Below the pieces are notes generated by a model. That model did not search any database. It saw only the letters and a list, made by a program, of their open reading frames with translations, and was not told the origin of the DNA. A stretch of 33,569 bases of DNA, taken from a virus. Within the stretch, counting starts at the first letter, position 1. Each line of letters starts with the position of its first letter. Below are positions 1-33,569 of this stretch, in pieces. Location: IMG/VR virus record IMGVR_UViG_3300014492_000023, positions 1 to 33,569 of that record; one strand, 5' to 3'. The position numbers were made by a program, and so were the translations under genes.

Positions 1-427
1 ATCGTACCTTGAAAATCAAGGCGTAAACGTGATGGATCAATCATGTTCGCTCTGGTTGCCAGCAATTACCAAACAATCCATGTTGAATGATGACCGAGTC
101 GTTAATATTTTCTATAACGATGTTAGGCCTTTAGTAGATAACCGTTTGACTTCTTACCTTGGCGTGGACATCCGTACGCTTGGCGCAAATGGTATCAACA
201 CGATTCCGTTTACAGTAGCCGCAGGCGTAGACACTTATATGACACCTTTGGTGCACATGGATTCAATGGTTCAAATATTTAACCGTGACGTGTCCACGAG
301 TATTACTTGGGTTCCACAAAATGACCGATGGGAATTGCTAACAGTCCTAACTTCCGGCGCAAACGTCATTCAGTACAATGGTATTGCGTTAATTGAAACC
401 CAAAACCCATACGTTGCCAACGCATAA
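1..427 (+). CDS. Major capsid protein, C-terminal part (5' end outside window)
   Basis: The frame is open from base 2 and ends at TAA 425-427, giving 141 residues with no start of its own; the GTG at 29 is internal. Downstream are the head fibre and tail tube A, and the N-terminus of a capsid-like protein lies at the other end of the window (33461), preceded by portal and scaffold genes, so this is best read as the tail of the same major capsid gene. The visible part is rich in beta-forming stretches and ends in a short hydrophilic tail. The family assignment (capsids of T7-like or other short-tailed phages) rests on gene order and general resemblance, not on a diagnostic motif. Confidence 0.7.
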   Translation, partial: SYLENQGVNVMDQSCSLWLPAITKQSMLNDDRVVNIFYNDVRPLVDNRLTSYLGVDIRTLGANGINTIPFTVAAGVDTYMTPLVHMDSMVQIFNRDVSTSITWVPQNDRWELLTVLTSGANVIQYNGIALIETQNPYVANA

Positions 428-440
428 GGAGTGATTCATC

Positions 441-1880
441 ATGTCAAATTTTGAAACGCTTGGCTTTATTACTGAAGGTAATATCAGCACCGCGCCAAAT
501 GAGTTTTATGCAAGCACTGAAGATTCCTATGCCACTATTACAGCATCAGGATATCTCAATGATATTTCTGCTAAAATAAAACAAAACGATTTGTTTTACA
601 TAAACTATCTCGATGCGTCTAAGTTTCCTTTGAACACCGAGGAATCAAGTTTATTAACGTTATTAAAAGTTAGCTATAATCCAGCGTCAATGAATTGGAG
701 TTTAGTACCCGCTAACCTTAATCAAAGTGGCGCGCAATTACTGGCAGCTCTTGGTTTTCATTCGGCCACGGCATCTTCAACAACAACATCAGCAACTTCA
801 ACATACTCCGATGCGCTCGTAACTCCGGCATCCATTGCGTTTGCTCGTTGGCCTGTAGCTGCAACACCAGGAAATGTGGAAGTAGTTACATCTGGAAACG
901 GTTCGCTAACAGTAATTAATAGTTCAACAGCAGGCGTTTCTACAATTGGGTATTTCTCAATTGTTGGTTCTCTCGCATTGCAGAACTTGGGCGTTTATGT
1001 CAATCAATATTCGTATGCGGGCGGTAGTGCAACAATTGTCATTGCCGATGCAAATATCCTGGTTGGTAGCATTGTTGTAGCAAACTTTGCAAGTGCAGCA
1101 ACGGCCGTGAAGATTGAAACGGTTGCCGTTGCCGCTGGTACAGTGACCCTGGTTTGCAGTGGAAACCCAGGCGTATCAGTAATTTCTTACTTGGCAATTA
1201 CGCCATCATCAGCGCTAGTTGCAGATGGCTGTTACGCTGCAACATATGCTAGTGCGGGTGGTAGCGCGACTGTAACCATTACAGACGCAAACATCACAAC
1301 ATCAAGCATTGTAATGGCAGATATGAGTGCGCAAACGAATGCATCCTACATTGAAAAAGTAACACCTGGAGCTGGTTCGTTAACGATTCTGTTAAATACT
1401 GATGCTGGAGCGGCTACATTTTCATACGTAGCAACAACTTCAGCCGAAGGTAGCAATCCTAACGGTTATTTAATTGCTAGCAACAATCTGTCTGACGTAG
1501 CAAATGCGGCATCATCTCTTGCAAACTTGGGTGGGGTTCCTTTAGCTGGCGGTCAATTGACGGGTTCTGTATTAACAGTTAAAGCGAATGCTACGCAATC
1601 AAGTAGTGCATTCACAGCAAATGGTCAATCAGGGGTACTAACAACCGCTTCATTGACAACTGCTGGGGCTGCCACTACAGCATTAACTTTCAATAACAGC
1701 AAGATTACCTCAACCTCTGTTATTTTAGTAAGTTTGATGGGTGGCACAAACGCTATACCCGGCATTCAATTAAGCTGCGTCTATGTAAGTGCGGGCGTTG
1801 CAACATTGAATGTTACTAACAATGATGCTGCTGGAACAGCTTTAAGCGGTACATTGTTGATTGGCTACGCAGTTCTATAA
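441..1880 (+). CDS. Head fibre / capsid decoration protein with internal repeats
   Basis: A 479-residue protein starting 13 bases after the capsid stop, behind a good ribosome site (AAGGAGTG). Residues 1-105 form a distinct N-terminal region, perhaps the capsid anchor, followed by a Ser/Thr-rich linker (108-125). At least two copies of a beta-rich repeat of about 70 residues follow (roughly 186-254 and 264-332), each beginning Y-x-x-AGGSAT and continuing with a DANI motif; a weaker partial copy precedes them. The rest is low in charge and rich in Ala, Ser, Thr and Gly, typical of phage fibres. Its position next to the capsid gene suggests a head fibre or decoration protein exposed on the particle. 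The family is not recognised by name. It is followed by a strong terminator. Confidence 0.55.
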   Translation: MSNFETLGFITEGNISTAPNEFYASTEDSYATITASGYLNDISAKIKQNDLFYINYLDASKFPLNTEESSLLTLLKVSYNPASMNWSLVPANLNQSGAQLLAALGFHSATASSTTTSATSTYSDALVTPASIAFARWPVAATPGNVEVVTSGNGSLTVINSSTAGVSTIGYFSIVGSLALQNLGVYVNQYSYAGGSATIVIADANILVGSIVVANFASAATAVKIETVAVAAGTVTLVCSGNPGVSVISYLAITPSSALVADGCYAATYASAGGSATVTITDANITTSSIVMADMSAQTNASYIEKVTPGAGSLTILLNTDAGAATFSYVATTSAEGSNPNGYLIASNNLSDVANAASSLANLGGVPLAGGQLTGSVLTVKANATQSSSAFTANGQSGVLTTASLTTAGAATTALTFNNSKITSTSVILVSLMGGTNAIPGIQLSCVYVSAGVATLNVTNNDAAGTALSGTLLIGYAVL

Positions 1881-1885
1881 TCGTT

Positions 1886-1913
1886 TTGGGGGGTTAAAAT
1901 CCCCCAATTTTTA
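1886..1913 (+). terminator. Rho-independent terminator after capsid and head-fibre genes
   Basis: TTGGGGG (1886-1892) and CCCCCAA (901-907 of the same thousand) form a 7-bp stem with an 8-base loop, followed by TTTTT. It lies 6 bases after the head-fibre stop and 13 bases before the tail tube A start, so it probably sets the high capsid/fibre level relative to the downstream tail genes, acting as a partial terminator. Confidence 0.85.
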
Positions 1914-1925
1914 TGAAGAGGAACT

Positions 1926-2495
1926 ATGCCAACGCATTTGGAATTAGTGAATCGAACACTTTCAGAACTAGGTCGGTTACAAGTCGCTCGTTCTGAAGAA
2001 AGCCCGGACGCACAGGCTGCAAGTGCTAAAATCTATGAATTAGAGTCGGAATTGTACTTAGAGGCAAACTGGTCATTTTTAGTTAAATACATTTTTGATA
2101 ATACGCCATTAACTTTTAATTTTTCACCTGATTATGAATATACCTATCAAGTACCTGGTGATTTTGGGCGTTTTTTTAAGTGGCAAGCTACAGGTTCACA
2201 ATGGCCAATTTACGAGTTTGCTGACGGCTATTTATTAGCGCAAGTCAAACCCGTTGGTTATTATTACATTGTAAACCAAGCAGTTCCCGAAGTTTATACC
2301 CCATTATTTGCTAGATCGTTAGTGCTATATGCAGCCTCAAAACTCGCCCCAACATTGACAAATAACGTTCAATTGGCAGCCTATTTGCAAAAAGAATATG
2401 AAAAGATATTAGCGAAAGCCATCACACAAGATGATATGCTAAATCCGCACTTCCAAACACCATATAACGATTTTGATCGCATTACATTCGTTTAA
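1926..2495 (+). CDS. Tail tubular protein A (T7 gp11-like adaptor)
   Basis: A 189-residue protein with the typical start of the T7 gp11 adaptor family: an N-terminal helix resembling LELVNRTLSELG, then a helical segment ending in the EANWSFL motif (about residues 46-52), and a C-terminal helical region. Length matches the family (about 190-200 residues). In T7-like particles twelve copies form a ring below the portal that connects it to the nozzle. Ribosome site GAAGAGG lies just upstream. The next rightward gene is the tail tube B gene, as in T7, but here an inverted two-gene insert separates them. Confidence 0.85.
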   Translation: MPTHLELVNRTLSELGRLQVARSEESPDAQAASAKIYELESELYLEANWSFLVKYIFDNTPLTFNFSPDYEYTYQVPGDFGRFFKWQATGSQWPIYEFADGYLLAQVKPVGYYYIVNQAVPEVYTPLFARSLVLYAASKLAPTLTNNVQLAAYLQKEYEKILAKAITQDDMLNPHFQTPYNDFDRITFV

Positions 2496-2651
2496 TTACA
2501 ATAGATTAAAAGCATGTAGCAATACAGGAATTCCGATTGTGATAACAACCCCTAAAATCCAACGTAATAAATGATTGGTATCTTTAGATATTTTCTCTAA
2601 CAATCTAATTCGTACTTCATGATCAATGTAGAATTCTGAAGAATCCATCAT
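2496..2651 (-). CDS. Small membrane protein, XhlA-like topology (second of pair)
   Basis: A 51-residue protein. The start at 2651 overlaps the stop of the upstream leftward gene as TAATG, implying translational coupling; a longer reading from 2711 lacks support. It carries the motif EVRIRLLEKI shared with its neighbour, then a single C-terminal membrane segment (about residues 30-50, ILGVVITIGIPVLL). An amphipathic N-terminal helix followed by one C-terminal membrane span is the layout of the XhlA haemolysin/holin-accessory family, but sequence evidence is only topological. It converges with tail tube A; its stop abuts that gene's stop. It is the paralogue of the upstream gene. Confidence 0.6.
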   Translation of the reverse strand: MMDSSEFYIDHEVRIRLLEKISKDTNHLLRWILGVVITIGIPVLLHAFNLL

Positions 2652-2827
2652 TAAATCAACTTGGCAATAATAAGACCACCAAACATAGCGATCATAATTC
2701 CTATCGTCCATTTAAATTGAGAGTCTAATTTAATGTCCAGGTGACGAAATGTTGCATTAATATCGGCAGCAATTTTTTCAAGTAATCTAATACGAACTTC
2801 GTTTTCAATAAGTTTTTCATCAATCAT
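2651..2827 (-). CDS. Small membrane protein, XhlA-like topology (first of pair)
   Basis: A 58-residue protein; the start at 2827 is chosen because AAGGAGTG sits just before it, while the upstream alternative (2854) has none. It has the shared motif NEVRIRLLEKI at residues 8-18, a predicted amphipathic helix, and a C-terminal membrane segment (about 39-57, WTIGIMIAMFGGLIIAKLI). The two genes form an inverted bicistron inside an otherwise rightward tail module. Possible roles are lysis (XhlA-like), superinfection exclusion or another envelope function; none is proved. They could be expressed from a promoter in the 2828-3000 gap. Confidence 0.6.
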   Translation of the reverse strand: MIDEKLIENEVRIRLLEKIAADINATFRHLDIKLDSQFKWTIGIMIAMFGGLIIAKLI

Positions 2828-2954
2828 ATTCACTCCTTTAGTGACCTTAAACAAAGGTGAGCCGGAACTAGTAAGGTTGCCAGTTTTTCGGGAATGACCC
2901 TAGGCTCGTTCGCATGCTACAATAAAATATTAATGGCTGCAATTTATATATTTG

Positions 2955-2977
2955 TAACTAAAAGCATGTTTTAGTTA
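2955..2977. repeat. Perfect 9-bp inverted repeat upstream of tail tube B
   Basis: TAACTAAAA and TTTTAGTTA flank the spacer GCATG. It lies in the 178-bp gap between the inverted gene pair and tail tube B, so it could be an operator for the divergent transcription or an RNA hairpin in either leader. The rest of the gap (2828-3005) is AT-rich near 2940 and contains a minor hairpin (ACCTT/AAGGT at 2844-2858); no convincing promoter was read. Confidence 0.5.
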
Positions 2978-3005
2978 AGGCATAGGATCAATAAAGGTAT
3001 CATTT

Positions 3006-5096
3006 ATGTCAAAGATGATTAGGCAAACAAGCTTTACAGCAGGTGAAGCTTCAATTGAAACTTGGAAGCGAACGGATGTAGCCGAATATTTGACAGCAGC
3101 TCAAAGTTTATTAAATTGCGAAGTGGGAACAACGGGACTTTCTAAGAAAAGAAAAGGCACAACCTATTATTACAATGCCACGGATGAAGCGGTCATGAAT
3201 TCCGTGATGTTTGAATTCATAGATAAAAACGGGGCTTATTATATTATTCTAGGTGCAAGCGGTAATTTTTATGTATTTAGCGTACCAGAAACCGAATTGG
3301 ATGTTATAAATTACCTAGATCAATTTGTAGTAACCTACACGGGCGCACAAGTTGTTTACAATAATGACAATATTAATTTAGTCCAGGCAATCCCGGTAGA
3401 TTATACAGCAGCGGACTTATTTGATCTTGATTATACCCAGGATAATGACACGCTGATTTTAACTTCGCCAAGCTACCCGCCAGGCCGAATCTATGTAAGT
3501 AATTACGATCCGCTCACCTTTTCGTTTCAATATCTGGATATTTACCCATTACCCTCTTACGACTTTAATAACATTAATTACAATGGAACAACTGTTACTT
3601 TAAGTGTAAGTGGGAATATTATCACAATTGCCTTCGCAGGATTGCCAGCCGGAGCGGTTTATACGAATGCGTGGATAGGTGGCGAGATTGTTGGCGGTGG
3701 AGTAAGTGAGTTTGCCCCTATTGGATACGCAATCATTAATACAGTAAGTCAATCAGGAAATACGGTTACATTTCAGGCAACAATACAAATACCATTTATG
3801 ACGTCAGGTTATGCAACATCAGGTTCACAATATGCAATAAGACAGCCAGCATGGGTAAATGCTTTAGACAATCCATATGGACTTGGATATCCATCGAAAG
3901 TTTTGTATTTCCAGAATAGATTGTGGTTTGGAAATACTGCATTATTACCAATTACTGTATTTGGTTCCAAGCTTAATCAACCCGTTTCATTTGATGTGGG
4001 AACAGGGGCTGATACCGATGCCATTATTTACACGATTGGCCAAACCGATACGGGCGAAATTGAATGGCTTAACGGTGGCAAGCAACTTGAAATATTCACG
4101 ACAAACTTTGAATTTGCATGTCCGCAAAATGAGGATGTAGGATTAACACCCAGTTCATTTTCAATCAGGCAACAATCATCCTACGGTTCATCACCAATTT
4201 TAAAACCTCAAACGTATTTGAATGATACCTACTTTGTACAAAAGACAGGAAAAGCCATAATTAATTATAATTTTACCGGGGTGGGATTAGCCTATAAATC
4301 GACAAACATTGCACCACAAAGCCAGCACTTAATGAAAAACCCAGATAGCCGAGCATTATTACGTGGAACAGATGTTTCACAAGACAATTTTATTTATCTT
4401 CTAAATAGCATCGACAATACAATCACCGCATTTCAATTTGCAACGGAAATCAAACTAGCCGCTTTAACGCCATTTACATTTGGTGAGAATGTAGAATTAA
4501 TCGATATTGTAACGGTGAATAATCAAGTTTATTTATTGAAATATTACACGTTAACGCAACAATACACGATTGAACGATTAGATACAGGGGTTTTTATAGA
4601 TAGTGCAAATACCTATGTAATGATTCCTAACGGTACGGTAACTGAATTAGACTATTTAAATGGTTATACCGTGCAAACCGTGTTTAATGGTCAAGATTAT
4701 GGCGAATATTTAGTTTCAAACGGTCAAATTGTTGTAAATAATCCAGAAATGCTGCAAGGGAATATTGAAATTGGACTGTTGTACTATGTTGAAATGATAC
4801 CTATGTATCCATTTTATAGTGCTACAAGTTCACCATTTGAAAAGACATTGAGTCGAGTTTATATTGATTACTATTCCTCATTAGATTTTTTTATTAACGG
4901 TAAACTTGTTAAGTATCAAAATTTTAGAGAAATACAAATGGGGTTGCCGCTGATTCCTAAGACTGATACGGCAATATTTGCACCGTTTGAAGGGTATCAT
5001 CGGTTTGATAGTGAGGCTATTGTAATAACCCAATCATCGCCTTTTGATTTGCAAATATTATCCATCGGTTATGAAATTGATATGGCCGTCATTTAG
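3006..5096 (+). CDS. Tail tubular protein B (T7 gp12-like nozzle)
   Basis: A 696-residue protein with the opening typical of the podovirus nozzle family: an N-terminal TSFTAGEAS-type segment, the stretch around residues 20-45 naming a repeated-subunit contact (LTAAQSLLNCEVG) and the KKRKGTTYYYNA motif that corresponds to the RPGT-F segment of relatives. The body is beta-rich, with a region resembling NRLWFGNT (near residue 302), common in this family. Six copies form the tail nozzle below the adaptor ring. Ribosome site AAAGG precedes the start. The stop lies 10 bases before the next gene. Confidence 0.85.
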   Translation: MSKMIRQTSFTAGEASIETWKRTDVAEYLTAAQSLLNCEVGTTGLSKKRKGTTYYYNATDEAVMNSVMFEFIDKNGAYYIILGASGNFYVFSVPETELDVINYLDQFVVTYTGAQVVYNNDNINLVQAIPVDYTAADLFDLDYTQDNDTLILTSPSYPPGRIYVSNYDPLTFSFQYLDIYPLPSYDFNNINYNGTTVTLSVSGNIITIAFAGLPAGAVYTNAWIGGEIVGGGVSEFAPIGYAIINTVSQSGNTVTFQATIQIPFMTSGYATSGSQYAIRQPAWVNALDNPYGLGYPSKVLYFQNRLWFGNTALLPITVFGSKLNQPVSFDVGTGADTDAIIYTIGQTDTGEIEWLNGGKQLEIFTTNFEFACPQNEDVGLTPSSFSIRQQSSYGSSPILKPQTYLNDTYFVQKTGKAIINYNFTGVGLAYKSTNIAPQSQHLMKNPDSRALLRGTDVSQDNFIYLLNSIDNTITAFQFATEIKLAALTPFTFGENVELIDIVTVNNQVYLLKYYTLTQQYTIERLDTGVFIDSANTYVMIPNGTVTELDYLNGYTVQTVFNGQDYGEYLVSNGQIVVNNPEMLQGNIEIGLLYYVEMIPMYPFYSATSSPFEKTLSRVYIDYYSSLDFFINGKLVKYQNFREIQMGLPLIPKTDTAIFAPFEGYHRFDSEAIVITQSSPFDLQILSIGYEIDMAVI

Positions 5097-5106
5097 TGAG
5101 GTATGT

Positions 5107-5568
5107 ATGGGACAAGTAGTAGCAGGGGTGGCATTAGCAGCCGTATCGGTGGCTAGTTCAATAGGTAGAGCGAAAGCAGAAAAGGAAGCTGCGGATGCCA
5201 ATATTTCCGCAATCAATCAGCAATCACAATTGCTAACATTATCCTATCAAGAAAAAAACATACAAAATCTTGAGATGACAGAAAAAATTCTACAGCGACA
5301 AGCCGTACAACTAAGCACGCGTGGAGTATCTTTTGCATCGCCTAGTTTTAATGCGATTCAACGTGAAACAATTCATTTAGCCGGACGTAAAGAAAGCAAT
5401 TTAAAAGTTGAAGAAGATTTGGCAAAAGCGGGATTGCAAACCGAAAAAGCAAACGTAAAAAATACATTGCATGCTCAATTATTTGGAGAAGCCACGAATC
5501 TCGCATTTAACGCTTACAACGTTTACGACAGAATACCGAAGTCATTACCACAAGTTGAGGACATATAA
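5107..5568 (+). CDS. Small internal virion protein (T7 gp14-like)
   Basis: A 153-residue protein; the start at 5107 is chosen because GTGAGG lies just upstream and the longer reading from 5044 would run into the tail tube B gene. The N-terminus is a hydrophobic Ala/Val-rich segment (MGQVVAGVALAAVSVASS) followed by a long helical, Gln- and Lys-rich coiled-coil region, the layout of T7 gp14, which forms part of the ejectosome in the outer membrane during DNA delivery. Gene order (after nozzle, before two or three very large internal proteins) agrees. Its stop overlaps the next start (TAATG). Confidence 0.7.
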   Translation: MGQVVAGVALAAVSVASSIGRAKAEKEAADANISAINQQSQLLTLSYQEKNIQNLEMTEKILQRQAVQLSTRGVSFASPSFNAIQRETIHLAGRKESNLKVEEDLAKAGLQTEKANVKNTLHAQLFGEATNLAFNAYNVYDRIPKSLPQVEDI

Positions 5569-8042
5569 TGACGCAAGAATTAGCGCAGATTAAAGAAACT
5601 AATCCCATTATCCAGCCATCGGGCGTTAATTCCAAAGCAAAAGGCTATGAATCTATTGCAAAGGTTTTAGGTAATATTGCGGAACGTTCTATGACAAAAG
5701 TAACGGATTTTGCAACCGAAGCCTCCAAAACAAATTTATTGCAAACAAAGTCAATGTTAGATGATGTGTCATCAAAATCTAAACTCGAAATGCTTAAAAG
5801 CCCCGAACATGCGGACATCATTGCTAAAAATGCTGAGCAGACAACTAATAAAATTAAGGCTACAGCAAAATTAAATCGCCTGGATAGAGTCACACTTGAT
5901 TTGGCTACAAAAGACATTAATCGCGACTTAAGCTTTAAGGCTCAAGAAAAAACAATTCAGATGACGAATGAGGCAGCTAAGTATTCTACGTTATCAGCCT
6001 TTAATAGCACGCTAAGTGATTTAGGAAAAAGTCTGTATTTAAATCCAGAGGCGGCTGAAAAAACGATTGAAGCTCAATATCAATCATTAGCAGGACAAGT
6101 GCGAGCTGGAATTTTAACGGCAGTAGAGGCCGCGAACTTACATAAACAAATAGAACACGAAGTAGATAGAGCCTCTATAATTCTTGAGGGCTACAGAGAT
6201 GAAAATTTAACGGCCAGTCACGTCAATGCATTGCATGCTGCCTCACCCGATGCAAACCAACCATTTAGCAATGCCAATTTGCCGATGACACATGACACCA
6301 TGTTTCATGCAGACCATAGGCTGGAGCATTTAACCAACGAGGATATCAAATCAAAGTGGTCACAAGGTGGTTATGTTGCTCCAATTCAATTAGCAGGTGT
6401 TAAAAAGCTTGATACACTACAATCCTTGCTTCGATACAAATCAGGTACAGCGCACGCAACAGGTGATATTCAAGCTGGTGTTTCGTGGAACATGCTAAAG
6501 AAGCGCCTCGATGTATTAAAGAGCACACAAAAGTTAAGTACCGAGCAAGAAGGGTATAAAAATAGGCTTAACAATTACATTGTAGGGATTGAGCAAAACA
6601 ATCAATACGCGAATTCTATAGCAGAAACGCCAGCAGGTGCGCAAGCGTATTTAGATTATAATAGGCAACATTCTATAACAGAACAACACCGTTTTTTTGG
6701 TGATCCGAATCAAATTGCACAACAACGACATGAAGCGGGTACAGATAATCTTAATAATTTGGTAAGCAAATTAGATGCTATTGGCATTGGGTCTGATGTG
6801 CCTGATGAATATAGGCAGCCAATTCCCGCTCAATACACGCAAGCTGTAAAAGACGCGTTTAATAAAGATGGCAATATAAATGCGGCGATTAACAATATTT
6901 CATTATTTAATAAACAAAATCGCGTTTATCTGATGAATTCTTTTCCTAAGAATCAGTATAGGCAAAAGCTTACAGTTTATGAAATAGGAAATCTAATAGG
7001 AAAAGCAGATCCAGGATTTATGCAAACTTATTTAGCATCGCAGCAAGTGGATGCCTTAAATACAAATAGGAACGGTAAAAAAGATAATCAAGAAAAATTC
7101 TTGCAATTATCACGAGACAGAGGTTTTTCAGATAATAAATTGGTGTCGCGCATCAATCCCGCGTTAACAACTATCAATACGTATTTGGCTAAACAACCGA
7201 ATGGTGGGGATTTAATATCCGCGAAAGCAGATGCGGCATTGCGATATATTCATAAAGTAGCATCGGATAACAATGATTATAACTATAAAAATTTAGATGA
7301 TTATATCAATACATTTGCCAGTAATATGGAAAAAGCTTATGGAATTTCGACAGGTTTTAATTTTGTTGCAAATACAAATGATGTACCGCTTGAAGAAAAT
7401 CAAATGCAGGTATTGGCCTCACATAGTTTGAATGAAGTGCGCGATAAGTTACTTGAATATAAAACCCCAGGACAAGTCGAAACAATGTTTTCAGAATCGC
7501 CACCAATTCTAGTAAGTTCGCCAGGTGGCCGAATCACCGTTGTTGATCCGAATGGCCATGTTATTCCAGATAAGGATGGTCATCCAGCGTTTGATACATT
7601 ATATAGTGAGGGTGTTTGGCGCAAGGCTGAACACGATACAGCAGCGAAAGAGCAAGCTAGTATTACGCGTACCCCTTTATTTGGAAAACCATTCGAATCG
7701 GAAGCACCAATTATAGTTAATTATTTGAGAGGGAAAACACCCGTTGTACGTCCAGTCGTTGAAGGCAATATTGATGTTGAGCACAGGCCGAAAGTTTATG
7801 ACAAGAAAGGAAATTGGGAAACAGTAAAAACCATTACACGAGAATTTGATGGCAAACAAGTATTGTTACCTACCATTATAAATGGCAAAGAGGTATCAGT
7901 AAAAGAGGCAACCGAGCATTATATTAAAACTGGCGAACATTTAGGGGTTTTCAATACTAAAAAAGAAGCCAATCAATACGACAAGCAATTGCACGAGCGT
8001 ATGGGTTGGCTAGGTGAATCTAATAAATGGGAAAATGAATAA
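5568..8042 (+). CDS. Large internal virion protein with conserved C-terminal phage domain
   Basis: An 824-residue, mostly helical protein translated by TAATG coupling from the previous gene. The C-terminal ~90 residues (about 732-824) form a domain I recognise from many short-tailed phage internal proteins: EGNID.. followed by RP, then a KTI...FDGKQVLLPTII segment, an EA..HYIKTGEHLG motif and a terminal Tyr/Gln-rich helix. The position corresponds to T7 gp15/gp16, proteins packed in the head and ejected into the cell envelope with the DNA. No lysozyme or transglycosylase catalytic motif is obvious. The stop overlaps the next start by TAATG. Confidence 0.7.
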   Translation: MTQELAQIKETNPIIQPSGVNSKAKGYESIAKVLGNIAERSMTKVTDFATEASKTNLLQTKSMLDDVSSKSKLEMLKSPEHADIIAKNAEQTTNKIKATAKLNRLDRVTLDLATKDINRDLSFKAQEKTIQMTNEAAKYSTLSAFNSTLSDLGKSLYLNPEAAEKTIEAQYQSLAGQVRAGILTAVEAANLHKQIEHEVDRASIILEGYRDENLTASHVNALHAASPDANQPFSNANLPMTHDTMFHADHRLEHLTNEDIKSKWSQGGYVAPIQLAGVKKLDTLQSLLRYKSGTAHATGDIQAGVSWNMLKKRLDVLKSTQKLSTEQEGYKNRLNNYIVGIEQNNQYANSIAETPAGAQAYLDYNRQHSITEQHRFFGDPNQIAQQRHEAGTDNLNNLVSKLDAIGIGSDVPDEYRQPIPAQYTQAVKDAFNKDGNINAAINNISLFNKQNRVYLMNSFPKNQYRQKLTVYEIGNLIGKADPGFMQTYLASQQVDALNTNRNGKKDNQEKFLQLSRDRGFSDNKLVSRINPALTTINTYLAKQPNGGDLISAKADAALRYIHKVASDNNDYNYKNLDDYINTFASNMEKAYGISTGFNFVANTNDVPLEENQMQVLASHSLNEVRDKLLEYKTPGQVETMFSESPPILVSSPGGRITVVDPNGHVIPDKDGHPAFDTLYSEGVWRKAEHDTAAKEQASITRTPLFGKPFESEAPIIVNYLRGKTPVVRPVVEGNIDVEHRPKVYDKKGNWETVKTITREFDGKQVLLPTIINGKEVSVKEATEHYIKTGEHLGVFNTKKEANQYDKQLHERMGWLGESNKWENE

Positions 8043-10039
8043 TGTTAGGTGGCGAACGTACAATAGGTTTAGTGAATGAAGTTCCTTATAAACCATCATT
8101 AAGCCAGACGGCTAGTGCGTCATTTAATAAACCATTAGAACAAGTTGGGCAACTGAGGGATTATATATTTCCAGGGGCATCGACTGAAGAAGAACGGAAA
8201 AAAACGGCTGAGCGACTATCTGTTATTAACGAATTAACGGGCGATCCGCGTCTAGGGATAGGGCAAAAGTCGTTAAATGCTGTAAGTAATATCGTCGGAG
8301 GCATCATCCCAACACTACCCTTTGCATTCGTAGGTGGCGGCATAGGGGCAGGCGTTGCTGGAGCCGTTGGATTTGGTGCAAGAAAATTAGCTGTAGAGGC
8401 AGGCAGCGAGGCCATAACAGCAGGTTATTTAAGCACACAAGTACCGCTCGCGAATCTTGCTGAAAGCGCATTGAGTCATTATTTACCGAAAGTAAGTGGT
8501 GCTGCAATTACTTCAGGGGTTGTTGAAGGCTATGCAGGCTATAAAGGAATGATTATCCCAGAACATTTTAGCGAGCATTACAATGCGATTGAAAATACAT
8601 TGGATGCTAGTCATGCTATTCAAGATTGGGGTGCTGATAACTATGGTTTTTTGCTGGGTGGCGCACCATTAGCAGCAGGATACGTGTTATTCAAAGGTGT
8701 ACGGGGAATAATTGCTCACAGAGCCGCGAATGCAACGAGTGCTGCATTAGAAAAAGAAACGGGTCGTATTTTACAGCAACATAACGAGACATTGGAATTA
8801 AATAAAGTTAAAGAAGGTGAAGTTGCAGCGCGAGAAGCAAAAGTTTCAGAGCTGCAAGGGCATTTACAACAAGCCGAAGAAATGGGCGCCATTACCCCTG
8901 AAATGCATAAGTGGTATCTGGATTATTTAGAAAATCCAAATGACACTACAAAAGTGCATGAAGGGGGATTAAATGTTTTGAAATCATTACAAATCCCTTA
9001 TGACCGTGTGACAGGACGCGTATGGAATGAAGTATTAAGTCGTGAGGGGATTAAAAATTTAAAAGGTTCCTTGTTCGATCAGGGAATTACACAATTTAGT
9101 GAAGAAGAAAGCCAGTTATTATCCAGTTATATCATTCATAATGAGCTAGATAGTTACATTGGAAATATGAGAGACAACCCTAATTTATTGAATGCCATTC
9201 AAGGTATGACGCATCAAATCGGTATGAGAATTGAAGCAAACAGCGCAGCGCTGAAGGCGTTTGATGTGGCATTAGAAAAAAATATATCCAAAGGACTTAG
9301 AAAAAATGAATTATTTTCCCAACAAAGTATTTATGAGCACCTTAAAAATATAGGAGTATATGAAAGAACCCATGTTCCATATGAAGTACCAAGAGAAGTA
9401 ATGCAAAAGTTGGCATTAGAAAGGCAATTAAAAAAAATAGTAGCCAGGGAAACATTAGAATCCGAACATCTATATCAAGAAGGGGCGCATCTTGAGATAA
9501 AAAAAGAACTAAAAGAGATAAAATTACATACTCCAGAACAAGAAATAAGGCATTTACAGGAAAAATTATTTCCAAAAGGTAAATTAAGCAAAAAATTTAA
9601 GAGTAGCATGGCATATAATAGACTTACTGAGCTAGCTCAAGTGTGGCCTAACGCGCAACACTTGCTTGATAGAATTAACATGGAAGCTCTTAATGCTAAG
9701 CAGCGAGGTCTGAATGATATTCTAAAAAAGTTTACTGACATGGTTGATAATAATTCACAGGCGTTAGCAGATCCAGAATTGGTTAAGCGCTACCTTAACA
9801 GCAGGTTAGAAAAGGCTGTTCCATTTGCAAAAGAGCTTGAAAAAGCATCGGAAATAAAAGCTGAAGTCTCACATAGTAAGAGTGAAACCCTTTTTAATGA
9901 AGAATCAAAGCAAACAGTTCAAACATCCGAATTAGAATTTGCAAAAAATGATTTTGAAGGTAGCGAAAAACGCTTTAAACAATTTAAAGAAAATGAAGCA
10001 GCCCTTAATGAATTGATTAAATGTCAACTTGGTGAATAG
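8042..10039 (+). CDS. Internal virion / ejection protein with hydrophobic N-terminal segments
   Basis: A 665-residue protein. Residues about 84-112 are a Gly/Ala-rich hydrophobic stretch (IVGGIIPTLPFAFVGGGIGA...), with a second near 205-225 (YGFLLGGAPLAAGYVLFKG), so the N-terminal third could insert into membranes. Residues about 235-290 and most of the C-terminal half are charged, helical and likely coiled coil. This is the pattern of proteins that build the trans-envelope ejection channel. No enzyme motif is seen. It sits between two other large internal proteins with almost no spacing. Confidence 0.6.
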   Translation: MLGGERTIGLVNEVPYKPSLSQTASASFNKPLEQVGQLRDYIFPGASTEEERKKTAERLSVINELTGDPRLGIGQKSLNAVSNIVGGIIPTLPFAFVGGGIGAGVAGAVGFGARKLAVEAGSEAITAGYLSTQVPLANLAESALSHYLPKVSGAAITSGVVEGYAGYKGMIIPEHFSEHYNAIENTLDASHAIQDWGADNYGFLLGGAPLAAGYVLFKGVRGIIAHRAANATSAALEKETGRILQQHNETLELNKVKEGEVAAREAKVSELQGHLQQAEEMGAITPEMHKWYLDYLENPNDTTKVHEGGLNVLKSLQIPYDRVTGRVWNEVLSREGIKNLKGSLFDQGITQFSEEESQLLSSYIIHNELDSYIGNMRDNPNLLNAIQGMTHQIGMRIEANSAALKAFDVALEKNISKGLRKNELFSQQSIYEHLKNIGVYERTHVPYEVPREVMQKLALERQLKKIVARETLESEHLYQEGAHLEIKKELKEIKLHTPEQEIRHLQEKLFPKGKLSKKFKSSMAYNRLTELAQVWPNAQHLLDRINMEALNAKQRGLNDILKKFTDMVDNNSQALADPELVKRYLNSRLEKAVPFAKELEKASEIKAEVSHSKSETLFNEESKQTVQTSELEFAKNDFEGSEKRFKQFKENEAALNELIKCQLGE

Positions 10040-10041
10040 AA

Positions 10042-12372
10042 ATGACTAAGATAAAAACTGAATGTATTGATGCAGCACGCCAAGCCTTAAATTTATTTAC
10101 AGGCGATGAACTTGAATCCTATATTAAGCAAGTTGGCTCATTAACAAGAAAATTTCAGAAAGAGGGCATACCATTTGCCCGTAATGAGGCTATCAAAGTA
10201 ATTAACAAAACGCAGTTAGAATCGCTTTTAGATGATTCAGCAAGCGCGGCTAGGAATATAGAAAAATACGGCGAAATAAAATCAAAAATGGATTCTGCCG
10301 TAACCCCTATTTCATTTTTAGAAAAAACGGCTAAAAATACTGATTACAACGTTGAAACAGCGATTAATGCAGTAAATCAATTAATGCATCATCAATCTTT
10401 TGGGAAAATGTCAAAAGAGAATTTGGATTTATTAGACAGCGCAAAAATTGATGATCAAGTATTTTCGGTCGCAGATGGTGGTAAACATGATGATCCATCC
10501 ATAAAATTAATGGGTGAATCACTCAAGAATTATATAGAATATAGAAATTCGAAATTAATTCAATCGGATGCAATGGCAATTGCCGATATGAATAAAGACC
10601 GTTATTTTAAAAATACCTACGATCAATCAAAGATGCTTAAACTAGGTCGAGAAAATTGGATCCCTTTACATAAATCCTTTATAGACGTTGAAGGAACTTT
10701 TGAAAATACCCGCGCTATGAATGCCGACGGTACTTTAAATCATGAAATAGTCGATGAGATGATAGGTAATACTTTCGATAATATTATCGAGGGTAATGGG
10801 GTATTATTTACTCGCGCATCGGTTTCCAAAGATAGTGACATAATTTCACGTTCCCGCCATATGTTTTATAAATACAAGGATTGGAAAAGTTGGGGTATGG
10901 GTAATAGCCAATATGGACAAGGAACGTTATTTCAAGCCTGGTTAAAAGATATTTCAACATCAAGTCATCAAACGGGAATGGCCGAAATAATGGGAACAAA
11001 TCCAAAGCAAATGTTTTTGAAAATGCGTCATTTGCAAGTTGAAAAACAAGACAATACCATTGTTAACGCATTAAAACATTCGGAAGCGGATGCTTTATTT
11101 AATAATTTACTAGGTGCGGGCAGAGGAGCATTTAACGCAGATTTAGCGAATATTGGTTCAAGTATACGCTCAGTAACATCAACGGCACGATTAGGGGGGA
11201 TTGCTTTATTAAGTATTTCCGATGCCGCAAACGTAGCAGGATTTGCCCAACGCGCAGGCGCTGGATATTGGGCGCCTTATATCAATTCTATAGTTAATTT
11301 ATTTGATAGATTGCCCAGTGATAGTCGCATGCATCTTGCAAAAGTCATGTCATCAGTTATACAAGTGCATAGCGGAACAATCTCGCGTTTTTCGGATATT
11401 AGCGGGATGGGGACGACAATTAACCGACTATCTAATAAATTTTTTCATGGTGTGGGATTGCATGCATTAGATAGAGGTAATAAATTGAGTGCTATGGAAC
11501 CAATTATGAAAGTCTATGGCAAGCAATCATCAAAAAGTTTTAATGTGTTAGACAGGCAACAGCAATCGTATTTGAATAGATTTAATATTTCCGAACATGA
11601 ATGGGATGCTTTGCGCAAAAATAGTGAAAAAAACTATTTTACAACCGATAATGTAGATAAATTATCGGATAAAGAATTAACAGAGTTATGGAATAAGGGA
11701 AATAAAAGCATTCCTTTATCCATGTACCGCTCAAATCTTTATAGAAAAGTATTTGCCATGTTTGATACAGCGCATGAATTTTCAGTATTGCAACCAACGG
11801 CTTATACAAACATGATAACAACAGGCAATTTCAGGCCTGGGCATATTGGCGGTGAAATATGGCGTGCATTTGCCCAATTCAAAGCCTATCCGATACAATA
11901 TTTTAGGCGTGTATGGGTGGGAGGCATGCAAGACTTTGATAGTTATCAAGGCAAAATGATGTATGCATTGAATCAATCATTAGGCACAATCATGCTAGCG
12001 GGTCTAGCTGAATCGATATCAGCAATAAGTAAGGGTTTAACGCCACCAAATCCAAATAACATGAGTAGAAGTGAAAAAGCAAAATATTTTGCAAAATTGA
12101 TATCGGGGGGCTTTGGAGTATTTAATAGCTCATTAAATGAGCCGAATTCCGCTAAAAGTTTCTTTTTTACGCCTACCGTGAAATTTGTTCGTGATCCATT
12201 TGCAGCGGCATTTGCCTTAGCGAAAGGGGATTTGAAAGGTGCAAAAAACAGTGTTAAAGAATGGGCGAATGTGGCTAATCCAATAGGAACGGTTCCACTA
12301 GCTTCACCTTATGTGGATGCTTTTTTAGGAAACAAACCCTACCTTGAGCCAGGACAAAAACAACTATTTTAA
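10042..12372 (+). CDS. Large internal virion protein (polyvalent-type)
   Basis: A 776-residue protein starting 2 bases after the preceding stop. The C-terminal third has a segment I recognise from internal proteins of many podoviruses: G-GE-WRAFAQFKAYPIQY (about residue 605 on), then hydrophobic helices, and a final segment rich in Pro and Leu ending EPGQKQLF. The central region has the motif around YKYKDWKSWGMGNSQYGQGT. Role by position: ejected core protein. The N-terminal 200 residues are charged and helical. No catalytic motif is recognised, so an enzymatic function such as a protease or nuclease cannot be assigned. Confidence 0.65.
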   Translation: MTKIKTECIDAARQALNLFTGDELESYIKQVGSLTRKFQKEGIPFARNEAIKVINKTQLESLLDDSASAARNIEKYGEIKSKMDSAVTPISFLEKTAKNTDYNVETAINAVNQLMHHQSFGKMSKENLDLLDSAKIDDQVFSVADGGKHDDPSIKLMGESLKNYIEYRNSKLIQSDAMAIADMNKDRYFKNTYDQSKMLKLGRENWIPLHKSFIDVEGTFENTRAMNADGTLNHEIVDEMIGNTFDNIIEGNGVLFTRASVSKDSDIISRSRHMFYKYKDWKSWGMGNSQYGQGTLFQAWLKDISTSSHQTGMAEIMGTNPKQMFLKMRHLQVEKQDNTIVNALKHSEADALFNNLLGAGRGAFNADLANIGSSIRSVTSTARLGGIALLSISDAANVAGFAQRAGAGYWAPYINSIVNLFDRLPSDSRMHLAKVMSSVIQVHSGTISRFSDISGMGTTINRLSNKFFHGVGLHALDRGNKLSAMEPIMKVYGKQSSKSFNVLDRQQQSYLNRFNISEHEWDALRKNSEKNYFTTDNVDKLSDKELTELWNKGNKSIPLSMYRSNLYRKVFAMFDTAHEFSVLQPTAYTNMITTGNFRPGHIGGEIWRAFAQFKAYPIQYFRRVWVGGMQDFDSYQGKMMYALNQSLGTIMLAGLAESISAISKGLTPPNPNNMSRSEKAKYFAKLISGGFGVFNSSLNEPNSAKSFFFTPTVKFVRDPFAAAFALAKGDLKGAKNSVKEWANVANPIGTVPLASPYVDAFLGNKPYLEPGQKQLF

Positions 12373-12381
12373 GGATAAGAC

Positions 12382-13527
12382 ATGGCCGATTTACCTCAAC
12401 AAGATACTATCGTTCAATACGTAGCGGATGGAATAACAACTACGTATATCGTGCCATTTTTCACCCCTATTGAAACAACAGGTATTCCAGATTTAGATGT
12501 CTATACCCAGGCTGCCAGTGCGCCGCCTATACCTTCTGTTGATATTAATGTTTGGAATGTTGCCTATACCTATGCGCCAAATTTAGATCCAATTACGGGT
12601 GGTATGGTTGTCTTTAATCCGGGATTTATTCCACCGAATGGCTACATTGTAACGATTGTTCGCGATGTTTCGGCCTCACTTGATGTGGAATTTTCAAATG
12701 CTCAAACGTTTTCTGGTTATACGTTGGATTTTGCGTTAGATAAATTGTTATTAATCAGTCAGCAAAATAAAACCTATGCATTGCAACGAAATTTATCTTA
12801 TATCGTCAATTCTTACTTGCCGGAAGCATTGCTTGAATCGAGCGTACAAATTCCCGTATTGCAACCGGGCTACATATGGATAGGTGGAACGAATGGCGGT
12901 GTTTTATCAGCGTATTTGCAAGAGCCATCCGATGCCTCAACATTGCGTTCAGAATTAGCCAATAATGCGCCAGTCACGGACGGTGCAAACCTGGTTGGAT
13001 ATTACGATACTGTAAATATGGATTCAACGACAGTTTCTGCCCAATTAACATATTTGACAGAACAAGCCGCATCTGTGTTTCCATCGGGCACAATTATTGA
13101 TTTCGGAGGAACGACAGCACCAACAGGATTTTTAGCTTGTAATGGCAATTCTTACCCAACCGCAACCTATCCTAATTTATTTGCAGCGATTGGCTACGCA
13201 TGGGGTGGTTCGGGCGCAAACTTTAACGTTCCCAATTTAAGCCGTTCAGTGACAATGGGTGCAGGTGGGATTGGCTCATCAGTAATTGGAAATGTAGTAG
13301 GCAATACAGGTGGAGAAGAAGCTCACTTGATGGCCGCGAATGAATTAATTGCGCATAGCCATGGTATTCCAACAGTTCAATCGAATTCGAGCGGGCCGTT
13401 AGGAATTTCAACGAGTAACCAAGCACCTAATACAACACAAGCATCAGGTATTACCCCAGCTGGAACCGTGTTGCCATTTAATATCATACAACCAGCAGCA
13501 ATTGTATTGAAATGCATAAAGACTTAA
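12382..13527 (+). CDS. Tail fibre: T7-type N-terminal anchor plus phage collar domain
   Basis: A 381-residue protein with SD AAGGA. Residues about 8-145 resemble the T7 gp17 N-terminal domain that attaches the fibre to the tail: VQYVADG.TTTYIVPF.. at the start, the pattern IVRDVSASLDVEFSNAQTFS and a long helix LDFALDKLLLISQQNK (around 114-130) where the trimer stem begins. Residues about 235-330 form a tail-collar (microcystin-dependent protein) domain: PSGTIIDFGGTTAPTGFLACNG followed by YPNLFAAIGYAWGGSGANFNVPNL and a G-G-E-HLM...HSH motif, which usually ends trimeric fibres. The gene lies immediately before the large terminase, as in T7. Confidence 0.85.
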   Translation: MADLPQQDTIVQYVADGITTTYIVPFFTPIETTGIPDLDVYTQAASAPPIPSVDINVWNVAYTYAPNLDPITGGMVVFNPGFIPPNGYIVTIVRDVSASLDVEFSNAQTFSGYTLDFALDKLLLISQQNKTYALQRNLSYIVNSYLPEALLESSVQIPVLQPGYIWIGGTNGGVLSAYLQEPSDASTLRSELANNAPVTDGANLVGYYDTVNMDSTTVSAQLTYLTEQAASVFPSGTIIDFGGTTAPTGFLACNGNSYPTATYPNLFAAIGYAWGGSGANFNVPNLSRSVTMGAGGIGSSVIGNVVGNTGGEEAHLMAANELIAHSHGIPTVQSNSSGPLGISTSNQAPNTTQASGITPAGTVLPFNIIQPAAIVLKCIKT

Positions 13528-13531
13528 CAAA

Positions 13532-15007
13532 ATGAGTACGTTACAAGAGATAAAAGCTATACGGGATAAGGCATTAAGTGTGCATGCTACAAAGCAAATG
13601 AGTGAGTATGATTTAACACGGGATGAAGAGAACAATTTACATGTAGCGTGGCAAGACGGCTATAAAATTAAAATACCGATTATCGACTATAGGCCATATC
13701 AACGCGAAGCACGCGATGTGTTAGTGCTTGGAAAATTTAAACGATTATTAACACAATGGCCAAGGAGATCTGGAAAAGAGGTTACGACATGGAATGTAAT
13801 CTTGGATTTTGCAATAAGTGAGCCAGGACTTTATATCATGGCCTATCCTACTAACGTGCGTGCGCGCAAAATTTTGTGGGAGGGAGCCATGCTTGATAAG
13901 GATTCGGGTAACAGCATTAAATTTATTGAGATGATACCTAAACGTTTACTTGCAAGGAGGCCAAATGATGCGGATATGTCGATCCACCTTACTAACGGTA
14001 GCCTTATTTGGGTTGTTGGTTGCGATATTGATCCCGATAAGCTACGGGGTACTAACCCACGTGGTATCGTATTTTCAGAGCTTGCATTCTCAGACCCAAG
14101 TGTACTCTATAACATGTTGCCCGTGCTGCGCCAAAACGGTGGCTGGTTATTCGGACAATCAACCTACGATGGAATGAATCATTTTTATTGGATGCTGAAG
14201 AAAAACAAAGAAGATCCCTTGTGGTTTTGTCGCGAAGAGAGCATTAATACATTAGTTGATAAGGAAGGAAATCCCTACATAACGGATGAGGACGTTGATG
14301 AAGATAGACGTGCTGGGATGCCTGAATACCTTATACAACAAGAGTATTATGGGAATGTGCAAATTAATGAGGAAACTAAGTATTTTGCTATTGCGATCAA
14401 TAAAATTCATGAAACAAATCGCATTATCAAAGGCCACTATTTTCCTAATAAAGCCGTTTATGCTTTTTATGATATTGGCGTATCTGATTATACAGCTATT
14501 ACACTAGCGCAATTTGAATGCCGAGCTGGCAAGTTATGGCCTAGTGTGATTGGGTACATTGAAAACAATAATCGAGCACTTTCTTTTTATGTTGGAGAAG
14601 TAAAAGCGTTTTGCAATGCGAGGAATTTAGTATTGAAAATGCATTTTGTTCCTCACGATGGAGCAAATCGTAATTTTGGTGATGGATTAAAAACAACACA
14701 AGATTATTTGGTAGAAATGGGCGAAATGTGCCAAATTGTCAAACGCCCTAGTACCCATAAAACGGCCATTGAAGGTATTCGTCAAAAACTGTACATGACA
14801 ACGTTTAATGAAGAAAACACGCAACGATTAATTGATTGCCTATCTAACTACGAAAAAGAATTTGATGTTAAAATGGGTAAATTCAAAGATCATCCCAAGC
14901 ATGATTGGTCGAGCCACGGGGTTAAAAGTTATCAAACACTTGTCTTAGCGTTAGAGAGTGAATTGGTAACGGAAGTGGCGTATGATGTTATTTATATAAA
15001 TCAATGA
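13532..15007 (+). CDS. terL: Terminase large subunit
   Basis: A 491-residue packaging motor ATPase and nuclease. Walker A is PRRSGKE at residues 77-83, preceded by the conserved YRPYQRE segment (53-59). Walker B is GIVFSE (178-183), with E183 as the catalytic carboxylate, and the coupling motif is near FGQST (207-211). The C-terminal RNase H-like nuclease has D314 in FYDIG, D376 in PHDG and D458 in the KHDWSSHG motif. The start follows the fibre stop by 4 bases with little ribosome site, so it may be translated by re-initiation. TerS lies far away (26659) on the same strand, as in T7-like maps where the two subunits are separated. Confidence 0.95.
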   Translation: MSTLQEIKAIRDKALSVHATKQMSEYDLTRDEENNLHVAWQDGYKIKIPIIDYRPYQREARDVLVLGKFKRLLTQWPRRSGKEVTTWNVILDFAISEPGLYIMAYPTNVRARKILWEGAMLDKDSGNSIKFIEMIPKRLLARRPNDADMSIHLTNGSLIWVVGCDIDPDKLRGTNPRGIVFSELAFSDPSVLYNMLPVLRQNGGWLFGQSTYDGMNHFYWMLKKNKEDPLWFCREESINTLVDKEGNPYITDEDVDEDRRAGMPEYLIQQEYYGNVQINEETKYFAIAINKIHETNRIIKGHYFPNKAVYAFYDIGVSDYTAITLAQFECRAGKLWPSVIGYIENNNRALSFYVGEVKAFCNARNLVLKMHFVPHDGANRNFGDGLKTTQDYLVEMGEMCQIVKRPSTHKTAIEGIRQKLYMTTFNEENTQRLIDCLSNYEKEFDVKMGKFKDHPKHDWSSHGVKSYQTLVLALESELVTEVAYDVIYINQ

Positions 15008-15022
15008 TAGAAAGGACATATT

Positions 15023-15295
15023 ATGATTACTTGGGGTTTTGCTTGTGGCTATTCAGGATTAGCCGTTGTAGGAGTTAATTTTCCTAAGCCAAGTAGTTAT
15101 TTGTACGTGTCTGGTAATACAGGCAATATAGTTTTTTTAAACAGTAATGGTCAACCTCAATATTTCCCAAATGCGCAAGGCAATAATCTTTACCCAATTG
15201 CAGCGAGCCAAATAGTAGCATCAGCGGTAATTAATGGCGTTACTTACACCACTACAGCAACAAACATTGTATATTTATCAACCAATATTCCATAG
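15023..15295 (+). CDS. Small structural-looking protein, unknown
   Basis: A 90-residue protein behind AAAGGAC. It is Gly, Asn, Tyr and Ser rich, has almost no charged residues, and looks beta-sheet-forming (GNTGNIVFLNSNGQPQYFP), consistent with a small virion surface protein or fibre accessory. It opens the run of fibre-like genes after TerL. The family is not recognised. Confidence 0.6.
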   Translation: MITWGFACGYSGLAVVGVNFPKPSSYLYVSGNTGNIVFLNSNGQPQYFPNAQGNNLYPIAASQIVASAVINGVTYTTTATNIVYLSTNIP

Positions 15296-15302
15296 GTGAC
15301 CT

Positions 15303-15461
15303 ATGCATTTTTATTCGCATTTGATATCAATTTTTTTTCCATTTGTGATTTTAAATAATAATGATAATCTGCCGCCGACTGGATTTGAGTATGTGATTGA
15401 TTATCAAGGAAGGCAAGTCATCACTTACAATAACGATAAAGTCATTGCGACAGAGGTTTAA
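15303..15461 (+). CDS. Very small protein with hydrophobic N-terminus
   Basis: A 52-residue reading frame between two small fibre-like genes; the previous stop lies 8 bases upstream and the next start 2 bases downstream. Residues 3-18 (FYSHLISIFFPFVIL) are strongly hydrophobic, the remainder polar (DYQGRQVITYNNDKVIATEV). GAGG near its stop is the ribosome site of the next gene. It may be a membrane-anchored peptide or simply a small structural partner of its neighbours; no family recognised. No clear ribosome site of its own except GGTGACC. Confidence 0.4.
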   Translation: MHFYSHLISIFFPFVILNNNDNLPPTGFEYVIDYQGRQVITYNNDKVIATEV

Positions 15462-15463
15462 TC

Positions 15464-15928
15464 ATGGCCGTCAATATTCAGTTGAAACAATTTACAGTTA
15501 AAAATACACCAGTTCCCGCGGATTTACTTTATTCAGCCGACTCAGCCAATAATTACGATGAGGTTCAAATAACGATTGCCGCACTAATAAGCGCCTATCC
15601 AGGATTATTATCAAATTGGATTGCAGCAACATCAACGCCAATAACAGCGGCAATAAATACAGGTTATTACATAACGGATGCAAGTACCGTAACCATTACG
15701 TTACCGACAACAGCGCCAGCGGGCAGTCTGATTGCGATTGCGGGATATGGGGCAGGGGGTTGGATATTACAGCCAGGTGCGGGGCAAACTATTAAAATAA
15801 TAAATCAATCAGCGAGCACGAGTGTTGCATCAGCAGAGGCTTACGATTGTATTGAACTAATTTGTGTAGTAGCAAATACCACATGGTTGGCACGGTCAAG
15901 TATGACAACAGGATTTACTATTTCATAA
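15464..15928 (+). CDS. Small fibre-like protein A (shared C-terminal domain)
   Basis: A 154-residue protein with SD GAGG. Residues about 1-50 are unique. Residues about 52-154 are homologous to the C-terminal domain of the next gene: both have AA-S--I-AA---GY-IT-AS--T-TLPTT, then GSLIAI/GALIAI, and both end VANTTW..-SMTTGF or similar. The shared domain joined to different N-termini indicates domain shuffling between tandem genes. Role by context: receptor-binding or decoration protein expressed after the tail fibre. Confidence 0.6.
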   Translation: MAVNIQLKQFTVKNTPVPADLLYSADSANNYDEVQITIAALISAYPGLLSNWIAATSTPITAAINTGYYITDASTVTITLPTTAPAGSLIAIAGYGAGGWILQPGAGQTIKIINQSASTSVASAEAYDCIELICVVANTTWLARSSMTTGFTIS

Positions 15929-15942
15929 TAAAGGGGAACAAA

Positions 15943-16407
15943 ATGACTACTGTTAATAGTGTTGGAGTTGGGCTTTCAGGGCAATCTGGAACAGGGGCAT
16001 TTGCAGGAACAACATCGCCAACGTTTGTTACCCCGGCGTTAGGTACACCCTCATCTGGAAATTTATCAAATTGCACAGGTTTACCGGGTGAGGTGGCATG
16101 GGCTGCTAATTCCAATACGTCAATTTCTGCGGCAGTGGGAAATGGTTATATATTAACAGCGGCAAGTCCGACAACAGTTACATTGCCAACCACATTTGCT
16201 GTTGGTGCATTAATAGCAATTGTTGGAGAAGGATCAAGTTGGACATGTGCATTAGGCGCGTCAACAAATATCAAGGCATTTGGTAATACTTATACAACAT
16301 CTTTTGCAAGCGCTAATAATACGGATACACTTTGGTTGGTAGCAACAGTCGCCAATACAACTTGGGCGGTACTGTCAATGAGCACCACTGGGTTTACAGC
16401 GTCATAA
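15943..16407 (+). CDS. Small fibre-like protein B (repeat linker plus shared C-terminal domain)
   Basis: A 154-residue protein; start at 15943 is chosen for its AAGGGGAA ribosome site, the same as in the next gene, and the longer reading from 15862 has none. Residues about 8-48 are a linker well known from phage tail fibres (GTTSPTFVTPALGTPSSG then LSNCTGLP). Residues about 52-154 match the C-terminal domain of the preceding gene. Its 5' half, including the ribosome site, is duplicated in the next gene, with 88 bp identical. Likely part of an exchangeable fibre set. Confidence 0.65.
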   Translation: MTTVNSVGVGLSGQSGTGAFAGTTSPTFVTPALGTPSSGNLSNCTGLPGEVAWAANSNTSISAAVGNGYILTAASPTTVTLPTTFAVGALIAIVGEGSSWTCALGASTNIKAFGNTYTTSFASANNTDTLWLVATVANTTWAVLSMSTTGFTAS

Positions 16408-16566
16408 TTAGGGGAACATAAATGGCGACAATTAATAATGTAGGAAATGGACTTTCAGGAGAAAGTGGAACAGGGGCTTTTGCAGGAACAACATCGCCAA
16501 CGTTTGTTACCCCGGCGTTAGGTACACCCTCATCTGGAAATTTATCAAATTGCACAGGTTTACCGG
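16000..16566 (+). repeat. 88-bp exact direct repeat in the fibre genes (16000-16087 and 16479-16566)
   Basis: The two copies lie 479 bp apart, are identical base for base, and encode the same fibre linker in genes B and C; weaker similarity continues upstream through both start codons and ribosome sites. Identity also at wobble positions points to recent duplication or gene conversion. Recombination between the copies would delete the C-terminal domain of B and fuse its start to the glycine-rich domain of C. Confidence 0.95.
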
Positions 16567-17291
16567 TAAGTGGAATAAGTGCGACTGGAACTCCAAGTGC
16601 AACCACTTTTTTAAGAGGTGATGGTTCTTGGAATGCTCCTGCAGGTCTTACTTTAACTGGATTTCAAATTTTTACTACCGCTGGAAGTGGAACTTATACA
16701 CCAACCGCTGGAACTGTTGCTATTTTGGTTGAAATAACGGCTGGTGGAGGAGGCGGCGGCGGAGTAGCAGCTGCTGCTTCATCTGTAGCTGCCGCTGGAG
16801 GTGGTGGTAGCGGCTCATATCAAAGAAAATTTTACTCTTCAATTGGGTCTTCTTATTCTTATACAGTAGGAGCAGGAGGAGCCGGAGGAACTGCAGGCGC
16901 AAATAATGGCTCTTCTGGAGGAGGTAGTATTTTTGATGTAATGAGTGCAGGTGGTGGTGCCGGCGGAAGTGGTACTGCAGCTGTAGCAATTACAGGAGCA
17001 GCTTTTGCCCAAGGTGGAGTTGGTGGAAATAATCCAGGAACCGCTGATATATATGGTTTTGGTGGCCCAGGGTCTAACGGAGCAATGATTTTGACCGCTT
17101 ATGCAGGAGGGTATGGAGCTAATTCTTATTGGGGCGGTGGTGGAAAAGGACTTGTTCAAACTGACGGTGCAGGTGCACAAACAAGCTGCTATGGTGCTGG
17201 TGGAGGAGGCGCAACTGCGGGACAATCGGGTTCTAATGCAGCAGGTGGCAGAGGTGGGCTCGGTATAGTAATAGTTTGGGAATATGCTTAA
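16422..17291 (+). CDS. Fibre-like protein C: repeat linker plus glycine-rich adhesin domain
   Basis: A 289-residue protein with SD AGGGGAA. Residues 1-48 repeat the linker of gene B. After a short FLRGDGSW segment (about 62-69), typical of tail fibres, residues about 80-289 form a glycine-rich domain: GTYTPTAG..AILVEITAGGGGGGG, many GGGG, GAGGAGG and GGGAGGSG runs, and an ending GGRGGLGIVIVWEYA. This pattern is known from phage tail proteins and distal adhesins, where Gly runs form polyglycine helices packed into a sandwich exposing variable loops. It is therefore a good candidate for host recognition. Followed by a small 15-residue frame and a terminator region. Confidence 0.75.
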   Translation: MATINNVGNGLSGESGTGAFAGTTSPTFVTPALGTPSSGNLSNCTGLPVSGISATGTPSATTFLRGDGSWNAPAGLTLTGFQIFTTAGSGTYTPTAGTVAILVEITAGGGGGGGVAAAASSVAAAGGGGSGSYQRKFYSSIGSSYSYTVGAGGAGGTAGANNGSSGGGSIFDVMSAGGGAGGSGTAAVAITGAAFAQGGVGGNNPGTADIYGFGGPGSNGAMILTAYAGGYGANSYWGGGGKGLVQTDGAGAQTSCYGAGGGGATAGQSGSNAAGGRGGLGIVIVWEYA

Positions 17292-17318
17292 TATTTAATT
17301 TAACTAAGGAGATACAAA

Positions 17319-17366
17319 ATGTTAGAGTTTATCGGAAGTGCAGGAATGATTACCGTAGTTTCTTAA
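17319..17366 (+). CDS. Tiny 15-residue frame with a strong ribosome site; possible truncated gene
   Basis: ATG at 17319 is preceded by the strong ribosome site AAGGAG with good spacing, yet the frame ends after 15 residues (MLEFIGSAGMITVVS) with two adjacent stop codons. The peptide is hydrophobic and resembles the start of a membrane protein such as a holin. It may be a remnant of a truncated gene, a real micropeptide, or a sequencing error. The following 80 bases contain no continuation that I could join. Confidence 0.35.
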   Translation: MLEFIGSAGMITVVS

Positions 17367-17441
17367 TAAAAAACACAACAATTTAATAATGGTATCACAT
17401 ATCCAATTTTACTCCAGTAAATAATTAACATTATTAAAAAT

Positions 17442-17466
17442 AAAAAACCCACTAAAACGTGGGCTT
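17442..17466 (-). terminator. Rho-independent terminator of the leftward early operon
   Basis: CCCAC (17448-17452) and GTGGG (17459-17463) form a stem with a 6-base loop. Read leftward it is followed by a T-rich tract (complement of 17435-17447), so it terminates transcription coming from 17503 and above. In the rightward direction the T tract is poor. Confidence 0.75.
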
Positions 17467-17502
17467 AATAGATAAACGCAACAAAATACCTAACGGTATC
17501 CC

Positions 17503-18021
17503 CTAAAAAGGGATGTCATCGTCCAGATCTGGAGATTGTGGTACAACTGTTGGCGGAGCATCTTCTTTTTGTTTTGGTGGCTCTATTGGGTTTTTAATTG
17601 TATCACCATCACAAACAAAGTCTTTAACGTCATTGCGGTCTGGCCACATTTCCCCTGATCCATCAGTTTTAAGCGTACCTTTCTTGATAACAATGTGAGC
17701 TTTTCCTGATTTACTCAAGGTGCGAGCCATATCAAAGCTGCCGTTCTCATAATCAAGAATCATGCCAATTGTTTTGGCGTAATGCCTAAGTTTGTAAGCA
17801 AAATTGCCATCGCCTGAAATAAACGTGTAAACAACACGCTCACGGTTTTCATTATCCCACACCAACAATTTTAATTTAGCCATATCGATGCCATTTTTAT
17901 CGCGAAGTGGCTTATTAAATTTATCGGTAACATGGACTTCGATCACTTCAAAGGCATAAATTCCTTCGTCCATGACATTCATACTTTGAATTTGTGCTTC
18001 TGTATAAGGTGTGTATCGCAT
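17503..18021 (-). CDS. Single-strand DNA-binding-like protein with SSB-type acidic tail
   Basis: A 172-residue protein. The last residues, DLDDDIPF, match the acidic C-terminal tip of bacterial SSB (DDDIPF), which binds SSB-interacting proteins. The N-terminal ~125 residues are beta-rich (YAFEVIEVHVTD, KLKLLVWDNENR, VVYTFISGDG) and resemble the DUF669-type proteins found with phage recombinases; the linker is Pro-rich (from about 140). It lies last in an operon with a Sak4-like ATPase and a Gp157-like protein, supporting a role in phage single-strand annealing recombination or replication. The acidic tip probably recruits host SSB partners. The DUF669 call is tentative; the tail is directly visible. 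Confidence 0.65.
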   Translation of the reverse strand: MRYTPYTEAQIQSMNVMDEGIYAFEVIEVHVTDKFNKPLRDKNGIDMAKLKLLVWDNENRERVVYTFISGDGNFAYKLRHYAKTIGMILDYENGSFDMARTLSKSGKAHIVIKKGTLKTDGSGEMWPDRNDVKDFVCDGDTIKNPIEPPKQKEDAPPTVVPQSPDLDDDIPF

Positions 18022-18028
18022 TACTTTC

Positions 18029-18520
18029 TCACTTAATCTCTAGTTTGATTTTACGTTGAATCGTAGCACCTGGCACGTCAACACCTTCATTCAATACCTC
18101 TTTCAACATAATTTTATCAACCGAGGTAGTGGTTTTTTCACGCCAAAATTCAGCGGGAATTAGATTTTCGTCAAACACGTCCACCGATGGAGGGCATGTT
18201 TTGAGTCGAATTTTAAAATAGGGGGATGTTTTAATTTCATTAATTGATAACTTTTGTAGGTTAAATTGTAAATAATCCGAAAGGGATTGTATCTTGTTTG
18301 TTAACTTACTCTTTCTGGATGCCATCTCTTTAATTGCTTCAGCAATCATTGTTTCTTCTGCTTCGATATTTTTTATATAAGCTGCTACCGAGACAGCCTT
18401 GTATTCAAATTCTTGTTGGAGGGCATCAAGATTATCTAGATGTTCTTGTAATAACTCGCCGTCCTCACTTATGTTATTGAATATTGATTGTACTTCGTTA
18501 GTTATTTCATATAGTTTCAT
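18029..18520 (-). CDS. Gp157-like helical protein of the recombination module
   Basis: A 163-residue protein with the features of the phage Gp157 family: MKLYEI.. start, long charged coiled-coil helices (about 5-100), then a conserved beta segment around FKIRLKTCPPSVDVFDENLIPAEFW (split here by family resemblance) with the P-x-x-F/W pattern and a terminal basic strand. The family is widely found next to phage single-strand annealing or Sak4-type recombinases. Its start overlaps the stop of the upstream ATPase gene by 14 bases, indicating coupled translation. Confidence 0.75.
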   Translation of the reverse strand: MKLYEITNEVQSIFNNISEDGELLQEHLDNLDALQQEFEYKAVSVAAYIKNIEAEETMIAEAIKEMASRKSKLTNKIQSLSDYLQFNLQKLSINEIKTSPYFKIRLKTCPPSVDVFDENLIPAEFWREKTTTSVDKIMLKEVLNEGVDVPGATIQRKIKLEIK

Positions 18521-19394
18521 TTTTGTTTTGCTCCGACATTGTTAATTTAGATTTGAGGTATTCAATAATAGAATTCATGTGTTTGCGATCCATCTCATCC
18601 CAGCTATTGGCCTCTCCTTTATTAAGCCATTTTTCAATAATTTCAGGCTTTATATTCATAAGCTTAATGTAGTTTTCAATTTGACTTATCTGGGAAGGAG
18701 TGGCTAGTAATTCCTGACAATCTTTCTCAAGAATTTCACGTCCATAGCGGTTTGCTATTTCATCATAACTAAACTGGAATCTATCGGTTTCTTGAAAAGA
18801 TTCTAGCCGTGTTTTTTTAATTATTGCTTCACGAATTCTACCTTTTTTATTAATCTCAAATACCAAATCAAACAAGTAGTCGATTTTTTTATAACCATCG
18901 AATGTTTGACCTAGAACGGTCATATTATCGCCATAAAGATTTTTAGAATGACACGTGATGATGACATTCATATCAACCTTAATTAATAGGCTTAATAACT
19001 GTTTCATTTTGCGATCAGCAGCAATGTAGTGGCCGCCATGCGCCATGCCATCAGGATTCTTAGGCGACATTCTATCGAATGCGCATTTTTCAATGAGGTT
19101 ATTGTATATAACGGTTAAGGGATCGATTATTAATGTTTTATAGGAATGCTTTTCTGTTGCAAGTGCTTTCACTTCAGATAACACGTCATCAAAGTCAATT
19201 GTATGAAATACGCATCCCCCATTTTCTTTAATTTTCTCCAAGTATTGCTGATGTTCAAAGCCTTTTTCTGTATCAATTAAATAAGGTCGCGGAAAGCTAA
19301 TGGCCGCCATCGTTTTACCTGAGCCAGCAACCCCATACATTAATGTTTTTAATCGCTTTTCAACTAATTCTGGTTGTATTCCTCTTAAAGCCAT
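18507..19394 (-). CDS. Sak4-like AAA ATPase (RecA-like phage recombinase)
   Basis: A 295-residue ATPase. Walker A GVAGSGKT is at residues 21-28, preceded by KTLMYG; Walker B LIID is at 87-90. YLIDTEKG (37-44) fits the AAA_24 family, which includes phage Sak4-like recombinases working with SSB. The C-terminal part has helices (about 230-290) that could contact partners. Located upstream of the Gp157-like and SSB-like genes in one leftward operon, a typical recombination module. Start at 19394 overlaps the end of the small membrane protein gene. Confidence 0.8.
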   Translation of the reverse strand: MALRGIQPELVEKRLKTLMYGVAGSGKTMAAISFPRPYLIDTEKGFEHQQYLEKIKENGGCVFHTIDFDDVLSEVKALATEKHSYKTLIIDPLTVIYNNLIEKCAFDRMSPKNPDGMAHGGHYIAADRKMKQLLSLLIKVDMNVIITCHSKNLYGDNMTVLGQTFDGYKKIDYLFDLVFEINKKGRIREAIIKKTRLESFQETDRFQFSYDEIANRYGREILEKDCQELLATPSQISQIENYIKLMNIKPEIIEKWLNKGEANSWDEMDRKHMNSIIEYLKSKLTMSEQNKNETI

Positions 19395-19525
19395 GACTGC
19401 ACGCTCCCTATAGCAAAAATAATAATAATGATTGCAATGATATCAATCCAATTTAATCGTGAAATGGAAAAGGTTTTTAAACGCTTTTTTGGTGTAATAA
19501 AATCTTGCATGTTATTTTTATTCAT
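19385..19525 (-). CDS. Small single-pass membrane protein
   Basis: A 46-residue protein. The start at 19525 overlaps the stop of the upstream gene (GATGAATAA), showing coupling; a longer reading from 19579 is a shadow of that gene. A basic N-terminus (residues 1-20) precedes a membrane span (about 26-45, WIDIIAIIIIIFAIG). It lies in the early recombination operon. Function unknown; could be a lysis-control, membrane-tethering or host-takeover peptide. Confidence 0.5.
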   Translation of the reverse strand: MNKNNMQDFITPKKRLKTFSISRLNWIDIIAIIIIIFAIGSVQSWL

Positions 19526-19769
19526 CCCAGCTCCCAAACGGTTGTGATTCCGCATACATCCTGTCCATACAAGCATCATTGAGAAATTCTTGAAGGTAAG
19601 TATCTAAGTTACCAGTGATTTGCATAAATTGAGATAGCAGCTCTAATTTATCAGCAGAATCTAATTCTGCAATAGAAAGCTTGTATTCATTATCTATGAG
19701 CGTGGCTTTTTTGAAAGCTAGATTTTGTGCCAGTCTTATAAGAGGTACTTCGAGTGTTTTCGTTGTCAT
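19518..19769 (-). CDS. Unknown early protein, first gene of leftward operon
   Basis: An 83-residue acidic protein (ending QPFGSWDE) with a Leu-rich helical middle (LDSADKLELLSQFMQI). It is the first gene behind the leftward promoter of the switch, at the place where lambda-type phages have early genes such as cIII or N. It is not a CI-type repressor: no HTH or peptidase motif. Family not recognised. Confidence 0.6.
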   Translation of the reverse strand: MTTKTLEVPLIRLAQNLAFKKATLIDNEYKLSIAELDSADKLELLSQFMQITGNLDTYLQEFLNDACMDRMYAESQPFGSWDE

Positions 19770-19817
19770 GTTTCTCTCGTTATGTTTTGTTGCGTTATGT
19801 TTTGTTACTACCCTTGC

Positions 19818-19845
19818 ATGATAACAGATTACTTAACAATGTCAA
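19818..19845 (-). promoter_or_regulatory. Leftward early promoter (PL-like)
   Basis: On the minus strand TTGACA (19845-19840) and TATCAT (19823-19818) are separated by 16 bases, a near-consensus sigma70 promoter. The -35 overlaps the first operator copy. The leader contains two tandem copies of a 14-base repeat (19778-19806). Confidence 0.8.
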
Positions 19846-19887
19846 CCAAAAGTTTGCATTTAGATAACTATTGGTTTACATTTGGTT
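19844..19887. promoter_or_regulatory. Operator cluster of the Cro-like switch
   Basis: AACCAAAAGTT (19844-19854), its inverse AACTATTGGTT (19866-19876) and a poorer inverse copy (19877-19887) cover the gap between the two divergent promoters. The first two have centres 22 bp apart, the same as at 26504-26536, so they are likely binding sites of one dimeric regulator, probably the HTH protein at 19930. Confidence 0.65.
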
Positions 19888-19903
19888 GTCATTCACCTAC
19901 TAT
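19875..19903 (+). promoter_or_regulatory. Rightward early promoter (PR-like)
   Basis: TTTACA (19875-19880) and TACTAT (19898-19903) with a 17-base spacer form a good sigma70 promoter 27 bases before the HTH gene. Its -35 lies within the operator cluster, so the HTH protein can repress its own expression. Confidence 0.8.
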
Positions 19904-19929
19904 GCGGGCTGTAAAAATAGGGGGTTTTA

Positions 19930-20133
19930 ATGTCATCACCAGTCATACAAATAAGAAAGACGTTAGGAATGACGCAAACTGATTTTGGAAAAAAAATGGG
20001 TCTTAGTCGTACTATGATTGATAATTATGAGCATCAGCGTAAATCGCCAAGCTATAAAATGATTAAAAAATTAATTGAAGTGGCTAACGAGAATAATATT
20101 GATATTAAAATTGAGGATTTTTTTAGAGAATAA
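19930..20133 (+). CDS. Cro/CI-family helix-turn-helix regulator
   Basis: A 67-residue DNA-binding protein made essentially of one HTH_3 domain: helix 1 IQIRKTLG, helices 2-3 MTQTDFGKKMGLSRTMIDN (about 14-32) and the ending YEHQRKSPS. Size and position, at the head of the rightward early operon and preceded by GGGGG as ribosome site, are those of a Cro protein. No CI-type repressor with C-terminal peptidase domain exists opposite it, so the phage is probably not lysogenic by a lambda-like mechanism, or the repressor gene lies elsewhere. It likely binds the AACC-type operators at 19844-19887 and 26504-26536. Confidence 0.85.
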   Translation: MSSPVIQIRKTLGMTQTDFGKKMGLSRTMIDNYEHQRKSPSYKMIKKLIEVANENNIDIKIEDFFRE

Positions 20134-20134
20134 T

Positions 20135-20186
20135 TTATCCACAAAAAGTGTGGGTAAGTGTGTGGATGAATATGGTGAAAGCCATA
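20135..20186. other. DnaA-box cluster with hairpin, candidate replication origin
   Basis: TTATCCACA at 20135-20143 is a perfect DnaA box. Two more boxes with one mismatch each follow on the opposite strand (20149-20157 and 20161-20169). A 6-bp hairpin (ATATGG 20169-20174 / CCATAT 20181-20186) and AT-rich DNA lie next to them. Three boxes in 35 bp in a non-coding gap of 111 bp directly after the Cro gene suggest an origin used by host DnaA. Confidence 0.55.
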
Positions 20187-20244
20187 TAAATACAGGTTAT
20201 CTTGTGGTGATCAAAATCTGTCTAAATTAATGAGAGTAAATTAA

Positions 20245-20415
20245 ATGAATGAGAAAAAAACGCCTGATTTAACAATTCGACTTGGAGATATAAAAGAAAA
20301 AGATTTGACACCTTACGAATTATTTATGCGAAAAATCATAAATGCCGTTTTGGGAGTAATCGACGAAGGAATGAGCAATAAATTATTAAATATTCATGGG
20401 ATTCAAGTGAGATAA
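20245..20415 (+). CDS. Small early protein, unknown
   Basis: A 56-residue protein beginning MNEKKTPDLTIRLGDIKEKD; residues 20-56 appear helical (TPYELFMRKIINAVLGVIDEG). GAGAG upstream is a modest ribosome site. It is the first gene after the candidate origin and second of the rightward operon. Confidence 0.5.
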   Translation: MNEKKTPDLTIRLGDIKEKDLTPYELFMRKIINAVLGVIDEGMSNKLLNIHGIQVR

Positions 20416-20436
20416 ATCATCTAGTAATACAGAGTC

Positions 20437-20467
20437 TTGACAATATTAATGATATTGAAATTAGAAT
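20437..20467 (+). promoter_or_regulatory. Possible promoter
   Basis: TTGACA (20437-20442) and TAGAAT (20462-20467) are separated by 19 bases, longer than ideal. It lies in the 105-bp gap before the gene at 20521. Confidence 0.35.
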
Positions 20468-20520
20468 ATCAAAATACTATTAGAGTGTTTTATTGTGAAT
20501 AAAGAAAATAGGGACTAGCG

Positions 20521-20694
20521 ATGACTAATAAAGTTAAATTTACACAGGATCAAATAGACCACATTTGTTATCAAATTGGTGACTGGTACTTGATGATGAA
20601 ACCATTGCTTGAAGGTCAACACAACCTTGGTTACATGAAAGAAAAACTTAAAACGATGATTTGTGGGGAAGATGATGAGTTGCAAGAAATGTGA
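20521..20694 (+). CDS. Small early protein, unknown
   Basis: A 57-residue protein (starts MTNKVKFTQDQIDHICYQIG) with AGGGA upstream. Two helices are likely (8-35 and 40-57). The end overlaps the next two short frames. No family recognised. Confidence 0.5.
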   Translation: MTNKVKFTQDQIDHICYQIGDWYLMMKPLLEGQHNLGYMKEKLKTMICGEDDELQEM

Positions 20695-20788
20695 TTGCGA
20701 AAGGAATCTATACATTCAGAATTTACAGCACAGAAATGAAATGGACAATGGAACGCTTAACCGAATCATTTATACGTTTAAGGCGTGA
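20672..20788 (+). CDS. Very small cysteine-rich protein
   Basis: A 38-residue frame starting MMSCKKCDCE behind GGGGA, overlapping the previous gene by 23 bases. The CxxCxC motif could bind a metal. It is supported mainly by the good ribosome site, and no homologue is recognised. Confidence 0.4.
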   Translation: MMSCKKCDCERNLYIQNLQHRNEMDNGTLNRIIYTFKA

Positions 20789-20852
20789 TATGGCGTGGTT
20801 ACAGTACAGCATTACAAACGACAGAAAACCACTTGAAAAACTAGAATTTTAA
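20691..20852 (+). CDS. Small basic protein, unknown
   Basis: A 53-residue frame from GTG at 20691, overlapping the preceding stop as GTGA, or 38 residues from ATG at 20736. The part from 20736 (MKWTMERLTESFIRLRRDM) is a basic amphipathic helix. The start is uncertain, as neither has a strong ribosome site. Overlaps the Cys-rich frame. Confidence 0.4.
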   Translation: MIAKGIYTFRIYSTEMKWTMERLTESFIRLRRDMAWLQYSITNDRKPLEKLEF

Positions 20853-20872
20853 TTAAAAAACGGAGGGCTTTA

Positions 20873-21061
20873 ATGACACCAGAAGAAAGAATGAATCATT
20901 GTTATTTAGGTGACGGAGTTTACATAGAACGCACACCACTCCATCTAATACTTAGAACGGGTTCTCACCGTGATAGCGAGTGCGATAACAAAATTTACTT
21001 AGAACCTAGCGTGTTCGAAAACCTTTTAGAATGGGTGAGACATCTTAAGGAAATAAAATGA
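20873..21061 (+). CDS. Small early protein, unknown
   Basis: A 62-residue protein behind the strong ribosome site GGAGGG. Starts MTPEERMNHCYLGDGVYIE and appears as a small alpha/beta domain with a C-terminal helix. The stop overlaps the next start (ATGA). Confidence 0.6.
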   Translation: MTPEERMNHCYLGDGVYIERTPLHLILRTGSHRDSECDNKIYLEPSVFENLLEWVRHLKEIK

Positions 21062-21147
21062 ATTTTATAGAGCCGGGTTGTGTTTTATTTGGAATGGCTG
21101 TAGGCGAAATACTTTACCTATTAGTTCGATGCAATTTTATAAATTAA
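21058..21147 (+). CDS. Tiny membrane peptide
   Basis: A 29-residue frame coupled to the upstream gene by ATGA. Residues about 7-24 (GCVLFGMAVGEILYLLV) are hydrophobic enough for one membrane span. Function unknown. Confidence 0.4.
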   Translation: MNFIEPGCVLFGMAVGEILYLLVRCNFIN

Positions 21148-21157
21148 GGCTATTAAA

Positions 21158-21358
21158 ATGACTTGTTATAAAGATAAAACATTTTGCGCATCTCCGAAAT
21201 GCAGGAATCAATGTGGGCGTAAAATTACAGATGAACAGCAACGGGAAGCTCAACGCTTAGGATTGCTTATTTCATGGTCTTATTTTTGCGGTACACCAGC
21301 AAGAGGATTTTATACCAATGATTTTAGGAATAATAATGAACCTACCAGAAAAATATAG
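21158..21358 (+). CDS. Small Cys-rich protein (MTCYKDKTFC type)
   Basis: A 66-residue protein. The start MTCYKDKTFC and five cysteines (3, 10, 14, 19, 44 approx.) resemble small proteins often encoded in early regions of enterobacterial phages; the Cys pattern suggests a metal site. An acidic/charged helix follows. It overlaps the next gene by 23 bases. Confidence 0.55.
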   Translation: MTCYKDKTFCASPKCRNQCGRKITDEQQREAQRLGLLISWSYFCGTPARGFYTNDFRNNNEPTRKI

Positions 21359-21677
21359 GGTGAAATCGCCTCTTTTACCTAAAGAGCTTCAATCTTATTT
21401 AGTTCCATATCAAAAACATCAATTAAAGGTGCACTTAAGGGTTATTGCATCCTTTGAGCCTGATGGATGGAATCACGTAAGCGTTTCATTAGCGCATAGA
21501 AATCCATCATGGAATGAAATGTGTTTTATTAAAGATTTATTTTTCGATGAGGAAGATTTGTGTTTGCAATTTCATCCTAAAAAATCTGAATATGTTAATT
21601 TGCATAAACATTGTTTGCATATTTGGCAGCCTCCTAAAGAAATTGAAAAATATTTATTAAGAGAAGGGGATAACTAA
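21336..21677 (+). CDS. DUF7694-like protein
   Basis: A 113-residue protein from ATG 21336 (AGGAA upstream; ATG 21318 is an alternative that adds 6 residues). The core has the signature I recognise from this phage family: GW-HVSVSLAHR-PSW-EM, followed by CFIKDLFFDEEDLCLQFHP, KKSEYVN and HKHCLHIW. Function of the family is not known. It lies in the rightward early operon, typical of accessory genes in gammaproteobacterial phages. Confidence 0.65.
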   Translation: MNLPEKYRVKSPLLPKELQSYLVPYQKHQLKVHLRVIASFEPDGWNHVSVSLAHRNPSWNEMCFIKDLFFDEEDLCLQFHPKKSEYVNLHKHCLHIWQPPKEIEKYLLREGDN

Positions 21678-21679
21678 TA

Positions 21680-21846
21680 TGAATGATTTCACTAAAAAAG
21701 AACTAGAAATAATATTATTTTGGGGAATGGATAGAGCTGAAAATGTTAGCTTACATGAGTTTAAGTCAGATGGTCATGATGTTGTTTATAAAAAGGTTCA
21801 TTCCATGATCGAAAATTACTATGATAAAGGTGAGTTTCATGAATGA
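21680..21846 (+). pseudogene. MNDFTK-family gene with an apparent frameshift
   Basis: The frame opens MNDFTKKELEIILF and is the first of four genes with this start. Read straight it ends at 21808 after an uncharacteristic tail. In the neighbouring frame from about 21721 the sequence continues WGMDRAENVSLHEF and ends VHSMIENYYDKGEFHE at 21846, matching the SMIDNY ending of the family copy at 22244. One missing base in the T run near 21719-21721 would explain this. It could be a true mutation or a sequencing error. Confidence 0.5.
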
Positions 21847-22018
21847 CTTCACGAAAGACAACATAACAACACTCACGCAAAGCTGTCAGAAATGTCATAG
21901 TAAGTTGTGCGATACAGCAGCAGTATTTTGGAACGAAGACCGCACTAAAATAATCGAGACGCGATGCTCCTGTTCTAATCGTATGTGTGATTACATATTG
22001 GTGATTAAGAATGAATGA
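21839..22018 (+). CDS. MNDFTK-start zinc-ribbon-like small protein
   Basis: A 59-residue protein starting MNDFTKDN, behind AAGGTGAG. Cysteines at SCQKCHSKLC and RCSCSNRMC could form a zinc-binding knuckle. The N-terminal cassette is shared with neighbouring genes, but the remainder is unrelated. ATG overlaps the preceding stop region (TCATGAATGA). Confidence 0.6.
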   Translation: MNDFTKDNITTLTQSCQKCHSKLCDTAAVFWNEDRTKIIETRCSCSNRMCDYILVIKNE

Positions 22019-22049
22019 CTTCACGAAAGAAGATCCGATAACCATTTAA
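22011..22049 (+). CDS. 12-residue MNDFTK remnant frame
   Basis: ATG at 22011 overlaps the previous stop (ATGAATGA) and reads MNDFTKEDPITI then stop. It shares the first 20 bases exactly with the copies at 21839 and 22244. It looks like the remnant of a lost gene or a translational coupling leader for the next gene, not a functional protein. Confidence 0.3.
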   Translation: MNDFTKEDPITI

Positions 22050-22071
22050 GAGCTGATTATATGAGGCGACG

Positions 22072-22251
22072 ATGACCATGAGCAATAATGTAATTAATTT
22101 ATCTAGCAGATACAAAGTTATTCCATGTCAATGCGGATGTTACCATTTCTTTATCAAAGAAAGTTTGATTGCAGTATGTCAAGAATGTGACCATGAGATT
22201 ATTATTCACAACTCACTTTATGCGCGAACGGAGAATTCTACAGATGAATGA
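22072..22251 (+). CDS. Small zinc-ribbon-like protein
   Basis: A 59-residue protein behind GAGG. Two Cys pairs, PCQCGC and VCQEC (about residues 20-25 and 38-42), with nearby His are typical of a zinc ribbon. Ends GATGAATGA, overlapping the next start. Could bind nucleic acid; family not recognised. Confidence 0.5.
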   Translation: MTMSNNVINLSSRYKVIPCQCGCYHFFIKESLIAVCQECDHEIIIHNSLYARTENSTDE

Positions 22252-22345
22252 CTTCACGAAAGAAGAGTTACAAATAATATTGCTTGATAAAGCTCTAAGA
22301 GAAATAATCCAATCCATGATTGATAACTATTTCGAGCATGATTAG
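22244..22345 (+). CDS. Short MNDFTKEEL family protein
   Basis: A 33-residue protein, MNDFTKEELQIILLDKALRE then SMIDNY and EHD. This is the shortest complete-looking copy of the family; the same start and end bracket the frameshifted gene at 21680. It ends the rightward early gene block, 58 bases from the convergent replication gene. Confidence 0.5.
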   Translation: MNDFTKEELQIILLDKALREIIQSMIDNYFEHD

Positions 22346-22403
22346 CCCGCAAAACCTCTAAATTTAGCCATGGTTAAACGATCCCATTTACTCATGGCTT
22401 ACA

Positions 22404-23261
22404 TCATATAGCCCTCATATTTTGAGTGGATTGCAATAATTGAATTAATTCTTGGGCTGCCCTTTTCTTTTCTTCAGATAAATTATTTTTCAATAATGGA
22501 TATTTTTGAAAATGTTTATATTCTGAAATTAAAGTTTTTTCAACGTCATTAAGGTCACGCCATAATTTATAAGCCACGGAATCGGGCTTTTTATCATACA
22601 GTTCTACATTTTCTCTTTTAATCCAGGCTAAAAACCGGTGAGGTGAAACATTTTGTGAATTTGGCTTCATCGCATAATACATTACGCATTCCTCAAGCAT
22701 CTCCTCAATTGTGACATCTACTTTTTTAAATTTATTATTGAACAATTCGTTGCATTTTCTATCTTTCAAGCATTGCTGGTTTAATTTATTTTGTAACGCC
22801 AGGTATTTGTCTGGTAAAAAAATAGACAAAGAATTCTCGTTTTTTGTTTGTGTGGGCGAAGCCTTTTCTAACGGTTTGTCCTCACTAAAGGTTTTATTAA
22901 TATTCTTTATATTCTGGGTGCACTGTGGTGCATGCATGGGGTGCACTGTAGTGCATGCTTGTACATTTTCAGTACTATCTATCTCGACAAGCCTTATCTG
23001 GCGCGTGATGTAGCGCTTTTTCCCTTTTGTAATTCTTAGTAATTCGCCAGCTTTTTCAAAAAATTCGATGGCATATTGAACTTGGCGAATTTCAAGATTA
23101 GTTCGTGAGGCAATCGTTTCATTGTTTAGGTAGCATGGAAGATTTTTATTCAGGAATTGAAAGATAGTTTCGTAAACTTTGAGGTAGCCAAGAGTTAAGC
23201 CAGGTAAATCCAAAATGTAAGATGGAACGACAAACCAGGTTTCTTTGTAATTATTTGACAT
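22404..23261 (-). CDS. Replication protein with N-terminal winged helix
   Basis: A 285-residue protein, the only plausible replication initiator here. Residues about 18-85 form a helix-turn-helix/winged domain (LTLGYLKVYETIFQFLN, CYLNNETIASRTNLEIRQV) like that of phage and plasmid replication proteins. A low-complexity linker (about 100-150) is followed by a C-terminal domain with the pattern SPHRFLAWIKREN (near 212-224) typical of primosome-like DnaT or helicase-loader relatives. No ATPase motif. It is transcribed leftward, against the early small genes, behind a long structured leader. Confidence 0.6.
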   Translation of the reverse strand: MSNNYKETWFVVPSYILDLPGLTLGYLKVYETIFQFLNKNLPCYLNNETIASRTNLEIRQVQYAIEFFEKAGELLRITKGKKRYITRQIRLVEIDSTENVQACTTVHPMHAPQCTQNIKNINKTFSEDKPLEKASPTQTKNENSLSIFLPDKYLALQNKLNQQCLKDRKCNELFNNKFKKVDVTIEEMLEECVMYYAMKPNSQNVSPHRFLAWIKRENVELYDKKPDSVAYKLWRDLNDVEKTLISEYKHFQKYPLLKNNLSEEKKRAAQELIQLLQSTQNMRAI

Positions 23262-23397
23262 TTTTTAACATCCCATTGTTGCGTTAACAAAGGACATCCG
23301 TTAAAATTCACGAACTCTTGTGGAGTGTTGTTGTCGTGTAACGGATGCCTTCAGCTTGAACAGCCCTGTTTTTGGCAGGGCTAAAGTTCAACCCCAC
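23262..23397 (-). promoter_or_regulatory. Structured leader of the replication gene (two long hairpins)
   Basis: Hairpin A (23356-23391): TTGAAC and AGCCCTG pair with their complements around a 7-base loop, giving 13 bp with a 3-base bulge. Hairpin B (23295-23347): outer 9 bp CATCCGTTA/TAACGGATG, then 5 bp CACGA/TCGTG and 4 bp ACTC/GAGT, with internal loops. A weaker TTAAC/GTTAA pairing (23264-23286) brackets GGGAT ahead of the start codon. May be an RNA control element, a small RNA or an origin structure. Confidence 0.65.
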
Positions 23398-23403
23398 CAT
23401 GAT

Positions 23404-23433
23404 ATTTTATTCTTAATTAATTTTCTACGTAAA
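23404..23433 (-). promoter_or_regulatory. Candidate promoter of replication gene
   Basis: On the minus strand TTTACG (23433-23428) and TAAAAT (23409-23404) with an 18-base spacer. It would place the start of transcription near 23397, just before hairpin A of the structured leader. Confidence 0.45.
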
Positions 23434-23461
23434 AACAAACCCTAACACTGAGCTTTTTTAT

Positions 23462-23490
23462 TTGTTATGTCAATTTAGGTTTGATAGGAT
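23462..23490 (+). promoter_or_regulatory. Rightward promoter before lysozyme block
   Basis: TTGTTA (23462-23467) and TAGGAT (23485-23490) with a 17-base spacer, 27 bases before the ATG at 23517, which has AGAGGA as ribosome site. Confidence 0.7.
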
Positions 23491-23516
23491 AAATAAAACA
23501 ACTCAGAGGATTACTG

Positions 23517-23753
23517 ATGTCAAAGAACGAATCTGCAAAAAATCAACCCGTACCTGTAGTAACAGAACGTACCCGTAAACCACGTGAAGGCTTTAAAAAT
23601 CCTAATAGAGGTATCCCGGTTGCTGAAGGGTTAAATATGCAAGATGTGCCACGTGAGATGATTATGCGACACCTCAAAGAGAATGAGCAGCTTGCTAAAC
23701 AGCGTTTTCAGCAAAAGTATGGCCATCAGTTTGGCGGTCAACAAACGTTCTAG
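23517..23753 (+). CDS. Small basic protein before lysozyme, unknown
   Basis: A 78-residue, strongly basic N-terminal protein (RTRKPREGFKNPNRGIP) with a Gln-rich helical C-terminus (HLKENEQLAKQRFQQ). First gene behind the rightward promoter, 9 bases before the lysozyme. Unknown function; possibly a structural or DNA-binding protein. Confidence 0.6.
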   Translation: MSKNESAKNQPVPVVTERTRKPREGFKNPNRGIPVAEGLNMQDVPREMIMRHLKENEQLAKQRFQQKYGHQFGGQQTF

Positions 23754-23762
23754 GGGTAATAC

Positions 23763-24314
23763 ATGGCGCATTTTGATTCATGTGTGCAATATGTTTTACG
23801 CCATGAGGGTGGTTTATCCCAAGACAAAGCGGATCCAGGTGGAATAACTAATTTTGGTATTTCATTACGATTTTTGCGGGAAGTGGATGCCGATACGTTA
23901 AAACGAATAGGGATTTTTGGGGAAGTAACGGAACAAACAATACGAGAGTTAACGCAAGAACAAGCAGAAAAACTTTATTATTCTGAATTTTGGGTGAAAG
24001 CGCCTTTTGATAAAATTCAAAACGGTATCAATGGAAAATATATTTTTGATATGAGCGTCAATCACGGAATGGTTGAAGCTACGAGATTAACACAACGTGC
24101 ATGTTGTGCAGCGCAAAAAGTTAAAGATTACGTCAAGGACGACTCCTTATTTGGTGCTAAAACACTTTCAGCCGTTAACCAGGCATCTTTTATGCTGATA
24201 CCCGCATTGATTGCTACCCGTGCAGGTTATATGCGTCAACTAGTTGCTGTCACGCCTAGACTTGAGGTATTCTTAGACGACTGGTTAACACGATGTTTTG
24301 ATGTGAGCTTTTAA
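23763..24314 (+). CDS. Endolysin, GH108 lysozyme with peptidoglycan-binding C-terminus
   Basis: A 183-residue muramidase. The start FDSCVQYVLRHEGGLS contains the catalytic Glu (E15) in the HEGG motif, followed by DPGGITNFGIS, both diagnostic of glycosyl hydrolase family 108. The C-terminal half (about 95-183) matches the usual PG-binding domain of these enzymes, including the MSVNHG segment. It cleaves host peptidoglycan for lysis. No signal peptide is seen, so a holin is needed; none is clearly adjacent. Confidence 0.9.
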   Translation: MAHFDSCVQYVLRHEGGLSQDKADPGGITNFGISLRFLREVDADTLKRIGIFGEVTEQTIRELTQEQAEKLYYSEFWVKAPFDKIQNGINGKYIFDMSVNHGMVEATRLTQRACCAAQKVKDYVKDDSLFGAKTLSAVNQASFMLIPALIATRAGYMRQLVAVTPRLEVFLDDWLTRCFDVSF

Positions 24315-24333
24315 CAATTGAAGTGAGGCTATC

Positions 24334-24540
24334 ATGAACTACGGGACAGATTTGAAATTGAAAAGTAATAACGGCTCTCATCCGGGCGGTAAGGATAAAC
24401 CACGCCCAGGCGCTGCAAAAGGTCAAGGCATGGGGATGGGTGGTTATGATGCAAGTTCCGTAAACAAAGCGATGGATAGTGTTAAAGGTGGTGGTGGAAA
24501 GCCCATGTACTATTGTGGTGGCTCTAAGATGGGGCGTTAA
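24334..24540 (+). CDS. Glycine-rich small protein, unknown
   Basis: A 68-residue protein rich in Gly and Lys (SHPGGKDKPRPGAAKG, GMGMGGYD, KGGGGKPMYYCGGSK), likely disordered. Good ribosome site AGTGAGG. It belongs to a run of small basic proteins following the lysozyme. Confidence 0.55.
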   Translation: MNYGTDLKLKSNNGSHPGGKDKPRPGAAKGQGMGMGGYDASSVNKAMDSVKGGGGKPMYYCGGSKMGR

Positions 24541-24542
24541 TC

Positions 24543-24740
24543 ATGGCTATTGACCACGAAGCGCATAAAATACGTATTAAAGCTGTTTCTGATCGCATGA
24601 GTCATCCTATGACATACAACGATGCGGGTGCGCCTAGGATGGATGCAGCAGACCAGCACATGCATGAAGATGGAAAAGAGGAATATCGTAAAATGCGTCG
24701 AGATGGACGTTTACGAAACATGATCACAGGTGGCAAGTGA
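24543..24740 (+). CDS. Small charged protein, unknown
   Basis: A 65-residue protein rich in His, Met, Arg and Asp, starting MAIDHEAHKIRIKAVSDRM. Two bases separate it from the previous stop. Helical and hydrophilic; family unknown. Confidence 0.55.
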   Translation: MAIDHEAHKIRIKAVSDRMSHPMTYNDAGAPRMDAADQHMHEDGKEEYRKMRRDGRLRNMITGGK

Positions 24741-24976
24741 ATCATAAGCAGTTTATGGAAACGGTCAAAGAGTACCGCATGCGTTCCGGTCATGCCATAA
24801 ACTACTATGATGGCGGTTATTCTGCTACAGATACAGGCAGTACCACTAAAAGACCTGTGCAAAAAGGCTCGCGGGCAAAGGATAAAATGCGTGATTTGCA
24901 CGCGCGAGCTGATGGAAGTGTGAATCGAAATCCACGTTATAAAAATGTTGAGGCTTTGATTAACGATCCTCAATAA
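24737..24976 (+). CDS. Small basic protein, unknown (GTG start)
   Basis: A 79-residue protein read from GTG at 24737, overlapping the preceding stop as GTGA. It is basic and Tyr-containing (GHAINYYDGGYSATD...), low in hydrophobic residues. Its end overlaps the convergent leftward gene by 17 bases. Confidence 0.5.
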   Translation: MNHKQFMETVKEYRMRSGHAINYYDGGYSATDTGSTTKRPVQKGSRAKDKMRDLHARADGSVNRNPRYKNVEALINDPQ

Positions 24977-25088
24977 CCATTTCGTTAAGCTCAACAAAAT
25001 GGTTTTCTTGCTCTCTTAACTCTTGAATCTTGAGGTATTCGGTTTCTAGTTCGTCCTCATCACCGTGTAAATTGTCGTACCTTCCCAT
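24960..25088 (-). CDS. Small acidic protein, unknown
   Basis: A 42-residue acidic helical protein (MGRYDNLHGDEDELETEYLK...) behind GGAG. It is last in the leftward accessory cluster. The end overlaps the convergent gene and a likely terminator hairpin. Confidence 0.45.
   Translation of the reverse strand: MGRYDNLHGDEDELETEYLKIQELREQENHFVELNEMVIEDR
24975..25004. terminator. Likely bidirectional terminator between convergent genes
   Basis: AACCATTTCGTT (24975-24986) and AACAAAATGGTT (24993-25004) form a stem of 12 pairs with one mismatch and a 6-base loop, followed rightward by TTTTCTT. It overlaps the stop of the rightward gene and lies within the last codons of the leftward one. Confidence 0.45.
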
Positions 25089-25100
25089 TTGAATAACTCC

Positions 25101-25322
25101 TTAATCATTGTCAGGAAAACTACGGCCTAACTTCATAAGGCGATCATATTCTCTTAAATGTGATGTGTATAAATTAAATATGTAGTCTTGAGCCTGTTCT
25201 ATTTTTCTGTGACCAAAACCCACAATTTTTAATGCGGGCATTGTAAATAAATCATAAGGATTCAAGACAAAGTAGGTTTGGTGCAGATAAAGGATTTTGT
25301 AGTCGTTGATATTTGGTTGCAT
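25101..25322 (-). CDS. Small protein, unknown, leftward accessory cluster
   Basis: A 73-residue protein. The start at 25322 is chosen for AAGGAG upstream; the longer reading from 25394 has no site. It starts MQPNINDYKILYLHQTYFVL and looks globular with aromatic residues. Function unknown; co-transcribed with the LPD29-like protein upstream. Confidence 0.55.
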   Translation of the reverse strand: MQPNINDYKILYLHQTYFVLNPYDLFTMPALKIVGFGHRKIEQAQDYIFNLYTSHLREYDRLMKLGRSFPDND

Positions 25323-25418
25323 GTTTTTTTCTCCTTCCCAAGCTAGACAGAGTGAATTTAAACCTGTTAGAGACGATTTGAGCCGATTAGTCACTAACAG
25401 GGCGATAGAATTAGCTGT

Positions 25419-25817
25419 TTATAAACATACTTCCCAAAGTTTGTGACGTATAAATCCGCGAGGGTTGTAACCTTGCATGTGAACTGAGCTATCGTACATA
25501 TCATTCAAATTTTCCCAGTCCCCATAATATGCTTTGTATTCAGCAAACCTTGCTTCATAGATATCTTCACTAATATCACGGCTTAAAAATACATAGTCCA
25601 CTTGCGGTACGTCATCACGACGATTTGAATATTCGTAGCTGTCTGTCATGCCGTCAAAGCGTCCTAGCTTGTACTTTGATGTTATTGCTTCAACCATTGC
25701 AACAGTCACTCCATTAGTCCAGCTTACGCGCACACAGTTGTAATCACTGGTTACGCTGAATTTGATATGTGGAAAATGTTTTTTTAAATCAGCTTTTACT
25801 ATTCTGCCTATTGCCAT
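25419..25817 (-). CDS. LPD29-like protein
   Basis: A 132-residue protein whose N-terminal half matches the pattern of large polyvalent-protein domain 29: a basic helix AIGRIVKADLKKHFP, then HIKFSV, a strand VRVSWTNGVT, helix VEAITSKYK and the conserved FDGMTD. The domain occurs in phage and plasmid polyvalent proteins; its biochemical role is unclear, but these genes are usually in accessory or anti-host regions. The C-terminal half (80-132) is not recognised. It is the third gene of the leftward cluster, behind a gap of 192 bases without a gene. Confidence 0.6.
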   Translation of the reverse strand: MAIGRIVKADLKKHFPHIKFSVTSDYNCVRVSWTNGVTVAMVEAITSKYKLGRFDGMTDSYEYSNRRDDVPQVDYVFLSRDISEDIYEARFAEYKAYYGDWENLNDMYDSSVHMQGYNPRGFIRHKLWEVCL

Positions 25818-26009
25818 GTTATGTTTCCCGTTTCGTTATGTTAAGTATTATTAATTGGCGGCATTTTACGGTTCGTGCCACAAGCCCACACTTTCTGAAA
25901 ATAGCTATGTTTGAGTTTATTTCTTTCTTCTTTAAACCAGCGATCCTATGACCATTATTATTTCTTAATCGTCTGATATTTTCCGCTATGAATCTCGCAA
26001 TTAAAGTTC

Positions 26010-26213
26010 CTACTTAAAATCTGTCAATTCTATGTATTGCACGATTTCGCTTATCTCATCGAAGCCAAGTGTTATGTCATCTATCCATAAAAAATAATCA
26101 TGAGATGTAAAATCTTTATTTTTTGACAAATCGCCATCATCCCAGCTTTTTTGCTCTTTTATCATTTCCTCTTGAGTTAGTATGTGGATGCCTTCTCTAA
26201 GTTTGATATTCAT
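26010..26213 (-). CDS. Small acidic protein, unknown
   Basis: A 67-residue protein rich in Asp and Glu, starting MNIKLREGIHILTQEE, behind AAGGGG. Contains WIDDITLGFDEI. The 192 bases downstream (25818-26009) have only a short repeat pair like the one in the early leader (CGTTATGTT) and no gene. Function unknown. Confidence 0.55.
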   Translation of the reverse strand: MNIKLREGIHILTQEEMIKEQKSWDDGDLSKNKDFTSHDYFLWIDDITLGFDEISEIVQYIELTDFK

Positions 26214-26262
26214 TGCTGTACCCCTTGTTAAGCTTCTAATTTTGTACGTTCTTTGTTTTTCA

Positions 26263-26466
26263 CTAATTATGCTTTGAGTCCTGAGTAATGCTTTCCGTCA
26301 ACCATTTTTGATCAATTTGCTTTAATCTGATGTAACGCTCCAGTTTTTCTAATACATTCAATGCCTGATCAATGGTCATGCTGTTAAATTGTTTGATGTA
26401 GTGGCGGGTGTCAAAATCAATTGACAAGTCGTTAATGGTATTTTCATAAAGTTCTATGTGATTCAT
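26263..26466 (-). CDS. Small protein, first gene of leftward accessory operon
   Basis: A 67-residue protein; start at 26466 is chosen because AAGGA precedes it while the upstream ATG at 26499 lies inside the promoter. It begins MNHIELYENTINDLSIDF and is charged and helical (NVLEKLERYIRLKQ). It is read from a promoter that carries the phage operator repeats. No family recognised. Confidence 0.55.
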   Translation of the reverse strand: MNHIELYENTINDLSIDFDTRHYIKQFNSMTIDQALNVLEKLERYIRLKQIDQKWLTESITQDSKHN

Positions 26467-26498
26467 TTTTTTATCCTTTGTTAGTAAGTTACAGAGCA

Positions 26499-26536
26499 AT
26501 GATAACCGATAGTTTGCATAATGTCAACCGATAGTT
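26499..26536 (-). promoter_or_regulatory. Operator-controlled leftward promoter of accessory cluster
   Basis: TTGACA (26527-26522) and TATCAT (26504-26499), 17-base spacer, form a near-consensus leftward promoter. Two copies of AACCGATAGTT (26504-26514 and 26526-26536), 22 bp apart, overlap the spacer, -10 edge and -35. The longer context (CAACC.ATAGTTTGCAT) matches the operator at 19844. Confidence 0.75.
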
Positions 26537-26586
26537 TGCATTTAATTATTATTTATTAGTTTGTGGCAGGTATAAAATCATTAGGG

Positions 26587-26615
26587 TTGTACCTTTATTG
26601 AATTAAAGTTATAAA
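26587..26615 (+). promoter_or_regulatory. Promoter of packaging/head operon
   Basis: TTGTAC (26587-26592) and TATAAA (26610-26615) with a 17-base spacer. It is 44 bases upstream of TerS. A second TATAAAAT at 26571 may be another weak start. Confidence 0.6.
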
Positions 26616-26658
26616 ATAGGGGATTGAGTTCCCATTAAATATTTGGAATACTTATTTC

Positions 26659-27114
26659 ATGAGTGATATACCGAAGAGAAAGCGACCCCGAAAAGGGGAA
26701 AGTGTTAATCCGGTTGGGCGACCCACAATATTTACGCAGGAAAAAGCACAAATAATTATTGATAGGGTTCGCACCCATTTATCAATCTATAATGCAGCTC
26801 AAAAAGCGCGCGAACATCATCAAACTGTTTTCAACTGGTTAAAATACGGTGAGGATGATTTGCTTGCGGGTAAAGATACTGAGTTCGCCCAATTTTTTGC
26901 AAACGTGCGTGAATCACGAGCCGATAAGGTCGGTGAGATGATTAAAACCATTGAAGCTATGCCAAAAAGCTGGCAGGCAATTTCGTGGCTATTGGAAAAA
27001 TGTTGTACAGAAGAATTTGGCAAAGATTCTGAACTTTACAAACAATTACTTGAAGATTATAAAATGTTGATGCAAACGTTAATTGATCAAAACAAAGGGG
27101 TGAATCATGGCTGA
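26659..27114 (+). CDS. Terminase small subunit (TerS)-like DNA-binding protein
   Basis: A 151-residue protein. A basic N-terminal tail (KRKRPRKGESVNPVGRP) precedes a helix-turn-helix around residues 20-60 (IIIDRVRTHLSIYNAAQKAREHHQTVFNWL), a pattern common to small terminases with a recombinase-like DNA-binding domain; the remainder is helical for oligomerisation (EFAQFFANVRESRADKVGEM). It recognises phage DNA for packaging and loads TerL. It opens the head-gene operon; a direct TerL neighbour is absent. Confidence 0.7.
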   Translation: MSDIPKRKRPRKGESVNPVGRPTIFTQEKAQIIIDRVRTHLSIYNAAQKAREHHQTVFNWLKYGEDDLLAGKDTEFAQFFANVRESRADKVGEMIKTIEAMPKSWQAISWLLEKCCTEEFGKDSELYKQLLEDYKMLMQTLIDQNKGVNHG

Positions 27115-27292
27115 CAAACCTAAAAAATGGATCAAAGATGCAATTAAGCATCCAGGAGCACTCAGGAAAGAATTAAAAGCTAAGCCTGGCCAGCCAATTC
27201 CAGAAAAGAAACTTAAAGCTGCTGCTAAAAAAGGTGGTGTTGAAGGAAAAAGAGCCAATTTAGCTATCACATTAAAAAAATTACATAAATAA
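27107..27292 (+). CDS. Small basic conserved phage protein
   Basis: A 61-residue lysine-rich protein ending AKKGG..GKRANLAITLKKL, a pattern I know from many phage genomes near terminase genes. Its start overlaps the end of TerS; ribosome site GGGGTG lies within TerS. Possibly DNA-binding or virion-packaged; role unknown. Confidence 0.65.
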   Translation: MADKPKKWIKDAIKHPGALRKELKAKPGQPIPEKKLKAAAKKGGVEGKRANLAITLKKLHK

Positions 27293-27304
27293 GGAAATTA
27301 AAAC

Positions 27305-27490
27305 ATGAGTCTAATAAGTACTTTTATATCTAATAATATTTTAAACATCTTGGAAAATGCATTTGTGGCTCATGAGCCTGAGTTGCAATTAGCTTTACTT
27401 AATGAAGTACAATCATTTAGCGCTGAACTTCTCAGTTGGATCGAAGGTAAAATATCTGTTAAAACATCGACAGATACGGCGGCTCAATAA
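27305..27490 (+). CDS. Small protein, unknown
   Basis: A 61-residue protein with SD AAGGA (AAGGAAATTAAAAC). It is helical, with a hydrophobic N-terminal half (ISTFISNNILNILENAFVA). The stop overlaps the next start by TAATG. Confidence 0.5.
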   Translation: MSLISTFISNNILNILENAFVAHEPELQLALLNEVQSFSAELLSWIEGKISVKTSTDTAAQ

Positions 27491-27675
27491 TGTATGTGAA
27501 ACTCTTTGAAAGCAGACAAAGTTTTAATTATTACATTATTGAACATCATATTTCGATAAAAGGAATTGAACACGATCAGCTTGTAATTGGAAATCAAGAA
27601 AAAAAGAAAATTAATGTGGATGAAAATGAGTTGTTTCATGTAATTGATAAATATTTCAAGGATAAATTAAAATGA
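27490..27675 (+). CDS. Small protein, unknown
   Basis: A 61-residue protein coupled to the upstream gene by TAATG. Beta-rich start (MYVKLFESRQSFNYYIIEHH), basic end. Its end overlaps the Lys-rich frame by 4 bases. Not recognised. Confidence 0.5.
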   Translation: MYVKLFESRQSFNYYIIEHHISIKGIEHDQLVIGNQEKKKINVDENELFHVIDKYFKDKLK

Positions 27676-27791
27676 AAAAAGATAAAAAGATGATGGACAA
27701 AAAAGAAGACATGAAGCAAGACAAAAAAATGATTAAGGAATCTGAGAAGAAAGAAGAAAAGAAAATGAAAGACATGAAAAAGAAAAAATGA
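27672..27791 (+). CDS. Extremely lysine-rich 39-residue peptide
   Basis: The peptide consists almost only of Lys, Met, Asp and Glu (starts MKKDKKMMDKKEDMKQDKK; about half is Lys) with no aromatic or small hydrophobic core, so it is probably disordered or a charged helix. It overlaps both neighbours by 4 bases (ATGA), which supports translation. Could bind DNA or the acidic portal surface. Confidence 0.4.
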   Translation: MKKDKKMMDKKEDMKQDKKMIKESEKKEEKKMKDMKKKK

Positions 27792-28009
27792 GTTTTGAGT
27801 CACTAAAAAACGCATTGAAGTATTTTATCAAATATCAAATTAATATTGCAGGTGCGAGCATGCCGTTTAAATCTAAATCGCAAGAACGTTGGATGTTTGC
27901 TAATAAACCTGAAATGGCTAAGGAATGGGCAGACGAAACGCCAGACATAAAAAAGCTACCCAACAAAGTTAAAAAGAAAAAAACTAAAACCAGGTCTAAA
28001 AGGAAATAA
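27788..28009 (+). CDS. MPFKSK-type conserved small phage protein
   Basis: From residue 25 the protein reads MPFKSKSQERWMFANKP and EMAKEWADETP, the complete start of a family present in many phage and bacterial genomes with start MPFKSKAQ. The true start may therefore be 27860 (AGGTG upstream), making 49 residues, while 27788 overlaps the previous stop (ATGA). The C-terminus is strongly basic (KKKKTKTRSKRK). Possibly DNA-binding; function not established. Confidence 0.65.
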   Translation: MSFESLKNALKYFIKYQINIAGASMPFKSKSQERWMFANKPEMAKEWADETPDIKKLPNKVKKKKTKTRSKRK

Positions 28010-28013
28010 CAAA

Positions 28014-28274
28014 ATGAATGATGATCATAAAAAATTTACTCTTGAAGTTTTAAGAACTGAATTTATGCAATTTATGAACAAAGTTTCTAAGATGCCGGGT
28101 TCAATGATTCAGAAGCAAGCGGCGTTTATGCGATTTGATGAAGGTCACATGTGGATGCAAAATGCAGTAGCAACTTTTGTTGAGCCTACACCAGCACTGG
28201 AGTCCAAATCAATTCCCGAACAACCCGTAAGTGAGCATGTAAAAGATGAACCACAAGTTACCCTGGCAGAATAG
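28014..28274 (+). CDS. Small helical protein, unknown
   Basis: An 86-residue protein. The first 60 residues appear to form two helices joined by a turn (LRTEFMQFMNKVSKMPG then MRFDEGHMWMQNAVATF); the tail is Pro- and Glu-rich, disordered. The second helix weakly resembles the Acb2/Tad1 hairpin motif seen more clearly at 31593, but this is not enough for an assignment. Its end overlaps the zinc-ribbon frame. Confidence 0.5.
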   Translation: MNDDHKKFTLEVLRTEFMQFMNKVSKMPGSMIQKQAAFMRFDEGHMWMQNAVATFVEPTPALESKSIPEQPVSEHVKDEPQVTLAE

Positions 28275-28422
28275 TATTAAAACAAAACTTCAAACAGCTT
28301 TGGAATTAGCATTTGGCAAGGCGTTTGAATCTCATAAGTGCAATCATGTGCCTGAATTTGTTATAACTCATCCTGACGGCAAAAAACATAAGTGCATGAA
28401 GTGCGGGGAATGGTACAAATGA
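28246..28422 (+). CDS. Small zinc-ribbon-like protein
   Basis: A 58-residue frame overlapping the previous gene by 29 bases. The C-terminal region HKCNHV then HKCMKCGEWYK gives Cys-x-x-Cys with a Cys/His partner, consistent with a zinc ribbon. The ribosome site is poor, but the clean coding pattern and the overlap with the next start (ATGA) favour a real gene. Confidence 0.5.
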   Translation: MNHKLPWQNSIKTKLQTALELAFGKAFESHKCNHVPEFVITHPDGKKHKCMKCGEWYK

Positions 28423-28655
28423 AAGTTAAACGTATGTTTCAAATGTCAAAACTCGAACAATGTATCATGTTAATGATTTGGGGTGACATAAAAAACTTAC
28501 CTTATTATGATTCATGGCGAAAGTATGAGCGTGGTTTTAAGTTTGAGGGTAAACCTTATCGTTACAAATGCAAGTATCGAGTTGATGAAGGGCATTTAAG
28601 ATTAATTGAAGCCAAAATTGAACATGAACAAGTTGTCATCGATATTATGCATTAA
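28419..28655 (+). CDS. Small basic protein, unknown
   Basis: A 78-residue protein; start at 28419 is coupled to the previous stop (ATGA), with GGGGA 11 bases upstream; an upstream GTG start (28392) is unlikely. Starts MKVKRMFQMSKLEQCIMLM, followed by a basic region (KYERGFKFEGKPYRYKCKYR). Unknown. Confidence 0.5.
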   Translation: MKVKRMFQMSKLEQCIMLMIWGDIKNLPYYDSWRKYERGFKFEGKPYRYKCKYRVDEGHLRLIEAKIEHEQVVIDIMH

Positions 28656-28675
28656 CTTATCAGAGGTTATCAGGG

Positions 28676-28822
28676 ATGAAAGTAATTTTTAACATTCTGT
28701 ACGCGTTAGATCGAGTGGCAGGGCTGATCCTAAAGCCAGTCTTATTAATTTTATTAATTGAATTGATAATGATTGTGGTGAATGTTCAGGGTTTCGATAT
28801 CAATTACAGTAATTTACAATAA
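28676..28822 (+). CDS. Small membrane protein, possible holin
   Basis: A 48-residue protein. After a short N-terminal segment a long hydrophobic stretch (about residues 15-37, GLILKPVLLILLIELIMIVV) can span the membrane once. AGAGG lies upstream. It could be a lysis protein, but it is not beside the endolysin, so the role stays open. Confidence 0.45.
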   Translation: MKVIFNILYALDRVAGLILKPVLLILLIELIMIVVNVQGFDINYSNLQ

Positions 28823-29234
28823 CGCTATGTTATGTTTTTTTTGTTTCTATAACGTTTCATCAGGCATTCAAGCAAAACTTGCATTTAGTGAAGTTTTCAA
28901 GCACTGTAACATCATAACTTTTGACGGCGATGTATGGATTGCAACCGAATTTGATTCGCAAGGCATTCAAATAAGAAGAATTCAAGTGCATAGCAGTTCT
29001 TCATTAATACGTGGACTGAAATACATTGATAGTTTAGTAGCATTAATAGTGCTGGAAGTATTTGATCGCGCAAAAGTGCAATGGAAACCGTATATAGTGC
29101 GAAGTTGCAATGAATTAGATCGCTATATTTCGGGCGTGAACGTTGGATTTACTTTTAACCCCAAACATCTTTACAATAAGCTAATAAAGTACCACGACAC
29201 AAACTACGAAATATTATACGACTGGAGGCGATAA
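28782..29234 (+). CDS. Papain-like fold candidate, unknown phage protein
   Basis: A 150-residue protein from ATG 28782 (GGTG just upstream; ATG 28827 would give 135 residues). H41 in FKHCNIITFDGDVW and C109 in RSCNELDRYISG, followed by FTFNPKHLYNKLIKY, resemble permuted NlpC/P60 papain-like phage proteins: a His before a beta strand and a later Cys-x-Glu helix, then P..LY..L. A cysteine peptidase or amidase role is an inference. It is two genes upstream of portal. Confidence 0.4.
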   Translation: MFRVSISITVIYNNAMLCFFCFYNVSSGIQAKLAFSEVFKHCNIITFDGDVWIATEFDSQGIQIRRIQVHSSSSLIRGLKYIDSLVALIVLEVFDRAKVQWKPYIVRSCNELDRYISGVNVGFTFNPKHLYNKLIKYHDTNYEILYDWRR

Positions 29235-29235
29235 C

Positions 29236-29397
29236 ATGGGCTATTTTGGCACTTTCGGCAATTCAGGCGCGCAAGGTAAAGAAGATACATACACAAAGAA
29301 TCAAGCGGAAATAGAAAAAAAACGCAAAGATTTGTATCAGCAACGGTTAGATATCATTAAAGGCCAAGCAGGGCAAGTATGGACACCTAAGAGATAA
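29236..29397 (+). CDS. Small protein before portal, unknown
   Basis: A 53-residue protein with a Gly-rich start (MGYFGTFGNSGAQGK) and a Lys/Gln-rich helix. SD GGAGG upstream. It ends 2 bases before the portal start and may be a minor head protein. Confidence 0.5.
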   Translation: MGYFGTFGNSGAQGKEDTYTKNQAEIEKKRKDLYQQRLDIIKGQAGQVWTPKR

Positions 29398-29399
29398 CT

Positions 29400-30989
29400 A
29401 TGCCTAATCCCCCTGAGAATTTCCATAAATTAAATGATAGATACCAACAAGCCAAATATTATAAAGATCGCTGGCTGGCTTTGTACAAAAATTTATATTT
29501 CTACGTTATTCCAGATAGAGATGCTTTTAACATTAAATTTAATTATACGGACACAGGAAAACCCGTCACTAATATGATATGGGATAACACAGCAATGCTT
29601 GCGGCGTATCAACGTGCAAATGATTTGCATGGCTTATTAATGCCAAAAGATAGAGTTTGGGCAAAGTACGTGTTAGATCCGCACATGCATGATGAACAAG
29701 ACATTCAAAAAGGACAAATGGTACTGGATAAAATCAATGAACGTATTATGTTTTATCTTAATGAGTCTAATCTGGCTCGTGTTGTTGGTAGCAGCAATCT
29801 GGATCTCGTGGGCGGAACGGGCGTTATATGGGTGGAATCACCTAGCGACGATGTACCTTTGTATTTTCGTAGTATCCCCGCTGTTGCTTTATATATTGAG
29901 TATTGTAATGATGATTTAATCCGTAATTGCTGGTACGAATCTAAAATGACAGGTCGGGCTGTACTCGATACTTTTCCCGATTACAAAGGCAATCAATACA
30001 ATAATTTAAAAGATAATCCGAATGATACTTATTCGGTAAACTATGGACAAATAGAAATAGGTCGCGAACAATATTATATTTATGCAGTGCTTGAAAATGA
30101 TCCCTTCACTTGCTTATGGGATAGGTACAGTGATTATAGGCAAATTATAGTTTATCGTGATAGAGTCCGTCCCGGAGAGGCGGAGGGTCGTGGCGTTGGT
30201 ATTGATATGATGCCTACAATCATTGATTTAAACCGCATAATGGAATATTCACGCAAGAACATGGCATTTAAAGCTAATCCACCAATGTTTTATGATGCAG
30301 GCACTTATTTCAATCCTTATTCTATACGCCAGTGGGCAGGCGCTATGATTGCAAGACAGCCAACTGGTCGCAATCCACTTGAAGCATTGCAAATGCCCGA
30401 ATATCCCGATGTATACCAGCAAATTGTGCACATGCAGGAAATAATTCAAAAAGGTTTTATGGTTGATCCACTTGGGGAAATACAAACTCCAGTTCGATCA
30501 GCGACAGAAATATCGATTCGGGAAAATAGAGCACAGCGAACAGCCAGCACAGACATCTCAAGGCTAATAAACGAATTGCCAAGGCAAATATTTGAAGTTT
30601 CCGCGAAAATCCTAAACGGGCGTGGATTATTGCTAAAACCAAAAGAAGTAATACCAGGTTTTGAGCCATCAACGTTGAAATTTGCATTTCAATCGCCATT
30701 ATACGATCTACAAAATCAAACAGATTTGAATCACCTGATAACATCAATGCAAGTCAAGCAACAATTTTTCGGACAATCAGCTCCACTGATCAGTATGGAT
30801 ATTCTGGAAGTTAATCGTTTCATTATGGAAAAACTTAATTTACCTGGAAAGTTATCGGTGAGTGACGACAAGTTTAAAGAAACACTAGAAGCAGCAGCTC
30901 AAGCAGAACAAGCACAAGTTAATGGCGCTCAACCGTCAACAACAGCGGGTGCTGTTAAATTTCCAGAGGACAAAGGAGTAACAATTTGA
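29400..30989 (+). CDS. Portal protein (T7 gp8-like head-tail connector)
   Basis: A 529-residue protein matching the head-to-tail connecting protein family of T7-like phages: N-terminal YQQAKYYKDRWLALYKNLYFYVIPDRD, then the NTAMLAAYQRANDLHGLLMP region, the strand GTGVIWVESPS (about residues 138-149), the EGRGVGIDMMP segment around residues 263-273 and the C-terminal helix DFLEVNRFIMEKL-like region. Twelve copies form the DNA gate and bind TerL. Its stop overlaps the next TTG start. Confidence 0.9.
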   Translation: MPNPPENFHKLNDRYQQAKYYKDRWLALYKNLYFYVIPDRDAFNIKFNYTDTGKPVTNMIWDNTAMLAAYQRANDLHGLLMPKDRVWAKYVLDPHMHDEQDIQKGQMVLDKINERIMFYLNESNLARVVGSSNLDLVGGTGVIWVESPSDDVPLYFRSIPAVALYIEYCNDDLIRNCWYESKMTGRAVLDTFPDYKGNQYNNLKDNPNDTYSVNYGQIEIGREQYYIYAVLENDPFTCLWDRYSDYRQIIVYRDRVRPGEAEGRGVGIDMMPTIIDLNRIMEYSRKNMAFKANPPMFYDAGTYFNPYSIRQWAGAMIARQPTGRNPLEALQMPEYPDVYQQIVHMQEIIQKGFMVDPLGEIQTPVRSATEISIRENRAQRTASTDISRLINELPRQIFEVSAKILNGRGLLLKPKEVIPGFEPSTLKFAFQSPLYDLQNQTDLNHLITSMQVKQQFFGQSAPLISMDILEVNRFIMEKLNLPGKLSVSDDKFKETLEAAAQAEQAQVNGAQPSTTAGAVKFPEDKGVTI

Positions 30990-31252
30990 TTGATGAACTA
31001 CTGGATGCAAAGAAAATATCACCGCAAGAATTTAAACTTTATCAATTATTCAGTAGCCCGCTAGGCGCTGAATGCCTGGCAACCATGATGAAAGAAATGT
31101 TCTGGGAAGAGCCTCCAGAAACCTTGATGACTGAAGGTGTGCTCGCGTTTTATGACGGCAGACGTTCCGTTTTGAGAGGAATTAAGTCCACACTTGATAA
31201 AGTGCAAACAATGATTAATCAACAATTATCGGAAACCCAAGACAATGACTAA
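30986..31252 (+). CDS. Small protein after portal (TTG start)
   Basis: An 88-residue protein started by TTG at 30986, with AAGGAG at the right distance, overlapping the portal stop. Helical (IDELLDAKKISPQEFKLYQLFSS). Several podoviruses have a small gene here, but function is unknown. Its end overlaps the next start. Confidence 0.6.
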   Translation: MIDELLDAKKISPQEFKLYQLFSSPLGAECLATMMKEMFWEEPPETLMTEGVLAFYDGRRSVLRGIKSTLDKVQTMINQQLSETQDND

Positions 31253-31454
31253 GTTTAAAGAGGGTGATATTGCCTTTACAGCAAGCTTTAACATTTGCAA
31301 AAATGAATTAATTAAAATGTATCCAGCCACACTTGAAGTACAACTTAGTGCGGTGCATGTGAGTAAGGAAAGTTATAACATTAATGATCTTTATAAAGAT
31401 AAAAACGAAGTAATTGATGCTTTGATTAAGAAATTAGAGGATATGATAAAATGA
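31245..31454 (+). CDS. Small protein, unknown
   Basis: A 69-residue protein (MTKFKEGDIAFTASFNICK) overlapping the previous gene by 8 bases. Acidic-basic, compact; the end overlaps the next start by ATGA. Not recognised. Confidence 0.5.
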   Translation: MTKFKEGDIAFTASFNICKNELIKMYPATLEVQLSAVHVSKESYNINDLYKDKNEVIDALIKKLEDMIK

Positions 31455-31600
31455 CACAAGATAAAATAATTAAAGTAGTGCAGTTAGAAACAATAAAAAT
31501 TTTACAAAATGGATTTTTGCAACTTCAGGATTTATTATCAGATATAACAAGAGACATAGGCGAACAAATTGAAGAATTAGAGGACAAAATAAATGACTGA
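31451..31600 (+). CDS. Small coiled-coil protein
   Basis: A 49-residue protein, continuous amphipathic helix (VVQLETIKILQNGFLQLQDLL), acidic end EQIEELEDKIND. ATGA overlap with the previous gene and an 8-base overlap with the next, in which the ATG 31593 lies. Unknown function. Confidence 0.5.
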   Translation: MTQDKIIKVVQLETIKILQNGFLQLQDLLSDITRDIGEQIEELEDKIND

Positions 31601-31802
31601 TACTTTTCGAAAAGAATATAAAAAATTAAGCGAATTGGATAGTGCATTAATAATCCAATGCAAAGAAAAAGCAGAGGAACTTGAGTTACTATTTGGAAAT
31701 GTGTGTTCGCGAGAAATGAATTTGGCTCATACTAATTTGGAACAAGCTTTAATGTGGTGCACTAAAGCAATTGTATTGAATGCAGAAAAGGTGAATAAAT
31801 GA
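31593..31802 (+). CDS. Acb2/Tad1-like hairpin protein, candidate anti-CBASS or anti-Thoeris sponge
   Basis: A 69-residue two-helix protein. Residues 7-32 (KEYKKLS.. KEKAEELELL) form the first helix, residues 39-62 the second: SRE then LAHTNLEQALMWCTKAI. The helix pair, with a short loop containing the SRE and a second helix in LE-A-MW--KAI form, matches the Acb2/Tad1 hairpin-domain proteins (DUF7681 type). Members of this family sequester cyclic nucleotides used as immune signals by CBASS or Thoeris. It lies between portal and scaffold, a usual location in phages for such genes. Only family likeness is visible; binding is inferred. Its stop overlaps the scaffold start (ATGA). Confidence 0.65.
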   Translation: MTDTFRKEYKKLSELDSALIIQCKEKAEELELLFGNVCSREMNLAHTNLEQALMWCTKAIVLNAEKVNK

Positions 31803-32443
31803 CCGATCCAACAACTCCACCAATCGACCCTCCTAAACTTTATGCGGGTAAATTTAAAACCGTTGAAGAACTAGAGGCTGGCTATAACAATTCTGCAAAA
31901 GTCTTTCAGGAAAATGAGGATTTAAAAAAGAGGCATGAGGATGCCACAAAAATTCCTGATGACTATCAAATTCCAGCAGACGTCACATTGCATGAGAATG
32001 ACGTGGCACAATTAAAACACGCTGCTAAAAATAGTGGACTTACTCAAACACAATTTGAAAAGCTAGCATTAGCACAAACTCAAACAGTTAAATCCAAGCT
32101 TGAAGCGTTTGAAAATGCTAAGAAAGAAGTAGGTGCTGATAACTTAAATTTATTGCAAGACTTTCTTAAGAAAACATATCCCGATAAAGTCGCAGATCAA
32201 ATGTTAAAAGAAGCTATTAAGGACAAAGATTTAAGAGGTCAATTGTTAGACCAACGCTCTAAAATGTTAAATTCATCAGTACCCGGTAGTGGCAATGTTA
32301 GTGTTGGCTCTTACAATGATGTTACACATGAAGATATCAAAAAAGCCCGCGATGTAATGATGAAGTCAAGAGGACGTGCACGCGTTGAAGCCCAGAAAAA
32401 ATATATTTCATTAAGCTCGAGGTTAGCGCATGCTAAGGAATAA
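31799..32443 (+). CDS. Scaffolding / capsid assembly protein
   Basis: A 214-residue hydrophilic protein. The N-terminal LYAGKFKTVEELEAGY motif (14-29) is widely found in phage scaffold proteins of this type; the middle is helical and charged, with an Ala/Gln-rich helix (LKHAAKNSGLTQTQFEKLA), and the C-terminus is basic (RGRARVEAQKKY), which usually binds the capsid. Position between portal and major capsid gene agrees. It is not incorporated in the mature particle. Confidence 0.85.
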   Translation: MTDPTTPPIDPPKLYAGKFKTVEELEAGYNNSAKVFQENEDLKKRHEDATKIPDDYQIPADVTLHENDVAQLKHAAKNSGLTQTQFEKLALAQTQTVKSKLEAFENAKKEVGADNLNLLQDFLKKTYPDKVADQMLKEAIKDKDLRGQLLDQRSKMLNSSVPGSGNVSVGSYNDVTHEDIKKARDVMMKSRGRARVEAQKKYISLSSRLAHAKE

Positions 32444-32445
32444 GA

Positions 32446-32658
32446 ATGGATCTAAGCAATAACAGCATGCTAACTCTAGTAAAAAAAGCAAGTCAAAATA
32501 GAAGACGTGAGTTTCTTATAACAATAAAAGAGTATGAAGATTTAATCAATGAGTTATGGCAGAGTGATGAGTATTTACAAAAAAAATATTCTAACTTTTC
32601 GCTTATACCCACAATTTATAGTTTATATGGCGTGAAACTTTTAATTAAACAAGAGTAA
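32446..32658 (+). CDS. Small protein, unknown
   Basis: A 70-residue protein, 2 bases after the scaffold stop. It is charged and helical (KKASQNRRREFLITIKEYED). Not recognised; belongs to the accessory set between scaffold and capsid. Confidence 0.5.
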   Translation: MDLSNNSMLTLVKKASQNRRREFLITIKEYEDLINELWQSDEYLQKKYSNFSLIPTIYSLYGVKLLIKQE

Positions 32659-32661
32659 ATC

Positions 32662-32886
32662 ATGAGTCAAGAAATTGTTAATTACATTAAATCAAATTTA
32701 CGGTCAATGTACCCAATGTACAGATTTGAAGTAACTAATTCACAAGATGGTACGAAATATAATATTTCAGTCTTTAAAGGAACAGGAATTTTAAGTGCTT
32801 ATACTGCATTCTCGACAACACCACGCGATGTTTTTTGGCAAAATATTCAAACTTGGATGAAACCCGTGATTGCAACCTATCGTTGA
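32662..32886 (+). CDS. Small protein, unknown
   Basis: A 74-residue protein starting MSQEIVNYIKSNLRSMYPMYRFEV, with a beta-rich middle and an aromatic end. The stop codon lies within a 20-bp palindrome. Function unknown. Confidence 0.5.
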   Translation: MSQEIVNYIKSNLRSMYPMYRFEVTNSQDGTKYNISVFKGTGILSAYTAFSTTPRDVFWQNIQTWMKPVIATYR

Positions 32887-32957
32887 TATCAATTGATATC
32901 AAATGACAATTGGTTTCTATTGATACTAATTCAGTAGAAATTAGTAGGTAATTAGTA
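32883..32957. repeat. Palindrome and inverted repeats between head genes
   Basis: A perfect 20-bp palindrome TTGATATCAATTGATATCAA (32883-32902) begins inside the preceding gene's last codons. Then TACTAATT (32924-32931) pairs with AATTAGTA (32939-32946), which is repeated at 32950-32957. The pattern may be regulatory or a weak terminator. Confidence 0.7.
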
Positions 32958-33001
32958 TGTGTCACGTAAAAAGTAAGATTTGAGTCAAGCAGGAATTAAC
33001 A

Positions 33002-33223
33002 ATGTATAAATTGGTTATTCAATTACACAATTTAAATTTTCAAAATCAAAATCAAGTTTTTCACGAAATAATTAGTCGAAATTATCCATCAATACAAGAA
33101 TGCTTTGAAGACATGAAGACAGGCAAAGAACTGTTTGATTCTTATTTGGTGATTGAAGAATATGTCATAAAAGAGAGAGAAAGAATTTTCTCAAATATTG
33201 AGAATTTGACAAAACAAACTTAA
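33002..33223 (+). CDS. Small protein before capsid, unknown
   Basis: A 73-residue protein starting MYKLVIQLHNLNFQNQNQVFH, with acidic and aromatic residues; a moderate ribosome site AGGAA lies upstream. Its stop lies inside the promoter of the capsid gene, so the two are probably expressed separately. Confidence 0.5.
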   Translation: MYKLVIQLHNLNFQNQNQVFHEIISRNYPSIQECFEDMKTGKELFDSYLVIEEYVIKERERIFSNIENLTKQT

Positions 33224-33235
33224 AGCACATAATAT
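33206..33235 (+). promoter_or_regulatory. Strong promoter of major capsid gene
   Basis: TTGACA (33206-33211) and TAATAT (33230-33235) with an 18-base spacer, one of the best promoter matches in the window. Transcription would start near 33243, giving a leader of roughly 218 bases ahead of the capsid start at 33461. Confidence 0.75.
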
Positions 33236-33242
33236 ACAGTAT

Positions 33243-33460
33243 CGTTTAAAGTAAGCCCTATTAAACGCACTCCGGTAATCCATTAAGACGTTTTCAAACT
33301 TGGCCGTTAGATACGTCGTAATGGAGTGAGGTGTTAATATTTAGGCAACCTTACGTCTTGCGATCAAACATAATATTGGCCGGGCTACCCGTAACCCAAT
33401 AGTTATCGATAGGCACACGCTTGTTGCGTGTATTTGTTTATACTATTGAGGTACGCAATC
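33243..33460 (+). promoter_or_regulatory. Long structured leader of the capsid mRNA
   Basis: The leader holds a long hairpin: CCATTAAGACG (33280-33290) pairs with CGTCGTAATGG (33314-33324, one mismatch), and CACTCC (33268-33273) can pair with GGAGTG (33323-33328) as an alternative lower stem. Further small hairpins: ATTGG/CCAAT enclosing CGGG/CCCG (33375-33399), and ACACGC/GCGTGT (33415-33431). No open frame of note. Ribosome site GAGGT (33448-33452) precedes the ATG. Confidence 0.6.
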
Positions 33461-33569
33461 ATGGCTGATCAAATCGATCTTGCAACAGCGTCGCAACTGT
33501 TCGACACAGAGGTAACAATTCGTTACCAAAATCATCAATACTTAGCTGATACAATTGAAGAACGTCACG
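33461..33569 (+). CDS. Major capsid protein, N-terminal part (3' end outside window)
   Basis: ATG 33461 follows GAGGT; 36 codons and one base are present. The start MADQIDLATASQLFDTEV then RYQNH resembles N-termini of T7-like and related podovirus capsid proteins (short helix, then YQ-rich helix). Downstream of scaffold and behind a strong promoter, this is the capsid start. The frame does not run into the C-terminal piece at the window start, so an internal part of the gene is missing in this window. Confidence 0.75.
   Translation, partial: MADQIDLATASQLFDTEVTIRYQNHQYLADTIEERH

Follow-up and report, generated by a model that had tools for sequence, protein, structure and literature searches.

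Results

One probable operator family joins the early switch of a small phage to a distant operon

We describe a small podovirus-like phage in which a single 67-residue helix-turn-helix (HTH) protein very probably shuts the leftward early promoter PL, its own promoter PR and a distal promoter about 6.6 kb from the switch through matching operators, as judged from sequence. The window, a stretch of 33,569 nucleotides, is the whole IMG/VR record of this phage and encodes portal and tail-protein homologues, an endolysin, Sak4 and Gp157. Its nearest cultured relatives are remote, with portal proteins ~25% identical in Methylophilales and Pelagibacter phages, and the relatives compared here are metagenomic genomes of uncultivated phages. 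Comparison with one of them, G001 (34,051 bases with a 127-base terminal repeat), indicates that only ~350 bases are missing from the window, inside the capsid gene.

The first-pass annotation had placed copies of the motif AACCRAWAGTT over sigma70 promoters, and a consensus scan indeed finds a sigma70-like promoter at each of these places:

19818..19845, minus strand: leftward early promoter PL (TTGACA-16-TATCAT, 11/12 consensus matches)
19875..19903, plus strand: rightward promoter PR of the HTH gene (TTTACA-17-TACTAT, 9/12 consensus matches)
26499..26527, minus strand: distal leftward promoter (TTGACA-17-TATCAT, 11/12 consensus matches)

The distal promoter lies upstream of the terminase small-subunit gene, which the distal operon adjoins. 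The candidate operators at the three promoters are as follows:

19844..19854, plus strand: site 1 (AACCAAAAGTT; centre 19849), abutting the PL -35 box from just upstream; kept with changes in G001
19866..19876, minus strand: site 2 (AACCAATAGTT; centre 19871), touching the PR -35 box, 22 bp from site 1
19877..19887, minus strand: third, weaker site (TACATTTGGTT / AACCAAATGTA), covering the PR -35 box and spacer, an 11-bp step from site 2; identical in G001
26504..26514, plus strand: distal copy A (centre 26509), in the spacer of the distal promoter and touching its -10 box; orthologous copy in G001
26526..26536, plus strand: distal copy B (centre 26531), touching the distal -35 box, 22 bp from copy A; orthologous copy in G001

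All four annotated copies of AACCRAWAGTT (sites 1 and 2 and copies A and B) were recovered with the coordinates and orientations originally given, as was the 22-bp centre spacing in both pairs, and the centres of the operators adjoining PL and PR lie near -38 and -39. The motif scan of the whole record that had been proposed as a check returned these four exact matches against 0.155 expected under a first-order Markov model of the record (maximum of 2 in 200 simulations). With one mismatch allowed, the window holds 8 matches against 4.1 expected, so looser matches to the 11-mer carry little meaning. A longer context shared among sites had also been reported, and the 16-mer AACCRAWAGTTTGCAT, with up to two mismatches, is confined in the window to the three sites said to carry it; within this context TGTCAA is the complement of the -35 box and the remainder (CC..AGTTTGCATTTA) lies outside the promoter consensus. 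The 18-mer TCAACCRAWAGTTTGCAT occurs in 3 of 2.9 million viral contigs, two of which are fragments of the window phage or of a near-identical one, bearing the switch and the distal promoter, respectively. The third match, in the unrelated contig L049, falls in coding DNA and is due to chance.

Beyond the switch and the distal promoter, the 11-mer and 16-mer scans found no further good operator copies in the window. A near-match at 33394-33404 (16/18 to the switch), upstream of the capsid gene at 33461, was rejected as an operator because it is also conserved in phages whose operators are quite unlike this one; it belongs to a covarying hairpin leader of the capsid gene.

The sites form an 11/22-bp lattice

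Autocorrelation of ten switches from this and related phages gave combined z scores of 8.0 at lag 11, 6.1 at lag 22 and 3.0 at lag 33, and that of eight distal promoters gave 6.2 at lag 11 and 4.1 at lag 22. The sites of the window, including the third at 19877-19887, fall on this 11/22-bp lattice. AACCRAWAGTT as originally described is a real element, but the unit presumably recognised is broader, and the lattice includes a third site that had been missed. The operators look like palindromes in the window, G001 and G004, but L062 and L159 have simple direct repeats of 11 bp.

The HTH protein and the two leftward operons

The proposed regulator and the genes of the PL operon are:

19930..20133, plus strand: 67-residue HTH_3 (lambda-repressor-like) protein (PF01381, E=1e-10)
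19518..19769, minus strand: first gene of the PL operon, 83 residues, no assigned function; 52-84% identical in relatives
18507..19394, minus strand: Sak4-like ssDNA annealing ATPase (phrog_124, AAA_24)
18029..18520, minus strand: Gp157 / Gam-like end-protection protein (PF05565, phrog_253)
17503..18021, minus strand: last gene of the PL operon, 172 residues, no assigned function (no Pfam match; weak phrog_2698)

The HTH protein belongs to the HTH_3 class, scoring above the PF01381 cut-off; its AlphaFold2 model has five helices (pLDDT 89.7) and its relatives in the PDB are CylR2, C.Esp1396I and the 434 repressor. Each of the genomes G000, G001 and G004 gave a single HTH_3 match.

The genes of the distal operon, downstream of the distal promoter, include:

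26263..26466, minus strand: first gene of the distal operon, 67 residues, no assigned function; a homologue heads the distal operon in G001
26010..26213, minus strand: 67 residues, no assigned function
25419..25817, minus strand: gene with an LPD29 domain (PF18847, E=1.8e-18); a DnaJ-domain gene instead in G001
25101..25322, minus strand: no assigned function; homologue at 9760-9981 in G001
24960..25088, minus strand: last small ORF of the cluster, 42 residues

Sequence comparison indicates that the distal operon is one in which cargo genes vary while the promoter and operators are kept: in G001 a homologous first gene is accompanied by a DnaJ-domain gene, and the LPD29 gene is absent. Conversely, in four phages that have only the LPD29 gene in common with the window (G002, G003, G005 and G006), neither the HTH protein nor the operator was found in the LPD29 promoter regions. 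The operator is thus tied to the switch and not to the cargo gene. PADLOC, run on the cargo genes of the window, G001 and G004, returned no defence system worth naming, only weak JetB-like scores. According to the study defining polyvalent proteins, several of the LPD-type domains that occur in other proteins lie close to structural genes of phages, with a possible role at an early stage of invasion (PMC5512222). The cargo may likewise have an early role, in host takeover or counter-defence.

Operators and HTH protein change together across relatives

In G001, whose HTH protein is 83-85% identical to that of the window, operators occur at both orthologous places with their cores kept, including a 22-bp pair at the distal promoter. 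Base changes from the window to G001 run in parallel at the two loci, from CAACCAAAAGTTTGCA to CAACTAAAAGTTCTCA at the switch and from CAACCGATAGTTTGCA to CAATTAAAAGTTATCA at the distal promoter. The HTH protein of G004 is 42% identical to that of the window and has a different recognition helix, and its operator differs too: both orthologous places carry TTACATWATGTAA and GTAARATTTTAC, and at the distal promoter the unit is once more repeated at a 22-bp distance. When 14-mers in common with the G004 distal promoter were sought without bias, they led to the contig's own switch.

Scans with the first PL gene and the terminase small subunit gathered further relatives. Ten switches have an orthologous HTH gene, and G014 supplies an eleventh. 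Six contigs hold both loci, and every one of these switches finds its best 135-bp match at the contig's own distal promoter: 0 of 270-857 other 135-bp windows equal it, counts that for G012 and G014 cover most of the contig. When every switch was scored against every distal promoter, the true pairing was the best of 720 permutations for the six same-contig pairs and, with two same-sample pairs added, the best of 40,320, with means of 21.3 on the diagonal versus 11.2 off it. The L062/L153 pairing had been chosen by similarity and was excluded from the final permutation tests. G014 was added after the test had been designed; its switch and distal promoter share a weak common sequence (score 14.4), and its own partner ranks top in the six-contig matrix, whereas in the eight-pair matrix another distal region scores higher by 0.2.

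Operator similarity also correlates with recognition-helix identity (Mantel r = 0.60, p ~0.001), a correlation to which phylogeny contributes and for which two close pairs are mainly responsible. L062 is an informative exception: its neighbouring PL gene is 84% identical to that of the window and 81% identical to that of L159, yet it shares its recognition helix (SRxMIYAYELGHS) and operator unit (TTTATCATTCG) with L159 and not with the window.

Discussion

A self-limiting early burst is the favoured reading

The sites, their spacing, their occurrence in relatives and their joint change with the HTH protein are seen directly in the sequences; from these we infer binding, repression, timing and the lytic lifestyle, repression being the simplest reading of the site positions. 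On entry of the phage DNA no repressor would be present, and PL, PR and the distal promoter would fire via the host's sigma70 polymerase. The 67-residue lambda-repressor-like protein made from PR would then bind the same kind of operator at the three early promoters and, as it accumulates, fill the 11-bp-phased sites over the -35 and spacer regions, turning the three early units off together. The outcome would be a coordinated early burst that limits itself. At the distal promoter, where one copy sits in the spacer and touches the -10 box, repression is the natural outcome.

The proposal that the HTH protein controls the recombination operon, itself and the distal operon fits every comparative test run; the label "Cro-like" attached to it in the first-pass annotation is apt for the mode of action only, because no CI partner or integrase was found. 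A search of four phage records for an integrase by the PF00589 profile gave no match, and no relative was confirmed when a Sak4 alignment was run against 84,980 bacterial and archaeal genomes. With no integrase found, a single HTH_3 gene and no relative in bacterial genomes, the protein probably serves to shut off the early genes of lytic phages and is less likely to be one partner of a CI/Cro pair. We argue, short of proof, that the phage is lytic.

Might the same protein instead activate PL and the distal promoter, as lambda CI does at PRM, or both activate and repress them, while repressing only its own promoter? Site 1 and the copy at 26526-26536 have their centres near -38 and -39 and share only two bases with the -35 boxes, and lambda-family proteins can activate from near these positions. 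This arrangement is nonetheless unlikely to be the right one: the second distal copy, in the spacer and touching the -10 box, should block polymerase, both leftward promoters are near-consensus (11/12) and do not need an activator, and PR has a site over its spacer.

The remaining alternatives take the HTH protein out of the picture, and we consider it improbable that the sites are read by a host regulator or another phage regulator, or that the promoters are merely alike. The -35 box (TGTCAA/TTGACA) does lie within the common block, and host response regulators, too, typically use direct repeats of 11 bp. Yet the common sequence outside the -35 box varies by phage and tracks the HTH protein and its recognition helix, each switch matches its own distal promoter better than those of other phages, which have the same promoter elements, and a single HTH_3 protein is encoded in each of G000, G001 and G004. 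Still less credible, to the point that we give it hardly any weight, is a recent duplication of one promoter segment with no common regulator. Contiguous switch/distal matches of 25-52 bp in several phages speak for it, but the loci change in parallel: the sequence differs in G004, G012 and L159, and the copies are still matched. Such parallel change requires either many independent duplications or selection, and selection implies a common binder.

With repression by the HTH protein as the preferred reading, we tentatively offer a wider picture that is possible but less likely than not to prove right. It would be of a lytic, CI-less podovirus-like lineage with a portable specificity module, consisting of the 67-residue repressor and its 11-bp-phased arrays, that changes jointly at the switch and at a remote cargo operon of varying gene content, so that each phage has its own "immunity type" without lysogeny. 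The single-domain HTH protein might fill the array head-to-tail along one face of the DNA.

These phages provide a clean natural series of about ten putative repressor/operator specificities on one small scaffold, several of them with two genomic readouts per phage. The arrangement also predicts where early, repressor-controlled cargo would be found in uncultivated phages, namely among the genes behind an operator-bearing promoter upstream of the terminase small subunit. It raises the question of why repressor specificity should diverge fast without detectable lysogeny machinery, superinfection exclusion between lytic phages being one example of an answer.

Comparison with known systems

The layout recalls that of lambda: a PL-like and a PR-like promoter diverge, the operators are clustered, and the rightward promoter expresses a small HTH protein. 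Unlike in lambda, the searches found no CI, integrase or second regulator here, and the operators are 11/22-bp phased and recur at an accessory operon. In place of two antagonistic repressors there is one HTH_3 protein each in G000, G001 and G004, and the leftward genes are those of recombination; as for the temperate lifestyle, the PF00589 search of four records and the Sak4 scan of 84,980 genomes gave no sign of it. CylR2 and the restriction-modification controller C.Esp1396I share the single-domain HTH_3 fold at 66-82 residues, but they are not phage early switches and the sequence relation is at the level of the fold family only. In the telomere phages N15 and phiKO2, the OR sites bound by the CB repressor are clustered, and it also binds a pair of OL sites at the repA operon (PMC4997575). 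There, too, one HTH repressor has clustered sites and sites at another operon, but N15 and phiKO2 have a CB/Cro pair, a plasmid prophage and 16-bp T-A-N10-T-A operators.

The closest experimental parallels are the P2 C and mycobacteriophage L5-type repressors. P2 C binds direct repeats 22 bp apart, centre to centre, within a promoter (PMC4752584), and the window likewise has a small putative HTH repressor at an early switch and 22-bp repeats overlapping an early promoter. P2 C differs in having 99 residues and in serving the lysogeny of an integrating phage through two half-sites in one promoter, whereas the protein of the window has 67 residues, no integrase turned up and its presumed sites appear again at a remote operon. 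In operators of the P2 C type, a dimer binds the two direct repeats cooperatively. In L5-type phages, one repressor acts at scattered, remote operators and repressor and site specificities co-diverge (PMC6550527). As in L5 and Bxb1, there is one putative repressor per genome with no Cro analogue and operators occur away from the repressor gene, and on comparative grounds their specificities appear to co-diverge with it. The L5 sites are 13-14 bp, asymmetric, about 30 per genome and mostly outside promoters, and the phages are temperate; in the window, sites were found only at promoters of two loci, and the scans showed no stoperators inside transcribed regions. The L5 type already offers examples of a single repressor whose operators are remote and whose specificity diverges along with theirs, and N15 and phiKO2 offer remote OL sites. 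New in the present phages are the compact 11/22-bp operator lattice, the cargo operon with its changing genes and a setting in which neither CI nor an integrase was found.

A conserved, covarying hairpin in the capsid-gene leader

The leader of the capsid gene (window 33360-33460), immediately upstream of the capsid ATG at 33461, carries a conserved arrangement of AATATTGGCCG...CGTAACCCAATAGTTATCGATAGGC-hairpin-TACTATTGAGG that is present in 27 viral contigs. The hairpin covaries, with six pairs altered on both sides in a set of seven sequences, and the outer stem would mask the GAGG ribosome site. An Rfam search of the window returned no match. The ends of the record (33569/1) fall inside the capsid gene, and comparison with the related phage contig G001 indicates that approximately 350 bases are absent between the window's end and its start.

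Repeats upstream of two leftward genes

Minus-strand (A)ACATAACG repeats lie directly upstream of two genes, the first gene of the leftward early promoter PL (repeats at 19770-19802) and the LPD29 gene of the distal accessory operon (25817-25843). Those of the PL leader are retained in relatives, and the repeats could represent a leader or translation element.

Gene content and the LPD29 neighbourhood

The features compared among phages were:

Window 22404-23261, replication initiator gene, phrog_270-like
L050 10100-10594 (a stretch of G001), DnaJ-domain gene, PF00226
G003 32810-32829 (in its stretch L056), palindrome TTATTAATCGATTAATAA
G006 272-289 (in its stretch L057), palindrome TTATTAATCGATTAATAA

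In G003 and G006, which share the LPD29 gene with the window, this gene adjoins a terminase-small-subunit-like gene, and the intergenic region between the two holds the common palindrome. The DnaJ-domain gene replaces the LPD29 gene in the distal operon of G001. At the replication initiator position, G001 and another contig, G004, carry different proteins of the same family as the window's.
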